From Gymnodinialimonas ceratoperidinii (lineage in GTDB: Bacteria; Pseudomonadota; Alphaproteobacteria; Rhodobacterales; Rhodobacteraceae), in assembly GCF_019297855.1 (NCBI RefSeq), contig NZ_CP079194.1:917501-981500 (forward strand): a DNA stretch of 64,000 nt, given 5' to 3'. The notes beneath the pieces were generated by a model. That model made no database searches and was not told the origin of the DNA. It saw only the letters and a program-made list of their open reading frames with translations. Made by a program: the position numbers and the translations under genes. Positions 1 through 64,000 of the stretch are shown here, one piece after another; within the stretch, counting starts at the first letter, position 1; each line of letters begins with the position of its first letter.

Positions 1-1115
1 TCGTCGGAGGTGAAGGCGCCGCGCTGGAACAGGACCGAGATCAGCGGCACGGCGATGACCACCAATGCCACGGCGGCCGGAATGGTCAGCGCCATGGCTA
101 GTTCCCCCGCGCGAGAGAAGGCGTGGCGTCCGCCCGCGTCATCGCCGGCGCGCAGCCGGCGCGACAGATCGGGCAAAAGCACGATGCCGATGGCAATGCC
201 CACCACCCCGAGCGGCAATTGATAAAGCCGGTCGGCGTAGTAGAGCCAGGCGATCGCCCCGTCGAAGAAACTCGCCACGAAACGGCCCACCAGCAGGTTC
301 ACCTGCACCACACCGCCCGCCAGCATTGCCGGGAAGGCAATCCATGCAAGCCGCCGCATGTCCGGCGTCAGGCGCGGCAGGCGCGGGCGGATGCGGAAGC
401 CGGCGCGCGCGGCGGCGAACCAGACCAGCGCCATCTGCGCGATGCCCGCCAGCGGCACTGCCCAGGCGAGCACGTCGCCATAGGTCTCGGCCGGGTCGAC
501 CAGCGTGGTCATCTTGCCGTCGGGCTGCCACAGGGAGGCCCCGGTAAGAACGCCCACAAGGATGATGTTGAGAAGCACGGGAGCGGCGGCGGCGGCAGCA
601 AAGCGCCCGGTGGCGTTCAGCATCCCGGAGAAGAGCGCCGCCAGCGAGATGAACAGGATGTAGACGAAGGTGATGCGGCCATAGTCGACGGCGAGAGGGA
701 AGCGTTCGTCCCCCGCGAAGCCACCCGCCATGGCGAGGACCAGCCACGGCATCACCAGTTGCGCCAGAAGTGTCAGCGCGATCAGGACCGAGGCGAGGCC
801 CGAGAAGGCATCCTGCGCGAAACGCTCCGCGTCGTCTCCGCTTTCCACTTTCTTGGAGAACATCGGCACAAAGGCCGTGTTGAAAGCGCCCTCGGCGAAG
901 AAGCGGCGGAACATGTTGGGCAGGGCGAAGGCCACGAGGAAGGCCTCGGCCACCGGACCGGCACCCAGAAAGGCACCGATCAGGATGTCGCGCACGAAGC
1001 CGAGGATCCGCGAGCACATGGTCCAGAAGCCCACGGTAAAGACGCCCGCGATCAGGCGGATCGGAGCGGGCGCGTTCGGAGCCTCGGACGGCGCTTGCTT
1101 CGGGTCGTTCTCCAT
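1..1115 (-). CDS. murJ: lipid II flippase MurJ (N-terminal part; C-terminus beyond the left edge)
   Basis: Predicted inner-membrane flippase that moves lipid II to the periplasm for peptidoglycan synthesis. About 371 codons are visible. After a short Pro-rich start (MENDPKQAPSEAP) the protein reads SRILGFVRDILIGAFLG and FAEGAFNTAFVPMFS, the conserved first segments of the MviN/MurJ family, and then alternates hydrophobic helices. The reading frame is still open at base 1, where LFQRGAFTSD is another family landmark. The ATG overlaps the glnD stop by one base (TGATG), so translation is probably coupled to glnD. A family member is about 510 residues, so roughly a quarter is missing. Confidence 0.93.
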   Translation of the reverse strand, partial: MENDPKQAPSEAPNAPAPIRLIAGVFTVGFWTMCSRILGFVRDILIGAFLGAGPVAEAFLVAFALPNMFRRFFAEGAFNTAFVPMFSKKVESGDDAERFAQDAFSGLASVLIALTLLAQLVMPWLVLAMAGGFAGDERFPLAVDYGRITFVYILFISLAALFSGMLNATGRFAAAAAAPVLLNIILVGVLTGASLWQPDGKMTTLVDPAETYGDVLAWAVPLAGIAQMALVWFAAARAGFRIRPRLPRLTPDMRRLAWIAFPAMLAGGVVQVNLLVGRFVASFFDGAIAWLYYADRLYQLPLGVVGIAIGIVLLPDLSRRLRAGDDAGGRHAFSRAGELAMALTIPAAVALVVIAVPLISVLFQRGAFTSD

Positions 1116-3946
1116 CACGCGCCGGCCCGTTCAGCGACCCGCAGGATCGCGTCGCGAAGCTTGTTTTCCAGCGCGGCGCGCCGCTGCTCCGAGTGCAGTT
1201 TCAGCCCGAAGGTATCCTTGACGTAGAAGGTATCGACGACCTGCACCCCGTAGGTCGCGATGGTGGCCGAGGCGATGTAGACATTGGCCGCGGCGAGCGT
1301 CTTGGTGAGGTCATAGAGAAGGCCGGGACGGTCGCGGGTATCGACCTCGATGATGGTGTAAATCTCCGAGCCTTCGTTGTCGAAAGTGATCGTGGTGGGC
1401 ACGTTGAAGGGCCGCTCGCGCTTCTTGATCTTGTCGCGCTTCTCCATCGCCTCGGAGGTCACGACCTCGCCCTTGAGCGTCTTGCGGATCATCGTGGTCA
1501 GGCGCGGCAAGCGAGCCTTCTCATAGGGGTTGCCGTCGCGGTCCTGCACCCAGAAGACGGCCGTGGCATAGCCGTCCTTCGACGTGTAGGTCCGCGCGTC
1601 CACCACGTTTGCTCCCACCAGCGACAGCGCGCCCGCCAGCCGGCTGAAGATGCCCGGATGATCGACCAGCGCAAAGCAGACCCGCGTGGCATCGCGGTTT
1701 TCGTCCTGCTTGGTCTTGATCTTGATTTCGTGGCTCTTCAACCCGTTCAGCATCTTGGCAAAGGTGACCTGTGTCGCCAGATCGAGCCCTTGCCAGTAAG
1801 GGCCGTAATGGCGATCGACCTCGACCTTGACCGCTGATTTCTTCCAGTCCGACAGCGCCTTGCGCAGGCGTTTCTTGGCCTCGCCCTCCAACTGCTCGCG
1901 GTTGAGATCCTCCAGCCCCGTCTCCAGCGCCATTGCTGTGGAGCGGTGCAGCGACCGCAGCAGGGTGGCTTTCCAGTTGTTCCACGTATTCGGCCCGACA
2001 CCGCGGATGTCGCAGACCGTCAGCACCGTCAGCAGGTCCAACCGCTCGCGGGTGCGCACGGCCTTGGCGAAATCGCGCACCGTGCGCGGGTCGGCGATGT
2101 CGCGTTTCTGCGCCATGTCGGACATCAACAGGTGGTAGCGAACCAGCCATTCCACCGTCTCGCACTCTGCCGGTTTCAGTCCGAGCCGAGGCGCGATGCT
2201 CCGCGCCATGCGGGCGCCGAGGATCGAGTGATCCTCGTTCCGGCCCTTGCCGATGTCGTGCAACAGGCAGGCGACATAAAGCACCTTCCGGTTCACACCG
2301 CTTTTCAGGATGCCAGAGACGAGGGGAAGCTCTTCCTCCAGCTCCTCCCGCTCGATCTGGGCGAGGGTCGAGATCACCTGAATCGTGTGCTCGTCGACGG
2401 TGTAGCTGTGATACATGTTGAACTGCATCATCGCCACGATATGCCCGAATTCCGGCATGAAGGCCGAGAGGACGCCAAGCTCGTTCATCCGGCGCAGGGC
2501 GCGCTCCGGGTTGCCGTGTTTCAGCATCAGGTCGAGGAAGATCCGGTTGGCTTCCCTGTCGGACCGCATCGTGTCGTCGATCAGGTCCAGCCGTGCCGTC
2601 AACTCGCGCATGGCATTGGGGTGGATCAGGTAGCTGGTCCGCAAGGCCTCCTCGAAGAGCCGCAGGATGTTGAGCGGGTCCTCGAAGAATTCCTCCGGCG
2701 AAGCGATGTCGAGCCGGTTCTGGCTGAGCGTGTACCCCGGCTTGAGCCGCTTGCGCCGCGTGACGCCGCGCAGAAAGCCGAGGATCGCGGGTTCGGTCTT
2801 CACGTGGCGTGCTTCCAACCCGGTCAGAAAGATCCGCGTCAGATCGCCCACCTGCGTGGCCTGCAGGAAGTAATCCTGCATGAAGTGCTCGACCGCGCGT
2901 CGGCCGGAATGGTCGCTGTATCCGAGCCGTGCGGCCACTTCGACCTGCATGTCGAAACTGAGCATATCCTGTGCCCGGCCCGCCAGCAGATGCAGGTGAC
3001 AGCGCACCGCCCAGAGGAACCGTTCGGCCTCGTCGAAGGCGGCGAACTCCTCGGGACGGAAGATGCCGAGGCCAACCAATTCGCCCGCCTTCGCAACGCT
3101 ATGCTCGTATTTGGCGATCCAGTAGAGGGCTTGCAGATCTCGCAGGCCGCCCTTGCCCTCCTTGACGTTGGGCTCGACCATGTAGCGTTGACCGCCCTGC
3201 TTTTCGTGGCGGGTGTCACGCTCTTCAAGCTTGGCTTCGACGAACTCGCCGATGGTGCCCTCGAACAGCTGCTCGCGCAGGGTCTCTTGCAACTCCGCCG
3301 AAAGCGACGCGTCGCCGCTGAGGTGGCGCATCTCCAGAAACGTCGTGCGGATCGTGTAATCCTCGCGCCCGAGCCGCAGGCAGTCCTTGATGGTTCGGGA
3401 CGAGTGGCCGACCTTCAGGCGCAGATCCCAGAGCATGTAGAGGGTGCTCTCGATGATGCTCTCGACCTTGCCGGTGACCTTCCAGGGCGTGAGAAACAGT
3501 AGGTCCACGTCCGAGAACGGCGCCATTTCCGCGCGGCCGTAACCGCCGACCGCCAGCACGGCGATCCGCTCTCCCTCGGATTGGATGTTCGTGGGGTAGA
3601 GGTAGGTCTGCGCGACGCGGAGAACCTCGGTCACCAGCACATCGGTCATGAAGGCGTAGGAGCGGGTGGCACGCCGGGCGGCGAGAGGATTTGCGGTGAA
3701 GGCCTCGGCCAGCGTGGCGCGGGCTGCGGACTGCGCCTTAGCCAGTTCCGCCACGGTGGCTGCGCGGATTTCACTTGGGTTCGCGGCCGATGCACAGGCT
3801 GCATCGATGCGCGCGGCCAAGGCCGGTTGGTCAATAATCTCTTCCCCGGGCAACAGGAGCGTGCCCGGGGAAGATGCAGCAGAGAGGCTTGGGTTTAACG
3901 GCTGATCAGAAGCCGAAACCGCCAAGGCTTCTTGGGGCTGGGTCAA
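1115..3946 (-). CDS. glnD: bifunctional PII uridylyltransferase / uridylyl-removing enzyme
   Basis: Nitrogen-status sensor that uridylylates PII under low glutamine and removes UMP under high glutamine. The 943-residue protein has a nucleotidyltransferase domain with GGYGRAEMAPFSDVDLLF near residue 130, a long helical linker, an HD domain (LLHDIGKGRNEDHS) near the middle, and two C-terminal ACT domains for glutamine sensing. The start appears to be TTG at 3946, preceded by AGG nine bases upstream. It lies 41 bases inside the preceding lipoprotein gene. A start further in (TTG at LLPGEEI) is possible. murJ follows with a one-base overlap. Confidence 0.95.
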   Translation of the reverse strand: MTQPQEALAVSASDQPLNPSLSAASSPGTLLLPGEEIIDQPALAARIDAACASAANPSEIRAATVAELAKAQSAARATLAEAFTANPLAARRATRSYAFMTDVLVTEVLRVAQTYLYPTNIQSEGERIAVLAVGGYGRAEMAPFSDVDLLFLTPWKVTGKVESIIESTLYMLWDLRLKVGHSSRTIKDCLRLGREDYTIRTTFLEMRHLSGDASLSAELQETLREQLFEGTIGEFVEAKLEERDTRHEKQGGQRYMVEPNVKEGKGGLRDLQALYWIAKYEHSVAKAGELVGLGIFRPEEFAAFDEAERFLWAVRCHLHLLAGRAQDMLSFDMQVEVAARLGYSDHSGRRAVEHFMQDYFLQATQVGDLTRIFLTGLEARHVKTEPAILGFLRGVTRRKRLKPGYTLSQNRLDIASPEEFFEDPLNILRLFEEALRTSYLIHPNAMRELTARLDLIDDTMRSDREANRIFLDLMLKHGNPERALRRMNELGVLSAFMPEFGHIVAMMQFNMYHSYTVDEHTIQVISTLAQIEREELEEELPLVSGILKSGVNRKVLYVACLLHDIGKGRNEDHSILGARMARSIAPRLGLKPAECETVEWLVRYHLLMSDMAQKRDIADPRTVRDFAKAVRTRERLDLLTVLTVCDIRGVGPNTWNNWKATLLRSLHRSTAMALETGLEDLNREQLEGEAKKRLRKALSDWKKSAVKVEVDRHYGPYWQGLDLATQVTFAKMLNGLKSHEIKIKTKQDENRDATRVCFALVDHPGIFSRLAGALSLVGANVVDARTYTSKDGYATAVFWVQDRDGNPYEKARLPRLTTMIRKTLKGEVVTSEAMEKRDKIKKRERPFNVPTTITFDNEGSEIYTIIEVDTRDRPGLLYDLTKTLAAANVYIASATIATYGVQVVDTFYVKDTFGLKLHSEQRRAALENKLRDAILRVAERAGA

Positions 3947-5075
3947 TGATGTTTACCTGCTGGTTGGCAATCTGCGCTACGGCCAAGGCACGCTGGTTCG
4001 TGCCGTCGTTGAGGAACCGGAACACACCGCCTGCGCCATCGATCTGACCGGCGCCGATCAGGTCGGCGGAACCCAGACGCCCGGTGGACGCGGCGGCCGA
4101 AACGGCGCGGATGGCATCGTAGCCGAGCCCGCCCAAGGGGTGCGGCGCACCGCCGTTGGCCGCAGCATAACGCGCGTTGAAGCTCGCGGAAGCAGCCGGA
4201 TCGGGCAGGGCAAACCAGCTGCCCTGCAAGCCCGAGAATTCAAGCGTTGCGGGCGGAATGTCCCACCGGGTGAGGCCCATCAATTGCGTGCTCGACACAT
4301 CGAGGCCGTTCTCCGGCAGAAGCTGCGCGAAGAGCGGCAGCGCGCCGGCGCTATCGGACGTCAGCAGGATCGAGTTGGCGCCGTTAGAGCGCGCAGCCGA
4401 TACCACCTGCGGCACCACGTTGACGACGCCGTTCTGGCTGAACTCGTAGGGGATCGTGGCCGAGATCGAGGCACCGGAACGGGCTGCGGCGGTGCGCACC
4501 GCGTCGCGGGCGACCTCTCCGGCGAGGTTGTTGGCGTGCACCAGCACGATGTTGCCCCGGCCCTGACGCGACGAATAGGTCACGATCCGCGAGGCGGTGT
4601 TGGCAAATGTGTGGCCGAGCACGAGGACGTTGCCGCCCGCGATCTCGGTGTTGTTGGAGAAGCTGAGGACCGCGATGTTGGAGTTCGCGACAGCCACGCC
4701 CACGGCCGCGGCCGCATCGGAGCGCAGCGGCCCCACGATGACGTCGGCGCCGGCAGAAACGGCTTCCTGCGCACGGCTTGCCGCCGTGGAGGCGTTGCCC
4801 GCGGTGTCGTAGACGGTGATTTCGACCGTCGTCGATCCGGCCACGTCGGCTGCCGCAAGACGGGCTGCATTTTCAAGGCTGCGGGCGAGGGTCGCGTCAC
4901 CGGCGCCACCGCTCACGGGCAGAAGCATGGCGACCTGCACCGTCTGACCCACGCGCGGACCCGCGCCGAGGCCGATCGGGCCGCCGCCGATCTGACAAGC
5001 TGTCAGCACCAAAGACAAAAGAACGGCCACCGCCGCGCGCAGCGGGTTGCGAAGACTGCTGAAACCGGAAACCAT
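3906..5075 (-). CDS. LpoA/LppC-like outer-membrane lipoprotein (penicillin-binding protein activator)
   Basis: 389-residue lipoprotein of the LppC/LpoA type with a periplasmic-binding-protein fold. The N-terminus MVSGFSSLRN is followed by a hydrophobic stretch and a lipobox LTAC, so lipidation is expected at that Cys. After it come VAMLLPVSGGAGD and GADVIVGPLRSDAAAA, typical of type I periplasmic-binding folds. The start at 5075 is chosen because GGGGAGGG lies just upstream and the lipobox then sits at a normal distance. A longer frame opens 21 codons earlier. In other bacteria LpoA stimulates a class A PBP. That role is inferred here. Confidence 0.8.
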   Translation of the reverse strand: MVSGFSSLRNPLRAAVAVLLSLVLTACQIGGGPIGLGAGPRVGQTVQVAMLLPVSGGAGDATLARSLENAARLAAADVAGSTTVEITVYDTAGNASTAASRAQEAVSAGADVIVGPLRSDAAAAVGVAVANSNIAVLSFSNNTEIAGGNVLVLGHTFANTASRIVTYSSRQGRGNIVLVHANNLAGEVARDAVRTAAARSGASISATIPYEFSQNGVVNVVPQVVSAARSNGANSILLTSDSAGALPLFAQLLPENGLDVSSTQLMGLTRWDIPPATLEFSGLQGSWFALPDPAASASFNARYAAANGGAPHPLGGLGYDAIRAVSAAASTGRLGSADLIGAGQIDGAGGVFRFLNDGTNQRALAVAQIANQQVNIIDPAPRSLGGFGF

Positions 5076-5272
5076 AGGCGAAGGCCCTCCCCTTGAGGCG
5101 TAACAAAACCAGACGTGGCGAGAGGCCCGCAGATGCACGCTACGGCGAACAAGAGTTCAAGTAAACGCACCACCCCGAGCCAATCGGCCCACGAATTGGC
5201 TAATGGACCGGATTGCCTGTTCAAAGCAATGGGCGGATTGCCAGTTCGTCCATTCCAAGCGGACCGACGCCC

Positions 5273-6130
5273 ATGAGCCGCCCTGTCTCTGTAGCGCCGG
5301 GCCTGCATTTCGTCGCCACGCCGATCGGCTCTGCCCGAGACATCACGCTGCGCGCGCTGGATATCCTCGGTGCGGCGGACGTAATCGCGGCCGAGGATAC
5401 CCGCACCGCACGCAAGCTCATGGAAATCCACGGAATTCCGGTCAACAACCGCCCGATGATCCCGTACCACGATCACAACGGCGCCGAGGCCCGGCCGAGG
5501 GTTCTGGGCGTGTTGGAGAAAGGCCTCTCCGTCGCCTACGTCTCTGAAGCCGGAACGCCCTTGGTGGCGGATCCTGGTTATCAACTGGGTCGCGCGGCGA
5601 TCGACGCGGGCTTCAACGTGTTCTCCGCACCCGGTCCTTCAGCGGCCCTTGCCGCCCTGACGGTATCAGGACTTGCATCGGACCGGTTCCTTTTCGCCGG
5701 ATTCGCGCCGAGCCAGACCGGCGCGCGGGCGAAATGGATGAAAGGGCTCGATGCTGCCGGAGCCACGGTGATCGCCTACGAAAGCCCGAAACGCATTCAC
5801 CGAATGTTAGGTGAATTGTGCGAGGCTTTGGGAGATGACCGTGAGGTGGCCGTATGCCGGGAATTGACCAAACGCTTCGAGGAGGTGCTGCGCGGAACCT
5901 GTGGGCAGGTCCGCGACCTTCTGTCGGAACGCACGCTGAAGGGCGAGATCGTGGTGGTTATCGGCCGCGCCGTGGCCCGGGCACCGTCGTTTCAGGACGT
6001 GGAAGCGGCGCTCACGGCGGCGATGGAAGACCTGCCGTTGAAGGCGGCCTCTGCCCGCGTGGCGGAGGAATTGGGGATGTCCAAGCGGGACGTCTACCAA
6101 CTGGGATTGCAGCTGAAAAACGGCGACTGA
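5273..6130 (+). CDS. rsmI: 16S rRNA (cytidine-1402 2'-O)-methyltransferase RsmI
   Basis: SAM-dependent ribose methyltransferase acting on C1402 in the decoding centre of 16S rRNA. The 285-residue protein opens with GLHFVATPIGSARDITLRAL, followed by AAEDTRTARKL, SEAGTPLVADPGY and FSAPGPSAALAALTVSGL. This is the normal order of RsmI motifs in the tetrapyrrole-methylase fold. The ATG at 5273 is preferred over an in-frame ATG 20 codons earlier because homologues begin shortly before the GLHFVATPIG strand. It is divergent from the LpoA-like gene, as in many alphaproteobacteria, and runs directly into yraN. Confidence 0.95.
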   Translation: MSRPVSVAPGLHFVATPIGSARDITLRALDILGAADVIAAEDTRTARKLMEIHGIPVNNRPMIPYHDHNGAEARPRVLGVLEKGLSVAYVSEAGTPLVADPGYQLGRAAIDAGFNVFSAPGPSAALAALTVSGLASDRFLFAGFAPSQTGARAKWMKGLDAAGATVIAYESPKRIHRMLGELCEALGDDREVAVCRELTKRFEEVLRGTCGQVRDLLSERTLKGEIVVVIGRAVARAPSFQDVEAALTAAMEDLPLKAASARVAEELGMSKRDVYQLGLQLKNGD

Positions 6131-6480
6131 GGGGGAAGACCTCCTATCTCAAGGGCAAGGCTGCCGAAGACCACGCCCTGCGGGTCTATCTCGATCACGG
6201 CCACAGGCTCGTCGCCCGCCGCTGGCGCGGCCCGGCCGGGGAAATTGACCTTGTGATGGAGAAGGATGGCGAGGTGATCTTCGTCGAGGTCAAGTGTTCC
6301 AGCACCCATGCGCGCGCGGCGGAAGCCCTGACCAAGCGCCAGATCGATCGCCTGCTGCGCAGCGCCGAAGATTGTCTCGGCACCTTTCCCTTGGGCTCGG
6401 CTACCCCGATGCGCTTTGACGTCGCCTTGATCGACGGGCAGGGCCGGTTTGACGTGATCGTCAACGCCCTTTCGGCCTGA
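6127..6480 (+). CDS. YraN family protein (UPF0102, predicted endonuclease-like)
   Basis: Small protein of the UPF0102/YraN family with a restriction-endonuclease-like core. The sequence TSYLKGKAAEDHALRV, then GEIDLVMEKDGEVIFVEVK, contains the family's putative E-x-D...E-V-K active-site pattern. The gene overlaps the rsmI stop. No ATG, GTG or TTG codon lies in this frame near the expected start. The nearest candidates are CTG at 6127 or ATT at 6106, so the start given is a guess. The biological role of the family is not settled. Pairing with rsmI and an LpoA-like gene is common. Confidence 0.85.
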   Translation: MRGKTSYLKGKAAEDHALRVYLDHGHRLVARRWRGPAGEIDLVMEKDGEVIFVEVKCSSTHARAAEALTKRQIDRLLRSAEDCLGTFPLGSATPMRFDVALIDGQGRFDVIVNALSA

Positions 6481-6546
6481 TCGGCCATTGCGCCTGCCGT
6501 CGCGCCACGTCACATAAAGGGACAGGCCAGAACCGGAGGGGCAGAC

Positions 6547-7491
6547 ATGTTGATCGCGTTTCAAATGGATCCAATCGAAGACGTGGATATCAACGCGGAC
6601 AGCACGTTCCGTTTGGCGGAAGAGGCGCAGGCACGGGGCCATGACTTGCTGGTCTATACTCCGGACGATCTCTTTTATCGCGAGGACAAGGTCTGCGCCC
6701 GCGCCCGCCGCGTCACCCTGCAGCGAGTGAAGGGCAACCACGTTGCCGCCGATGCGCCCGAGATCGTGGATCTGGCGGAGGTTGATGTCATCTGGCTGCG
6801 CCAGGATCCGCCCTTCGACATGGGATATATCACGACGACCCACCTGCTCGATCGCCTGCGGGGAAAGACCCTCATCGTGAATGATCCGTTTTGGGTACGC
6901 AATTCGCCCGAGAAGCTGCTGGTGCTGGATTATCCCGACCTGACACCGCCGACGATGGTCGCCCGGGACCTCGAAATGCTGAAAGCCTTCAAGGAAGACC
7001 ATGGAGATGTGATCCTAAAGCCGCTCTACGGCAACGGCGGGGCCGGCGTGTTTCGCCTGACCCGCGAGGATCGCAACCTCAACTCGCTCCATGAGCTGTT
7101 CGTCGGCATCAATCGCGAGCCGCTCATCATGCAGAAATTCCTGCCGGACGTGTCGGCCGGCGACAAGCGCGTGATCCTTGTGGATGGAGAGCCCGTGGGT
7201 GGCATCAACCGGGTGCCTGCCAAGGGCGAAGTCCGCTCCAACATGCACGTGGGGGGGCGGCCCGAAGCGACCGCCCTGACTGAGCGGGAGAAAGAGATTT
7301 GCGCCATCATCGGCCCCCGGTTGAAGGAGATGGGGCAGGTCTTTGTGGGCATCGACGTGATCGGCAACTGGCTGACGGAAATCAACGTAACCTCGCCCAC
7401 CGGCATCCAGGAGTTGGAGCGTTTTGACGGCGTGAACATCGCTGGAAAGATCTGGGACGCCATCGACAAGCGCCTCGCTGAAGCGGGCTAG
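6547..7491 (+). CDS. gshB: glutathione synthetase
   Basis: ATP-grasp enzyme joining gamma-glutamylcysteine and glycine to make glutathione in the cytosol. The 314-residue length is normal. It starts MLIAFQMDPIEDVDINADST and has WLRQDPPFDMGYITTTHLL, the glycine-rich loop LKPLYGNGGAGVFR, and the C-terminal GIDVIGNWLTEINVTSPTG that binds metal and substrate. A good ribosome site (GGAGGGG) lies nine bases upstream of the ATG. It converges on comM with a four-base overlap of the stop codons. Confidence 0.97.
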   Translation: MLIAFQMDPIEDVDINADSTFRLAEEAQARGHDLLVYTPDDLFYREDKVCARARRVTLQRVKGNHVAADAPEIVDLAEVDVIWLRQDPPFDMGYITTTHLLDRLRGKTLIVNDPFWVRNSPEKLLVLDYPDLTPPTMVARDLEMLKAFKEDHGDVILKPLYGNGGAGVFRLTREDRNLNSLHELFVGINREPLIMQKFLPDVSAGDKRVILVDGEPVGGINRVPAKGEVRSNMHVGGRPEATALTEREKEICAIIGPRLKEMGQVFVGIDVIGNWLTEINVTSPTGIQELERFDGVNIAGKIWDAIDKRLAEAG

Positions 7492-9029
7492 CCCTCTTTC
7501 GCGGCAATCAGGCGATAGCCGATGGCTTCGGCGATATGCGGCAGACCGACGGTCTCTGCCGCGTCCAGATCCGCGATCGTGCGCGCCAGTCGTAAAACCC
7601 GGTGGTAGCCCCGCGCGGTCAGCTTGAATTTGTCGGCCGCTTGCAGAAGCATCGCTTTTCCCTCGGCGTCCGGGGTGGCGATCTGATCCAGCAACGCGCC
7701 TTCGGCATCGGCGTTGACCCGGGCCTGCGCGCCAAGGATTGCGAACCGCGCGGCCTGCACCTCGCGCGCCTTGGCGACGCGTATCGCAATAGCAGCGCTG
7801 GTTTCGCCGGAGGCTGGCAGGTCGAGGTCGGCGAAGGCCACCGGCGGCACCTCGAGGCGGAGGTCGAACCGGTCCATCAGTGGGCCGGAAATCTTCCCCA
7901 TGTAATCCTGCCCACAGATCGGCGCGCGGCTGCAGGCCTCGTTCGCATCGTAGAGATTTCCGCAGCGACACGGGTTCGCCGCGGCGATCAGAAGGAAGCG
8001 GCATGGGTAGGTTACATGGGCGTTGGCCCGCGCAACGACGACATCGCCGGTCTCAATCGGCTGGCGCAGCGTCTCCAGCACCGCACGGGGGTATTCCGGG
8101 AACTCGTCGAGAAACAGCACGCCGTTGTGCGCGAGGCTGATCTCGCCGGGTTTCGCGCCGCGCCCGCCGCCCACGATTGCGGGCATGGAGGCGGTGTGAT
8201 GCGGCGAGCGAAACGGACGTGTGCGCGAGATGCCGCCTTCATCGAGCAGGCCGGAAAGCGAGTGGATCATCGAGGTTTCCAGCGCCTCGGGTGCGGAGAG
8301 CGGCGGCAGGATGCCCGGCAAGCGCGCCGCCAGCATCGATTTGCCGGACCCCGGCGCGCCGACCATCAGCAAGTGGTGACGCCCCGCCGCGGCGATTTCG
8401 AGGGCGCGCTTGGCGCGCTCCTGCCCGCGCACCTCGGACAGGCATTTCGTGCCGGCCTCGGCAAGTACCTCGCCCGGCTCGGCTGGCTCCAGGGGGGCGC
8501 GGTCGGTGAGGTGGGCAATCAGATCGCCTAATGAAGCAGCCGCAAAAACGGGCGTCGCGCCGACCCATGCAGCCTCTGCGCCGCAGCCCTCGGGGCAGAG
8601 CATGATCCGGTGATCCTCGCCCGCGGCCAAGGCGGCGGGCAAGGCACCGAGCACCGGCACGAGGCGACCGTTCAGCGAAAGCTCCCCCAATGATAACGCG
8701 CCCTCGACCCGCTCCTTGGGCAGAATCCCCAATGCGGCCAGAAGCGCGAGCGCGATGGGCAGGTCGAAGTGAGAGCCCTCCTTCGGGATGTCAGCCGGGG
8801 ACAGGTTCACCGTGATCCGGCGCGAGGGCAGGGCGATGGCCATGGCGTGGAGCGCGGTGCGGACCCGTTCCCGCGCCTCGGACACGGCCTTGTCCGGAAG
8901 GCCCACGATAGCGAAACCGGGCAGGCCCGCCGTCACGGCGCATTGTACCTCGACCCGCCGTGCCTCGAGGCCTTCGAAGGCCACGGTATGGGTCAGGGCG
9001 AGAGCTTCGGCGCTTGGGGACTCGAACAT
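7488..9029 (-). CDS. comM: ComM/YifB family magnesium-chelatase-like AAA+ ATPase
   Basis: 513-residue AAA+ protein of the YifB/ComM family, the branch-migration helicase that extends recombination joints during uptake of transforming DNA. An N-terminal domain (AFEGLEARRVEVQCAV, GLPGFAIVGLPDKAVSEA) precedes the Walker A GAPGSGKSMLAA, the Walker B GVLFLDEFPEY and the arginine-rich sensor region. A four-Cys element, CRCGNLYDANEAC then C seven residues on, may bind zinc. It is the last gene of a minus-strand group after the GST-like gene. Two TTGGTTAA boxes lie just upstream (9061-9088). Confidence 0.93.
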   Translation of the reverse strand: MFESPSAEALALTHTVAFEGLEARRVEVQCAVTAGLPGFAIVGLPDKAVSEARERVRTALHAMAIALPSRRITVNLSPADIPKEGSHFDLPIALALLAALGILPKERVEGALSLGELSLNGRLVPVLGALPAALAAGEDHRIMLCPEGCGAEAAWVGATPVFAAASLGDLIAHLTDRAPLEPAEPGEVLAEAGTKCLSEVRGQERAKRALEIAAAGRHHLLMVGAPGSGKSMLAARLPGILPPLSAPEALETSMIHSLSGLLDEGGISRTRPFRSPHHTASMPAIVGGGRGAKPGEISLAHNGVLFLDEFPEYPRAVLETLRQPIETGDVVVARANAHVTYPCRFLLIAAANPCRCGNLYDANEACSRAPICGQDYMGKISGPLMDRFDLRLEVPPVAFADLDLPASGETSAAIAIRVAKAREVQAARFAILGAQARVNADAEGALLDQIATPDAEGKAMLLQAADKFKLTARGYHRVLRLARTIADLDAAETVGLPHIAEAIGYRLIAAKEG

Positions 9030-9060
9030 GCCGCAAACCTTGCCGCAGCGAGGTTAGCGA

Positions 9061-9088
9061 TTGGTTAACGCGAGCCGTATTTGGTTAA
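9061..9088. promoter_or_regulatory. paired TTGGTTAA boxes upstream of comM
   Basis: The 8-mer TTGGTTAA occurs at 9061-9068 and again at 9081-9088, exactly 20 bp apart, so both copies face the same side of the helix. On the coding strand of comM they read TTAACCAA. This resembles the TTAACC half-site bound by the cell-cycle and competence regulator CtrA in alphaproteobacteria. The boxes lie 32 to 59 bases before the comM start codon. The identity of the regulator is inference. Confidence 0.4.
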
Positions 9089-9096
9089 GGCGCGCG

Positions 9097-9783
9097 TCAC
9101 TCGGTGAAGGTCGGAAACGGGATGCGTTTGAGGGGCGCCTTGTCGTATCGCGCGATTTCCCGGGTTTCCTTCATCCCGGCCTCGCGCCACTCCACGAAAG
9201 AGGGATGCGTGACGATCGCCTCGGCGTAGGCGCTGGCGGTGCCTGACATCGGCAGGCAATAGGTCAGCAGGCGCGTGGCGAGCGGCGCGTAGAACGCATC
9301 CGCGAGGGTAAAGGCGCCGTAGAGGAACGGTCCGCCCGACCGTGTCATCGCGCGGTCGAGGATTTCCTCGAAGCGGGCCACATCGGCGAGCACGGCCGCA
9401 GAAGGCTCGAACCCGGCCCACGCCGTGCGCAGGTTCACCTGGCAGGCCCCTCGGATCGCCGTGAAGCCGTCGTGCATCTCAGAGATGATCGACATCGCCT
9501 CGGCGCGCAAAATGGGGTCGGAGGGCAGCACGTCTCGGTCCGCGAAGGTCTCCGCGATATGCCAGGCAATCGCGAGGCTGTCGGTCAACAGGCCGCCGTC
9601 GGGTGTCCGCGCGGCGGGCACCGTGCGATGGCCGCCAAAGGCCGCGACGTCCTGAAAGAAGCTGTCGCCGTAGATCTCCACCTTGCGAAGCGTGACGGGG
9701 ATGTCGAACGGGGCGAAAGACAGCCAGCCGCGCAAGGACCAACTGGAATAGGACTGCTGTCCGATGAGAAGTTCATAAGCCAT
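9097..9783 (-). CDS. glutathione S-transferase family protein
   Basis: 228-residue GST-fold protein. It begins MAYELLIGQQSYSSWSLRGW, a thioredoxin-like N-terminal domain in which the S-x-x-S-W-S-L-R-G segment corresponds to the glutathione-contact loop. It continues with LLTDSLAIAWHIAETFAD and a helical C-terminal domain ending PFPTFTE. The true start at 9783 is internal to a longer open frame. It was chosen because the fold starts immediately after it. The substrate is unknown. The gene is the middle member of a minus-strand run between the CobC-like phosphatase and comM. Confidence 0.88.
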   Translation of the reverse strand: MAYELLIGQQSYSSWSLRGWLSFAPFDIPVTLRKVEIYGDSFFQDVAAFGGHRTVPAARTPDGGLLTDSLAIAWHIAETFADRDVLPSDPILRAEAMSIISEMHDGFTAIRGACQVNLRTAWAGFEPSAAVLADVARFEEILDRAMTRSGGPFLYGAFTLADAFYAPLATRLLTYCLPMSGTASAYAEAIVTHPSFVEWREAGMKETREIARYDKAPLKRIPFPTFTE

Positions 9784-9841
9784 GCAAGCAGTTAGAGCCG
9801 TGGGGCAGGGCCGGTCAATCGAAAGACGATGATCCGGGGGA

Positions 9842-10423
9842 TCAAGGGCGCTGATTGACGGAAGCCAGCGACCATGCGCCGTCGTGCAGGTGCAATTCGG
9901 ACACCGAGAGAGGATCGATCTTCTGCGCCAGCATCTGTTGAGGGGTGCGCCCGGTGAGGCGACCGATCTGGCACAGGATCGCGCCGAAATGAGCCACCAC
10001 GACGAGGTCGCCCGCATGCGAGGCCAAATGTCCCTCGATCGCCGCGCCGACGCGCGTTGCGACAGCATTCCAGCTTTCCCCGTCCGGGGCCGCCACGTCG
10101 CCCGGCTCGTCCCAGAAACGGCGGCTCAGCACCGGGTCCCGGGCGCTTACCGCCTCGAACCCCAAACCGTCCCACGCGCCGAAGTCGAATTCTCGCAAGG
10201 CGGGGTCATGGGGCAGACGTGTGCGTCCCCCCGAGATCGCGTCGGCGGTTGCAACGCAGCGAATCAGGTCGGAGGAGACGACGCAAGCGTGCGCCGGAAG
10301 GTGGGCGTCCATGCGCGCGATGGCGGCCGTGTCCGAGAGGTCCGCCGGCACGTCACGCCATCCAGTGAACGCGGTTTCGTGGGTCGGGCCGTGCCGGATC
10401 AGGAACAGGCGCCGCGGGCTCAC
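9842..10423 (-). CDS. histidine phosphatase family protein, possibly alpha-ribazole phosphatase (CobC-like)
   Basis: 193-residue phosphoglycerate-mutase-type phosphatase. The catalytic RHG motif is at LFLIRHGPTHE (about residue 10), with a second arginine in SSDLIRC and the second histidine in VVVAHFGAIL. Its start overlaps the stop of cobU by four bases (ATGA). The coupling to a cobalamin nucleotide-loop gene suggests the CobC role, removing phosphate from alpha-ribazole 5'-phosphate. The family is broad, so the substrate call is context-based. Confidence 0.8.
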   Translation of the reverse strand: MSPRRLFLIRHGPTHETAFTGWRDVPADLSDTAAIARMDAHLPAHACVVSSDLIRCVATADAISGGRTRLPHDPALREFDFGAWDGLGFEAVSARDPVLSRRFWDEPGDVAAPDGESWNAVATRVGAAIEGHLASHAGDLVVVAHFGAILCQIGRLTGRTPQQMLAQKIDPLSVSELHLHDGAWSLASVNQRP

Positions 10424-10971
10424 CAGGGCTCATCCACATCATCGAGCTGCGGTTCCCCCTTGAGGACGGTCGGCAGCCCGGCGGTGACATAGACCACCAG
10501 ATCGGCCTGCGCCGCCAGCCTCTGGTTGACTTCGCCCTGGGCCCGTTGAAAGGCGCGGGCCAGAGCGTTTTCTGGCACGACACCGCCTGACACGTCATTG
10601 CTGACCAGCACGACCGGCGCGCGCATCTGCACCATGACGTCGATCAGGATCTCCAACTCCTCGTCCCAATCGCCCTCGTCGATCATCAGGTTGGTCAGCC
10701 AGAAGGTCACGCAATCGACAAGTGCAACCTCACCGGACTCGATATGGGTGAGGGCCTTTGCCGTCTCGTGCGGCGCCTCGACCGTGCGCCAGCCTTGGCC
10801 TGCACGGGCTGCACGGTGCCTGGCAACCTTCGTGCTCATCTCACCGTCATGGGCCTCGGCGGTGGCAATGTAGACTTTAGCCAAGCCACATTGACGAACC
10901 ATCTTTTCTGCAAAGGCAGATTTGCCGCTGGAGGCGCCCCCGAGGATGAGGCTGATCGGAGGAAGGCGCAA
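10420..10971 (-). CDS. cobU: adenosylcobinamide kinase / adenosylcobinamide-phosphate guanylyltransferase
   Basis: Bifunctional enzyme (CobU/CobP) that phosphorylates adenosylcobinamide and then transfers GMP to it, activating the corrin ring for attachment of the lower ligand. The 183-residue protein has a P-loop (LILGGASSGKSAFAE) at its N-terminus, IATAEAHDGEM, then ARHRAARAGQGWRTVE, and VSNDVSGGVVPENALAR near the C-terminus. All are CobU landmarks. The start is TTG at 10971, supported by AGGGA seven bases upstream. No ATG is available in a suitable place. It is divergent from rpoH with 102 bases between them. Confidence 0.94.
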   Translation of the reverse strand: MRLPPISLILGGASSGKSAFAEKMVRQCGLAKVYIATAEAHDGEMSTKVARHRAARAGQGWRTVEAPHETAKALTHIESGEVALVDCVTFWLTNLMIDEGDWDEELEILIDVMVQMRAPVVLVSNDVSGGVVPENALARAFQRAQGEVNQRLAAQADLVVYVTAGLPTVLKGEPQLDDVDEPW

Positions 10972-11073
10972 TTTTATTTCCCTAAATTTGAACCAAACGA
11001 CGGAACTCTGCGTAGCATATATGTAGCCGCGGTAAACACGCGTCTGATCCAGGTGGTAAGTCAGGGGGCCGTT

Positions 11074-11955
11074 ATGGCGAATGATCGAAGTGGAGAATTC
11101 AACATTTCGCGTCGGGCAATGAAGGCAGAGATGCTGGATGCCGAGACGGAGTTGAGGCTGGCATATGCTTGGCGTGATGAGCGATGTGAAGACAGTCTGC
11201 ACCGCCTCGTGACGGCCTATATGCGGCTTGCGATCTCCATGGCCGCCAAGTTCAAACGCTACGGCGCCCCGATGAATGACCTGATCCAGGAAGCGGGCCT
11301 TGGCCTGATGAAAGCCGCCGACAAGTTCGACCCCGATCGCGGCGTGCGGTTCTCGACCTATGCCGTCTGGTGGATCAAGGCGAGCATTCAGGATCACGTG
11401 ATGCGCAACTGGTCGATGGTGCGGACGGGATCAACTTCTTCGCAGAAGAGCCTGTTTTTCAACATGCGCCGCGTGCAGGCGCGGCTGGAACGCGAGGCCC
11501 AGAAGAAGGGCGAGACGCTCGACAAACACCAGCTGCTGCAGATGATTGCCAGCGAAGTGGGCGTGCCGCTGCATGACGTCGAGATGATGGAGGGACGGCT
11601 TGCCGGCTCCGATTTCTCGTTGAATGCAACGCAGTCGACCGAGGATGAAGGGCGCGAATGGATCGATACGCTAGAAGATGACGGCGAACAGGCCGAGCAT
11701 ATCGTCGAGCATTCCCACGACATGGCCTGCCTGCGCGAGTGGCTGATTTCGTCCATGAACGCCCTGAACGAGCGCGAGCGCTTCATCGTCCGTGAACGCA
11801 AGCTGCGCGAGGCGCCGCGCACGCTGGAAAGCCTCGGCACCGAGTTGGGCCTTTCGAAAGAGCGTGTCCGTCAGCTGGAGGCCGCCGCCTTTGGCAAGAT
11901 GCGCAAGACGCTGGACGCGCAGTCCAAGGAAGTCCGCTCGTTCCTTGCCGCGTAA
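11074..11955 (+). CDS. rpoH: RNA polymerase sigma factor RpoH (RpoHII type)
   Basis: Heat-shock class sigma-70 factor of 293 residues. Region 2 reads HRLVTAYMRLAISMAAKF and GAPMNDLIQEAGLGLMKAA, followed by DRGVRFSTYAVWWIKASIQ and the RpoH box MRNWSMVRTGSTSSQKSLFF. Region 4 ends with LGLSKERVRQLEAAAFGKM. The N-terminus MANDRSGEFN...RRAMKAEMLDAE resembles, from memory, the second RpoH of Rhodobacter (RpoHII), which handles singlet-oxygen and oxidative stress. This agrees with the ATG at 11074. AGGGGG lies five bases before it. A hairpin terminator follows. Confidence 0.93.
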   Translation: MANDRSGEFNISRRAMKAEMLDAETELRLAYAWRDERCEDSLHRLVTAYMRLAISMAAKFKRYGAPMNDLIQEAGLGLMKAADKFDPDRGVRFSTYAVWWIKASIQDHVMRNWSMVRTGSTSSQKSLFFNMRRVQARLEREAQKKGETLDKHQLLQMIASEVGVPLHDVEMMEGRLAGSDFSLNATQSTEDEGREWIDTLEDDGEQAEHIVEHSHDMACLREWLISSMNALNERERFIVRERKLREAPRTLESLGTELGLSKERVRQLEAAAFGKMRKTLDAQSKEVRSFLAA

Positions 11956-11978
11956 GGTGAGCTTCTATTGATCGTAGC

Positions 11979-12011
11979 ATGCCCTCGCCGTCACCGGTCG
12001 GGGGCATTTTT
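11979..12011 (+). terminator. intrinsic terminator after rpoH
   Basis: The arms ATGCCCTCG and CGGGGGCAT (one G-T pair) enclose a 15-base loop region and are followed by five T residues. It begins 24 bases after the rpoH stop and separates rpoH from coaBC. Confidence 0.85.
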
Positions 12012-12124
12012 GCTTGGAGGGGAGCCGTTCGGGACACGGACGCTTTCCATGGGTGATGGTTTGCGATTGAAGCAGGCGCGCGGCGGGCCTACCGTTGCAC
12101 GGGGAAGACGGGGAGCGGTCTGAG

Positions 12125-13339
12125 ATGCTGACAGGCAAGCGGGTATTACTGATCATCGGCGGCGGCATCGCGGCCTTCAAGGCGCTCGACCTGATCCGGC
12201 GCATGCGCGAGCAGGGCGCAGAGGTCGTGCCGGTCCTGACCCGTGCGGCGGAGGAATTCGTGACCCCTCTCTCGGTCTCGGCGCTGGCCGCGCAGAAGGT
12301 CTACCGCGACCTGTTCGATCTGACCGATGAGGCCGAGATGGGCCATATCGAGCTTTCGCGCGCCGCCGATCTGGTTGTGGTGGCGCCCGCGACGGCGGAT
12401 TTGATGGCGAAGATGGCGTCGGGTCTGGCGAATGACCTTGCCTCGACGCTGCTCATGGCGACCGACAAGCGCGTCCTGATTGCGCCGTCGATGAATGTCC
12501 GCATGTGGGAGCATCCCGCGACCCAGAGAAACCTCTCGGTATTGCAGGGGGACGGCGTTCTGGTCGTCGGCCCGGACGAGGGTGCGATGGCCTGCGGCGA
12601 GTTCGGACCGGGCCGCATGGCCGAAGTGCCCGAGATCATCGAGGCGGTGGCGGAGGCTTTCGCCGAAGGCCCGTTGAAGGGACGCCATGCGATCGTGACC
12701 TCCGGCCCGACCCATGAACCGATTGATCCGGTCCGCTATATCGCCAACCGCTCCTCCGGCGCGCAGGGCACAGCCATGGCGGCCGCCTTGCGCGACCTTG
12801 GCGCCCGCGTGACCTTCGTGACCGGCCCGGCCGAGGTGCCGCCGCCCGCGGGCGTCGACGTGGTCCGGGTCAAGACCGCGCAAGAGATGCGGGAGGCGGT
12901 GGAAAAGGCGAATGCCGCAGATGCTCCCGCAGATGTGGCCGTCTTCGCGGCGGCGGTCGCGGATTGGCATGTCACCAATGCGAGCGGGTCGAAGATGAAG
13001 AAGGATGGCTCTGGCAAGGTGCCGGCGCTGGAGTTCGGGGAAAACCCCGACATCCTCGCGGGCGTGGCGCAGATGACAGAGGGCCGGCCCGGCCTCGTGA
13101 TCGGCTTTGCCGCGGAGACGGACGACGTAGTGGCCAATGCCACGGCCAAACGCGAGCGCAAGGGATGTGACTGGATCGTGGCCAATGATGTCTCGGCCGA
13201 CACCGGTATCATGGGCGGCGCGGAGAACGCGATTGTCCTGATCGAGGAGAATGTCGCGGAGGTCTGGCCGCGGATGTCGAAGCAGGAGGTCGCCCGGCTG
13301 CTTGCCGCGCGCATCGCGGAAACGGTCGGCGCGCGTTGA
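12125..13339 (+). CDS. coaBC: bifunctional phosphopantothenoylcysteine decarboxylase / phosphopantothenate-cysteine ligase
   Basis: Two consecutive steps of coenzyme A synthesis. The N-terminal FMN-dependent decarboxylase half (CoaC) shows [35 protein letters not shown] and the active-site region [17 protein letters not shown]. The C-terminal ligase half (CoaB) starts with [16 protein letters not shown]-like sequence (here [20 protein letters not shown]) and has AAVADWHV and the lysine-rich KMKKDG. The length of 404 residues is normal. The start is ATG at 12125, after GGGGAGCGG. It is followed by dut, with a repeat-tail element in the short gap. Confidence 0.97.
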
Positions 13340-13351
13340 GACCGTTGGATT

Positions 13352-13374
13352 GAGTTGTATGGGCCAAGATGAAG
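13352..13374 (+). repeat. tail-only copy of the AAGATGAAG 3'-end element
   Basis: These 23 bases, ending GTATGGGCCAAGATGAAG, are identical to 60026-60048, which is the tail of the hairpin element after the DUF4329 gene. Here there is no G/C hairpin in front. The copy lies 13 bases after the coaBC stop. It contains an ATG in frame with dut and touches the purine-rich ribosome site of dut. Confidence 0.7.
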
Positions 13375-13388
13375 CAGGAGCGGCGCGC

Positions 13389-13841
13389 GTGATCGTCGAG
13401 GTGGTGCGCGAGGCGTGGGCGGACAGGAGCGTGGCGCTGCCGGACTACGCGACCTCGGGCGCGGCGGGAGCCGATCTGCGGGCGAATTTCGAAACGCGGG
13501 CCGGCATCGTGTTGCAGCCCGGCGAGCGGGCTTTGGTGCCGACAGGTCTGCGGGTGGCGATTGCCGACGGGTACGAGATGCAGATCCGGCCCCGCTCGGG
13601 ATTGGCGCTGAAACATGGCATTACCTTGGTCAACGCACCGGGTACGATCGATGCCGACTACCGCGGGCCGCTGGGCGTGATCCTTATTAACCTGGGCAGT
13701 GAGCCCTTCGAGATCGCCCATGGCGCGCGGATTGCGCAGGCGGTCGTAGCGCCGGTGGTGCAAGCAGGCTTCGCGGAGGTCGAGACCTTGAGCGTGACGC
13801 AGCGCGGTGGCGGGGGCTTCGGCTCGACAGGGACCGACTGA
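13389..13841 (+). CDS. dut: dUTP diphosphatase
   Basis: Hydrolyses dUTP to dUMP, keeping uracil out of DNA and feeding thymidylate synthesis. The five trimeric-dUTPase motifs are present in order: [38 protein letters not shown], and the C-terminal [10 protein letters not shown] loop. GTG at 13389 gives 150 residues and has AGGAG eight bases upstream. The in-frame ATG at 13359 would add ten residues, but it lies inside a repeat element and has no ribosome site. The stop overlaps the moeB ATG by one base. Confidence 0.95.
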
Positions 13842-14893
13842 TGGCTTTTGTCCTGTTTCTTGCGGCGGTCCTGTGGGGGATCGGGCATCTGATGAAATCG
13901 CCGTTGGCCGTGCGGCTTCGAATGCTGGCGGTGTTGTACGGGGTTGTGATCGCGGTGCAGTTGTTGCTGCCGGAAGGGCACCCGCTGCGCGAGCTGACCG
14001 GCGGATCGGTGGCGCTTTGGTTGCTGCTTGGCGCAGCGGCCGCGCTGGTGCTTGGCTACCGGGCGCTTCTGGTTCGGCTGAGGGGACGCGCCGAGGGGAT
14101 CGAGGCCGCGCGCGATGAGGTGGCCGAGGCGCCAGCCGGGCCGTTCTCGGATGTGGAGTTGGAACGCTACGCGCGCCACATCACCCTGCCGGATATCGGC
14201 GGCGCTGGGCAGTTGGCGTTGAAAAAGGCTCGCGTGCTGGTGGTGGGCGCCGGGGGCCTTGGCTCTCCGGTGTTGCTTTACCTTGCGGCCGCGGGCGTCG
14301 GGCGCATCGGGGTGATCGACGACGACACGGTGAGCCTCTCGAACCTGCAGCGGCAGGTGATCCACACCGATGCCCGCAGTGATATGGCGAAAGTGTTCTC
14401 GGCCGAGATCGCGATGAAGGAGCTGAACCCTCATGTCGAAGTGCGTGCCTACAACCGTGCCCTGACCGACGAGATCGCGCCGGAGCTTTTCAGCGAGTAC
14501 GATCTGATCGTCGATGGCACCGACAGTTTCGCCGTGCGCGAGATGGTGAACCGAGCCGCGGTGGTGGCGAAGCGCCCCCTCTTGGCCGGGGCGATCTCGG
14601 CCTGGGAAGGGCAGGTGACGCTTTATGACCCGGCCATGGGCGCGCCCTGCATGGCCTGCGTGTTCCCCGATGCGCCTGCGCCCGGTTTGAGTGCTACCTG
14701 CGCGGAAGCGGGAGTTGTCGGGGCATTGCCGGGGCTTATCGGCTCGATGATGGCGTTGGAGGTGATCAAGGAGATCACCGGTGCCGGACAAGGGCTGCGG
14801 GGCCGCATGCTGATCTACGATGCGCTCTACGCCGAGGTGCGGGTCATCACGCTGGAACGCAGGGACGATTGCGCGGTCTGCGGCGCGCGCTGA
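13841..14893 (+). CDS. moeB: molybdopterin-synthase adenylyltransferase MoeB with N-terminal membrane segments
   Basis: ThiF/MoeB/HesA-type E1-like enzyme that adenylates the C-terminus of MoaD during molybdopterin synthesis. Residues from about 105 onward hold FSDVELERYARHITLPDIGG, the nucleotide loop VVGAGGLGSPVLLYLAAAGVG, and the paired zinc motifs CMAC and CAVC. The first 80 residues are two or three hydrophobic helices (VLFLAAVLWGIGHLM, MLAVLYGVVIAV, LWLLLGAAAALVLGY), so the enzyme is probably membrane-anchored. The total of 350 residues is about 100 longer than soluble MoeB. The start overlaps the dut stop. Confidence 0.9.
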   Translation: MAFVLFLAAVLWGIGHLMKSPLAVRLRMLAVLYGVVIAVQLLLPEGHPLRELTGGSVALWLLLGAAAALVLGYRALLVRLRGRAEGIEAARDEVAEAPAGPFSDVELERYARHITLPDIGGAGQLALKKARVLVVGAGGLGSPVLLYLAAAGVGRIGVIDDDTVSLSNLQRQVIHTDARSDMAKVFSAEIAMKELNPHVEVRAYNRALTDEIAPELFSEYDLIVDGTDSFAVREMVNRAAVVAKRPLLAGAISAWEGQVTLYDPAMGAPCMACVFPDAPAPGLSATCAEAGVVGALPGLIGSMMALEVIKEITGAGQGLRGRMLIYDALYAEVRVITLERRDDCAVCGAR

Positions 14894-14965
14894 CCTGCCC
14901 GCCGTCGAGGGGCTGGACGGCAGGCGCAGGCGCGCCATACTGGCGCAAACATCAGGGAGACCGAC

Positions 14966-15754
14966 ATGACTCGTTTTATCGCCGCCGCCTTGGCCGCAAT
15001 GATGCCCCTCACCGCCGCCGCTGACGGGCATCTGCCTGATCTGGGCGGTCAGGAAGTCGTCGTTGTCACGGAAAACGCCTATCCGCCGCTGCAATTCGTC
15101 GATCCGGTCTCGGGCCTTCCGATCGGATGGGAATACGACGCGCTCAACATCCTGGCCGAGCGTCTGAACTTCACCCCGGTGATCGAGAACATCTCGTGGG
15201 ACGCGATGATCCCGGCGATCTCGGAAGGTCAGTACGACATGGGCATGACCGGAATCACGATCCGCGAGGACCGCGACGAACTGGTCGACTTCTCGGTGCC
15301 CTACATGGTCAGCCAAATGCGGATGCTCGTGGCCGCGGATGAGACGCGGTTCACCGACGCCGAAAGCTTTGCCGCGGATGAGGATCTGCTGATCGGCACG
15401 CAGGCCGGTACGACGCCGTTCTACGTGGGCGTCTACGACGTGCTCGATGGAGACGAGGCCAACCCGCGGCTGGTGCTGCTGGAGACGATCCCGGCCGCCA
15501 TTCAGGCGCTGATGGTCGGTGACGTGGACATGGTGCTGGCCGATAGCGCTGGGGGGCAGGGCTATGTGAGCGCCAATCCCGACCAGCTGCAGATGATCGG
15601 AGAGCCGCTCGGCACCGAGGAATTCGGCTTCATCTTCCCCAACGACAGCGAATTGACCGCCGCGATCAACGCCGGCATCGAAAGCATGCGCGAGGATGGT
15701 ACGCTGGAAGAGTTGGACCAGCGTTGGTTCGTCGACTACGCCCTTGGCCAATAG
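14966..15754 (+). CDS. amino-acid-type ABC transporter substrate-binding protein
   Basis: 262-residue periplasmic solute-binding protein of the SBP_bac_3 type (PF00497). A signal peptide ([21 protein letters not shown]) precedes [57 protein letters not shown] and [10 protein letters not shown]. Acidic composition suits the periplasm. AGGGAGA lies before the ATG. The permease follows after a strong hairpin. The ligand cannot be read from the sequence. A polar amino acid or related small molecule is likely. Confidence 0.88.
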
Positions 15755-15765
15755 AGGTTATTCGG

Positions 15766-15787
15766 CGCGCCGGGGCTGCCCGGCGCG
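15766..15787 (+). other. intercistronic stem-loop between binding protein and permease
   Basis: A perfect nine-base stem (CGCGCCGGG / CCCGGCGCG) closes a GCTG loop, without a T-run. It lies 11 bases after the stop of the binding-protein gene and ends nine bases before the permease ATG. Such hairpins commonly protect upstream binding-protein mRNA and lower permease expression. That role is inferred. It also occupies the place where the permease ribosome site should be. Confidence 0.75.
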
Positions 15788-15796
15788 TCGGTCTTG

Positions 15797-16594
15797 ATGC
15801 TGTCTCCTTCCCCCCAAGATGATGATTTCCCGTGGTGGCTGGTCGCGTTGGCGGCCTTCGGCCTCTTTGCGCTATGGCAGCTGTGGACGAGCGACATCTA
15901 CTGGCAGGTGCTCACGACGTTGAAGCGGGGCATCGTGATCACCGTGATCGTGACGCTGGTGGGCTTTGCCATCGCCAGCCTCGCGGGATTGGGCTTGGCG
16001 CTGATGAGCCTGTCGCGGCACCTGCTATTGCGTCAGGCAGCACGGCTCTACATCGAGGTCGTGCGCGGCGTGCCGATCATCGTGCTTTTGCTCTACGTGG
16101 CTTTCGTCTTCGCGCCGGGGATCGTTGCGGCCTACAACTGGGCCGCCGACGGGGTGGGGCTGGAGCCGATGCGCACGCGCGATTTCCCTCTGCTCTGGCG
16201 CGCCGTCATCGCGTTGGCGATCGGCTATTCCGCCTTCATCGCCGAGGTCTTCCGCGCCGGGTTGCAGTCGGTCGATCCGGGGCAGATCGAGGCTGCGAAT
16301 GCGCTTGGGTTGAACCGATGGCATCGGTTTCGCCACATCGTCTTCCCGCAAGCGATCCGCACGATCCTGCCGCCCTTGGGCAATGACTTCGTAGCAATGG
16401 TGAAGGACAGCTCGCTCGTCTCTGTCCTTGGCGTTCTGGACGTGACGCAGTTGGGCAAGGTCACGGCGGCCTCCAACTTCCGCTATTTCGAGACCTATAA
16501 CGTCGTGGCACTGGTCTACCTCACGATCACCGTGACCCTGTCTCTCCTGCTGCGGCGTCTGGAGCGGCGATTGCGGAAACAACATCGCAGCTAG
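15797..16594 (+). CDS. amino-acid ABC transporter permease
   Basis: 265-residue inner-membrane permease of the His/Glu/Gln/Arg type. It has five or so hydrophobic helices, the family segment EVVRGVPIIVLLLYVAF, and the cytoplasmic EAA loop FRAGLQSVDPGQIEAANALGL...FRHIVFPQAIR that docks onto the ATPase. The ATG at 15797 is taken. A TTG immediately before it is also possible. No Shine-Dalgarno is visible because the preceding hairpin ends close by. No ATPase subunit gene is adjacent, so the transporter must borrow one from elsewhere. Confidence 0.9.
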   Translation: MLSPSPQDDDFPWWLVALAAFGLFALWQLWTSDIYWQVLTTLKRGIVITVIVTLVGFAIASLAGLGLALMSLSRHLLLRQAARLYIEVVRGVPIIVLLLYVAFVFAPGIVAAYNWAADGVGLEPMRTRDFPLLWRAVIALAIGYSAFIAEVFRAGLQSVDPGQIEAANALGLNRWHRFRHIVFPQAIRTILPPLGNDFVAMVKDSSLVSVLGVLDVTQLGKVTAASNFRYFETYNVVALVYLTITVTLSLLLRRLERRLRKQHRS

Positions 16595-16642
16595 GGGGTG
16601 TTGGCCGTCCTGATCTCGCCTATGTGTTGGGAAAAGGAGACA

Positions 16643-18664
16643 ATGATGAAAAATGCCCTGCTGGAAACCTGGGACACGCCGTTCGGGATGCCGCCGTTCG
16701 CACAGATTTCAGATGAAGATTTCGGTCCCGCGCTGGAGGTCGCCCTCGAAGAGGGGCGCGCCCGGGTGAAAGCGATTGCCGAGCAGGCAGAGGCGCCGAC
16801 CTTCGCCAATACCATCAACGCGCTGGAATTGGCGGACGAGACGCTGGACCGCGTCGCGGGCGTGTTCTTCAACCTTGCAGGCGCCGACGCGACGCCCGCG
16901 CGGGAAGCGCTGCAACGGGAATACGCCCCGAAATTCGCGGCTTACGCCTCCGAGATCACCAACAACGTGCAGCTTTTTGCGCGGATCGATGACCTGTGGC
17001 GCCGCCGTGATGCGCTGTCGCTGACCGACGAACAGGCTCGGGTGCTGGAGCTCACGCATCGCTCTTTCGTGCGGGCCGGCGCGGCTTTGCAGGGGGAGGA
17101 CGCGGCGCGGCTGACCGAGATCAAATCGCGGCTCGCCGTGCTCGGGACCGAGTTCACGCAGAACCTTCTGGCGGACGAGCGTTCCTGGCACATGGACCTG
17201 GGCGAGGATGATCTTGGAGGCCTGCCGGATTTCGTCGTCAGCGCGGCACGCGCGGCGGGGGAGGAGAAGGGCGCAGACGGTCCTGTCGTCACCCTCTCGC
17301 GCTCGCTGATCGTGCCGTTTCTGCAATTCTCTCCCCGGCGTGACCTGCGCGAGAAGGCTTACCGGGCCTGGGCCGCGCGCGGCGCCAATGGCGGCGAGAC
17401 AGACAACCTCGGGATCGCTGCCGAGACGCTGGCGCTGCGCGAGGAGCGGGCGAAGCTTCTGGGCTACAAGGATTTCGCGGCCTTCAAGCTGGAGACGGAG
17501 ATGGCCGGCTCCGCGGACAAGGTGCGCGACCTCCTGATGGCTGTCTGGGAGCCCGCGAAAGCGCAGGCAGAGGCGGACGCCGAAAAGCTCGAGGCGATGA
17601 TGGCCGAGGACGGCGTCAACGGTCCGCTGGAGCCTTGGGATTGGCGCTATTATTCCGAGAAGCGGCGCCGGGCCGAGCATGATCTGGATGAGGCGGAGCT
17701 CAAGCCCTACCTCTCGCTCGACGCGATGATCGCGGCGGCCTTCGACTGCGCGCACCGTCTGTTCGGCCTGTCATTCAAGCCCCTCGACATCCCGCTCTAC
17801 CACGCGGATGCCCGCGCTTGGGAAGTGACGCGTGACGGGCGGCACATGGCGGTCTTCATCGGCGATTACTTCGCGCGCGGTTCCAAACGCTCCGGCGCGT
17901 GGTGCTCGGCCATGCGGTCGCAGAAGAAGCTCGGCGGCGAGACGCGGCCCATCGTGGTGAACGTCTGCAACTTCGCCAAGGGCGACCCGGCGCTGCTTTC
18001 CTATGACGACGCCCGCACCCTGTTCCACGAGTTTGGCCACGCCCTGCACCAGATGCTGAGCGACGTGACCTACGGCTCGATTTCCGGCACCTCCGTGGCG
18101 CGGGATTTCGTGGAACTGCCGAGCCAGCTTTATGAGCACTGGCTGGAAGTGCCGGAAGTTTTGGAGCGGTTCGCCGTCCACGTGGAGACGGGCGAGCCGA
18201 TGCCCAAGGCGCTGTTGGAGCGGCTCTTGGCGGCGCAGACCTACGACATGGGTTTTGCCACGGTGGAATATGTCGCCTCGGCGCTGGTCGACCTCAACTT
18301 CCACGACGGCGCAGCCCCGGCTGACCCGATGCAATCCCAGACCGAGACGTTGGAGGCGATCGGGATGCCCCACGCCATCGAGATGCGCCACCGCACGCCG
18401 CAGTTCGCCCATGTCTTCTCGGGCGACGGCTATTCCAGTGGCTACTACAGCTACATGTGGTCCGAGGTCATGGACGCCGATGCCTTCGCCGCCTTCGAGG
18501 AGGCGGGCGGGCCCTTTGACCCGGCGCTTGCCAAGTCTCTGGAGGAAAACATCCTCTCCGCCGGTGGCAGCAAGGAGGCAGACACGCTTTACAAGGCGTT
18601 CCGTGGCCGGATGCCGGGCGTGGAGGCGCTGCTGAAGGGACGCGGGCTGGACAAGGTCGCCTAG
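16643..18664 (+). CDS. M3 family zinc oligopeptidase (Dcp/oligopeptidase A type)
   Basis: 673-residue cytosolic thimet-type metallopeptidase. The zinc site is LFHEFGHALHQML (HExxH) about two-thirds along, followed by the downstream glutamate region ARDFVELPSQLYEHW, and GYSSGYYSYMWSEVMDADAF near the C-terminus, where the Tyr/Gly residues close the active site. AAGGAG lies three bases before the first ATG (16643) and six before a second (16646), so the second may be used. It degrades peptides of up to about 20 residues. The exact split between dipeptidyl carboxypeptidase and oligopeptidase A is not resolved. Confidence 0.93.
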   Translation: MMKNALLETWDTPFGMPPFAQISDEDFGPALEVALEEGRARVKAIAEQAEAPTFANTINALELADETLDRVAGVFFNLAGADATPAREALQREYAPKFAAYASEITNNVQLFARIDDLWRRRDALSLTDEQARVLELTHRSFVRAGAALQGEDAARLTEIKSRLAVLGTEFTQNLLADERSWHMDLGEDDLGGLPDFVVSAARAAGEEKGADGPVVTLSRSLIVPFLQFSPRRDLREKAYRAWAARGANGGETDNLGIAAETLALREERAKLLGYKDFAAFKLETEMAGSADKVRDLLMAVWEPAKAQAEADAEKLEAMMAEDGVNGPLEPWDWRYYSEKRRRAEHDLDEAELKPYLSLDAMIAAAFDCAHRLFGLSFKPLDIPLYHADARAWEVTRDGRHMAVFIGDYFARGSKRSGAWCSAMRSQKKLGGETRPIVVNVCNFAKGDPALLSYDDARTLFHEFGHALHQMLSDVTYGSISGTSVARDFVELPSQLYEHWLEVPEVLERFAVHVETGEPMPKALLERLLAAQTYDMGFATVEYVASALVDLNFHDGAAPADPMQSQTETLEAIGMPHAIEMRHRTPQFAHVFSGDGYSSGYYSYMWSEVMDADAFAAFEEAGGPFDPALAKSLEENILSAGGSKEADTLYKAFRGRMPGVEALLKGRGLDKVA

Positions 18665-18698
18665 GACGCGGCCAACCTATGCGTTGGCGCGGGCGAGG

Positions 18699-19226
18699 TC
18701 AGTCGAAGGTCTCGCCCTGCTCGACACCCCAGATGGCGTTGGCATCGACCCAACCCTGATAGCCGCCGACCTCCATCATGCACCAACCGGGCACGCATTC
18801 CTCCAGCCGTCCGGTGACGCCAATCTCGGCATGGGCGCGGACCGGGGAGGAGGGATCAGGGCGCGCATAGAGCGGGAGCATGTCGGTCTCGACGATCGCG
18901 GCGCGCTCACCGGACAGCAACGAATAATGCATCCAGCCGCCGGCGCCATCGCGGTCTACTACGCGGCGCCAATGGCCATGCTCGGCAACGATCATCATCG
19001 GCATGTTGCGACGGGTGAAAACCCAGTCGATTCGGTGGCTTCGCGACGGCCCGCGCCGGGCATTGCCCTCGGTCGCGCGCATGGTGACGTAGCGCGGCAA
19101 GGGATAGCCTGTCACCGGGCCGACGGCCCGTGCCGGGGCTGCGTCCTCGGATTGAGCAGACACGGTCAGGCTGTGAACAGAAAACAGGGCGAAAAGGGAG
19201 AATAGGCCGATCAATAAGATCCGCAT
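18699..19226 (-). CDS. secreted bacterial SH3-domain protein
   Basis: 175-residue exported protein. A signal peptide (MRILLIGLFSLFALFSVHSLTVSA) is followed by an SH3_4-type repeat, RRGPSRSHRIDWVFTRRNMP...HGHWRRVVDRDGAGGWMHYSLLSG, and a second partial repeat with ADPSSPVRAHAEIGV-like spacing and GYQGWVDANAIWG at the end. Bacterial SH3 domains often bind cell-wall or protein ligands in the periplasm. It is divergent from the dehydrogenase gene at 19359. No specific function is known to me. Confidence 0.82.
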   Translation of the reverse strand: MRILLIGLFSLFALFSVHSLTVSAQSEDAAPARAVGPVTGYPLPRYVTMRATEGNARRGPSRSHRIDWVFTRRNMPMMIVAEHGHWRRVVDRDGAGGWMHYSLLSGERAAIVETDMLPLYARPDPSSPVRAHAEIGVTGRLEECVPGWCMMEVGGYQGWVDANAIWGVEQGETFD

Positions 19227-19358
19227 GGGGGCTGCCTCGATTCATGGGGCGTGTGTCCGGCCCCGAATGTCCTCTGATGTCCCCGCGATCTTGCGCCTCG
19301 GGTGACGATAAGAGAGTGTCACGTGAGCAGACGAAAATCCACAAGACGGAGCCAACCC

Positions 19359-20345
19359 ATGCCATCTCAGCGATTAAGTGTTGTCGTTACGCGACGGTTG
19401 CCCGAAGCGGTGGAAACCCGGATGAGCGAGCTGTTCGACGTGGAGCTGCGCGAGGAGGATCGCCCGATGAGCCGCGATGAACTGGTCGACGCGATGCGCC
19501 GCGCCGATGTGCTGGTGCCTTGCATCGCCGACAAGATCGACGGCGGCATGTTGGGACAGGCTGGAGACCGGCTGAAGCTGATTGCCAACTATGGCGCGGG
19601 GATCGATCACGTGGATGTCTCGACCGCACGGCAGCGGGGCATTCTGGTCTCGAACACGCCGGGCGTGATGACCGATGACACCGCCGATATGACGATGGCG
19701 CTGATCCTCGGCGTGCTGCGCCGGGTTCCCGAAGGTATGGCCGTGATGCAGGAAGGCAACTGGGCCGGATGGGCGCCTACAGCCTTCATGGGCGGGCGTG
19801 TCGGCGGCAAGCGTCTTGGCATCCTCGGGATGGGTCGGATCGGGCAGGCGGTCGCCCGCCGCGCCGCCGCTTTCGGGATGCAGGTGCATTACCACAACCG
19901 TCGCAGGCTCCACGAAGATATCGAGACTGCGCTCGAGGCGACCTATTGGGAAAGCCTCGACCAGATGATCGCACGGATGGACGTGATCAGCGTCAACTGC
20001 CCCCATACGCCGAGCACCTTTCACCTGATGAATGCGCGCCGTCTGAAGCTGATGAAGCCTGAAGCGGTGATCGTGAACACCTCGCGCGGGGAAGTCATCG
20101 ACGAGAACGCCCTGACACGGATGCTGCGCTCGGGCGAGATCGCCGGTGCGGGTCTCGACGTCTTCGAGAAGGGCCGCGAGGTGAACCCCCGCCTGCGCGA
20201 GTTGTCCAACGTCGTGCTGCTGCCGCATATGGGCAGCGCCACCCGCGAGGGCCGCGCCGAGATGGGGGAGAAGGTGCTGATCAACATCAAGACCTTCGCT
20301 GACGGACACCGGCCGCCCGACCTGGTTGTGCCGAGCATGCTGTGA
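19359..20345 (+). CDS. D-isomer 2-hydroxyacid dehydrogenase (glyoxylate-reductase-like)
   Basis: 328-residue NAD(P)-dependent dehydrogenase. The Rossmann loop is LGILGMGRIGQAVARR. The catalytic Arg is in VNTSRGEVIDENAL, the Glu is in the segment after GLDVFEKGREVNP, and the His is in LLPHMGSATREGR. The substrate-binding N-terminus contains LIANYGAGIDHVDV. The start at 19359 (MPSQRLSVVVTRRLPE) is preferred over a frame opening 19 codons earlier, because the fold begins here and CGGAG precedes it. It probably reduces glyoxylate or hydroxypyruvate. The substrate is not certain. The stop overlaps the next gene by four bases. Confidence 0.92.
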   Translation: MPSQRLSVVVTRRLPEAVETRMSELFDVELREEDRPMSRDELVDAMRRADVLVPCIADKIDGGMLGQAGDRLKLIANYGAGIDHVDVSTARQRGILVSNTPGVMTDDTADMTMALILGVLRRVPEGMAVMQEGNWAGWAPTAFMGGRVGGKRLGILGMGRIGQAVARRAAAFGMQVHYHNRRRLHEDIETALEATYWESLDQMIARMDVISVNCPHTPSTFHLMNARRLKLMKPEAVIVNTSRGEVIDENALTRMLRSGEIAGAGLDVFEKGREVNPRLRELSNVVLLPHMGSATREGRAEMGEKVLINIKTFADGHRPPDLVVPSML

Positions 20346-21247
20346 CCGAACCGCGCGACTTCGTTCGGCCTGCACCGCCCTCGAAGACTGCGGGCAGCCG
20401 GTCTGCGTGGCGGTCCATTGCCTTTGCGATCCTTGGGGCCGTGGCGCTGGCGGTCGGTCTTCTGGACCTCACGCGCGGCGGCAGCGTGAACCCCGCCCTG
20501 CCGCCAGCCGAGGTCGCGGCGCAGGATATCGCCGTGGTCTCCGCAAGCGTCTATGTCTCGCTGCGCGCGATCAATGCCGCCCTCTCCGCCGCGCAGGAGG
20601 TGGAGATCGGTGCCTCCATCGGTGCGCAGGCCAGTTTCCAACCCCTGAAGGTGCTGGAACCCGTGGATGACACCGTCGAGAGGGTCGCTGACGTGGTCTT
20701 TGCCGTGGCCGCTGGCGCCGCCATGGTGACCGTGGGATTGGAGCCGGTGGCAGCAATCGGCCTTGTCGTTCTGGGCGCCGGGCTGATCGGGTTGGCCGGC
20801 GCGGGTTACGCTCCGAGCGCCTCGGTCGCGGCTGCAAGCTTGCGGGCCGTGCGCCTCGGCGCGGCGCTGGGCCTGATCCTGCCCCTCGTCTTTGCCGGAG
20901 GCGTCTGGCTTGGAGAGCGCGCGACGATGGTGCAATGGAACGACGCGGTCGGGCGATTGAATGCGGTGGCAGGCGAGGCGCAGGTTCTGATCGGCACCGC
21001 CGAGGCTGAAATGCTCGCAGACGCTCCCGAAGACAGCGGCTTCTTCTCGGGGCTGCTTGGCACGCTCAACGATGCCACCGCTTCGGTGCAGAGCTACGTC
21101 GCGGCGGCAGGCGTCTTCACGCAGCAGGCCGATGCGCTGTTCACGGCAACCCTGACGATTATCGGCATCTTCATCCTGCGCACGCTAGTCCTGCCGATCC
21201 TTCTCATGTGGTCCGTGATGGCCGTGCTGCGCAAAAGCATCGCGTGA
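20342..21247 (+). CDS. uncharacterised membrane protein
   Basis: 301 residues, GTG start overlapping the preceding stop (GTGA). I do not recognise a family. It has a Pro/Lys N-terminus, one hydrophobic helix at about 25-42 (SIAFAILGAVALAVGLLDL), a soluble Ala-rich segment, two to three helices at about 115-190 (VFAVAAGAAMVTVGL, IGLVVLGAGLIGLAGAGY, AALGLILPLVFAGGVWLG), a second soluble segment with AGEAQVLIGTAEAEML, and a C-terminal helix (LTIIGIFILRTLVLPILLMWSVM). Translational coupling to the dehydrogenase suggests co-expression but not function. Confidence 0.75.
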   Translation: MTEPRDFVRPAPPSKTAGSRSAWRSIAFAILGAVALAVGLLDLTRGGSVNPALPPAEVAAQDIAVVSASVYVSLRAINAALSAAQEVEIGASIGAQASFQPLKVLEPVDDTVERVADVVFAVAAGAAMVTVGLEPVAAIGLVVLGAGLIGLAGAGYAPSASVAAASLRAVRLGAALGLILPLVFAGGVWLGERATMVQWNDAVGRLNAVAGEAQVLIGTAEAEMLADAPEDSGFFSGLLGTLNDATASVQSYVAAAGVFTQQADALFTATLTIIGIFILRTLVLPILLMWSVMAVLRKSIA

Positions 21248-21267
21248 CTGCGGATCGGGCGGAGAGC

Positions 21268-21903
21268 CTACTGCGCTAGTTCCGGCTCAACCTGAAGGCC
21301 GCCCAACTCGGTGATCTTCTGCAGAACCTCTGCAACGCCGCGCCCGTGACGCAGAGAGCAGAACACGTAGGGCCGCGCGCCCCGGACCTTGCGGCAATCG
21401 CGTTCCATCACGTCGAGGGAGGCACCGACATGGGGGGCGAGGTCGATCTTGTTGATCACCAGAAGGTCCGACTTGGTGATCGCGGGTCCGCCCTTGCGCG
21501 GAATTTCCTCGCCGGCGGCGACGTCGATCACATAGACGGTCAGATCCGCGAGCTCCGGACTGAAGGTGGCCGAAAGGTTGTCTCCGCCGCTCTCGATCAT
21601 CACGACCTGCAGGTCGCTGTGCCGCTTCTCCATCTCGGCGATGGCGGCAAGGTTGATCGAGGCGTCCTCCCGGATCGCCGTGTGGGGGCAGCCCCCCGTT
21701 TCGACGCCGATGATGCGGTCCTGCGGCAGGATCTGCATCCGCATCAGCGCTTCGGCGTCTTCCTGCGTGTAGATGTCATTCGTGATCACCCCGATGGAAA
21801 GCTGCGGATGCAGCGCCCGCGCGAGGGCGGCGGTGAAGGTCGTTTTCCCGGCCCCCACAGGGCCACCGATGCCGATCCGAAGAGGGCCGTTGAGTGTCGT
21901 CAT
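21268..21903 (-). CDS. ureG: urease accessory GTPase UreG
   Basis: 211-residue SIMIBI GTPase that drives nickel delivery to apo-urease. The P-loop is [17 protein letters not shown], the metal-binding CPH motif is in [16 protein letters not shown], and [31 protein letters not shown] and the C-terminal [10 protein letters not shown] are all present. The start at 21903 ([11 protein letters not shown]) overlaps the ureF stop by four bases. Last gene of the urease operon. Confidence 0.97.
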
Positions 21904-22547
21904 GAGCGGAAGATCCTTGGCTGAAGCGCCTCGTGGCGCATGGCGGCGATGTCGGAGAGGAAGGCGGTGCTCTGCAGGTGGTCGAGGGTGGTCGAGGCCG
22001 TCTCGGTTGCGATCTGAAGGCACAGGGGAGAGAGGGCGGCCAGAACGCCTTGCCCCTCGGTCTGTCCAAGCGGCACGGCGCGGACGGCCGCCGAGACGAG
22101 GTTGGCCACGAAAGCCTGCAGGTACATCGCGGCTGTCGTGCCCGCGTCGATCTCGAGCCGCGCGGCGGCTGTTCCGACGGCGACAGGGTAGGGGAGGTCT
22201 ACCCCGTCGCCGCCCCAGATCGCTGCGGTCGTCCTGCCAAATGCAGCACCTTGCAGCGATGTCTCCAACACGCGCTCGGCAGAGCCGGCAAAGGCCAGCG
22301 CGGCCGCGCCGATGTTCTCCAGCTCGCTCTCGGATCGGCTCCCATGCGCCGCACGGAGCAGGATGCAATCGTTGCGGCCTGTTCCGTGGCGCAGGATGTC
22401 CTCCAGCCAGCCTTGCAGGTCGTCGGCAGTCGCGATCGTGCCGTCCGTGATCGCCGTCTCCAGCCCGTGGGAATAGGCGAAGGCACCCACAGGAAAACCC
22501 GGAGACAGCCATTGGGCGAGCGTCAGGATGTTGCCTTCAATGGTCAT
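21900..22547 (-). CDS. ureF: urease accessory protein UreF
   Basis: 215-residue all-helical UreF, which bridges UreD and UreG on apo-urease. [21 protein letters not shown] is the family signature near residue 15. The rest is Ala/Leu-rich and helical, with a conserved C-terminal segment [12 protein letters not shown]-like (here [13 protein letters not shown]). The start at 22547 lies 11 bases inside ureE. A longer open frame upstream is read-through of ureE coding sequence. Confidence 0.93.
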
Positions 22548-23010
22548 GGGCCGTCGCGACATGTTCGTGGGAATGCGTGCGGCCGTGGCCATAGGCGCCC
22601 CCCTCGGGTGTGAACGGCGCCGTGACCGGCGTGACTGCCGCGCCAAGGTGTTCCAGCATGTGCCCGATCACCGGATCGGCTTGGATCAACAGGTGATCGG
22701 CACCGATCTGGCAGGGCGTGTGGCGGTTGCCAACGTGCCACGCGAGGCGGACTAGATCGGGGCCGGTGACACGGTAAAGCGCCTCTTGCGCGGCAGTGAT
22801 CTCCACCAGCGTATCGTCCTCCAGCTTCAGCGCGTCGCCTTGGTCGAGGGATGTCGTCTGCGGCAGGTCCACGAGGAAGGGTTTCCCCCGCGCGGTGCTG
22901 AGCCGTTTGCGGCGGAGAAAGCGCGCGTCGTAGTCAAGCTCGCAACGCTCGGCGGGCCCGGACCATGTGCCGTTGCGGTAAAGCGTCTGTGCGATGGGGA
23001 GTGTTGTCAT
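22537..23010 (-). CDS. ureE: urease accessory protein UreE (nickel metallochaperone)
   Basis: 157-residue nickel-binding chaperone. The N-terminal peptide-binding domain contains ERCELDYDARFLRRKR and FLVDLPQTTSLDQGDAL. The metal-binding domain carries AWHVGNRHTPCQI, where the paired His residues bind nickel at the dimer interface. The C-terminus is His-rich ([17 protein letters not shown]), giving extra nickel storage. Spacing to ureC is six bases. Confidence 0.95.
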   Translation of the reverse strand: MTTLPIAQTLYRNGTWSGPAERCELDYDARFLRRKRLSTARGKPFLVDLPQTTSLDQGDALKLEDDTLVEITAAQEALYRVTGPDLVRLAWHVGNRHTPCQIGADHLLIQADPVIGHMLEHLGAAVTPVTAPFTPEGGAYGHGRTHSHEHVATAHDH

Positions 23011-23016
23011 GGGGCC

Positions 23017-24726
<1,710 letters not shown>

Positions 24727-25032
24727 CTACAGCGCTCCCATGATCTGCGCGTTGAAACCATAGACGTGTCGGCGCCCCCCGATGGGGATCAGCTGGACCT
24801 CGCGCCGCTGGCCCGGCTCGAACCGCACCGCCGTTCCGGCCGCGATGTCGAGCCGCCTGCCGCGCGCAGCCTCGCGGTCAAACGCCAGAGCCGGGTTGGT
24901 TTCGGCGAAGTGGTAATGGCTGCCCACTTGCACGGGCCGGTCCCCGGTGTTGGCCACGATCAGCGTGAGCGCTTCGGCCCCGGCGTTGAGGGTGATGGTC
25001 CCCTCGGCGGGCAATACCTCTCCGGGGATCAT
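24727..25032 (-). CDS. ureB: urease subunit beta
   Basis: 101-residue structural subunit. [18 protein letters not shown] and [20 protein letters not shown] and [16 protein letters not shown] are the standard UreB signatures. The ATG overlaps the stop of the small membrane-peptide gene by four bases (ATGA), which ties that gene into the operon. Length is normal. Confidence 0.97.
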
Positions 25033-25199
25033 TTGCGGCCCCGGACACCGACAGCCAGCGCCGCCGCGATAACGAAGAGACCGCCGAGAAGCGGCAGATA
25101 GTAAGGATCGCCGGAGTGGTGATGCAGATGACCGGTGCCGTGAGCGGCGGCCGCACTGGCGAAGGCGAGGACGACAAGGGCGGACAGGACGGGTTTCAT
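25029..25199 (-). CDS. 56-residue His-containing small membrane protein within the urease operon
   Basis: Between ureA and ureB an ATG at 25199 opens a 56-codon frame ending in the ATGA overlap with ureB. The peptide begins [18 protein letters not shown], a signal-peptide-like helix with an Ala-x-Ala end. It continues [17 protein letters not shown], with five His in ten residues, and ends in a second helix, [16 protein letters not shown], followed by RGRK. The mature product would therefore expose a His cluster in the periplasm next to one membrane helix. The position suggests nickel handling or a link to urea or nickel uptake. The function is inferred only. I do not know a named family for it. 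Confidence 0.75.
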
Positions 25200-25218
25200 G
25201 GCAATTTCCTTGATGCGA

Positions 25219-25521
25219 TCAGCGGATGGGATTGTGGACGGTGACCAGCTTGGTGCCGTCCGGAAAGGTGGCTTCGACCTGCACGTCGTGGATCATCTCG
25301 GCGATGCCCTCCATGCATTGGTCGCGGGTGATGACATGGCCCCCGGCCTCCATTATGTCGGCGACAGACCGCCCATCGCGTGCCCCTTCGACAACGGCGT
25401 CGGTGATCAGCGCGATGGCCTCGGGGTGGTTCAGCTTGACGCCGCGCGCCAACCGTTTGCGCGCCACCTCCGCGGCCATGGCGATCAGCAGTTTGTCCTT
25501 CTCGCGTGGACTGAGTTGCAT
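25219..25521 (-). CDS. ureA: urease subunit gamma
   Basis: 100-residue structural subunit. It starts [20 protein letters not shown] and contains [44 protein letters not shown], and [18 protein letters not shown] at the C-terminus. All are standard UreA motifs. It lies three bases after ureD and 19 bases before the small membrane-peptide gene. Confidence 0.97.
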
Positions 25522-25524
25522 TGG

Positions 25525-26406
25525 TCAAAGTCTCCATGACATCGGCAGATTGTTCCCGGAAAGGCGCTCCAGCACGGGGATCAACACGCGGCGAAGGCCC
25601 AAGCTGTCAGGCGCGAGGAGGCGCAGGACGAGCACGTCTTCGGTCAAAGGGCTCACCCCTGCGGTCTCTGGCAACATGGCCCTGAGGTCCGGCACGTGTC
25701 GGCTGACGTCGGGCGCGACCATCACCACGGACGCCATCGCCGTGGCGCCATTCGCGGTCGCGGCTTTCTGCAGGTGCGCAGCCACGTCGCCGTGCAAATC
25801 CATGCCATCAAGGTAGAGAGGCCGCCCCGCGCGGAGGATCCTGATCCGGTCTTGGAAGGCGACCTCTCTCAAGCTTTCACCCATGGCGGTACGACCAAAG
25901 GCGAAAGGCTCGACCATCAGCAGGCGTGCTTCGGTATCGAGAGAAATCTCCAACCGACGCCGCAGATTGCAGCGGTCAAAGAGGATCAGCTCTTGCGGCA
26001 ACCAGTTGAGGCACGCGCCATTCCGGACGGTCAATCGCGTCGAGATATGCCCGACCTCACCGGGTTGAGCCTGATAGGCGCGCTCGGCTGCCTGCGTGGT
26101 AAGGGTCAGCGCCGCATCTTCCTCGACGCAGACATCCAGATCGAAACGATCGCCGCCCGTCACGCCGCCTGCCGTGTTCACCATCACGGCCTCGGTGCCG
26201 CGCCCGTAGGATCTTGGAAAGACCAGTTTCGTAGCCCCCGCCTGACGCAGGTTCGCGATCTGCGTCCGTCCCGTGATGCCAGCGCGGACCGACAGCGCCG
26301 CCGAACCAATGGCCCGAGGTTGCACGCCGGAGCAGTCTCGCAAATCTATGGCTGGACGAACGGTGATCGCGGGCTCCCGAGGCTCATTTCTCGGTCCCGT
26401 GTTCAT
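25525..26406 (-). CDS. ureD: urease accessory protein UreD
   Basis: Scaffold that binds apo-urease first and recruits UreF and UreG. Family landmarks are LRQAGATKLVFPRSYGRGTEAVMVNTAGGVTGGDR, here split as LRQAGATKLVFPR and NTAGGVTGGDRFD, then LNWLPQELILFDRCNLRRRL and EPFAFGRTAMGE. The ATG at 26406 gives 293 residues. A TTG at 26493 would add 29 residues, but that part is poorly conserved in character and lacks a ribosome site. Neither start has a convincing Shine-Dalgarno. Confidence 0.92.
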   Translation of the reverse strand: MNTGPRNEPREPAITVRPAIDLRDCSGVQPRAIGSAALSVRAGITGRTQIANLRQAGATKLVFPRSYGRGTEAVMVNTAGGVTGGDRFDLDVCVEEDAALTLTTQAAERAYQAQPGEVGHISTRLTVRNGACLNWLPQELILFDRCNLRRRLEISLDTEARLLMVEPFAFGRTAMGESLREVAFQDRIRILRAGRPLYLDGMDLHGDVAAHLQKAATANGATAMASVVMVAPDVSRHVPDLRAMLPETAGVSPLTEDVLVLRLLAPDSLGLRRVLIPVLERLSGNNLPMSWRL

Positions 26407-26449
26407 CACAGGAGACGGCGAAAGTGCATCGCGGGAGGCGCGGAAAGGC

Positions 26450-26581
26450 TCAATCTTGCGGAGGGGTGACCGCTTTTTGAGCGAGGTCGCCAAGAGTGCC
26501 CATCATTTCAGCGATACTTGCGCAGGTGTCAGAGCAGTCGAGAGACCACGTGAGCGCGTTGCCATGGCCGGGTGGGGGCAA
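26450..26581 (-). CDS. possible 43-residue small protein between tRNA-Gln and ureD
   Basis: A TTG at 26581 opens a frame reading PPPGHGNALTWSLDCSDTC and then ASIAEMMGTLGDLAQKA, ending TGA at 26450, 43 bases before ureD. The C-S-D-T-C pair followed by an amphipathic helix looks protein-like. The frame differs from ureD. No clear ribosome site is seen before the TTG, and a shorter 17-residue frame starts at the internal ATG pair. It may be chance in GC-rich DNA. Confidence 0.25.
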   Translation of the reverse strand: MPPPGHGNALTWSLDCSDTCASIAEMMGTLGDLAQKAVTPPQD

Positions 26582-26602
26582 AGCTGAGGGACTTAAGGAA
26601 AA

Positions 26603-26677
26603 TGGCTGGGGTGGTAGGATTCGAACCTACGATACACGGTACCAAAAACCGATGCCTTACCGCTTGGCTACACCCCA
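26603..26677 (-). tRNA. tRNA-Gln (anticodon UUG)
   Basis: Full cloverleaf on the minus strand: the acceptor TGGGGTG pairs with CACCCCA, the D-arm contains AGCCAAGCGGTAAGGC, the anticodon loop TTTTGGT contains TTG, the T-arm contains GGTTCGAATCC, and CCA is encoded at the 3' end. It closely follows the bacterial tRNA-Gln pattern. It lies between the MscS gene (upstream on this strand) and the urease operon. Confidence 0.98.
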
Positions 26678-26752
26678 ACTGTGCCGGAGGGGATACGACG
26701 CACCGGGGCAGGGATCAAGACCCAGTTTGCGTTTTTCCGCGTAGTTATTTTG

Positions 26753-28081
26753 CTATTCCTGCGGGGCTTCACGGCGGAGGAGGTCATCGTCGGGCAGGGC
26801 TTCGCGCTCGGCCTCGATGATCTCCTTCAAGGCGGCGTCCTCGTCGGTGCCGACATTCTGGACCTCGACCTGCGCCGGGGCGGCGGTGGGCTTGGCCGGA
26901 GCGCTGGTATCAAGCTCGGAGGCTTCCGCGCCGATCAGGCGATAGGTGGGCTCTGGCAGGGCGATGCCGGCCTCTTCCAGACGGGCCTTCACGACCCGGA
27001 TCGCCTCGCCCTTGGCCATGCCGATCCCGGTCTCGTGCTGCCTGATCCACCCCGCCGCGGTGATGTCGATGGTCGAGGCACCGAGCCCTTCGACCCATAC
27101 GGCCGGGCCGGGGGCGTCGAGCAGGAACGGCAGCTCTCCAAGCGCCGCGAGGATGATTCGCTGCGCCTCGGAAATGTCCGCGTTGGGGTCGATGCCGACG
27201 AGAAAGGTGAAGCGGCGCTCGTCGTTGCGCGTGTAATTGATGATCTTCGCCTTGAAGACTGTCGAGTTGGGAATCCGGATGTGGTTGCCGTCCGGGCTGA
27301 GCAGGATCGTCGCGCGGCTGGTGAGCCGGATCACGTGGCCGAGGTCGCCCTCGATCTCGACCAGATCCTTGGGCCGGAACGGTTGCCGGATCGAGAGCAT
27401 GATGGAGGAGATGAAGTTCTCTACCGTGTCGCGCACCGCGAAGCCGATGGCGAGGCCGACGATCCCCGCAGCGCCGAGGATCGTGCCGAGCAGCGCCGTG
27501 GCGTTCAGCAAATCGAGCGCCAGCACGATGCCGATGACGACAAAGGCCAGCCGCACGATCTGGCGGTAGATATCGGCGATGAAGGCATTGGGGGCGATCC
27601 GGTCCCAGGGCCACTTGAGCCGCGCGAGCCAGAACCCGAAGATGATGATCAATCCGCCGGCGCTCAACGCGACGAGGATCAGAGGCGAGAAGGCGATGGT
27701 TTGCGCGATTCGCTCCTGCATCCGCTCGACCGCGGGGTTGAGGCGCTCCACCACGTCCGTGCTTTCGGACACGGTGTTCTCGATCGCGACGACCCCTTCG
27801 ACGCGCGCGACAAGGTCATTCAGGGCGGTGATGCGGGTGGCGTCGACCACGGTGCCGCGCAGGGTCACGATGCCGCTGGACACCGTGGCGCGGACGTCGT
27901 CATAGCCCTCGAGTTGGCCGAGGATCGCCATGATCCGGTCGCGGACCGCGAAATCCTGCGCCCGGTCGCTCTCCACCGCGATGGTGCCATCGGGTTGGCC
28001 GCCGTCGGTCTGCGCCACGACCGGGCCGCCGAGCGCGATGGCGAGGAGCGTGGCGAGAATGGGGTGCAGGAGGCGGCGCAT
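26753..28081 (-). CDS. mechanosensitive ion channel (MscS family) with N-terminal BON domain
   Basis: 442-residue protein. A signal peptide (MRRLLHPILATLLAIALGGPVVA) leads into a BON-type domain at about 45-125 (AVRDRIMAILGQLEGYDDVRATVSSGIVTLRGTV as two strands and helices, then VEGVVAIENTV). Four hydrophobic helices follow, with the MscS pore helix in LLGTILGAAGIVGLAIGFAVRDTVENF and the beta domain FRPKDLVEIEGDLGHV and LLSPDGNHIRIPNS. The tail is acidic and Pro/Ala-rich. It acts as an osmotic release valve. The BON domain may contact membranes or periplasmic partners. The start ATG overlaps the kdsA stop by one base. Confidence 0.9.
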   Translation of the reverse strand: MRRLLHPILATLLAIALGGPVVAQTDGGQPDGTIAVESDRAQDFAVRDRIMAILGQLEGYDDVRATVSSGIVTLRGTVVDATRITALNDLVARVEGVVAIENTVSESTDVVERLNPAVERMQERIAQTIAFSPLILVALSAGGLIIIFGFWLARLKWPWDRIAPNAFIADIYRQIVRLAFVVIGIVLALDLLNATALLGTILGAAGIVGLAIGFAVRDTVENFISSIMLSIRQPFRPKDLVEIEGDLGHVIRLTSRATILLSPDGNHIRIPNSTVFKAKIINYTRNDERRFTFLVGIDPNADISEAQRIILAALGELPFLLDAPGPAVWVEGLGASTIDITAAGWIRQHETGIGMAKGEAIRVVKARLEEAGIALPEPTYRLIGAEASELDTSAPAKPTAAPAQVEVQNVGTDEDAALKEIIEAEREALPDDDLLRREAPQE

Positions 28082-28914
28082 CACAGGCGTACCGGGTTTG
28101 CCTTGGCCACGGCGTCCAAGGCCATCAGGGTGTTGATGACCTCGGCCATATCGTCGAGCCGGATCATGTTCGGACCATCGGAGGGCGCGTTGTCCGGGTC
28201 CTCGTGGGTCTCGAGGAAGACCCCGCCGATGCCAAGCGCCACGGCGGCGCGGGCAAGTACCGGCGCGAACTCGCGTTGCCCGCCGGAGGAGCCGCCCAGT
28301 CCGCCCGGCTGCGCGACGGCGTGGGTCGCGTCCATCACCACCGGGTAGCCTGTCTTCGCCATCTCCGGCAGCGCGCGCATATCTGCCACAAGCGCGTTAT
28401 AGCCGAAGGAGACACCACGCTCCGTCAAAAGGAGCCTCTCGTTGCCGGTGCTCGCAACCTTTTCGGCGACGTTCTGCATGTCCCACGGCGCCAGAAACTG
28501 CCCCTTCTTGATATTGATCGCGGCACCGGTTTCACCCGCCGCAAGCAGCAGGTCTGTCTGGCGACACAGGAAGGCAGGGATCTGCAGGATATCGACAGCC
28601 TCGGCCACGGGGGCGCATTGATCGGGGGCGTGGATGTCGGTCAGGACCGGGCAGCCGAATTCCTCTCGGATATCGGCCAGGATCTGCAATCCTGCCTCCA
28701 TCCCGAGCCCGCGCTTGCCTTTGAGCGAGGTGCGGTTGGCCTTGTCATAGCTGCCCTTGAAGACGAACTGGGCGCCGGCATCGGCGCAGACCTTGGCCAT
28801 GTGGCTTGCGATCATCCGGGCGTGATCGAGGCTTTCGAGCTGGCAAGGCCCCGCGATCACCAACAAGGGTGCGGCGTTCGAGACGCTCAGCGATCCAATC
28901 TCAACCGTTTTCAT
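28081..28914 (-). CDS. kdsA: 3-deoxy-8-phosphooctulonate synthase
   Basis: 277-residue enzyme that condenses phosphoenolpyruvate and arabinose 5-phosphate to Kdo-8-phosphate. Motifs: LLVIAGPCQLESLDHA, FKGSYDKANRTSLKGKRG, VLTDIHAPDQC, IPAFLCRQTDLLLAAG, NIKKGQFLAPWDM, LLTERGVSFGYNALVADMR and FLETHEDPDNAPSDGPNM. The start is ATG at 28914, with GGGGGACC upstream. Its position directly after kpsT and kpsE suggests supply of Kdo for a capsule linker, in addition to lipid A core. Confidence 0.96.
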   Translation of the reverse strand: MKTVEIGSLSVSNAAPLLVIAGPCQLESLDHARMIASHMAKVCADAGAQFVFKGSYDKANRTSLKGKRGLGMEAGLQILADIREEFGCPVLTDIHAPDQCAPVAEAVDILQIPAFLCRQTDLLLAAGETGAAINIKKGQFLAPWDMQNVAEKVASTGNERLLLTERGVSFGYNALVADMRALPEMAKTGYPVVMDATHAVAQPGGLGGSSGGQREFAPVLARAAVALGIGGVFLETHEDPDNAPSDGPNMIRLDDMAEVINTLMALDAVAKANPVRL

Positions 28915-28954
28915 CTGCAGGTCCCCCGGGGCCATGGCCCCGGGCCGCGCGGGA

Positions 28955-30754
28955 TCAGGAGCTAACCTGTTCGCGCAGGATCGAGGCAGTCATCGATATC
29001 AGAAGGTAGATGCCAGAAAAGACGATAAGTGCAAGCAGCGTCTTCTCGAATGCCTTGGGGTAGGCGGCCTCGTCCGGGGCGACGGGGAACACGCCCATCG
29101 AGATGTAGAGCGACTGCCGGTTCGCTTCCGAACGTGCCGATTCCATCGCCTGCAACGCCTCGGTCAGCATCAGTTGGCGCGTCTCGAGATCGGCCTGGGC
29201 GATGACCAGCTCTGATTGGATGCGCGCGAGCGACACCTCTCCCTGGGCTTCCTCGGTCAGAGAGGCCCGCAGGCCCGCGATCACCGCCTCGTAGCGGGCG
29301 ATGTTGGCCTCTGCCACCTGCACGCGGGTCGCGTTGGGACGCGAGGCGGCGTTGATCTCGGCCAAGCGCAAACGCTCCTCGGCCAGTTGCATTTCAAAGG
29401 CGGCGATCTGGCTGAAAACCTGGTTCACTTCGGCTTCCGCAGAGAGGACGCCGCGCTGCTCCTGCAGCTCCAGCACGCGCATCTGAGCCTGCAGCGAGCG
29501 TTCCTCTGCCTCCTGAAAGCCTTCGCGCGCACCGGCCATCTGATCTTCGCGCAGACGCGACGACATCTGGTCAACCCGCTCCTCGGCGTAGGTGATCAGC
29601 GCTTCGGAGAATGCCTGCGACACGGCGGGATCGGCGGCCAGAACCTCCATCCGGATCAAGCCTTCCGTGGGATCATAGCCGATCGTCAGGTTGCGCAGGT
29701 AGGTGCTGTACATCTGCTCGTCCGAGGCGTCCGGCGCCAAGCGGACCAGCGGGTCGATATCCTCGCCCGAGAAATGCTCGCGGAAGTTCAGTTCCTCGTC
29801 GAGCCGCAGCATCGCTTCGCGGCTTTCGAGATAGCTCTGAACGGTGATCGATTCCTGAACCGTGGCGAAACTGGTGCCGCCCAGAAGCCCGCCTAGCCCG
29901 CTGCCTCCGGCCGAGGATTCGGCCTTCTGGATCACAAACTCGGTGTTCGTGGCGTAAAGCGGCGTGGCGACAGCGTAGTAGTAATAGCTGACCAGCATCG
30001 TGGGCAGGAAGACGAACAACGCCAGACGTGTGGCGAGTTGGATCAGCTTGCGACGGCGGCGGTTCGCGATATCGCGCTGCACGTTCATGATCTCGGAGGC
30101 CCGAGATTCCGGGGTGTGGGTAATGCCCGCCGGCGGCTGCGGTGCGACCTGCGTTGCAGGCACCTGAGCGGTCGCGGCGCGGACCGGCAGAGTGTTGCCT
30201 CCGGCAGCACCGGCATCGGCGCCCTTCTGCGCCTCGTTCACCACCAGTTCCAGCATGTTGGACTGGCCAAAGGGATCGATGCCGCGCATCCGCAACTGGC
30301 GCACGGCGTCAAAGTCGGAGGAGGGGCTGAGCCCGTGTTTCTGTGCCGCTCGCCGCGCCATGCGCAGCTGCCGTCCGGTCAGTCCTTCGGACCGGATCGC
30401 AGCCAGTTCGGCTTCGGCGGATTGCGGCGCGCTGCCTTGGGGGGCGCTGCGTGCTCGGTCCGCGGCGGCAGAGCCGGGCAGGGCCATGTCCCCGAACCCA
30501 TCTTCCGTTTTGTTGGGCAGGCTGGTGTCCTCGGGCGTCACGTCCTTCGGCGCGTCGGGCGCGGCCGCCGCGCGGCGCGGAGCCTGTTCTGCGGAGGTGT
30601 CTGCCGCGGCCGTGCGCATGCTGGCTGCGGCCGCTGCCGCCGAAGCTGCCGCGTCGGGCGCGCCATCGGTGCCCGTCGCGCGACTATCACCGCCCGGGCC
30701 CGCGCCGTCCGTGCGGCGAATGCGGAATTTTCTAGCCTTGGGTTTGGTAGTCAT
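28955..30754 (-). CDS. capsule polysaccharide export inner-membrane protein (KpsE/Wza-partner type) with long N-terminal extension
   Basis: 599-residue polysaccharide co-polymerase-like protein. The core has a first membrane helix at about 238-262 (LATRLALFVFLPTMLVSYYYY), a large periplasmic domain with coiled coils (ERSLQAQMRVLELQEQRGVLSAE; SLARIQSELVIAQADLE), and a C-terminal helix (KTLLALIVFSGIYLLISMTA). The 235-residue cytoplasmic N-terminus is Ala/Pro/Arg-rich and low-complexity except for a helical patch around GLTGRQLRMARRAAQKHGL and FDAVRQLRMRGIDPFG. KpsE itself is normally about 380 residues. The start at 30754 lies 23 bases inside kpsT. Confidence 0.85.
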   Translation of the reverse strand: MTTKPKARKFRIRRTDGAGPGGDSRATGTDGAPDAAASAAAAAASMRTAAADTSAEQAPRRAAAAPDAPKDVTPEDTSLPNKTEDGFGDMALPGSAAADRARSAPQGSAPQSAEAELAAIRSEGLTGRQLRMARRAAQKHGLSPSSDFDAVRQLRMRGIDPFGQSNMLELVVNEAQKGADAGAAGGNTLPVRAATAQVPATQVAPQPPAGITHTPESRASEIMNVQRDIANRRRRKLIQLATRLALFVFLPTMLVSYYYYAVATPLYATNTEFVIQKAESSAGGSGLGGLLGGTSFATVQESITVQSYLESREAMLRLDEELNFREHFSGEDIDPLVRLAPDASDEQMYSTYLRNLTIGYDPTEGLIRMEVLAADPAVSQAFSEALITYAEERVDQMSSRLREDQMAGAREGFQEAEERSLQAQMRVLELQEQRGVLSAEAEVNQVFSQIAAFEMQLAEERLRLAEINAASRPNATRVQVAEANIARYEAVIAGLRASLTEEAQGEVSLARIQSELVIAQADLETRQLMLTEALQAMESARSEANRQSLYISMGVFPVAPDEAAYPKAFEKTLLALIVFSGIYLLISMTASILREQVSS

Positions 30755-31391
30755 AAAGCTGCTTCGCCTCTTCCAGCGTGTCGAACTGATACAGTTTTCC
30801 GTCCCGAAGGACAGCGGCGCGACGCGCAAATTTTTCTAGCGTGGTGGCTTGGTGGGACACGATCACGACAGTTGAATTCTTCATGCGTTCCGCAAGGATG
30901 CCGCCTGCGCGGCGGTTGAACTCGGCGTCCGTCGAACTCGGCATGCCTTCGTCGATCAGGTAGATATCAAACTCCAGCGCCAAAAGCAGCGAGAAGTTGA
31001 ATCGCGCCTTCATGCCGCCGGAATAGGTGCCGACGGGCATATCGAAATATTCCTCGATCCCGCAGACCCACCGGCAGAAGGCTTCCACGTAGTCGGGGTC
31101 GAGCCCGTAGAGCTGCGCGATGTAACGCGCGTTTTCCTTGGCCGAGAGCTTGTTGAGGATGCCACCCATGAAGCCGAGCGGAAACGAGATCCGGGCGTTG
31201 CGGGTGATCGTGCCTTCGTCGGGCTTTTCCAGCCCGCACATCATCTTGATGAGGGTCGTCTTGCCGGTGCCATTGGGGGCCAGGATGCCCATCGAATAGC
31301 CAATGTCGACGCGGAACGAGGCTCGGTCGAGGATCACCTTTCGGCGCTCACCGGTCCAAAAGGACTTCGATACTCCCGAGAACTCCAACAT
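30732..31391 (-). CDS. capsule polysaccharide export ABC transporter ATP-binding protein (KpsT type)
   Basis: 219-residue ATPase. Walker A is LAPNGTGKTTLIKMMCG, and the polysaccharide-exporter signature is TYSGGMKARFNFSLLLAL in place of the usual LSGGQ. Walker B is FDIYLIDEGMPSSTDAEF, and the switch His is VVIVSHQATTLEKFA. This pattern is typical of KpsT/RfbE-type exporters. No KpsM permease gene is adjacent, so the partner must be encoded elsewhere. It is the first gene of a run kpsT-kpsE-kdsA-mscS. No clear ribosome site is seen before the ATG. Confidence 0.92.
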   Translation of the reverse strand: MLEFSGVSKSFWTGERRKVILDRASFRVDIGYSMGILAPNGTGKTTLIKMMCGLEKPDEGTITRNARISFPLGFMGGILNKLSAKENARYIAQLYGLDPDYVEAFCRWVCGIEEYFDMPVGTYSGGMKARFNFSLLLALEFDIYLIDEGMPSSTDAEFNRRAGGILAERMKNSTVVIVSHQATTLEKFARRAAVLRDGKLYQFDTLEEAKQLYDYQTQG

Positions 31392-31461
31392 TATTACTGC
31401 CGCCCAATTTGCCTGCCCGGTGCGTCCTGTCTTGGATGCGAGACGTCACCATTGTGGAAAC

Positions 31462-31486
31462 ATACCGCCCCATTAGGGCAGTATTA
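31462..31486 (-). promoter_or_regulatory. inverted repeat overlapping a candidate -10 box upstream of kpsT
   Basis: The arms ATACCGCCC (31462-31470) and GGGCAGTAT (31476-31484) pair over nine positions with one G-T. The minus-strand sequence TAATAC (31486-31481) resembles a -10 box and overlaps one arm. The site lies about 70-95 bases before the kpsT ATG. It could be an operator or an RNA hairpin at the transcript start. The -35 is unclear. Confidence 0.35.
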
Positions 31487-31532
31487 TGTCCATTTCCCCA
31501 TCAATCACAGGGAATTTTCAAACAATTGAGCA

Positions 31533-31560
31533 ATCCCCCGCGCCGGGTGGCACGGGGGAT
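31533..31560 (-). terminator. hairpin after nhaA, probable terminator
   Basis: The arms ATCCCCCG and CGGGGGAT pair perfectly over eight bases around a 12-base loop, six bases after the nhaA stop. On the minus strand it is followed by TGCTCAATTGTTT, only moderately U-rich. Confidence 0.5.
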
Positions 31561-31566
31561 GCGGGC

Positions 31567-32829
31567 TCAGAGCTCTTGCTTCTGGACGCGTGTCAGCTTG
31601 CCCGACAGGATCGATACGGCAGCTGCACCGAAGGAGAACAGCGCACCCATCTTCGCCGCGTCCTGCACCGGGCCGGGATCGAAGGCGACCGCGGCCACGA
31701 AGAGCGAGACGGTGAAGCCGATGGCCGCGACGAAGCCGATCACCACGAGGTCAATCAGGCGCATGCCCTGTGGCAGCCCCAACCGGAGGGGCTTTGCCGC
31801 GAGCCATCCGAACAGGAAGATGCCGACCGGCTTGCCGATGAGAAGACCGGCCAGAACCAGCCACGTCGCCTCGCCCATGGCCGAGAAGGCCACGCCCGCG
31901 TTCATCAGGCCGAACAGGCCAAGGATGATCTCGACCGGGTATTTCAGCGCATGTTCCATGGTGTTGAGAAGGTCGTGCAGATGCTCTTCCGCCGCCGAGA
32001 ACAGGCCGAAAGCGCGGTCGGCGTGGGGGATCGTCGGCACGATGGGCAGCAGGCCAAGGGCCGGGTGCAGGCCCGACATCATGAAGCCGTACCAGCTGAG
32101 GCAGCCCGCGATGGCGTAGGGCCAGAACGTCAGCTTCTGGCGCACCCAAGTGGAGCGGCGACGCACCTGGTCGCCTCGGTCGAGGTAGCGGGGCAGCCAG
32201 TTGGCCAGGAGAAACACACCAAGGGCGGCGCCGAAGGAGAGCAGCAACCAGACCGGTGCGAGTTCGCCCGACGGATAGAAAATCGCGAGGATCAGCAAGC
32301 CTGCCGCGTCATCGGCAATCGCCAGAAGCAACAGGAAGCGGACGGCCGGGTGACCGGCGCCGAAGACCATGCGCCCGACGAGGTAGGAGAAGGCGATGTC
32401 CGTGGCGGTGGGGATCGCCCATCCGTTTGCCACAGCGTCATAGGTCGAAGAGCCAAGGAAATAAGCGATGCCGAGGTAGATCGAGATCGGGCCGACCATA
32501 CCGCCGAGGGTCGCCACGAGGGGCGTCGCCGCCTTCTTGCCGCGCAACGAGCCGTTCTTGAGGATCACGGCCTCCCAGACCTCTTTCGCCGCGATGGCGA
32601 AGAACAGCGCCATGAGGACGTCGTTCACGAGGTAGTGGAGCGTCAGGGTCCGTACGACATGGCCGTGGCCGTCATCATGCAGGTGGCCGATCGGGCCATC
32701 CTCCCAGATCACGAACTCGGTGAAGTGGTGATAGCTGGTGATGTCGATATTCGCCCAGATCAGCGCGATGACCGCGCCCGAGATCAAAAGCAGCGAATAA
32801 CCGGTGATGAAGTTCCAAACCCGATACAT
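31567..32829 (-). CDS. nhaA: Na+/H+ antiporter NhaA
   Basis: 420-residue inner-membrane antiporter exporting Na+ in exchange for protons. Landmarks are VNDVLMALFFAIAAKEV, IPTATDIAFSYLVG, and the ion-binding pair of aspartates in LLLAIADDAAGLLILA, followed by KPVGIFLFGWLA. The ATG at 32829 is preferred, with GGGGACGG upstream. A TTG eight codons earlier has no ribosome site. It lies 59 bases after the PF03773 permease on the same strand and may share its ArsR-controlled transcript, which would be unusual. Confidence 0.93.
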   Translation of the reverse strand: MYRVWNFITGYSLLLISGAVIALIWANIDITSYHHFTEFVIWEDGPIGHLHDDGHGHVVRTLTLHYLVNDVLMALFFAIAAKEVWEAVILKNGSLRGKKAATPLVATLGGMVGPISIYLGIAYFLGSSTYDAVANGWAIPTATDIAFSYLVGRMVFGAGHPAVRFLLLLAIADDAAGLLILAIFYPSGELAPVWLLLSFGAALGVFLLANWLPRYLDRGDQVRRRSTWVRQKLTFWPYAIAGCLSWYGFMMSGLHPALGLLPIVPTIPHADRAFGLFSAAEEHLHDLLNTMEHALKYPVEIILGLFGLMNAGVAFSAMGEATWLVLAGLLIGKPVGIFLFGWLAAKPLRLGLPQGMRLIDLVVIGFVAAIGFTVSLFVAAVAFDPGPVQDAAKMGALFSFGAAAVSILSGKLTRVQKQEL

Positions 32830-32888
32830 GTCCGTCCCCGTTTTTTCGTTCAAAGGTGATTAACGAATGGGGGCCGGGGCGTCCATAA

Positions 32889-33914
32889 CTAAGCGACGAA
32901 ACTCCACGCAATCCCTGCGATTACGGCACCGGAAAGCGCAAGGGCGAGGTAGGCCACGAAGATACGCGGCTTCACGAGGGCCCAGACGGCCACCGCCGCG
33001 GGGATGCAGCTGACGCCGCCTGCAACCATGAAGGCCATGCCGGCACCGGGGCTCATGCCCTGCTCCATCAGGCCGCCGACCAGTGGCACCGCCGCATAGC
33101 CGTTGAGGTAAGCCGGAGCGCCGACCAGCGCGCCGATCAGGATTGGCATCAGACCGTCGCCGCCGATGACCTGCGCGATCAGGTCTGCGGGCACATAGGA
33201 AATCAGGAGCGATTGCAGGAGGTAGGCGAACATCAGCCATTTGCCGAGGAACAGCAGATTGTCCCAAGTCGTGCGCCCGAAGGTCGATCGGCGGTCCGCG
33301 TCCTGCCAGAACTTCCAGTTCAGCGTCAGCTTCTTGCCGCTGCAGCAGCCAGCGCTAGCCGGTTGCGCGCGCAGCGGGTCGGCGAAAACGGCGCTGTTGG
33401 CCAGCATCTTGACGGTAAAGCCGCCCATGATCCCCAGGCCCACGGCCGCGATTGTCTTGGCTACGGCGAAGTCAAAGCCGATGCCGCCCGCGGTGATCGA
33501 GAACATCGCGGGATCCATCAGCGGCGAGGCCAGCCAGAAGGCCATGACCGCGCTCAAGGGCGCGCCGGCGGCAAGGAGGGCGGCGACGAAGGGAATGACC
33601 TGGCAGGAGCAGAAGGGGGAGAGGCCGCCGACAAGCGCGCCCATCACGATCATCCGCATCTCGCGGCCCTGAAACGCGCCATCGAGCAGGCGCTCTGAGC
33701 CGGTGGCCTTCATGTAGCCGATGGCAAGCACGGCAAAGAGGATGAAGGGCAGGGTGCCCCAGAAGTGCTCGAGCGTTTCCTCAATCGTCGGCACCACGGC
33801 GGGCCGGTCGAAGATGGCGAGGACGAGCAGGATCAACGCGCCGGTCAAGGCGACGCGGTCGATCCGGCCCCAAAGGCTCGGCAACAGGCGGGGCGAGAGG
33901 GATTGATCAGTCAT
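32889..33914 (-). CDS. PF03773-type permease (ArsP / SO_0444-like metal or organoarsenical efflux)
   Basis: 341-residue membrane protein with eight or more helices. The family motif SPFCSCQVIPFVAALLAAG lies near residue 100. A second half repeats a related helix pair with GAPAYLNGYAAVPLVGGL. A Cys pair occurs in the central loop (SAGCCSGKKL). The Cys residues and the adjacent ArsR-type regulator suggest efflux of a thiophilic metal (Cu/Zn-like) or a trivalent organoarsenical. The sequence does not separate these. The start overlaps arsR by eight bases. Confidence 0.82.
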   Translation of the reverse strand: MTDQSLSPRLLPSLWGRIDRVALTGALILLVLAIFDRPAVVPTIEETLEHFWGTLPFILFAVLAIGYMKATGSERLLDGAFQGREMRMIVMGALVGGLSPFCSCQVIPFVAALLAAGAPLSAVMAFWLASPLMDPAMFSITAGGIGFDFAVAKTIAAVGLGIMGGFTVKMLANSAVFADPLRAQPASAGCCSGKKLTLNWKFWQDADRRSTFGRTTWDNLLFLGKWLMFAYLLQSLLISYVPADLIAQVIGGDGLMPILIGALVGAPAYLNGYAAVPLVGGLMEQGMSPGAGMAFMVAGGVSCIPAAVAVWALVKPRIFVAYLALALSGAVIAGIAWSFVA

Positions 33915-34260
33915 GGGTGTGTCCGTGTCCGTTTTCCAGATGCTCCCAACCCACGTCCGCGCAGCATTCCGCCACGAGAAACGCCGAGAGCGCGTTGATT
34001 GCCGGGAGGTCGATGCTCGACAGGATGCGCCGACCGTCTTTTCGTTGTTTCACCAATCCCGCCGAAACAAGCTGCTTGAGATGATGCGTGAGGACCGAGC
34101 CGGTGACGCCCACGTCACGGCCCAGGTCCCCCATCGGCAACCCGGCGGGTCCCGCGCGAACGAGGCGTCGCACGATGGCAAGCCGTTGCTCGGACCCGAG
34201 CGCCGCGAAGGCCGTTGCGGCGAGGGTGATCTCGGGGAGGGGCGGTGTGGTCTGTTTCAT
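33907..34260 (-). CDS. ArsR family transcriptional repressor
   Basis: 117-residue winged-helix metalloregulator. It has LAATAFAALGSEQRLAIVRRL, then GLPMGDLGRDVGVTGSVLTHHLKQLVSAGLV for the recognition helix and wing, then RKDGRRILSSID. Candidate metal ligands are a Cys pair near the C-terminus (VAECCADVGWEH) and a His-rich tail (GHGHTHD). It heads the operon with the permease and probably nhaA. The ATG directly abuts a perfect palindrome, and no ribosome site is present, so the mRNA may be leaderless. Confidence 0.9.
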   Translation of the reverse strand: MKQTTPPLPEITLAATAFAALGSEQRLAIVRRLVRAGPAGLPMGDLGRDVGVTGSVLTHHLKQLVSAGLVKQRKDGRRILSSIDLPAINALSAFLVAECCADVGWEHLENGHGHTHD

Positions 34261-34280
34261 ATTTCTATATTTATAGAAAT
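34261..34280. promoter_or_regulatory. operator palindrome of the ArsR-type repressor
   Basis: A perfect inverted repeat, ATTTCTATA - TT - TATAGAAAT, lies immediately upstream of the arsR ATG. It is strikingly AT-rich in a GC-rich genome and has the size of an ArsR/SmtB operator. On the minus strand it includes TATAAATATA-like -10 sequence, and TGGACT about 17 bases further up could be the -35, so repressor binding would block the promoter. Confidence 0.8.
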
Positions 34281-34336
34281 GAAGAATTGTAGTCCAGCCC
34301 CCTTTCGCCCCTGCAAATGCTGCCTAGATAGGCGCC

Positions 34337-34921
34337 ATGGATATCGCCAAGCAGATCACCGGCTGCCAGCTCTGCGCGGAGCGATTCGCGCTGACCAAGA
34401 CGCGCCACGTCCCGCGCCCGGTGGTCTGGTTCCGCCCAAGCGCGCGCATCCTGATCGCAGGACAGGCGCCCGGCGCGCGGGTCCATAACTCGGGGCGACC
34501 TTTCACCGACCCCTCAGGGGATCGCCTGCGGGACTGGATGGGCGTGGACAAGGCCATCTTCTACGACCGCGACCAGATCGCGATCCTGCCCATGGCCTTC
34601 TGTTTTCCCGGCTATGACGCGAAAGGGTCCGACCTGCCGCCGCCGAAAATCTGCGCGCGCACCTGGCGTGCGCCGCTGCTGGAGGCGTTGGGAGACGTTC
34701 GGCTCACGTTGCTGGTCGGCGGCTATGCCCAGGCGTGGCATCTGGGAGACAAGTCGACGGTGACAGCCCGGGTGGCCGCGTGGCGCGAGCACGGCCCGGA
34801 TGTCTTCCCCTTGCCTCATCCCTCGTGGCGCAATACCGCGTGGCTCAAACGCAATCCGTGGTTCGAGGAGGAGCTTTTGCCCGTCCTGCGCGCCCGAGTG
34901 GCAGAGGAATTATCGCGATGA
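34337..34921 (+). CDS. uracil-DNA glycosylase family protein (probable iron-sulfur type)
   Basis: 194-residue protein of the UDG superfamily. Motif A is LIAGQAPGARVHNSGRPF (about 39-56) and motif B is PHPSWRNTAWL near residue 160. Cysteines at 10, 13, 89 and 106 give the C-x2-C...C-x16-C pattern of family 4/5 glycosylases that carry a 4Fe-4S cluster. The protein probably removes uracil from DNA, or is a related member of unknown substrate. It is divergent from arsR. The stop overlaps the SseB-like start by four bases (ATGA). Confidence 0.85.
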   Translation: MDIAKQITGCQLCAERFALTKTRHVPRPVVWFRPSARILIAGQAPGARVHNSGRPFTDPSGDRLRDWMGVDKAIFYDRDQIAILPMAFCFPGYDAKGSDLPPPKICARTWRAPLLEALGDVRLTLLVGGYAQAWHLGDKSTVTARVAAWREHGPDVFPLPHPSWRNTAWLKRNPWFEEELLPVLRARVAEELSR

Positions 34922-35691
34922 CACCTTTGGATGAATCTTTCGCAGCCATGGAGGCCGCCCCGGAGGACGCCAAGGCGCGGCTCGCCTGGTTCGACCGCCT
35001 CGCCGCGTCCGAGATGTTCCTGTTGCTCGACGAAGAGGCCGAAGGCGAGAGCATCAAGCCGAAGGTGTTCTCGGTCGAGGGGGCGGACCTTGTCGTGGCC
35101 TTCGACCGGGAGGAACGGCTCGCGGCTTTCGCCGGAAAGATCGCGCCTTTCGTCGGCATGTCCGGCCGGGTCATGTCAGGGATGTTGGCGGAGGCCGGGT
35201 TGGGGCTTGCCGTCAACCTCGGCACGGATTTCGAGACGGTACTGGAGGGCGAGGCTGTCGAATGGCTGTCGGGCACCTTGGCGCAGGCGCCGGAGACCGT
35301 GGAAGACCGCCCCGACGAGGTGTTGCCGCCGCAGGGTCTGCCCGAGACGCTGCTGACCGCGCTGGATGCGCGCCTTGCAACAACCCACGGCCGCGCCGCG
35401 CTGGCCTATCTCGTGGCCACCGGCTACGACGACGGCCGCCGCGGGCATTTGCTGGCTTTTGTCGATGCGGTGGACGGCTACGAGGGTGCCTTGGCGCAAC
35501 TGGTGGGTGACGCCCTCAGCTTCTCGGGGCTGGAAGCCGGCAGCCTCGACGTCGGGTTCTTCCGCGCGTCGGACCCGATGTGCGCGACTTTTGCGAAGGT
35601 TGGATTGCGGTTCGACCTGCCGCAACCGGCAGAGCCCGCAGTGCCCTCGGCGCCCGGGCGCGATCCCGAGAAGCCGCCGCGTTTGCGGTGA
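34918..35691 (+). CDS. SseB family protein
   Basis: 257-residue acidic cytosolic protein. The N-terminal part (LDESFAAMEAAPEDAKARL, MFLLLDEEAEGESIKPKVF, DLVVAFDREERLAAF) fits the SseB N-terminal domain. The C-terminal half is Asp/Glu-rich with GYDDGRRGHLLAFVDAVDGYEGAL. The role is unknown. The name comes from a Salmonella locus and does not imply secretion. Coupled to the UDG gene and followed at once by a 3'-end hairpin element. Confidence 0.72.
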   Translation: MTPLDESFAAMEAAPEDAKARLAWFDRLAASEMFLLLDEEAEGESIKPKVFSVEGADLVVAFDREERLAAFAGKIAPFVGMSGRVMSGMLAEAGLGLAVNLGTDFETVLEGEAVEWLSGTLAQAPETVEDRPDEVLPPQGLPETLLTALDARLATTHGRAALAYLVATGYDDGRRGHLLAFVDAVDGYEGALAQLVGDALSFSGLEAGSLDVGFFRASDPMCATFAKVGLRFDLPQPAEPAVPSAPGRDPEKPPRLR

Positions 35692-35695
35692 GGGT

Positions 35696-35745
35696 GGCCG
35701 GGGGCCAGCCCCCGGACCCCCGGCCGTATTTTTGAAAAGATGAAG
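35696..35745 (+). repeat. 3'-end hairpin element with AAGATGAAG tail (copy 1)
   Basis: The hairpin CCGGGGGC-CA-GCCCCCGG (35698-35715) is followed by a tail (35717-35745) reading CCCCCGGCCGTATT, then TTTGAAAAGATGAAG. It starts four bases after the SseB-like stop codon, between convergent genes. The same architecture occurs at 62955-63005, and a relative at 59983-60048. The hairpin plus TATTTTTG could terminate transcription. Confidence 0.8.
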
Positions 35746-35758
35746 CCTAGGCGTCGGA

Positions 35759-36700
35759 TCAGTAGCCGAGGTTGCGATCGACGAGATGGAGGAAGGGCTC
35801 GCCTGCCTCGCCGCGGCGGATGTTCTCCGCGACGGTTTCCGAAGCTGTCTCCGGTCGGGTCTCGGAGGCGATGTGCGGAGTCACCGTGATCTTGGGATGG
35901 GCCCAGAAGGGATGCGCCTCGGGCAGGGGCTCTTGCCTGAAGACATCGAGGGTGGCGTGGCCGATCTGGCCGCTGTCGAGGGCTGCGAGCAGGGCGTCAT
36001 CGTCGATCAGCGGGCCGCGGCCGGGGTTGATCAGCACGGCTCCCTCGGGCAGGGCTGCGAGGGTCTTGGCGTTCAGGATATTCTCGGTTGCTGGCGTGTC
36101 GGGAAGCAGGAGAATGACGATTTCAGCCCTGGAGAGTGCGGCCTGCAGACCCTCCTCTCCGTGGTGGGTCGTGACGTTCGCGATACTCTTTGGGGACCGG
36201 GACCAGCCGCTGACGGGGAAGCCGAGGCCGTGGAGCGCCTGTGCCACGGCTTCACCCAGGGCGCCGAGGCCGAGCACTGTCACCGGGCGGTTCCGGGCGA
36301 GGGGCGGCACGCTGCCATTGCGCCAGATGCCGTCCTGTCCGTGGATATGGGTATCCATGCCGAGGTGGTGGCGCAGCGTGTGGCCGACGCACCACTCCAC
36401 CATGCCGTCGGTCAGCCCGGTGTCGACCATCCGTGCCAGGGGCGCCGTGAGCGTCGCGTTGCCCGTCACGTTCTCGACCCCGGCCCAGAGGTTCAGGACC
36501 GCCTTGAGCTTGGTGTAAGGCGTGAAATCCTGCACCTCGGAGTTGGGCGCATAGACGATATAGTCGACGTCCGAGGGGTCAGCCTGCGTGGTCAGGTTCG
36601 CGTCACTGATCCCCGCTGCGGCCAGAGCGCGGCGCAGATGTGGCTCGTAGGTGGGCCAGCGGTCGGGCTTTGCGGCGAAGAGGATCGTGGGGGCTGACAT
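35759..36700 (-). CDS. ghrA: glyoxylate/hydroxypyruvate reductase A
   Basis: 313-residue NADPH-dependent 2-hydroxyacid dehydrogenase of the GhrA type. The cofactor loop is TVLGLGALGEAVAQAL, with S-R-S-P-K after the second strand (SGWSRSPKS) suggesting NADPH. Catalytic regions are INPGRGPLIDDDALL, DVFRQEPLPEAHPFW and VTPHIASETRPETAS. The start is ATG at 36700, with AAAGGAGA upstream. It follows rodA in the elongasome operon with a 38-base gap, so it may be co-transcribed without functional relation. Confidence 0.92.
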   Translation of the reverse strand: MSAPTILFAAKPDRWPTYEPHLRRALAAAGISDANLTTQADPSDVDYIVYAPNSEVQDFTPYTKLKAVLNLWAGVENVTGNATLTAPLARMVDTGLTDGMVEWCVGHTLRHHLGMDTHIHGQDGIWRNGSVPPLARNRPVTVLGLGALGEAVAQALHGLGFPVSGWSRSPKSIANVTTHHGEEGLQAALSRAEIVILLLPDTPATENILNAKTLAALPEGAVLINPGRGPLIDDDALLAALDSGQIGHATLDVFRQEPLPEAHPFWAHPKITVTPHIASETRPETASETVAENIRRGEAGEPFLHLVDRNLGY

Positions 36701-36738
36701 CGGGTCTCCTTTGGTGCTTGCGACAGGCAGGCACCCGA

Positions 36739-37878
36739 TCAGCGGGCGCGGTGCACATGGGCTGATTGCACCAAACCGAAGGCCGCCATCAAGACCAACA
36801 TCGCCGATCCGCCGTAGCTGACCAGCGGCAGCGGCACGCCCACCACGGGCGCGAGTCCCATGACCATGGCCATGTTGAGCGCGAAGTAGAGGAAGAACGT
36901 CACCGCCACGCCGATCACCATCAGCGAGGCATAGCGGTCCCGCGCCATCAGGGCGGTGACGATGCAGAAGACGAGGATCAACACGTAGAGCAGCAGGAGC
37001 GAGGCGCCGCCGACAAAGCCGAATTCCTCGGCCAGGGTGGGGAAGATGAAGTCGGTGTGGCTCTCGGGCAGGAAGTCGCCCTGGATCTGGGTGCCCTGCA
37101 TGAAGCCGCGCCCGGTCCAGCCGCCGGAGCCGAGGGCGATCTGGCTCTGGGTGATATGATAGCCGTCGCCGAGCGGGTCGGAGGAGGGGTCGAGGAAGGT
37201 ATCGATGCGTCCGTACTGATAATCGGCCAGCAACTGCCACGACGTGCCGCGGCTGGCGAAGACGGCGCTCACCGCGCCCACGCCCAACCCGATGACCGAG
37301 ACAAAATAGAGCCAATGCATGCCCGCCATGAACATCACCGAGCCGCCGCCCATCAGGATCAGCATGGAGGTGCCGAGATCGGGCTGGATGAAGGTCAGCC
37401 CCACCGGCAGGCCGATAATCAAAAGCGGGATCGCCACGTAGAGCGGATGCGAGACCTTGCCGAGGTCGAGCCAGTCGTAATAGGCGGCCAGCATCATCAC
37501 CACGGTGATCTTGGCCACCTCCGAGGGTTGCAGGCGCATGAAGCCGAGGTCGATCCAGCGTTGCGCGCCGCCGCCCGAGACGCCGAAGAATTCTACCCAG
37601 AGCAGCAGGATGATCCCCACGATATAGGCGAGGACCGACATGTTGCGCCAGAACCAGATCGGCACCATGGCGACGATCAGCATGACGGCGAAACCGAGGA
37701 TGAAGCGCTGGATCTGCGCCTCGGCCCAGGGCTGGAACGAGCCTCCGGCCACGGAATAGAGCATCAGGAAGCCCACCGAGGCCACCGAGGTGAGCAGGAG
37801 CGCCAGCGCCCAGTTCAGGTAGAGGATCTTGCGCCAGCCGGTGGGGGTCGACTTGACGTTGTACTCGAGGAAACTCAT
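36739..37878 (-). CDS. rodA: rod shape-determining protein RodA (SEDS glycosyltransferase)
   Basis: 379-residue polytopic SEDS protein that polymerises glycan strands for cell elongation together with PBP2. Landmarks are FGVSGGGAQRWIDLGFMRLQPSE, TFIQPDLGTSMLILMGG, GGWTGRGFMQGTQIQGDFLPESHTDFIF split as GRGFMQGTQIQ and LPESHTDFIFPTLAEEFG, and PLPLVSYGGSAMLVLM. The start at 37878 overlaps the PBP2 stop by four bases. A longer open frame upstream is read-through of mrdA. Confidence 0.96.
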   Translation of the reverse strand: MSFLEYNVKSTPTGWRKILYLNWALALLLTSVASVGFLMLYSVAGGSFQPWAEAQIQRFILGFAVMLIVAMVPIWFWRNMSVLAYIVGIILLLWVEFFGVSGGGAQRWIDLGFMRLQPSEVAKITVVMMLAAYYDWLDLGKVSHPLYVAIPLLIIGLPVGLTFIQPDLGTSMLILMGGGSVMFMAGMHWLYFVSVIGLGVGAVSAVFASRGTSWQLLADYQYGRIDTFLDPSSDPLGDGYHITQSQIALGSGGWTGRGFMQGTQIQGDFLPESHTDFIFPTLAEEFGFVGGASLLLLYVLILVFCIVTALMARDRYASLMVIGVAVTFFLYFALNMAMVMGLAPVVGVPLPLVSYGGSAMLVLMAAFGLVQSAHVHRAR

Positions 37879-39824
37879 GCCCGGCGCGGCTCCCGGCCCG
37901 AGGGGGTGGGGGGCGTCTCGAGGATCGGCAGGCGCTCGTGCATCTGCTGGATCGAGCGGCGCTGGCTGACCGGGTAGAGATCGGGCGGGGGCACGTCGCC
38001 CACCTGCGCGCGCAGCAGCACGTCGCGCCCGATGGGGGCCGCCGCGGTGGAGCCGCCGCCGCCATGCTCGACGATGACGGAGACCGCGTAGCGTGGGTTG
38101 TCGTAGGGCGCGAAGCCCACGAAGAGCGCGTGATCGCGCCGTTCCCAAGGCAGGTCACGGTTGTTGATCACCCCTGCCGCACGCTCGGCGGCGGTGATGT
38201 TGCGGACCTGGCTGGTGCCGGTCTTGCCGGCGATGGTGTATTCGTCGGCCATGGTGCGGCTGCGATAGGCGGTCCCGCGGGAGCTGTTGCTGACCCGCCA
38301 CATGCCCTCGTGCACCAACGCAAGGTGCGCCGGGTCGATGCCGAGATCGGGCGCCTCCGGGCCGCGCCGTGGTACGCCGTTGATCGAACGCACCAGCGAG
38401 GGCTCCAGCGCGCGGCCCGAGGCGATGCGGGCGGTCATCACCGCCAGATGCAGCGGCGAGGACAGCACGAAACCCTGCCCGATGGAGGCGTTGAGCGTGT
38501 CGCCCACGACCCAGTCCTGCTCGTAGCGGCGGCGCTTCCAATCCATGGTGGGGGCGAGGCCTTGAGCGATGCTGGAGAGCGGCAGGTCGTGGCGCACGCC
38601 GCAGCCGAGCCGTACTGCCATGGCGGAGATGTTCTCGATCCCCACCCGTTGGGCCAGTTCGTAGTAGTAGACATCGCAGGATTGCTCGAGGCTGCGGGCG
38701 AGGTCGACCCGCCCATGGCCGCCGCGCCGCCAGCAGTGGAAGCGGCGGTTGCCGACCTCCATGTAGCCGGGGCAGTTCACCGTCTCGTCCGGGGCAATGA
38801 AGCCGCCTTCCAGCGCCGCGAGGGCCACCACCATCTTGTAGGTGGAGCCGGGCGGATAGAGGCCTTGCGTCGATTTGTTCGACAGCGGCCGGTAGGGATC
38901 GTTCAGCAACCCGCCGTAAATCGTCGAGGACAGGGGCCGGGTGAAGATCGACGGGTCGTAGGAGGGCGCGGAGGCCAGCGCCATGATGTCGCCGTTCTGA
39001 CAATCCATCACCACCACGCCCGCGCTTTCGCCATGCAGCCGCGCCTCGACGTAGTTCTGCAGCCCCGCGTCCACCGTCAGTTGCACGTCGCCTCCGGCCA
39101 CGGCGGGATCGCGATCCAACTCGCGCATGACGCGGCCGTTGGCGTTGACCTCCACGCGCTTCGTGCCGGCATCGCCGCGGAGGGTCTCTTCCAGCCCTTC
39201 TTCCACGTTCAGCAGGCCGACCTGGAAATCGGGGATGCTCAGCACCGGATCATTGTCGCCGGTTTCCTGCCGATATCCGTCGGGCACGTTGCGCACGTAG
39301 CCCACGACATGGGCGAAATCCGCGCCCATCGGGTAGGCGCGTGACAGGCCGACTTCGGGGTTCACGCCGGGCAGGGCGGGGGCGTTGACGGCGACCGAGG
39401 ACATTTCCTCCCAACTCAGGCGGTCGGCGATGGTCACCGGGACCCAGGGACGCACGGCGAAAATCTCGGCGCGCTTGCGTTCCAGCTGCTCCATGTCGAG
39501 GGTCACGATCTGGCTCAACCGGTCCAGCACGGCATCAACGTCGTCGGCATCCTCGCGCACGAAGGTGATCCGGTAGACCGGCTCATTGCCCGCCAGAAGC
39601 ACGCCCGAGCGATCGAAGATCAGCCCGCGCTCCGGTGGCAGCACCCGGATGGAGATGCGGTTGTCCTCGGCCAGCAGCCGGAAGTCATCGGCCCGCTCTA
39701 CCTGCAGGTAGCGCATCCGGCCCGCCAGCACCGCCGAGGTGCCAAGAAACAGGCCGCCCACGATGAGGCCGCGTCGCCCGATCTGGCGGGCGCTGTCTTC
39801 AAGCTCTTTGGCAGTGCGTTTCAT
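37875..39824 (-). CDS. mrdA: penicillin-binding protein 2 (elongasome transpeptidase)
   Basis: 649-residue class B PBP. There is one N-terminal membrane helix (RRGLIVGGLFLGTSAVLAG), a PBP dimerisation domain with VLPPERGLIFDRSGVLLA, and a transpeptidase domain holding the nucleophile motif PPGSTYKMVVAL, SCDVYYYELAQRVG as the SxN-equivalent region, and AGKTGTSQV as KTG. The C-terminus is Arg/Pro-rich. It lies 16 bases after mreD. Confidence 0.95.
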   Translation of the reverse strand: MKRTAKELEDSARQIGRRGLIVGGLFLGTSAVLAGRMRYLQVERADDFRLLAEDNRISIRVLPPERGLIFDRSGVLLAGNEPVYRITFVREDADDVDAVLDRLSQIVTLDMEQLERKRAEIFAVRPWVPVTIADRLSWEEMSSVAVNAPALPGVNPEVGLSRAYPMGADFAHVVGYVRNVPDGYRQETGDNDPVLSIPDFQVGLLNVEEGLEETLRGDAGTKRVEVNANGRVMRELDRDPAVAGGDVQLTVDAGLQNYVEARLHGESAGVVVMDCQNGDIMALASAPSYDPSIFTRPLSSTIYGGLLNDPYRPLSNKSTQGLYPPGSTYKMVVALAALEGGFIAPDETVNCPGYMEVGNRRFHCWRRGGHGRVDLARSLEQSCDVYYYELAQRVGIENISAMAVRLGCGVRHDLPLSSIAQGLAPTMDWKRRRYEQDWVVGDTLNASIGQGFVLSSPLHLAVMTARIASGRALEPSLVRSINGVPRRGPEAPDLGIDPAHLALVHEGMWRVSNSSRGTAYRSRTMADEYTIAGKTGTSQVRNITAAERAAGVINNRDLPWERRDHALFVGFAPYDNPRYAVSVIVEHGGGGSTAAAPIGRDVLLRAQVGDVPPPDLYPVSQRRSIQQMHERLPILETPPTPSGREPRRA

Positions 39825-39840
39825 CGGATGTCAGGCAGAC

Positions 39841-40368
39841 TCAGAGGGCTTCGAGTTCAGTAGGCCCCAGTTTACGGATTCGCAGAACGAATTTCGAGAT
39901 GACAACAACGACCGGATAGGTCGCCACCGTCACAATCCCATGAGCGAGCGTTAGCCCAAGGCTATCGAGGTCCACCAGCAACATCCACAGGATCAGCCGG
40001 TTGAGCAGAACCATGCCCATGACCATGACCGTCACCATGCCCCATTCCACCAGAAACGGCAGCTCGGTCATCGTCAGACGCCGGCGACGCAGGCTTTCGG
40101 CGGCAAGCAGAAGCAGCGCGGTCCAGAGCCCCGGCGGGCGCATGAAAAGAAAATCCGCCAGCAGGAAGATCACCAGCAGCAGCCCGAGAGGCACCAGCGC
40201 CGGTTGCCGCACCATCCAGGCGAAGGCCAGCAGAACAAGGAGGTCTGGGCCGGGGATGCCGGATGCCGCAAGGTTCAGGGGCAGGAGTTTCAGGGTGATG
40301 ATGCCGAGGCTGAGGCCCACGAAGATGGCGCGGTAGGTCCAGATGTGCCGGGGCGAGAAGACGCTCAC
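39841..40368 (-). CDS. mreD: rod shape-determining protein MreD
   Basis: 175-residue membrane protein with about five helices, linking MreC and the elongation complex. MreD sequences are variable, and the call rests on length, hydropathy (FVGLSLGIITLKLLPL; ALVPLGLLLVIFLLADFLFM) and the position between mreC and mrdA. The start overlaps mreC by four bases. Confidence 0.88.
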   Translation of the reverse strand: MSVFSPRHIWTYRAIFVGLSLGIITLKLLPLNLAASGIPGPDLLVLLAFAWMVRQPALVPLGLLLVIFLLADFLFMRPPGLWTALLLLAAESLRRRRLTMTELPFLVEWGMVTVMVMGMVLLNRLILWMLLVDLDSLGLTLAHGIVTVATYPVVVVISKFVLRIRKLGPTELEAL

Positions 40369-41309
40369 GGCTGCTCTTCCGCAAGGTCCTCGACCTCCGG
40401 CTCCAGCGCGACAGGCACGCCCTCGTCATTCAGCGTCATGCCTTCCGGCGGCCAAGGCGGGCCGATCAGATCAGCAGGGCTGTCGAGCGTCGTGCCGGGA
40501 TGGCTGCGCATCACGCGCATGAAGTTGAGCCGTTGCAGATCGGCCGACATCCGCACGCGCATCCGGCCGTCGGACGTGAAGACGACTTGGCCGACCAGCA
40601 GTTCCGGAGGGAACAACCCGCCATCGCCCGAGGTCACGACCCGGTCGCCAGCCGCCACGTCCTGCGCGTCATCGATGAAGTCCAGAAGCGGCGTACCGGT
40701 GTTGTCGCCCATCAAGAGCGCCTGCTGGCCCGAGGGCAGGATCGTCACCGGAATGCGGCTTGCCGCGTCGGTCAGCAACAACACCCGGCTGGTGCTTTCG
40801 CCGACGCCCGAGATCCGGCCTACGACGCCAAGGCCGTCCATCGTCGCCCATCCGTCGAGGATGCCGTCGCGCGCGCCAACGTTGAGCAGCACCGACCGGC
40901 GAAAGGGGGAGCCGCTGTCAGCTAGCACAATACCGGTCACGAAGGTAAGCTCGGGATCGAGCTGCACGCGGTTGAGGTCCAGCAGGCGGGCGTTCTCCTG
41001 CTCCAGCTGCAGCGCCGCCTCGCGCCAGGCGCGCATCTGCTGCAACTCGCGCCGCAGTTCCTGGTTCTGCTCGAACAGGCGCGTGTAGCTTTGGAAATCC
41101 TCGGCCATCCGGGCGATGCCGGTGATCGGCGCCATCACCCATTCCATGTTCGGCACGTAGCGGTCGATCACTGCCGCCCGCATCCGTTCGACCCGCGGGT
41201 TGTCGATGCGCCAGATCAACACGAGCACAAGCAACAACAGCACCAGAACCGTCAGCAGCAGACGCCGGACGGGGCGAGCATAGGAATCGTCGTAACTGTC
41301 CCGGGCCAT
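40365..41309 (-). CDS. mreC: rod shape-determining protein MreC
   Basis: 314-residue periplasmic scaffold. An N-terminal membrane anchor (RLLLTVLVLLLLVLVLIW) is followed by a coiled coil (YTRLFEQNQELRRELQQMRAW...ALQLEQENARL) and a beta-rich domain with TGIVLADSGSPFRRSVLLNVG and GMATMDGLGVVGRI-like sequence (here DGWATMDGLGVVGRI). The C-terminus is Pro/Glu-rich. 23 bases separate it from mreB. Confidence 0.95.
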   Translation of the reverse strand: MARDSYDDSYARPVRRLLLTVLVLLLLVLVLIWRIDNPRVERMRAAVIDRYVPNMEWVMAPITGIARMAEDFQSYTRLFEQNQELRRELQQMRAWREAALQLEQENARLLDLNRVQLDPELTFVTGIVLADSGSPFRRSVLLNVGARDGILDGWATMDGLGVVGRISGVGESTSRVLLLTDAASRIPVTILPSGQQALLMGDNTGTPLLDFIDDAQDVAAGDRVVTSGDGGLFPPELLVGQVVFTSDGRMRVRMSADLQRLNFMRVMRSHPGTTLDSPADLIGPPWPPEGMTLNDEGVPVALEPEVEDLAEEQP

Positions 41310-41332
41310 CTATCGCCTTTCGGGGAGCTGCT

Positions 41333-42394
<1,062 letters not shown>

Positions 42395-42397
42395 TCA

Positions 42398-42416
42398 AAA
42401 AGGGGCCTCCCCTTTT
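42398..42416. other. perfect hairpin just upstream of mreB
   Basis: The arms AAAAGGGG and CCCCTTTT (eight bases) enclose CCT on the plus strand. In the mreB mRNA it reads AAAAGGGG-AGG-CCCCTTTT, so the Shine-Dalgarno-like GGGGAGG is buried in the stem-loop. It may reduce translation from the upstream ATG or act as a short attenuator, because T residues follow. Confidence 0.6.
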
Positions 42417-42452
42417 CGAGGATGCCCAACACAGACTCGCATATAGACGGCC

Positions 42453-42488
42453 ATGGCCCCTGCCCGCAAGAGTGGGGGCAGGGACCAT
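42453..42488. other. long imperfect hairpin in the mreB-leuA gap
   Basis: ATGG-C-CCCTGCCC pairs with GGGCAGGG-A-CCAT (12 of 13 positions) around an 11-base loop region. The minus-strand sequence TTGCGG-N18-TATATG passes through it and could be the mreB promoter. Nothing coding is seen in the rest of the 313-base gap 42374-42686. Confidence 0.45.
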
Positions 42489-42657
42489 AGGCATGGAAGC
42501 GCCGTCGCGGGGCGGGTCAGCTTCGCTGCGAAATCAATGAGTCGCCGGGTCCGGTGTCGTGCGGCGCCGCGGGCGATGCGTGTCCCATCGCCCGCTTTCG
42601 GTCACCGTTCCATGGGGGCTGCCGCCCGCCTCATAGACCTATCGCTCAGGATCGCGC

Positions 42658-42674
42658 GGCACCACGATGGTGCC
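42658..42674 (-). other. short hairpin after leuA
   Basis: The arms GGCACCA and TGGTGCC (seven bases) around CGA begin 12 bases after the leuA stop. No T-run follows, so it is at best a processing or 3'-protection stem. Confidence 0.4.
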
Positions 42675-42686
42675 CCGGTCGCAGTG

Positions 42687-44270
42687 TCAACCGATGTCCT
42701 TGTAGGAGACCTCGGGCACGTCGCCGCCGGACTTCTCGCGCCGCACGATCAGGCGGTTGAGCGCGTTGACGTAGGCCTTCACGCTGGCCACCACCGTATC
42801 GGTGTCCGCCGACTGGCCAGTAGCGATGCGCCCGTCTTCCTCGATGCGCACGGTCACGGTGGCCTGGGCGTCCATGCCCTCGGTCACGGCGCTCACCTGG
42901 TAGAGCTGCAGGGCGGCTTCGTTGGGGAACACGGCCTTCACCGCGTTGAAGGCGGCATCCACCGGGCCGTCGCCCTGGGCGCTCGCCTGCTTGTCCTCCT
43001 CGCCCACGCGCAGCGACAGCTCTGCCGTCTGGGGCGCCTCGGTGCCGCAGACGACCCGCAGAAAGTTGACCTCCAGATGTCCCTCCCCGTCGCTGCCAGC
43101 GTCAGTGACCAGCGCGATCAGGTCGTCGTCGAAGACCTCCTTCTTGCGGTCGGCCAGCGCCTTGAAGCGCACGAAGAGATCGTTGAGTTGGTTGTCGGCC
43201 AGATCGAAGCCCAGGTCCTTCAGCTTCGAGCGCAGCGCGGCGCGGCCCGAATGCTTGCCCATGACGATGTTGGTCTCAACCAGACCCACGTCCTCGGGCC
43301 GCATGATCTCGAAAGTGTCGGCGGACTTCAGCATCCCGTCCTGATGGATGCCACTTTCGTGGGCGAAGGCGTTCTTGCCGACGATGGCCTTGTTGGGCTG
43401 CACGTTGAAGCCCGAGACCGTCGCTACACGCCGGCTCAAGTGCATGATCTTCGTGCTGTCGATCTTCGTGGTGTAGGGCAGGATGTCGTGGCGGGTCTTC
43501 ATCGCCATGACGACCTCTTCCAGCGCCGTGTTGCCCGCACGCTCGCCCAAGCCGTTGATGGTGCACTCGATCTGGCGCGCACCGCCCGCGACGGCGGCCA
43601 GCGAATTCGCCGTCGCCATGCCGAGGTCGTTGTGGCAGTGCGTCGCGAAGATGATCTCGTCGGCGCCGGGCACCTCGGCGATCAGGCGGCGGATCAGGTC
43701 GGCGCTCTCCTCAGGCGCGGTGTAGCCGACGGTGTCGGGGATGTTGATCGTCGTGGCACCGGCGCGGATCGCGATCTCGACCGTGCGGGCGAGGAAATCC
43801 CACTCGGTTCGCGTGGCGTCCATCGGCGACCATTGCACGTTGTCGCAGAGGTTGCGCGCGTGGGTCACCGTCTCGTGGATGCGGTCGGCCATCTCGTCCA
43901 TGGTCAGGTTCGGGATCGCGCGGTGCTGCGGCGAGGTGCCGATGAAGGTGTGAATGCGCGGCGATTTCGCGTGTTTCACCGCCTCCCAACAGCGGTCGAT
44001 GTCCTTCAGGTTGGCGCGCGCCAGACCGCAGATGGTGGAGTTGACGGCGTTCTTCGCGATCTCGGAGACGGCGTTGAAATCGCCCTCCGAGGCGATCGGG
44101 AAACCGGCCTCGATGATGTCGACGCCCATCTCGTCGAGCAGGCCTGCGATCTCCAGCTTCTCGTCATGGCTCATCGTCGCGCCGGGCGATTGCTCGCCGT
44201 CGCGCAGGGTGGTGTCGAAGATCAGGACGCGGTTGGAGTCGATCTTGGAGGCATGGTTTTCAGAGGTCAT
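42687..44270 (-). CDS. leuA: 2-isopropylmalate synthase
   Basis: First committed enzyme of leucine synthesis, condensing acetyl-CoA with 2-oxoisovalerate. The 527-residue protein has LIFDTTLRDGEQSPGATM, then IEAGFPIASEGDF, THCHNDLGMATANSLAA with the metal-binding His-x-His, CTINGLGERAGNTALEEVVMA and the C-terminal leucine-sensing regulatory domain. The start ATG 44270 has AAGGAA upstream. The leader in front encodes a Leu-rich peptide, so control by attenuation is likely in addition to leucine feedback. Confidence 0.96.
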   Translation of the reverse strand: MTSENHASKIDSNRVLIFDTTLRDGEQSPGATMSHDEKLEIAGLLDEMGVDIIEAGFPIASEGDFNAVSEIAKNAVNSTICGLARANLKDIDRCWEAVKHAKSPRIHTFIGTSPQHRAIPNLTMDEMADRIHETVTHARNLCDNVQWSPMDATRTEWDFLARTVEIAIRAGATTINIPDTVGYTAPEESADLIRRLIAEVPGADEIIFATHCHNDLGMATANSLAAVAGGARQIECTINGLGERAGNTALEEVVMAMKTRHDILPYTTKIDSTKIMHLSRRVATVSGFNVQPNKAIVGKNAFAHESGIHQDGMLKSADTFEIMRPEDVGLVETNIVMGKHSGRAALRSKLKDLGFDLADNQLNDLFVRFKALADRKKEVFDDDLIALVTDAGSDGEGHLEVNFLRVVCGTEAPQTAELSLRVGEEDKQASAQGDGPVDAAFNAVKAVFPNEAALQLYQVSAVTEGMDAQATVTVRIEEDGRIATGQSADTDTVVASVKAYVNALNRLIVRREKSGGDVPEVSYKDIG

Positions 44271-44301
44271 GGTGTGTTCCTTAGCTTGTTTGATGGTGTC
44301 T

Positions 44302-44351
44302 CCGGCGCGGTTTCCCCTCTGAGCGGTCGCGCCAGAAGGCACGCTCAGAGG
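44302..44351 (-). promoter_or_regulatory. leu attenuator: mutually exclusive RNA stems
   Basis: On the minus strand four arms follow each other: arm 1 (44351-44342, CGCTCAGAGG on plus), arm 2 (44335-44328), arm 3 (44325-44316), arm 4 (44309-44302). Arms 1 and 3 pair perfectly over 10 bases. Arms 2 and 4 pair over eight (one G-T). The two pairings exclude each other as nested stems. Arm 1 overlaps the leader-peptide stop codon, so a ribosome finishing the leader would release arms 2-4. No U-run follows arm 4. Confidence 0.75.
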
Positions 44352-44428
44352 CGGCTAAGGAGGAGCAGACCAAGCAGCGCGGACGGCAATGGAGCCGTCG
44401 GTAAGGCGATATGAATGCGCGTGGTCAT
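44345..44428 (-). CDS. leuL: leucine operon leader peptide
   Basis: A 27-codon frame starting ATG at 44428 encodes MTTRIHIALPTAPLPSA and ends LLGLLLLSRL. Seven of its last eleven residues are leucine, encoded by mixed codons (CTG, CTT, CTC). It ends 74 bases before leuA and its stop codon lies within the first arm of the attenuator stem. It is too short for ordinary gene finding. A -10-like TATTGT ends eight bases before the ATG, so the transcript may start at or near the AUG. Confidence 0.85.
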   Translation of the reverse strand: MTTRIHIALPTAPLPSALLGLLLLSRL

Positions 44429-44436
44429 GGGCGCAG

Positions 44437-44464
44437 ACAATACTGATCCATCTGCGGTTGAAAA
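44437..44464 (-). promoter_or_regulatory. candidate promoter of the leu leader
   Basis: On the minus strand TTTTCA (44464-44459), 16 bases, TATTGT (44442-44437). The predicted start would fall at about 44430, next to the leader ATG at 44428. The -35 match is weak. Confidence 0.35.
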
Positions 44465-44522
44465 CCCCAAATATCGGGTCAGCGCGGTTGACCGAAAGCC
44501 GCGCCCATCTACCTCCGTGCAG

Positions 44523-45182
44523 ATGATAGATGCTCTGGTCATAGGCGCGTCCGGTGGGATCGGGCAGGCGATGGTTGCCGAGATGCGGGCGCGGGGCGGG
44601 CGGGTTACAACCCTCTCGCGGCGCGAGGATGGGCTGGACGTGGCCGACGCGGCCAGCGTGGACCGGGTGCTTGGTGCGCTGGAGCAGCCGTTTCAAACGG
44701 TTTTCGTCGCTACAGGCATTCTTGCGCAGGAGGGTCACGCGCCGGAAAAGCAGCTTGCGGCCATCGACGCGGACGCCATGGCGCAGGTCTTTGCCGTCAA
44801 TACCATCGGCACCGCCAACATACTGCGTCACCTGCCGCGCCTCCTGCCGAAGCGCGGCCGTTCGGTCGCGGCGTTTCTGACGGCGCGCGTGGGCTCCATC
44901 ACTGACAACCGCATCGGCGGCTGGCACAGCTACCGCGCCTCGAAAGCGGCGGCGAACATGCTGGTGCGCGGCGCGGCGATCGAACTGGCGCGGACCCACC
45001 CCGACGCGCTTGTTGCAGCGATGCACCCCGGCACGGTCGCCACGCCTTTCACTGCAAACTACGCGGCAAGCCACAAGACCGTCCCCGCCGATGAAACCGC
45101 CAGCCTGCTCTGCGACGTGATGGGGCAGTTGAAAGAGACCGGCACTTTCGTCGATTACGCCGGGGCCGAGATCCCATGGTAG
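44523..45182 (+). CDS. SDR family oxidoreductase
   Basis: 219-residue short-chain dehydrogenase of the C-factor-like type. The cofactor motif is ALVIGASGGIGQAMVAEM, then VAVNTIGTANILRHLPRLL-like sequence (here FAVNTIGTANILR), and the catalytic Y-x3-K in SYRASKAAANML, with GTVATPFTANY following. The start is ATG 44523. An upstream in-frame start would add 36 unrelated residues and overlap the leu promoter region. The stop overlaps the photolyase start by seven bases, so the two are coupled. Confidence 0.88.
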   Translation: MIDALVIGASGGIGQAMVAEMRARGGRVTTLSRREDGLDVADAASVDRVLGALEQPFQTVFVATGILAQEGHAPEKQLAAIDADAMAQVFAVNTIGTANILRHLPRLLPKRGRSVAAFLTARVGSITDNRIGGWHSYRASKAAANMLVRGAAIELARTHPDALVAAMHPGTVATPFTANYAASHKTVPADETASLLCDVMGQLKETGTFVDYAGAEIPW

Positions 45183-46705
45183 CGCCGCGCCTCGTCCTGG
45201 TTCTGGGCGATCAGCTTTCTCCCGACGTTGCTGCCCTGCGCGAGGCGGACAAGACGCGCGACGTCGTGCTCATGGCCGAGGTCGGGTCAGAGGCCAGCTA
45301 CGTCCCACACCACCCCAAGAAGATCGCCTTCCTCTTCGCGGCGATGCGCAAGTTTGCCGCTGCCCTGCGCGAGGGCGGCTGGACCGTTCGTTACACGCGC
45401 CTCGACGATCCCGACAATGCAGGCTCCATCCCCGGTGAGATCCTGCGCGCGGCCGAGGTGACCGGCGCGAAAGAGGTGCTGGCCACCGAACCCGGCGAGT
45501 TCCGCCTGATCGCGGCGCTGGAGGAGTGCCCGATCCCGGTCCACCAATTGCCCGACGACCGCTTCCTCTGCTCCCACGCCGAGTTCGCGGATTGGGCGGA
45601 GGGCCGCAAGGAACTGCGGATGGAGTGGTTCTACCGCGAGATGCGCCGCAAGACCGGCCTGCTGATGGACGGCGACGCGCCCGAGGGTGGCAAGTGGAAC
45701 TACGACCACGAGAACCGCAAGCCGCCTCCCGGCTCTGTCGAGGTCGCGCCCATGCGCTTCACCCCCGACGACACGGTGGCGGAGGTGCTGGAACTGGTGG
45801 AGGCGCGCTTCGGCGACAATTTCGGCACGCTCACGCCCTTCTGGTTCGCCACCGACACCGCGCAGGCCCGCCGTGCGCTGAGCCATTTCACCAAGACAGC
45901 GCTGCCGCATTTCGGCGATTATCAGGACGCGATGATGAAGGGGGAGCGTTTCCTCTACCACGCGATCGTCTCGATGTATGTGAATGCGGGCCTGCTTGGC
46001 TGGCGCGAGGTCTGCGACGCGGCGGAGGCGGCCTACCGTGCGGGTGACGCGCCCCTGAACGCCGTGGAAGGCTTCATCCGCCAGATCATCGGCTGGCGCG
46101 AATACATGCGCGGGATCTATTTCCTCGAAGGACCTGGCTACACCGAGCGCAACGTCCTGCGCCACGATCGTCCGCTCCCCGCGTTTTACTGGAGCGCCGA
46201 CACGGACATGCTCTGCCTCGCGGAAGCCATCGGCCAGACACGGGACGAAGCCTACGCCCATCATATCCAGAGGCTCATGGTGACGGGGAATTTCGCGCTG
46301 CTGGCCGGGGTCGATCCGCATGAGGTCCACGAATGGTACCTTGCCGTCTACGCCGACGCGTACGAATGGGTGGAGGCGCCCAACGTCATCGGAATGAGCC
46401 AGTTCGCCGACGGCGGGATCGTCGGCTCGAAGCCCTACGTTTCGGGCGGCAATTATATCAACAAGATGTCGGATTACTGCAAGTCCTGTGCCTATGCCGT
46501 CAGCCAGAAGACCGGCGAGGGGGCCTGTCCGTTCAACGCGCTCTATTGGCAGTTTCTCGACCGCCACGAGGAGCGCTTCTCGAAGAACCCACGCATGGCG
46601 CAGATGTATCGGACCTGGAACCGGATGGACGAAGAGAAACGCGCAGCGACCATCGCCAGCGCCGAGGCGTTTCTGGCAAAGCTGGACGCGGGCGAGCGGG
46701 TCTGA
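45176..46705 (+). CDS. iron-sulfur cryptochrome/photolyase (PhrB-type, probable (6-4) photolyase)
   Basis: 509-residue flavoprotein of the FeS-BCP group. It begins LVLVLGDQLSPDVAALREAD. Four Cys suited to a 4Fe-4S cluster are visible: one in SADTDMLCLAEAIG (about 347) and three in DYCKSCAYAVSQKTGEGACPFN-region at 435, 438 and 451, with the C-x2-C-x12-C spacing known for Agrobacterium PhrB. The FAD region holds FIRQIIGWREYMRGIY and GMSQFADGGIVGSKPYVSGG. It probably repairs (6-4) photoproducts in blue light. In Rhodobacter the related CryB also affects gene expression. Confidence 0.9.
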   Translation: MVAPRLVLVLGDQLSPDVAALREADKTRDVVLMAEVGSEASYVPHHPKKIAFLFAAMRKFAAALREGGWTVRYTRLDDPDNAGSIPGEILRAAEVTGAKEVLATEPGEFRLIAALEECPIPVHQLPDDRFLCSHAEFADWAEGRKELRMEWFYREMRRKTGLLMDGDAPEGGKWNYDHENRKPPPGSVEVAPMRFTPDDTVAEVLELVEARFGDNFGTLTPFWFATDTAQARRALSHFTKTALPHFGDYQDAMMKGERFLYHAIVSMYVNAGLLGWREVCDAAEAAYRAGDAPLNAVEGFIRQIIGWREYMRGIYFLEGPGYTERNVLRHDRPLPAFYWSADTDMLCLAEAIGQTRDEAYAHHIQRLMVTGNFALLAGVDPHEVHEWYLAVYADAYEWVEAPNVIGMSQFADGGIVGSKPYVSGGNYINKMSDYCKSCAYAVSQKTGEGACPFNALYWQFLDRHEERFSKNPRMAQMYRTWNRMDEEKRAATIASAEAFLAKLDAGERV

Positions 46706-46771
46706 GCGCAGGCTCCTCCAGGGTGCGCGATCTGTGGTATAAGCCCTCGTGACCCACGCAAAGGTTCGCGC

Positions 46772-47200
46772 ATGACCGAGAACAAGACCCAACCAACCGA
46801 CGCCGATGTCATGGCCTTTCTCGACGCGGTCGAGCATCCGACGCGCCGTGCCGATGGGTTGACGCTGGATGCTCTGTTTCGACAGGTCACCGGGTTCGAG
46901 CCGCAAATGTGGGGCCCCTCCATCGTCGGCTACGGGCGCTATGACTACACCTACAAGACCGGTCGCTCCGGGTCGTCTCTGGCCACGGGGTTCAGCCCCC
47001 GCAAGGCCAACCTCTCGATCTATATCATGCCGGGCTATGCCGATTTCGGCGAGATGCTGGATCGTCTGGGCAAGCACAAGAAGGGGGCGGCCTGCCTCTA
47101 CATCAACAAGCTTGCCGACGTTGATCTTGGCGTGCTGGAGGAGATCATTGCGGCCGGTCTGCGCGATCTGGACGCCATCTGGCCGGTGAAACCGCGCTGA
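46772..47200 (+). CDS. DUF1801 domain-containing protein
   Basis: 142-residue protein of the YdhG-like DUF1801 family. Motifs are PTDADVMAFLDAVEHPTRRAD, MWGPSIVGYGRYDYTYKTG and NLSIYIMPGYADFGEML, ending with a KLADVDLGVLEEII segment. The function is not established. It lies 66 bases after the photolyase with no operon evidence. Confidence 0.85.
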   Translation: MTENKTQPTDADVMAFLDAVEHPTRRADGLTLDALFRQVTGFEPQMWGPSIVGYGRYDYTYKTGRSGSSLATGFSPRKANLSIYIMPGYADFGEMLDRLGKHKKGAACLYINKLADVDLGVLEEIIAAGLRDLDAIWPVKPR

Positions 47201-47243
47201 AAGCGACGTCCGGGCGCGCCCTTTGTGGGGGAGCGGTGCGGGC

Positions 47244-47660
47244 TCAATCCCACCATTGGTCGACGCGGGCGATGTCCTCGTCGGACCAGCCGAAATGATG
47301 CGCGAACTCGTGGATCAGGACGTGGGTCACAAGCTCTGTCAGGGTGACGTTGCCGCGGTCCACCCATTCGTCGAGGATCGCGCGGCGAAAGAGCCAGATG
47401 GTGTCGGGCCGCTCGGGCATGTCCAGCACCGACTTGTGGGTCATCGGAATGCCCTCGTAGAGGCCGGTAAGCTCGAACGGATCGTCCATCTCCAGATCCG
47501 CCAGCATCTGGTCGTCGGCCATCTCCTCCACCCGGATCAGCACCTCGCGCGCGGGTCCGGCCCAGGGCGGCGCCAAGGCGTCGCGCGCGGCAAGGGCGAT
47601 GCCCTCGATCACGGCGAGGTCTGGAGCAAAGCTGTCAGGTGGGGCGGGATCGGCGCTCAT
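47244..47660 (-). CDS. metallopeptidase family protein (PF06262, minimal zincin-like)
   Basis: 138-residue protein. The zinc motif is THVLIHEFAHHFGWSDEDIARVD near the C-terminus (HExxH, then a further His and acidic residues). Upstream it reads LTGLYEGIPMTHKSV and DTIWLFRRAILDEW. Many alphaproteobacteria carry such a protein next to gltX or related genes. No substrate is known. The start ATG 47660 lies 69 bases from the divergent gltX. Confidence 0.87.
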   Translation of the reverse strand: MSADPAPPDSFAPDLAVIEGIALAARDALAPPWAGPAREVLIRVEEMADDQMLADLEMDDPFELTGLYEGIPMTHKSVLDMPERPDTIWLFRRAILDEWVDRGNVTLTELVTHVLIHEFAHHFGWSDEDIARVDQWWD

Positions 47661-47729
47661 GCCCCCGATATGGACAAATCCGGGCACACATGAAAGAGGA
47701 AGGCGCGCATTCCTTGAAAGGCTCGTCCC

Positions 47730-49055
47730 ATGTCTGTCGTTACCCGGTTCGCCCCTTCCCCCACTGGTTTCATCCATGTCGGCAACCTGCGCACCGCGCT
47801 GTTCAACTTCCTGATCGCGCGCAAGGCCGGCGGCGAGTTCATCCTGCGCCTTGACGACACCGACCCCGAGCGCTCGACCCAGGAATATGCCGACGCGATT
47901 CAGGAAGACCTCGAATGGCTCGGCCTGACTTGGGACCGGATCGAGAAGCAGTCCGACCGTCTCGACCGCTATGCCGCTGCCGCTGACGAGCTGCGCGAGA
48001 AGGGGCGGTTCTACGAGGCGTGGGAGACACCGACCGAGCTGGACCTGAAGCGCAAGAAGCAGCTGAACATGCATCAGCCGCCCGTCTATGACCGCGCCGC
48101 GCTGAAGCTCTCCGAGGACGAGAAAGCCGCCCTTCGCGCCGAGCGGGGGCAGGGTGTCTGGCGCTTCAAGCTGAACCACGAGCGGATCGAGTGGACCGAC
48201 GGCATCCTCGGCGATCTGTCGATTGACGCGGCCTCGGTTTCCGACCCGGTGCTGATCCGCGCCGACGGACAGGTGCTCTACACCATTGCTTCGGTCGTCG
48301 ACGACACCGACATGGGCGTGACCCACGTCGTGCGCGGCTCGGACCATGTCACCAACACCGCGACGCAGATCCAGATCATGGAAGCGCTCGGCAAGACCGC
48401 GCCCGCCTTCGCCCATCACTCGCTGCTGACCGGACCGCAGGGCGAGGCGCTGTCGAAGCGCCTTGGCACGCTGTCCTTGCGGGATCTTCGCGAGGCGGGG
48501 ATGGAGCCGATGGCGCTGCTCTCGCACATGGCGCGGATCGGTTCTTCTCAGCCGGTGGAGCTGGCCTCTTCGGTCGATGAACTGGCTGAGGGCTTTGATC
48601 TGGACCACTTCGGCTCGGCCCCCACGAAATTCGATGTCGAGGACCTATGGCCGCTGACCGCCAGCGTGCTGCACGCGACCCCCTACGAGGATGTCTCCCA
48701 CGAAATCGCGGCCCTCGGCGTACCCGCCGAGATCGCGCCGGATTTCTGGGAGGTGGCTCGCGCCAATATCTCCAAGCGTGCCGAGATCGCCGATTGGTGG
48801 ACCCTGTTCCGCGACGGCGCGACGCCACTGGTCGCTGACGAGGACCGTGCGTTCATCGCAGAGGCCTTCGGGATGCTCCCCGATCTGCCCTATGACGAGA
48901 CCACGTGGGCCAATTGGACGGCGTCGGTGAAAGAGGCGACCGGCCGCAAGGGCAAGGGTCTTTTCATGCCGCTGCGCAAGGCCGTCACGGGCCGCGAGAA
49001 GGGGCCGGAAATGGCGGATGTCATGCGGCTGATGCAGGTAAAGCCGAGCCTCTGA
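47730..49055 (+). CDS. gltX: glutamate-tRNA ligase
   Basis: 441-residue class I synthetase. TRFAPSPTGFIHVGNLRTAL holds the HIGH-equivalent H-V-G-N. LDDTDPERSTQEYADAI follows, and ALSKRLGTLSLRDL is the KMSKS-equivalent. The length of 441 is at the short end (discriminating forms are about 470), and alphaproteobacteria often have two GltX copies, one of which also charges tRNA-Gln. This window cannot show which copy it is. Ribosome site AAAGG is before the ATG. Confidence 0.94.
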   Translation: MSVVTRFAPSPTGFIHVGNLRTALFNFLIARKAGGEFILRLDDTDPERSTQEYADAIQEDLEWLGLTWDRIEKQSDRLDRYAAAADELREKGRFYEAWETPTELDLKRKKQLNMHQPPVYDRAALKLSEDEKAALRAERGQGVWRFKLNHERIEWTDGILGDLSIDAASVSDPVLIRADGQVLYTIASVVDDTDMGVTHVVRGSDHVTNTATQIQIMEALGKTAPAFAHHSLLTGPQGEALSKRLGTLSLRDLREAGMEPMALLSHMARIGSSQPVELASSVDELAEGFDLDHFGSAPTKFDVEDLWPLTASVLHATPYEDVSHEIAALGVPAEIAPDFWEVARANISKRAEIADWWTLFRDGATPLVADEDRAFIAEAFGMLPDLPYDETTWANWTASVKEATGRKGKGLFMPLRKAVTGREKGPEMADVMRLMQVKPSL

Positions 49056-49187
49056 GGCCGGGCCTGCACCTGCTTTACTCGCACGGATAGGCGCGGCGGT
49101 TGTCCGAGCCGCGCCACGGTCGAACAGCCGCGAGCTCCGTGATACATTTGAGTGGCGGGCGCCGCGTCGCCATGGCACGGTCAGACC

Positions 49188-50579
49188 ATGGCAAATTCGC
49201 AAGCGGTCTTCCTCGAAGGCTCTCTCTTCAAGCACATCACCATCATGTCCCTGACCTCTTCGGTCGGCTTGATGGCGGTGTTCCTTGTGGACTTCGTCGA
49301 CATGATCTTCATCTCGATGTTGGGGAAAGAGGAACTTGCAGCCGCCATCGGCTATGCAGGCGCCATCCTGTTCTTCACCTCGTCGTTCGGCATCGGCATG
49401 GCGATTGCAGGCGGCGCGTTGGTGGCACGGGCGCTTGGCGCAGGAGACGGCGTCGCGGCCCGGCGCCGGGCCGGTACGACGCTCCTCGTGGGCTTCTTGC
49501 TCGGTACGACCTTCGCGACGATTGTCTGGCTCAACCTGCCGGCGCTGGTCACCCTGCTTGGCGCGAGCGAGGCGACCCATGATCTGGCGGTCGGCTATCT
49601 GCGCATCGTGATCCCGTCGCTGCCGCTACTGCTGGTGGGCATGGTCGGCGGCGCGATCCTGCGCGCTCACGGCGACGCGCGGCGCGCGATGATGGCGACG
49701 ATCATCGGCGGGGTCGTCAACGCTGTTCTGGACCCGATCCTGATCTTCGGCCTCGATCTGGAATTGACCGGCGCGGCCATCGCCTCGGTCGTGGCACGGG
49801 TTGCCATCGCGGCGGTCGCGCTCATCCCGCTCTACCGTCACCACGGCGGATTGGCGCGCCCCTCGCTGCCGGACCTGCGGCTCGATTTCGCGCCAATCGT
49901 GGCATTGGCGGCACCGGCAATACTGACGCAACTCGCCACCCCCATCGGGCAAGCCTTCGTGACCCGCTCCATGGCGGAATATGGCGAGGAAGCCGTGGCA
50001 GGCATGGCCATCATCGGCAGGCTGACCCCCGTGGCCTTCGGCGTGCTCTTCGCGCTCTCGGGCGCAGTCGGACCAATCGTCGGGCAGAATTTCGGTGCCG
50101 GCAACGAGGCGAGGGTGAAGCGCGCCTACACCAACGCCCTGCTGTTCACCGCACTGGTCGTGCTGTTCGTGAGTGCCGTGCTCTTCGGCCTCCGCGAATC
50201 GATCGTGAACCTCTTCGACGCCACCGGAGAGGCGCGGGGGCTCATCTACCTGTTCTGCGGCCCGCTCGCGTTGGCATTCTTCTTCAACGGGATGCTCTTC
50301 GTGTCCAACGCAAGCCTCAACAACATCGGCTATCCGTTCACCTCGACCTGGGTGAACTGGGGGCGTCACACGATCGGGACGATCCTGCCGGTGCTGGTCT
50401 TCTCCGCATGGCTCGGAGCCGAGGGCGTCCTGATCGGCCAGGCGGCGGGCGGCGTTGTCTTCGGGCTCTTGTCCTTCGCCATTGCGCGGCGCCTGATGGC
50501 AACCGCCCGGAGCGCCCCTGCCGCAGAACCTTTTGCGCGGCAGGCGCGGATTTTCGCGCTGTTCCACCGTCACCGGTAA
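49188..50579 (+). CDS. MATE family efflux transporter
   Basis: 463-residue membrane protein with 12 helices in two halves. Half 1 contains VFLVDFVDMIFISMLGKEELAA and half 2 repeats the pattern after AYTNALLFTALVVLFV. Typical MATE glycine-rich segments GVVNAVLDPILIFGLDLELTGAAIASV and AVGPIVGQNFGAGNEARVKRA are split over the two. The start ATG 49188 follows an upstream in-frame GTG (49152) that would add an unlikely 12 residues. It probably exports cationic compounds by Na+ or H+ antiport. Confidence 0.92.
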   Translation: MANSQAVFLEGSLFKHITIMSLTSSVGLMAVFLVDFVDMIFISMLGKEELAAAIGYAGAILFFTSSFGIGMAIAGGALVARALGAGDGVAARRRAGTTLLVGFLLGTTFATIVWLNLPALVTLLGASEATHDLAVGYLRIVIPSLPLLLVGMVGGAILRAHGDARRAMMATIIGGVVNAVLDPILIFGLDLELTGAAIASVVARVAIAAVALIPLYRHHGGLARPSLPDLRLDFAPIVALAAPAILTQLATPIGQAFVTRSMAEYGEEAVAGMAIIGRLTPVAFGVLFALSGAVGPIVGQNFGAGNEARVKRAYTNALLFTALVVLFVSAVLFGLRESIVNLFDATGEARGLIYLFCGPLALAFFFNGMLFVSNASLNNIGYPFTSTWVNWGRHTIGTILPVLVFSAWLGAEGVLIGQAAGGVVFGLLSFAIARRLMATARSAPAAEPFARQARIFALFHRHR

Positions 50580-50587
50580 ATTAATTG

Positions 50588-50616
50588 GGAACCAAACTCT
50601 CCCGGCGCTGTTGTTC
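50588..50616 (+). promoter_or_regulatory. candidate ECF-type promoter before the PLDc_N gene
   Basis: GGAACC (50588-50593), 17 bases, TTGTTC (50611-50616). This resembles the GGAAC-N16/17-GTT pattern of stress ECF sigma factors in alphaproteobacteria. It starts nine bases after the MATE stop. Confidence 0.35.
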
Positions 50617-50645
50617 AAACAACGCAACACTTTAGGAGAAACCCA

Positions 50646-50834
50646 ATGGAATATGGCATTTTCGGCCTGCTCGTCCTGATCGCTGACATCTACGCGATCT
50701 TCAAGACATGGACCTCCAGCGCCTCGACGCTGGCAAAGGTCATCTGGACCATCGTCATTCTGGTCCTGCCGATCCTGGGCTTCATCGCCTGGCTGGTCGC
50801 TGGTCCCAAGGGCGGCAACACGTTGAACGTGTAA
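50646..50834 (+). CDS. PLD nuclease N-terminal domain (PLDc_N) small membrane protein
   Basis: 62 residues: MEYGIFGLLVLIADIYAIF, a second helix STLAKVIWTIVILVLPILGFIAWLVAG, then PKGGNTLNV. The tryptophan and proline spacing matches PF13396 (PLDc_N), which appears as stand-alone small membrane proteins. Ribosome site TTAGGAGAA lies seven bases before the ATG, and a strong terminator follows, so it is a monocistronic gene. Confidence 0.88.
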   Translation: MEYGIFGLLVLIADIYAIFKTWTSSASTLAKVIWTIVILVLPILGFIAWLVAGPKGGNTLNV

Positions 50835-50854
50835 GACCTGCCGACAGACGAAAC

Positions 50855-50881
50855 AAAGGCCACCCCTCGGGGTGGCCTTTT
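50855..50881 (+). terminator. intrinsic terminator after the PLDc_N gene
   Basis: The arms AAAGGCCACCCC and GGGGTGGCCTTT pair perfectly over 12 bases with a TC loop and continue into T residues. It works in both directions and probably also serves dacB, which converges at 50909. Confidence 0.95.
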
Positions 50882-50908
50882 GCGTTTGAGGAGCGCGAAC
50901 GCGCGCGC

Positions 50909-52390
50909 TCAGTCGTAGACGACGCCCCACCGCTCGATCAGCGCCTGCTGAAGCCGCTTCGCCGCACCGTTATACGTGCGCGCGCCGGGGGGGCGTTCCC
51001 GCTCCGCATCGGGGATCGCGTCGCGGCGGTCCAGATCGGCGCAGAAGATCGTGAAGGCCAGATCGCGGCCCGAAGGCGTGCGTGCGAAGCCTGTGAGCGC
51101 CGAGACGAAGCTCAGCGTGCCGGTCTTGCCCACAACGTCGACCGGATGGCTCTGGATCACGTTGCCATTCGGATCGCGCATCGGAACGTCTTTCATCAAC
51201 CCGCGCAAGGGGCCGTCCGGTCCTGCCGCCACAAGGGCGTGGGTCATGTCCTGCGGGCGAATGCGGCTGTCAACGCCCAGGCCGGAATGATCCACGAAGA
51301 CGGCGTTTCGCGCGCCCAGGGTCTCTTCCATCCAGGCCGTCATGGCGGCGCCGGATTCCTCGAGGCTCGTGACCTCCTGCCCCGAGGCTTGCGTGGCCAG
51401 AAGGCCCGACACTTCGGCGGTGAGGTTGGTGGACCAGCGCATCATGCCGCGCAGGATATCTTCGAGCGGCTCGGATACGTGCTCGGCCAGCACGAGCGCC
51501 GCACCGGGGGCCTCCGCCGCGAACTCCGGCGCGCCGAGCCGTACCCCATGTTCCTCCATCAGCGTCTGGAGGACATCGGCCGTGTAGGCGGCAGGACGGC
51601 GCACCGGCAGCCACCGCGAGCCGGCTTCTCCCAATGCGCCGCGCGCGACGGTCCAGGCGTCATGGCTCTGCGCATCGGCGTAGGTGTAGACGGGCGATGA
51701 CCGCTCCTCCACCCGCATCCGGGCGACTTGAACCGCAGGCCGGAACGAGGCCGAGCGTGCGTCCATGGAGATCGTGTAATCCTCACCAACCCGTTCCCAC
51801 CCGAAATGGACCCGATTGAAATTGAGGTTCAACGCAGAGATCGCCGGATTGTAGCCCACGTGGGGGAGCTGATCGGGATCGATCTGCCAGATCTCGGGCA
51901 GCGCGCCGGTGGCGACCATGAAACGACCCGTGACCTCCTGCACGCCGAGCGTCACCAGCGCGTCGGCCATGGCGGCCAGCGCATCGGTATCGAACAGAGG
52001 ATCGCCTGAGCCGACGAGCCACAGATCGCCATCCAGCCGGCCATCTGCCACCACGCCATCGGACACCAGCCGGGTGCGGAAGCGGAAGTTGGGACCCAGA
52101 CGATCCATCGCATAAGCGCTGGTAACAGTTTTCGCGACCGACGCGGGGGGCAGGGGGTAGAGGGGGTTTTCGACCTCTAGCATCTCGCCGGTGGTGGCAT
52201 CGGCCACCGCGAAACCCACGCGCCCGCTGAGGTTTGCGGCCTCGAGGATATCGGCAGCCTCGGGCACCGTGCGCCGCAGGAAATCGTCGGGGCGGACAGT
52301 CGGACGCAACGACCGTTCCGGAGCGGCGGCCCAAGCAGCGGGTGCGGTGCTTGCAAGAAGCCCGCTGAGGAAAATCCGTCTGGATAGCAT
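50909..52390 (-). CDS. dacB: D-alanyl-D-alanine carboxypeptidase/endopeptidase (PBP4, DacB)
   Basis: 493-residue periplasmic enzyme of peptidase family S13. A twin-arginine-like signal (SRRIFLSGLLASTAPAAWA) precedes the active-site motifs: SxxK in LPPASVAKTVTSAYAM, SxN in MMRWSTNLTAEVSG, and KTG in DVVGKTGTLSFVS. A large insertion between the first two motifs is normal for this class. It trims D-Ala and cleaves cross-links in peptidoglycan. It is divergent from the DMT transporter. Confidence 0.94.
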   Translation of the reverse strand: MLSRRIFLSGLLASTAPAAWAAAPERSLRPTVRPDDFLRRTVPEAADILEAANLSGRVGFAVADATTGEMLEVENPLYPLPPASVAKTVTSAYAMDRLGPNFRFRTRLVSDGVVADGRLDGDLWLVGSGDPLFDTDALAAMADALVTLGVQEVTGRFMVATGALPEIWQIDPDQLPHVGYNPAISALNLNFNRVHFGWERVGEDYTISMDARSASFRPAVQVARMRVEERSSPVYTYADAQSHDAWTVARGALGEAGSRWLPVRRPAAYTADVLQTLMEEHGVRLGAPEFAAEAPGAALVLAEHVSEPLEDILRGMMRWSTNLTAEVSGLLATQASGQEVTSLEESGAAMTAWMEETLGARNAVFVDHSGLGVDSRIRPQDMTHALVAAGPDGPLRGLMKDVPMRDPNGNVIQSHPVDVVGKTGTLSFVSALTGFARTPSGRDLAFTIFCADLDRRDAIPDAERERPPGARTYNGAAKRLQQALIERWGVVYD

Positions 52391-52526
52391 CGAGTCGATT
52401 CACATGGCAGTTTCGTCCAGCTTACGTTGCCCTGTGGGCGGCGCTCAACCCCCGGAAATGACACGAACTTGTGTACAGCTAGCCAGGGTTTCCCCCGCCC
52501 TGCGGAGCGCGTAGAGGATTAGCGAG

Positions 52527-53399
52527 ATGGACACGAACACGCGCCACGCCCTCCCGCTGATGTTGATTGCCATGGCCCTGATCCCGGCTGGCGATACGGC
52601 CGGGAAATTCCTCACCGCGGGGCTGCATTCCGGTGGCACGCCGGTGGCCCCGTTCTTCGTGGCGTGGAGCCGCTTCGCCCTCGGCGCGATCATGGTGGCG
52701 CCCTTCGTCGCCCATCTGGTCGAGCCACGGCTTTTTGCGGATTGGCGCATCTGGGCGCGCGCGCTTCTGGTCGCCTGCGGCATCACCTCGATCCTTACCG
52801 CGCTGTCGACCGAGCCCATCGCAAACGTCTTTGCGGCCTTTTTTGTAGGGCCTATCGTGTCGTGGCTGCTCTCCGTTTGGCTCCTGCGAGAGCCGTTCTC
52901 GACCGCGCGCTTCGGGTTGATCTGCTTGGGCTTTGCCGGGGTCCTTCTGGTGGTGAAACCGGGCTTCGGGATGACGCCCGGCATGGGGTTCGCGATATTG
53001 GCGGGGATGTTCTACGGCGGCTACCTCGTGATGAGCCGCTGGATCTCGAACGTGGCGCGACCCCGCGCGCTGCTGTTCTCGCAACTGGTCATCGGAGCGT
53101 TGATCCGGACCGTTCCGGGGCTCTCGGCGATGCCGACGCTCACCGTGCCCGTCGCCGGGCTCACCCTGGTCTCGGCGGCGTGTTCGATGCTCGGCAATCT
53201 CTTGCTCATCATCGCCTATCGCAGGGCCGAGGCCAGCCGCATGGCCCCCTTCGTCTACACGCAACTGGTCTGGGGGACGCTCTTCGGGGCGCTCGTGTTC
53301 GGCGCCTTGCCGGACGGGCTTGCACTGGCCGGGATCGCCTTGCTGCTGATCTCAGGTCTAGCCTCGCTCGCGATCCGGGAGCGGCACCTCGCCGGATGA
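52527..53399 (+). CDS. DMT superfamily transporter (EamA domains)
   Basis: 290-residue protein with ten helices in two EamA repeats: the first at about 1-140 (LMLIAMALIPAGDTAGKFL ... LLVACGITSILTALST ... NVFAAFFVGPIVSWLLSVWLLREPF), the second from about 150 (GMGFAILAGMFYGGYLVMSRW ... MLGNLLLIIAYRRAEASRMAPFVYTQLVWGTLFGALVFG). It probably exports a metabolite or amino acid. The substrate is unknown. It converges with nadD at a 10-base gap. Confidence 0.9.
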   Translation: MDTNTRHALPLMLIAMALIPAGDTAGKFLTAGLHSGGTPVAPFFVAWSRFALGAIMVAPFVAHLVEPRLFADWRIWARALLVACGITSILTALSTEPIANVFAAFFVGPIVSWLLSVWLLREPFSTARFGLICLGFAGVLLVVKPGFGMTPGMGFAILAGMFYGGYLVMSRWISNVARPRALLFSQLVIGALIRTVPGLSAMPTLTVPVAGLTLVSAACSMLGNLLLIIAYRRAEASRMAPFVYTQLVWGTLFGALVFGALPDGLALAGIALLLISGLASLAIRERHLAG

Positions 53400-53409
53400 C
53401 CGCTGCGGC

Positions 53410-54009
53410 CTATTCCCACTCGCCGCGCGCGCGTATCTCCGAGCTAGAGACATCGAGCATCGGGACGTTGAGAAAGCACCACGCGGGCGGGGTCGTTCGG
53501 CCCAACAGATGCGCCGCCGATGCCGGCAATTTTGCGTGGCGGTACCTCTGCGCCGCGACCGAGGTGCGCGCCGAGATCCGGTCGCCGGGGCGGGCCAGCA
53601 CGCCGACCGGCACGGACTCCATGATCCATTCCCACCTCTGCCAGAGGTGAAACTGCGCCAGGTTGTCGGCACCCATGAGCCAGACGAAGCGGACACCGGG
53701 ATAGAGCGCGCAGAGCCTCTCCAGCGTCTGCGCCGTGTAGCGCGTGCCCAGATGCGCTTCGATATCGGTGACCTCGATACGCGGATGGGTGACCAGCGCC
53801 CGCGCTGCTGCCATGCGCCGCGAAAGTGGCGCGGGACCCTTCGTTTTCAAGGGATTGCCCGGAGAGACCAGCCACCACACGCGGTCCAGCCCGAAGCGTT
53901 TCAAGGCTTCGCGGCTGACGTGAACATGGCCCCGGTGCGGCGGGTTGAACGATCCGCCAAAGAGGCCAATCGTCTGTCCGGGTTGGGCAAATGGCAGGAT
54001 GTGGCGCAA
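53410..54009 (-). CDS. nadD: nicotinate-nucleotide adenylyltransferase
   Basis: 199-residue enzyme making nicotinate adenine dinucleotide in NAD synthesis. The nucleotidyl-transfer loop [18 protein letters not shown] is at about residue 15. It continues with [18 protein letters not shown] and [18 protein letters not shown]. The C-terminus holds the conserved S-S-S-E-I-R motif ([13 protein letters not shown]). The start is TTG at 54009, with AAGGGG eight bases upstream. No ATG exists in a suitable position. Confidence 0.95.
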
Positions 54010-54256
54010 GGTGCAGCCCCTTCAAAGTCGCGCTTTGATGCGACCGCGCGCGCGCCCTGTCAATCGTCGCCCGTAGCGCGACACCTCGCGCAACCATGGC
54101 GGATTTTAACGATGTTTGCGCTAAAACCTGTTTATCGGCGACCCTGACATTAACGCTCGGTTTGCAACCCGCCTCCTATCAAGTCCCCTGAAACCAACGC
54201 TGCGCGGCTGCGAAAGCGCCGCGTCGGCAACGGGCTGTGCAGCGATAGGTAGGGTG

Positions 54257-56197
54257 ATGATGAGTGCGCCATTGGCAAATTGGCTGCAGCCGATGGCTGT
54301 CGATCCCGCGATCCTGTTTCTGGCCGCGGAGCTGGCTTTGGCGTCCCTCCTGCTTTTGACGCTGGCGATACTGCTCCTCAAGATGCGCGTTTCGAGCAGG
54401 GCGCAGAATGCCTTGGAAGAGGTCGAGCAGACCCTCGATGACGTCTCCGCGCAGGAGGCGGTGCTGCGTGCTGTCGTCGAGAATGCCAACGACGGTCTGG
54501 TCTACCAGGACATGAACGCGCGCATTCTTTGGGCGAACCCCGCCTATTGCCGGACGATGGGCCGGACGCTGGAGGAAATCATCGGCAGGCGGCCGCAGGA
54601 ATTTTGCTTTCCGCCCGAGTTGAAGCCCCGCGATGAAGAGATCGAGACCTACGCGTTCGACACCGACAGCTATGAATTCCACAACCTCGTGCGTCGCCCC
54701 AACATGCGCAAGAATGGAGAGGTCTTCTGGCACGAGTTCAATCTGTCGGTCGTGGAATCGCGGGACGGCGAAGACCGCGTGGTGTTGGTGTCGCGCGATG
54801 TGACCTCTCAGGTGCATCACGAGGAAGAGCTGAAAGAGGCGCAATCCTACCTCTACCACGCCGCCCATCATGATGCCCTGACCGCGCTGGAAAACCGCGC
54901 CGCCTTGCTGGCCGATGCCAGCGCGATCCTGCGGCGTGACACGAAGGAGGGCCGTGAACTGGGCCTGATCTTCATCGATCTGGATCATTTCAAGACGGTC
55001 AACGACAGCCACGGCCACGCCGCGGGCGATCAACTGCTGATCCATGTCGCCGATGCCATGCGGGCGACGGCGCGCAACGGCGATTTCCTGTGCCGCATGG
55101 GGGGCGATGAATTCGTCATGGGATGTCCCGGTGTCGCGACCTTTGATGAGCTGCAGCATATTGCCGACGCTTTGCTCGACCGAATCCGGACTCCGATCAC
55201 CTGGGTCGATGCGACACTGGTCTGCAACGCCTCCATCGGCATCGCGCTCAGCAACGGCGAGAAGGTGACCGCCGAAGACCTGATCCGATCTGCCGATTTC
55301 GCGCTCTATGAGGCGAAGAAGCCGGGCGCCCCGCACGTGGCCCGCTACGATGCCGTCCTGCACGAGCGGCAGGAGGCGGAATACGCCCTGTTGGAAGAAT
55401 TCGCCGAGACGCTCGATTCGGGAGGCATCAGTTTCGTCTACCAACCGATTCTGGATACAAGCACCGGCAAGATCCGCTCGTTCGAGGCGCTGGCGCGGTG
55501 GCACCGCAAGAACGGCGAACTGGTCGGCCCCGACACATTCCTCGGATTTGCCGCGCGGCTGAACCGGATGGCCGACATCGACTTCGCGGCGATCCGCGCG
55601 ACCACGTCGCTGGTCTCTGAACTGCAGGGGATGGGTCACAAGATTCAAGGGGCGTTTAACACGTCGTCTGACGCGCTCGCGCACCCGGATTTCCTGGACC
55701 GGCTGGATCATGAGGCGCGCCGCGCGGGGCTCGATTCAACCTCTCTCGTGGCCGAGGTGCTCGAGACGACATTCTTCGGCTCCGACACCACGGACAGCCT
55801 CGCCGCCGCCCGCATTTCTGATCTTCGAAACAAGGGCTTCGCTGTGTACCTCGATGATTTCGGCGTCGGATATGCGGGGCTGGCCCACCTCAGCCAACTG
55901 GACGTGAGCGGCGTCAAACTGGACCGATCATTGATCTCCAATGTCACACACCAACGCGCCGCCCGCATCATCACCACCTCGATTTTGCGGCTCTGTGATG
56001 AATTGGGTGTCAGCACCTTGGCGGAAGGTGTCGAGAGCGCTGAGCAAGCGGACTTCCTGAAGGAACACGGCTGCTTCAAGCTTCAGGGGTATGGCATTGC
56101 CCGCCCCATGGACCGGGCCGCGCTGATTGCCATGGTGGATGCCGCGGCGCCGGTCGTGATCCCCGCGGCAGAGGTGCTGACGGCGAAATCTGCCTGA
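54257..56197 (+). CDS. PAS-GGDEF-EAL cyclic-di-GMP turnover protein
   Basis: 646-residue membrane-linked signalling protein. There is one N-terminal helix (ILFLAAELALASLLLLTLAILLL, shown in two parts), then a PAS domain at about 65-195 (VVENANDGLVYQDMNARILW), a GGDEF domain at about 210-365 with intact RMGGDEFVM, and an EAL domain at about 380-630 with FVYQPILDTS, FEALARWHRKNG, DDFGVGYAGLAHLSQL and EGVESAEQADFL. Signature metal ligands are mostly present, so both synthase and phosphodiesterase activity are possible. One EAL position reads E-V-L-E-T-T where E-x-T-E is usual. Start codons GTG, ATG, ATG lie in tandem at 54254-54262. Confidence 0.9.
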   Translation: MMSAPLANWLQPMAVDPAILFLAAELALASLLLLTLAILLLKMRVSSRAQNALEEVEQTLDDVSAQEAVLRAVVENANDGLVYQDMNARILWANPAYCRTMGRTLEEIIGRRPQEFCFPPELKPRDEEIETYAFDTDSYEFHNLVRRPNMRKNGEVFWHEFNLSVVESRDGEDRVVLVSRDVTSQVHHEEELKEAQSYLYHAAHHDALTALENRAALLADASAILRRDTKEGRELGLIFIDLDHFKTVNDSHGHAAGDQLLIHVADAMRATARNGDFLCRMGGDEFVMGCPGVATFDELQHIADALLDRIRTPITWVDATLVCNASIGIALSNGEKVTAEDLIRSADFALYEAKKPGAPHVARYDAVLHERQEAEYALLEEFAETLDSGGISFVYQPILDTSTGKIRSFEALARWHRKNGELVGPDTFLGFAARLNRMADIDFAAIRATTSLVSELQGMGHKIQGAFNTSSDALAHPDFLDRLDHEARRAGLDSTSLVAEVLETTFFGSDTTDSLAAARISDLRNKGFAVYLDDFGVGYAGLAHLSQLDVSGVKLDRSLISNVTHQRAARIITTSILRLCDELGVSTLAEGVESAEQADFLKEHGCFKLQGYGIARPMDRAALIAMVDAAAPVVIPAAEVLTAKSA

Positions 56198-56300
56198 GCC
56201 CGCGATCATTCGCCGACAGCTTCACGCCGCTTGATTGCTGTTCCTGCGGCACCCCTTTAAAGAAGGCCGGAACAGCGAATTCTCGGAACGGAGCGGACCC

Positions 56301-57956
<1,656 letters not shown>

Positions 57957-58055
57957 GGGACCGCGTGACAACCGGGGAAGCGCGTTAGTGCTTTCCCGCC
58001 TATCGGCAGTCTATTGCCGAATATCCGGCGAGAGGTGACGCCCCAACCCTTTCCC

Positions 58056-58084
58056 TTGATTTCCTTGCCGATCCACGCCATATC
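58056..58084 (+). promoter_or_regulatory. candidate promoter of the cold-shock gene
   Basis: TTGATT (58056-58061), 17 bases, CATATC (58079-58084). Transcription from about 58091 would give an mRNA leader of some 120 nt, usual for cspA-type genes with temperature-sensitive structure. The leader contains an imperfect direct repeat, CTCGATCTACTGTC (58107-58120) and CTCGATCTGCTATC (58141-58154). Confidence 0.45.
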
Positions 58085-58212
58085 GAAATTGCGACCGTTA
58101 CCGCACCTCGATCTACTGTCTCCTCTACCAAGGCCTCAGTCTCGATCTGCTATCCAACTGACGCCAAACCGCCGCATGCACGCGGGCGGACTACATACTT
58201 AGGAGACACACG

Positions 58213-58419
58213 ATGGCCAACGGCACCGTGAAATGGTTCAACTCTACTAAAGGCTTCGGCTTCATCGCACCCGAGACGGGCGGCAAGGACGTGTTTGTGC
58301 ACATCTCTGCTGTTGAGCGCTCCGGTCTGACCGGCCTCGCCGACAACCAGAAAGTGACTTACGACCTCGAAGCTGGCCGCGATGGCCGCGAGAGCGCCGT
58401 GAACCTGAAGACGGTCTAA
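58213..58419 (+). CDS. cold-shock domain protein (CspA family)
   Basis: 68-residue single-stranded nucleic-acid-binding protein. RNP1 is KGFGFIAPE and RNP2 is DVFVHISAV, with MANGTVKWFNSTKGFGF at the start. The order of aromatic residues matches RNA-chaperone CSPs. AGGAGA lies eight bases before the ATG. It has its own terminator, so it is probably transcribed alone and not with the microprotein genes downstream. Confidence 0.96.
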   Translation: MANGTVKWFNSTKGFGFIAPETGGKDVFVHISAVERSGLTGLADNQKVTYDLEAGRDGRESAVNLKTV

Positions 58420-58450
58420 GCGACCCTTCAGCACTTGCTGACAAGACGAT

Positions 58451-58480
58451 GGCGCGCCCGGTTTCGGACGCGCCTTTTTT
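58451..58480 (+). terminator. intrinsic terminator after the cold-shock gene
   Basis: The arms GGCGCGcCCG and CGGaCGCGCC enclose GTTT and are followed by six T residues, 31 bases after the cold-shock stop codon. Confidence 0.93.
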
Positions 58481-58773
58481 GTGTCCGGGCTCAGGCGACC
58501 TTCCGGCCTGCGGGGTGCAACAAGCGCGGGCAATCTTGGTCTGCGAATCCGGTGACGGCGATACCGAGAATCCAATAGCATCTTCGTTGTCAGGGTGCGG
58601 CTTCGCGGCTTCCGAGTGCGCGGATTTCCGTCTGCACACCGAAAGAATCGAGCGCTGTGCCAGTTCCCGCTCACGGTAGGAGACCTTCGGCTGCATTCCG
58701 CCAAATGTCTGAATGCACGGCAATTTCCAACTGGAACGTGGCTTGGGATATCGGATATCAGCGCGGCGATTTT
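58481..58773. other. gap without a recognised gene before the microprotein cluster
   Basis: About 290 bases with no frame I can support. One plus-strand open frame (58449-58679) starts inside the terminator hairpin and has no ribosome site. The promoter for the microprotein genes should lie here. I see no convincing -35/-10 pair. Confidence 0.5.
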
Positions 58774-58818
58774 GTGTGACAGCGGGGGTGTTCCGCACCG
58801 TGTTTGCATCCGTCACAC
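58774..58818 (+). other. inverted repeat in the leader of the first microprotein gene
   Basis: GTGTGAC (58774-58780) and GTCACAC (58812-58818) are perfect complements, with a smaller G/C stem possible between them. It ends four bases before the ribosome site AAAGGAAA of the gene at 58836. It could be an RNA hairpin at the 5' end or a protein-binding site. Confidence 0.5.
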
Positions 58819-58835
58819 CAGCCAAAGGAAAGACC

Positions 58836-58934
58836 ATGACCCGCCCCGCCCAGACGCCTCGCCATCAGCCGAGCACCCCGCCCGCACAACCCGCTCCTAC
58901 ACCATTTCGCTTTACCGATTGGGCCTCGATCTAG
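58836..58934 (+). CDS. microprotein A of the PFRFTDWA family
   Basis: 32 residues: MTRPAQTPRHQPSTPP, then AQPAPTPFRFTDWASI. It is Pro-rich with Gln, Arg and His, and ends in the motif shared with two downstream genes. AAAGGAAA is seven bases before the ATG. There is no signal peptide or membrane helix. I do not recognise the family. The evidence for coding is the shared C-terminal peptide, a ribosome site at normal spacing, and paralogy with the two following genes. The longer N-terminal half distinguishes it from copies B and C. A CCTGTC-AA-GACAGG stem-loop (58936-58949) follows the stop. Confidence 0.75.
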   Translation: MTRPAQTPRHQPSTPPAQPAPTPFRFTDWASI

Positions 58935-59010
58935 CCCTGTCAAGACAGGAGACCGCCCGCAGATTGTTCTGTCGAAAACGGTTAATCTCGATCGGGAAAG
59001 GAGCAAGACA

Positions 59011-59091
59011 ATGACCCCTCGCCAACCGAAACATCAGCAACGCAAGCCCCGCCCTCAACCCTTCCGCTTTACGGATTGGGCGGCGATCTGA
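59011..59091 (+). CDS. microprotein B of the PFRFTDWA family
   Basis: 26 residues: MTPRQPKHQQRKPRPQ, then PFRFTDWAAI, stop TGA. Very basic, Pro/Gln/Arg/Lys-rich first half, aromatic and acidic end. AAAGGAG lies seven bases before the ATG, one of the best ribosome sites in the window. 21 of 26 residues are identical to copy C, but 12 of those shared codons differ at the third base, so the amino-acid sequence, not the DNA, has been held. Function unknown. Confidence 0.82.
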   Translation: MTPRQPKHQQRKPRPQPFRFTDWAAI

Positions 59092-59163
59092 ACGGCACCC
59101 TTCGGAACTTCCACGGGAGGCAAGTTGTTGTCCTCTTAAGTGAAGTTGAAAAGGAAACCGATC

Positions 59164-59244
59164 ATGAGCCCGCGTCAGCCCAAGCCCCAAGAGCGCAAGC
59201 CCCGCCCGAAGCCGTTTCGCTACACCGATTGGGCCGCCATCTGA
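59164..59244 (+). CDS. microprotein C of the PFRFTDWA family
   Basis: 26 residues: MSPRQPKPQERKPRPK, then PFRYTDWAAI, stop TGA. AAAAGGAAA precedes the ATG at 8 bases. Relative to copy B there are five amino-acid changes (T2S, H8P, Q10E, Q16K, F20Y), all conservative except H8P. The stop is followed by the same AACGG as in copy B. The spacing of the three starts (175 and 153 bases) is close to regular, which fits tandem duplication of a gene with its own translation signal. Function unknown. Confidence 0.82.
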   Translation: MSPRQPKPQERKPRPKPFRYTDWAAI

Positions 59245-59297
59245 ACGGACCGTATTCGACACTCACATTTCAAGCCCGCGTCATGGAATCGCGAGCG

Positions 59298-59314
59298 TGT
59301 CGCCCAGAGCGACA
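59298..59314 (+). other. small hairpin after the microprotein cluster
   Basis: The arms TGTCGC and GCGACA (six bases) enclose CCAGA, 54 bases after the last microprotein stop. It is followed by AACTATTC, without a T-run. It might mark the transcript end. Confidence 0.35.
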
Positions 59315-59412
59315 AACTATTCAGTCACCAAGCACCCATGATCTTCTGCTTTGCGTGACAGCCGATTTTCGTTAGGTTTTTCCTGCATTTCCCGCAGAGG
59401 AGCCTGACTGCC

Positions 59413-59970
59413 ATGTGCTCATCCCCCCTACAGTCTACCGCCACCGCGGCCGTTCTGGCCATTGCAATGGCAATCGTTCCCATGTCAGGCGCAAAGGCGC
59501 AAGACGCGGGCGAACTCGCGTTTGTGCAGGGTCTGATGGAATCGATGAACCAACTGTCGGTCCGCTTCAATCGAGAGGTCTGCGGTTTCATCCTGCAGGA
59601 CGCGGAAGGCAATTATTCATCGACGAAAGTGTCCTGGGGCGGCGAAGCGAGTTGCGCGTCGCTCCCGATCGAAGAGGGGCAGAGAGCCGTCTCGTCCTGG
59701 CACACCCATGCGGCCTGGGGATTGGGGTACGATGGGGAAGTGCCATCGATCCAGGATGTAGAAGGCGACATGCGCTATGGGGTGAACGGTTGGGTCGCGA
59801 CGCCGGGCGGCCGGCTGTGGTTCGTCGATGGCACGACAGGCACGATGGTGCAGGCCTGCGGTCGCGATTGCATCCCCGTCGATCCGAATTTCTATCCCGA
59901 GGAACATGGCCCAGTGGCCGAGAGGTACACGCTGGAAGGCCTGTACCAAAGGTTCGGCCGCTCGCGCTGA
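59413..59970 (+). CDS. secreted DUF4329 protein with JAMM-like metal motif
   Basis: 185-residue exported protein. A signal peptide (TAAVLAIAMAIVPMSGAKAQ) is followed by NREVCGFIL (Glu 55), SSWHTHAAWGLGYDGEVPSIQD with His 97, His 99, Ser 112 and Asp 115, and VATPGGRLWFVDGTTG. This matches DUF4329 in character. The spacing H-x-H...S-x2-D resembles a JAB1/MPN zinc peptidase but with four extra residues. Four Cys could form two disulfides. Role unknown. Related domains occur in bacterial toxins and in free-standing forms. Confidence 0.78.
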   Translation: MCSSPLQSTATAAVLAIAMAIVPMSGAKAQDAGELAFVQGLMESMNQLSVRFNREVCGFILQDAEGNYSSTKVSWGGEASCASLPIEEGQRAVSSWHTHAAWGLGYDGEVPSIQDVEGDMRYGVNGWVATPGGRLWFVDGTTGTMVQACGRDCIPVDPNFYPEEHGPVAERYTLEGLYQRFGRSR

Positions 59971-59982
59971 GGGGGCGGGGGA

Positions 59983-60048
59983 GGGGGGCTAGCCCCCCGT
60001 CTTCCTTTCGGGAAGACTCCCCCCAGAGTTGTATGGGCCAAGATGAAG
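59983..60048 (+). repeat. 3'-end hairpin element with AAGATGAAG tail (copy 2, variant)
   Basis: A perfect palindrome GGGGGGCTAGCCCCCC (59983-59998), a second hairpin GTCTTCC-TTTCG-GGAAGAC (59999-60017), a C-run, and a tail GTATGGGCCAAGATGAAG (60031-60048). It starts 13 bases after the DUF4329 stop. The last 23 bases match 13352-13374 exactly. The first palindrome could also pair with the C-run, so several folds compete. Confidence 0.75.
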
Positions 60049-60049
60049 A

Positions 60050-60081
60050 AAGCCCCGGTGCGCGTGGAGCGACCGGGGCTT
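60050..60081 (-). terminator. terminator of gcvP (bidirectional)
   Basis: AAGCCCCGGT and ACCGGGGCTT pair perfectly over ten bases. On the minus strand the stem is followed by TCTTCATCTT, U-rich, and begins five bases after the gcvP stop. The tail of the copy 2 repeat forms this U-rich stretch when read on the minus strand. Confidence 0.85.
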
Positions 60082-60086
60082 ATTCG

Positions 60087-62921
60087 TCATTCGGCCGCGT
60101 CCATGTATTCTTCCAGAGGCGGACAGGTACAGATCAGGTTGCGGTCGCCGGCCACGTTGTCGACGCGGTTGACCGGGGGCCAGTATTTGTCGACGCGGAA
60201 GGCGCCCGGCGGGAAGCAGCCCTGCTCGCGCGAATAGGGGCGATCCCAATCGCGGACGAGGTCCTCCATCGTGTGGGGCGCGTGATGCAGCGGGCTGTCG
60301 TCAGCCGCGATCTTGCCGCTCTCGACTTCGGCGATTTCCGCACGGATCGACTGCATGGCGGTAATGAAGCGGTCGAGCTCGGCCTTGGTCTCGGATTCCG
60401 TGGGCTCCACCATCAGCGTGCCGGCCACGGGCCAGCTCATGGTCGGGGCGTGGAAGCCGTTGTCCATCAGGCGCTTGGCGATGTCATCGACGGTCACGCC
60501 GGCCTCCGCGAAGGGGCGGGTGTCGAGGATGCACTCGTGCGCGACGCGACCGGTCTTGCCCTTGAACAGAACGCCGTAGTCCCCCTCGAGCCGGCGCGCG
60601 ATGTAGTTGGCGCCGAGGATCGCCACCTTGGTTGCCTGGGTGATGCCCTCGCCGCCCATCAGGTGGATGTAGGCATAGGAGATCGGCAGGATCGAGGCCG
60701 AGCCATAGGGCGCAGCCGATACGGGACCTGCCGCGCCGCCCGTCTCTGGGTGGCCGGGGAGGTGGGGTGCCAGGTGCGATTTCACGCCGATCGGGCCCAT
60801 GCCGGGACCGCCGCCGCCGTGGGGGATGCAAAACGTCTTGTGAAGGTTCAGGTGGCTGACGTCGGCACCCAAGGCTCCAGGTTTCGAGAGGCCCACCATG
60901 GCGTTCAGGTTGGCGCCGTCGAGATAGACCTGGCCACCGAACTCATGGGTGATGTCGCAGACCTCGCGCACCGATTCCTCAAACACGCCGTGGGTCGAGG
61001 GGTAGGTGATCATGCAGGCGGCCAGCTTGTCGCCTGCGGCCTCCGCCTTCGCGCGGAAATCGGCGAGGTCGATGTCTCCATTCTCCTGCGCCTTGACCAC
61101 GACCACCTGCATTCCCGCCATCTGCGCAGAGGCCGGATTGGTCCCATGGGCGGAGACCGGGATCAGGCAGATGTTGCGGTCTTCGCCATTGGCGCGGTGA
61201 TAGGCGGCAATGGTCAGCAGGCCGGCGTATTCCCCTTGAGCGCCGGAGTTCGGCTGGAGCGACATGGCGTCGTAGCCGGTGATCTCGCAGAGCTTGGCGG
61301 AGAGGTCCTCCAGCATCTCGGCATAGCCCGCGGCCTGGTCTGCGGGGGCGAAAGGATGCAGGTTGCCGAACTCCGGCCAGGTGATCGGCATCATCTCCAC
61401 CGCGGCGTTGAGCTTCATGGTGCAGGAACCGAGCGGGATCATCGCGCGATCGAGCGCCAGGTCGCGATCCGAGAGGCGGCGCATGTAGCGCATCATCTCG
61501 GACTCGGCCCGGTTCATGTGAAAGATCGGATGGGTCAGATAGTCGGAGCTCCGCAGCAGGTCGTCGGGGATTGCCGGCAGATCGGTCACCGGGGCCAGCG
61601 CGACGCCAAAGGCCTCGCAGACGGCGGAGAGGTGGGCCTCGGTCGTTACCTCGTCAAGTGAAATGCCGATCCGGTCGGCGCCCACGTCGCGCAGGTTGAT
61701 GCCCCGCGCCACGGCCGCGGCCATGATGCGCGACTGCTTGTTGCCCACTTCCACGGTCATCGTGTCAAAAAAGGTCTCGTTTTGCGGCGCGAAGCCACCG
61801 GCTGCCAGCGATGTGGCCAGCCGCGCGGCGCGCAGGTGCACCCGCTCGGCGATGGCGCGCAGGCCTTGGGGGCCGTAGAAAACGGCGTAGAAACTTGCCA
61901 TGACCGCCAGTAGTGCTTGGGCGGTGCAGACGTTGGAGGTCGCTTTCTCGCGGCGGATATGCTGCTCGCGGGTTTGCAGGGACAGGCGGTAAGCTTTCTG
62001 GCCGTGGCTGTCGACGCTGACACCCACGATGCGTCCGGGCAGCGAGCGCTTGAGCGCATCGCGGCAGGACATGAAGGCGGCATGCGGTCCGCCGTAACCA
62101 AGCGGCACGCCGAAGCGCTGCGCTGAGCCGACGGCGATGTCCGCGCCCATGGCGCCCGGCTCTTTCAACAGCGTCAGCGCCAGCAGGTCAGTCGCCACCA
62201 CGGCGATTGCCTTGTGCTCGTGCAATGCCGCGATCTGCTCGGACGGATCGGAGAGGCCGCCGAAGGTGCCGGGATACTGGAACAACGCCCCGAAGACCGC
62301 GTCGGCCTCTAGGCTGTCGCTCGCCGCAACCTGAACCTCGATGCCCAAGGGCTCGGCTCGGGTCTCGACGACCGCGATGGTCTGGGGGTGGCAGTTCTCG
62401 TCCACGAAGAAAACGCGCGATTTGGATTTCGACGCGCGCTGCGCCATCACCATGGCTTCCGCCGCCGCCGTCGCTTCATCCAGCAAGGAGGCATTGGCCA
62501 CCGGCAACCCGGTCAGATCGGCCACCATCGTCTGGAAGTTCAGCAGCGCCTCGAGCCGCCCTTGGGCAATCTCCGGCTGATAGGGCGTATAAGCCGTGTA
62601 CCATGCCGGGTTTTCCAACACGTTGCGCTGGATCGCGGGCGGCGTGTGGGTGCCGAAATACCCTTGGCCGATCATGCTGACCATCGGCTTGTTCTTCGCC
62701 GCGATCGCGCGCATGTGCTCCAGAAGCTCTGCCTCCGACAGCGCGGGCCAGTCGAGCGCCGTGTCCTGCCGGATGGAGGCCGGCACCGTGTCGTCGATCA
62801 GCGCATCAAGGGTCTTCGCCCCGACAACCTCCAGCATATCGGCCATCTCGGCAGGAGAAGGGCCGATATGGCGGCGATTGGCAAAGTCGGTCGGATCGTA
62901 GTCAGTGGTTGTCCAAGGCAT
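60087..62921 (-). CDS. gcvP: glycine dehydrogenase (decarboxylating), P protein
   Basis: 944-residue pyridoxal-phosphate enzyme that decarboxylates glycine and passes the aminomethyl group to lipoyl-GcvH. Homologous halves carry [38 protein letters not shown], and, in the second half, the PLP-binding lysine in [20 protein letters not shown]. The C-terminus ends [15 protein letters not shown]. The start is ATG 62921 ([16 protein letters not shown]). An in-frame ATG at 62960 would begin inside the repeat tail and is rejected. Confidence 0.97.
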
Positions 62922-62954
62922 AATAGAGCTCCATCGCGCGCCACCGGGGCGCTC

Positions 62955-63005
62955 CTTCATCTTTTCACAAATACGGCCGGGGGTTTGGGGGGCTGGCCCC
63001 CCAAA
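62955..63005 (-). repeat. 3'-end hairpin element with AAGATGAAG tail (copy 3)
   Basis: On the minus strand the hairpin TTTGGGGGGC-CA-GCCCCCCAAA (63005-62984) is followed by CCCCCGGCCGTATTT, GTGAAAAGATGAAG, ending at 62955. It is nearly identical to copy 1 in its tail (one base different over the last 29). It lies between the stop of gcvH and the start of gcvP. Confidence 0.8.
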
Positions 63006-63053
63006 TTCTGACCCACAAGGGGTTCCCCCTGCAGTCTGGCGCGGGGCGGTGGG

Positions 63054-63416
63054 TCAGTCGCCCACCAGATCCTTGTACTCGTCCTCGGACATGTACTCGT
63101 TGATCGCGTCGGGATCTTCGACCTTGATCTTGAAGAACCATGCGGCGCCCAGGGCGTCTTCGTTCACGAGTGAGGGCTTGTCTGCCAGCGCGTCGTTGGT
63201 CTCGACGATCTCGCCGTCCAGCGGCGACATGATGTCGGAGGCCGCCTTCACGGATTCGATCACCACGATCTCGTCACCCTTGGAGACCTGCGTCTCGACT
63301 TCGGGAAGTTCCACGTAGACGACGTCGCCAAGTTGCGTCGCGGCGTGTTCCGTGATGCCGACAGTGATGATGTCGCCATCAGCGCTGAGCCATTCGTGAT
63401 CTTCGGTAAATTTCAT
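63054..63416 (-). CDS. gcvH: glycine cleavage system H protein
   Basis: 120-residue lipoyl carrier. [38 protein letters not shown], shown in two parts ([21 protein letters not shown]), leads to the lipoylated lysine 57 in [16 protein letters not shown]. The length is normal. The start follows GGAGACACC. 26 bases separate it from gcvT upstream and a repeat element lies on the gcvP side. Confidence 0.97.
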
Positions 63417-63442
63417 CAGGTGTCTCCGTCGTTTAGGTAGGG

Positions 63443-64000
63443 TCAGCGTTTGTAGCCGGGAGGGGTGAAGGGAAGCTTGGTCTGGGTGACGGGCAAGCGC
63501 TTGCCCCGCACCTCTCCAAACAAGGAAATATCCTTCGGCGTGTCGGCGTCAATCAACGCGAGCGCCATCGGGCTGCCGAGGCTGGGACCGAATCCGCCGG
63601 AGGTGATTTCCCCGATGGGCGTTTCTGCGTCCTCGCTGTCGAAGATCTGAACCCCGGCGCGCATCGGTGCACGGCCTTCGGGCAGCAGTCCCACGCGGCG
63701 GCGCGGGGCGTTGCCGCCCAGTTGCGGCAGGATCACGTCGGCACCGGGAAAGCCGCCGGCGCGCTCACCGCCGGGCCGGCGCACCTTGCCGATGGCCCAT
63801 GCCTGACCGGCCTCGACCGGGCTGATGGTGGGAGAGAGGTCCTGCCCATAGAGCGGCAGCCCCGCTTCCAGCCGCAGGCTGTCCCGGGCGCCCAGGCCGA
63901 TGGCCTCGACCCGGTCATCGGCAAGCAGCGCGCGCGCGAAGGCTTCGGCGCGGTCCTCGGGGATCGAGATCTCGAACCCGTCCTCGCCGGTATAACCCGA
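63443..64000 (-). CDS. gcvT: glycine cleavage system T protein (aminomethyltransferase), C-terminal part
   Basis: 185 codons are visible; the N-terminus lies beyond the right edge. The visible part starts [16 protein letters not shown], with [35 protein letters not shown], and the C-terminal barrel with [18 protein letters not shown] and [10 protein letters not shown]. These are GcvT landmarks (THF-binding and C-terminal domain). It is the first gene of gcvT-gcvH-gcvP. A glycine riboswitch, common upstream of gcvT, would lie outside the window. Confidence 0.96.

Follow-up and report, generated by a model that had tools for sequence, protein, structure and literature searches.

Tandem microproteins with a conserved C-terminal tail beside cspA and ettA, and a predicted family of relatives in Rhodobacterales

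Introduction

Do three very short reading frames that lie in tandem downstream of a cold-shock gene encode proteins and, if they do, what could proteins of this size with a common ending be for? The frames are located in the window, a stretch of 64,000 nucleotides (positions 917501-981500 of a single-contig genome of 3.62 Mb). The initial annotation considered them paralogous, selected peptides of no named family, similar in composition to proline-rich peptides that bind the ribosome tunnel, and proposed a ribosome- or RNA-related role as one hypothesis among several.

Results and discussion

Three tandem genes under purifying selection

Microproteins A, B and C (Table 1) show different front parts and the common ending PFR[FY]TDWA[AS]I, with the stop codon directly after it, and each of them is preceded in the window's genome by an AAGGA-type ribosome site, as had been annotated and as the sequence confirms. 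Among the 13 genomes of the genus, the A orthologue shows merely a weak GGA at this site in seven, read by eye. Microprotein C is a B-like extra copy, found among these 13 genomes in that of the window only, which by pattern search contains four microORFs: A, B, C and a copy at a second locus (locus II). The tandem paralogy of the three copies is supported, and the codon changes previously counted between B and C are exact: 12 are synonymous and five change an amino acid (T/S, H/P, Q/E, Q/K and F/Y), read by eye. By the Nei-Gojobori method, the differences between the two are 16 synonymous, over 17 synonymous sites, and five nonsynonymous, over 61.

Table 1. Position of the microprotein genes, their neighbours and the noncoding elements in the window.
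Feature	Position	Strand	Description
ettA (ABC-F translation factor)	56307..57956	+	TIGR03719, 952.7 bits; synteny; neighbour of locus I
cspA (cold-shock domain protein)	58213..58419	+	Pfam PF00313; synteny, upstream of A
Noncoding element ATATCNGCGCGNCGATWTTGTGTGRCA	58755..58781		About 55-80 nt before A; few changes across 13 genus genomes
Microprotein A	58836..58934	+	32 aa, MTRPAQTPRHQPSTPPAQPAPTPFRFTDWASI; tail PFRFTDWASI
Second noncoding block	58938..58963		Between A and B; TGTCAAG...CCCACAGAC in relatives (alignment)
Microprotein B	59011..59091	+	26 aa, MTPRQPKHQQRKPRPQPFRFTDWAAI; tail PFRFTDWAAI
Microprotein C	59164..59244	+	26 aa, MSPRQPKPQERKPRPKPFRYTDWAAI; tail PFRYTDWAAI
DUF4329 gene	59413..59970	+	PF14220, 144 bits; synteny, downstream of locus I

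In 13/13 genomes of the genus, orthologues of A and B are located between cspA and the DUF4329 gene, ettA lies in the same stretch, and cspA, previously suggested as a common neighbour to look for, is constant in all of them; copies of B were found by tblastn in 12/12 other genus genomes searched. Most differences among the orthologues are in third codon positions. Over 13 orthologues, pN/pS of A is 0.30 in the last 24 codons and 0.15 in the last nine, and that of B is 0.29 and 0.09, respectively. The same 24 codons read in two shifted frames give values of 1.45-2.18, and a 72-base stretch from about 15 bases past the stop, compared without alignment, gives about 1.0. Because of this third-position excess and of pN/pS values that are low against both the shifted frames and the post-stop stretch, A and B are real genes, and purifying selection acts on their peptides, most strongly on the tail, which agrees with the selected peptide of the initial annotation.

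A family of short proteins with a near-fixed tail

A DNA pattern for R[FY]TDWAxI followed by a stop codon is present in 26 of 394 family genomes (0 with the reversed control) and a relaxed pattern in 30 of 296; the set of family genomes is broader than NCBI's Roseobacteraceae (Rhodobacterales). A scan of named genomes gave at least 119 stretches and, among the 80 loci listed, 77 have Rhodobacterales titles, which include Jannaschia, Roseovarius, Nioella, Palleronia, Rhodovulum, Gemmobacter, Salipiger, Phaeobacter and others, the eight genera named being presumably all members of Rhodobacterales. A Methylococcaceae MAG (L168) and two Anoxybacillus loci (L199 and L214), where no ribosome site was scored, are probable chance matches and were left out of the ORF counts. 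The 77 named loci listed contain 84 ORFs, with a median of 33 aa; their start codons were chosen by the script, so that the lengths of long ORFs are unsure, and the motif statistics come from loci picked by the motif itself.

The commonest tail is R[FY]TDWA[AS]I and the core of the motif is [FIY]-x-D-[WYF]-A-x-[IL]-COOH. The front parts are variable in sequence and contain 23% Pro, 11% Ala, 11% Gln, 10% Arg and 9% Thr (84 ORFs); net charges lie between -4 and +9, and 72 of the 84 have a positive one. As a check free of the strict pattern, the ORFs upstream of tfoX_C were read in 17 family genomes outside the genus; candidates needed either a ribosome site or, close to their end, an aromatic residue, and were then picked by eye. 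Eleven of these genomes show a similar ORF, in which D and A are constant (11/11) with W, Y or F between them, and the tails include ITDWASI, FRDWASI, FKDWASI, FDDWASI, FRDYASI, IRDFASI and ITDYASL; in the other six of the 17 a microORF adjacent to tfoX_C was not recognised. Conservation is therefore found beyond the strain, in the whole genus, in the 26 family genomes and in relatives from other genera, and these sequences point to a predicted family of microproteins, mostly of 25-55 aa, spread across many genera of Rhodobacterales and undescribed in the sources searched.

The cross-genus search and the pN/pS controls contradict the idea that the frames are chance ORFs or parts of a conserved RNA. 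This idea would suit their very small size and the conserved noncoding blocks that are also present in the genus, but it is highly improbable given the codon-position signal, the frame-shift controls, the ribosome site scored in 70 of the 84 ORFs and a motif that is kept at the protein level across genera despite different codons.

Comparison with known families and possible role of the tail

Pfam and NCBIfam gave no match at E<=1 for A, B, C and one relative, in agreement with the initial annotation, which knew no named family, and the microproteins appear to be members of no family that could be tested. In PHROGs, one of 32 members matched an unnamed family, weakly (E 0.014). The solved structure 2k5k (E 0.5 over 14 residues) was treated as a chance match. 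A mobile or viral origin was also rejected, with no convincing match: phages and plasmids show none at E<=10 (one 26-residue query, a weak test), and in viral contigs three stretches matched the peptide pattern, none of them confirmed, and the strict pattern was found in 0. Neither the tail motif strings nor a description of the family was found in those parts of the literature that the search covered.

The likeness to proline-rich peptides of the ribosome tunnel is weakly supported. The front is Pro-rich and mostly basic, but the RKPRP motif is present in only 8/84 ORFs and K[PR][RK]P in 14/84, so neither is conserved in the family, and the conserved part is the C-terminal octapeptide. Proline-rich antimicrobial peptides are Pro/Arg-rich, a composition that copies B and C share in a comparison by description only; in contrast to them, the microproteins show a front that is not conserved and, as their conserved part, an aromatic/acidic tail. 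Small DUF1127 proteins of alphaproteobacteria, for which the title of one paper reports a protein-protein contact with a sensor kinase (PMC12501420), are also very short and conserved; however, the four microproteins scanned have no Pfam match. As far as can be inferred, the microproteins resemble other small proteins acting through protein contacts.

Docking peptides commonly consist of a low-complexity spacer and a single conserved free tail. The explanation that we consider somewhat probable is that the microproteins are independently translated and act in trans, with a disordered front and a free C-terminal docking motif for one conserved cellular protein; as an overall mechanism it is held with moderate confidence. 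The variable Pro/Gln/Arg/Lys-rich front would be a disordered spacer and the conserved free C-terminus the working part, a short linear motif that would bind its partner in trans, and the several paralogues per genome (four here) might tune this partner under different conditions. F, W and I are three apart, and on binding the tail may form a short helix with one hydrophobic face, closed by the carboxylate. Both the disorder and the docking are what we infer; an AlphaFold (AF2) model of 32 residues is without secondary structure (pTM 0.15), with a mean pLDDT of 79.3 and 29/32 residues at 70-90, and is not in itself a demonstration of disorder.

A conserved extreme C-terminus behind a variable front is also compatible with nascent-chain arrest peptides, considered below, or with a C-degron. 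As a C-degron, the tail would be a protease tag and the microproteins, with a short lifetime, would be adaptors or decoys of a protease of the Clp or Prc type, and the conserved part does lie at the free carboxyl end with small or hydrophobic final residues. Such a role is very unlikely, since eight conserved positions, D and W included, seem beyond the needs of known C-degrons, and the tail-plus-stop pattern finds in the window's genome the four microORFs only. A larger protein with a mimicked tail was also considered: of the eight occurrences of [FY][TS]DWA in this genome, four belong to the microORFs, two lie within long ORFs and the other two in short, doubtful frames, which was treated as coincidence.

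Two recurrent genomic homes

Outside the genus, the strict pattern gives 26 matches, which fall in 25 loci and 24 other genera. With a flank of up to 7 kb, less at contig ends, all 25 loci were assigned to one of two genomic homes (10 to home I, 15 to home II), though the evidence for a few is thin. Home I shows ettA, cspA, DUF4329 or gcvP nearby; the thin assignments here are L066, where cspA and ettA are as far off as 5.6-6.5 kb and on the other strand, and L063, which shows cspA only. Home II shows the order microORF, tfoX_C (PF04994), ndk on the other strand and a gene encoding a YheS-type ABC-F protein. Of its 15 loci, 13 have tfoX_C at a distance of 38-144 bp, one has it 1.1 kb away and in the last it was not found; the assignments of L072, L076 and L086, by tfoX_C only, are likewise thin. 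All 13 genus genomes also contain a home II copy, with the tail R[FY]SDWASI. The subfamilies of the two homes differ in the residue that precedes R/K: near cspA/ettA it is aromatic in 31 of 39 ORFs, next to tfoX_C it is V, T, P or A in 24 of 27. Extra copies are present in home I: three in L070, and two, around cspA, in L075.

Among the 77 named loci listed, 12 lack all of the usual neighbours over the stretch examined; two of these 12, L196 and L235, belong to home II when read further (L064 and L080). Eight proteins encoded beside seven of the 12 loci were compared with Pfam, giving an amine oxidase, a histidine kinase, a HupE-type protein and an AcrB-type transporter; the other four had no match. 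The EttA label requires 60% identity in the analysis of the 25 loci and has no identity filter in the neighbour counts of the 77, where some may be other ABC ATPases.

Locus II in genomes that have lost tfoX_C

The second home bears on whether the microproteins are leader peptides, whose tail would stall the ribosome at the stop codon and regulate neighbouring downstream genes in cis (in locus II tfoX_C; in locus I DUF4329, cspA or the following microORF). The conserved extreme C-terminus, the variable front and the median of 33 aa suit such peptides, and tfoX_C is located within 200 bp downstream in 27 of the 77 named loci listed. A tfoX_C relative is present in 11 of the 13 genus genomes, the exceptions being G000, which is the window's genome, and G003. 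G000 shows no PF04994 match genome-wide, tfoX_C is absent at locus II by tblastn, and the microORF is followed, in place of tfoX_C, by genes encoding a Pmp3-type proteolipid and a DUF4112 protein (L100:5176-5760); in G003, the locus has no tfoX_C and its microORF lies in inverted orientation. Both genomes retain an intact locus II microORF with its tail. Synonymous and nonsynonymous changes of the G000 copy are 12.8:3.2 against G002, 11.5:4.5 against G004, 13:3 against G006, 15:5 against G008 and 17:1 against G012. The changes private to G000, common to none of these five genomes, are seven synonymous and 0 nonsynonymous; those of G003 are eight and five, a weaker signal, with no nonsynonymous change in the last eight residues. 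Since the tfoX_C losses are undated, part of these private changes may predate them.

A leader for tfoX_C would be expected to decay once tfoX_C is lost, and the intact copy therefore argues against a leader peptide: at locus II, the peptide is kept also where the downstream gene that it would regulate is gone. The same reading is at odds with downstream genes that vary among loci, a microORF located before or after cspA depending on the locus, copies in tandem, the use of all three stop codons (67 TGA, 11 TAA and 6 TAG among the 84 ORFs) and four intergenic stretches of the window whose folds are hardly more stable than those of shuffled sequences (z -0.1 to -1.4). The RAPP-type arrest peptides ApcA, ApdA and ApdP (PMC12992588) are likewise small ORFs with the functional part near the C-terminus; unlike them, the microproteins show no RAPP/RGPP motif (0/84) and no constant downstream gene, and they persist in genomes that lack this gene. 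Control in cis by the tail is thus rather unlikely, less clearly so at locus I than at locus II, and the locus II peptide is taken to be selected for its own sake. Because the window's genome has no tfoX_C, this gene is not an obligatory partner.

At another locus (L102), a short tandem repeat with units of approximately TTGGCCAGCCCCTAAA lies just past the stop of the locus II microORF and seems to have grown from its end.

ABC-F genes near the microproteins

Docking in trans raises the matter of the partner, and the neighbours ettA, yheS and cspA alone suggest a role in translation or stress. The window's genome contains three ABC-F genes, encoding EttA, a YheS-type protein and a Uup-like protein (best model Uup, 589.7 bits, under the cut-off of 900), and both of its microprotein loci lie within about 2 kb of one of them, EttA and the YheS type, respectively. 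Since about 0.6% of the genome is 3 kb or less from an ABC-F gene, two such placements would arise by chance with a probability of roughly 4e-5, an estimate made post hoc on two placements only. Among the 25 non-genus loci, the distance to an ABC-F gene is at most 7 kb in 18 and at most 3 kb in 15, and four of the seven without one (L063, L072, L073 and L077) are short-flanked on one side. The ribosome- or RNA-related role first proposed gains some weight because both homes are near an ABC-F gene, by guilt by association, and this proximity is a lead, not a result.

As a special case of the trans-acting docking microproteins, the peptides may act on ribosomes or on ABC-F factors such as EttA and YheS, for instance as Pro-rich test substrates or cofactors. 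In spite of the proximity of both homes, we regard this as unlikely: the placements in the window's genome are just two independent ones, 12 of the 77 named loci are without the usual neighbours, no ABC-F match to Pfam is found among the eight proteins beside seven of them, cspA and tfoX_C are mostly nearer than the ABC-F gene, and PPP is present in 4/84 ORFs and PP in 34/84. A more specific and speculative version, to which we give still less credence, is that the free tail [FIY]xD[WYF]AxI-COOH would be a dedicated ligand of an ABC-F factor or other ribosome-associated protein, and that several such peptides would be cofactors or inhibitors that throttle translation under cold or other stress. 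No description of a peptide-controlled ABC-F system was found in those publications, or parts of them, that the search covered.

If the partner of the docking tail were a translation factor, these microproteins would bring to light a control of ABC-F proteins by peptides; whatever the partner, a family with members mostly of 25-55 residues and a near-fixed tail, found in many genera of a major bacterial family and missing from the profile libraries searched, means that conserved functional genes this small are being missed. Their small size makes them cheap to test, and one synthetic eight-residue peptide could recover the partner.

Noncoding elements and folds around locus I

The element at 58755-58781 is a possible promoter or operator, judging by its conservation, and in part of the genus it is near-palindromic. 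A regulon for it was rejected, as it is present in a single copy in the window's genome even at three mismatches, and upstream of the microORFs of other genera its score is about equal to that of shuffles. A scan for consensus promoters and terminators gave none, and it also leaves unreported a terminator-like hairpin after cspA (approximately 58449-58482), where the fold of 58440-58490 has -21.5 kcal/mol (z -1.8). Rfam shows no RNA family for the microORF region; its cspA thermoregulator alone is matched, at 58031-58479, spanning cspA, with 41.8 of 78 bits, well below the gathering score. The second noncoding block, at 58938-58963, is better preserved in relatives than in the window itself.
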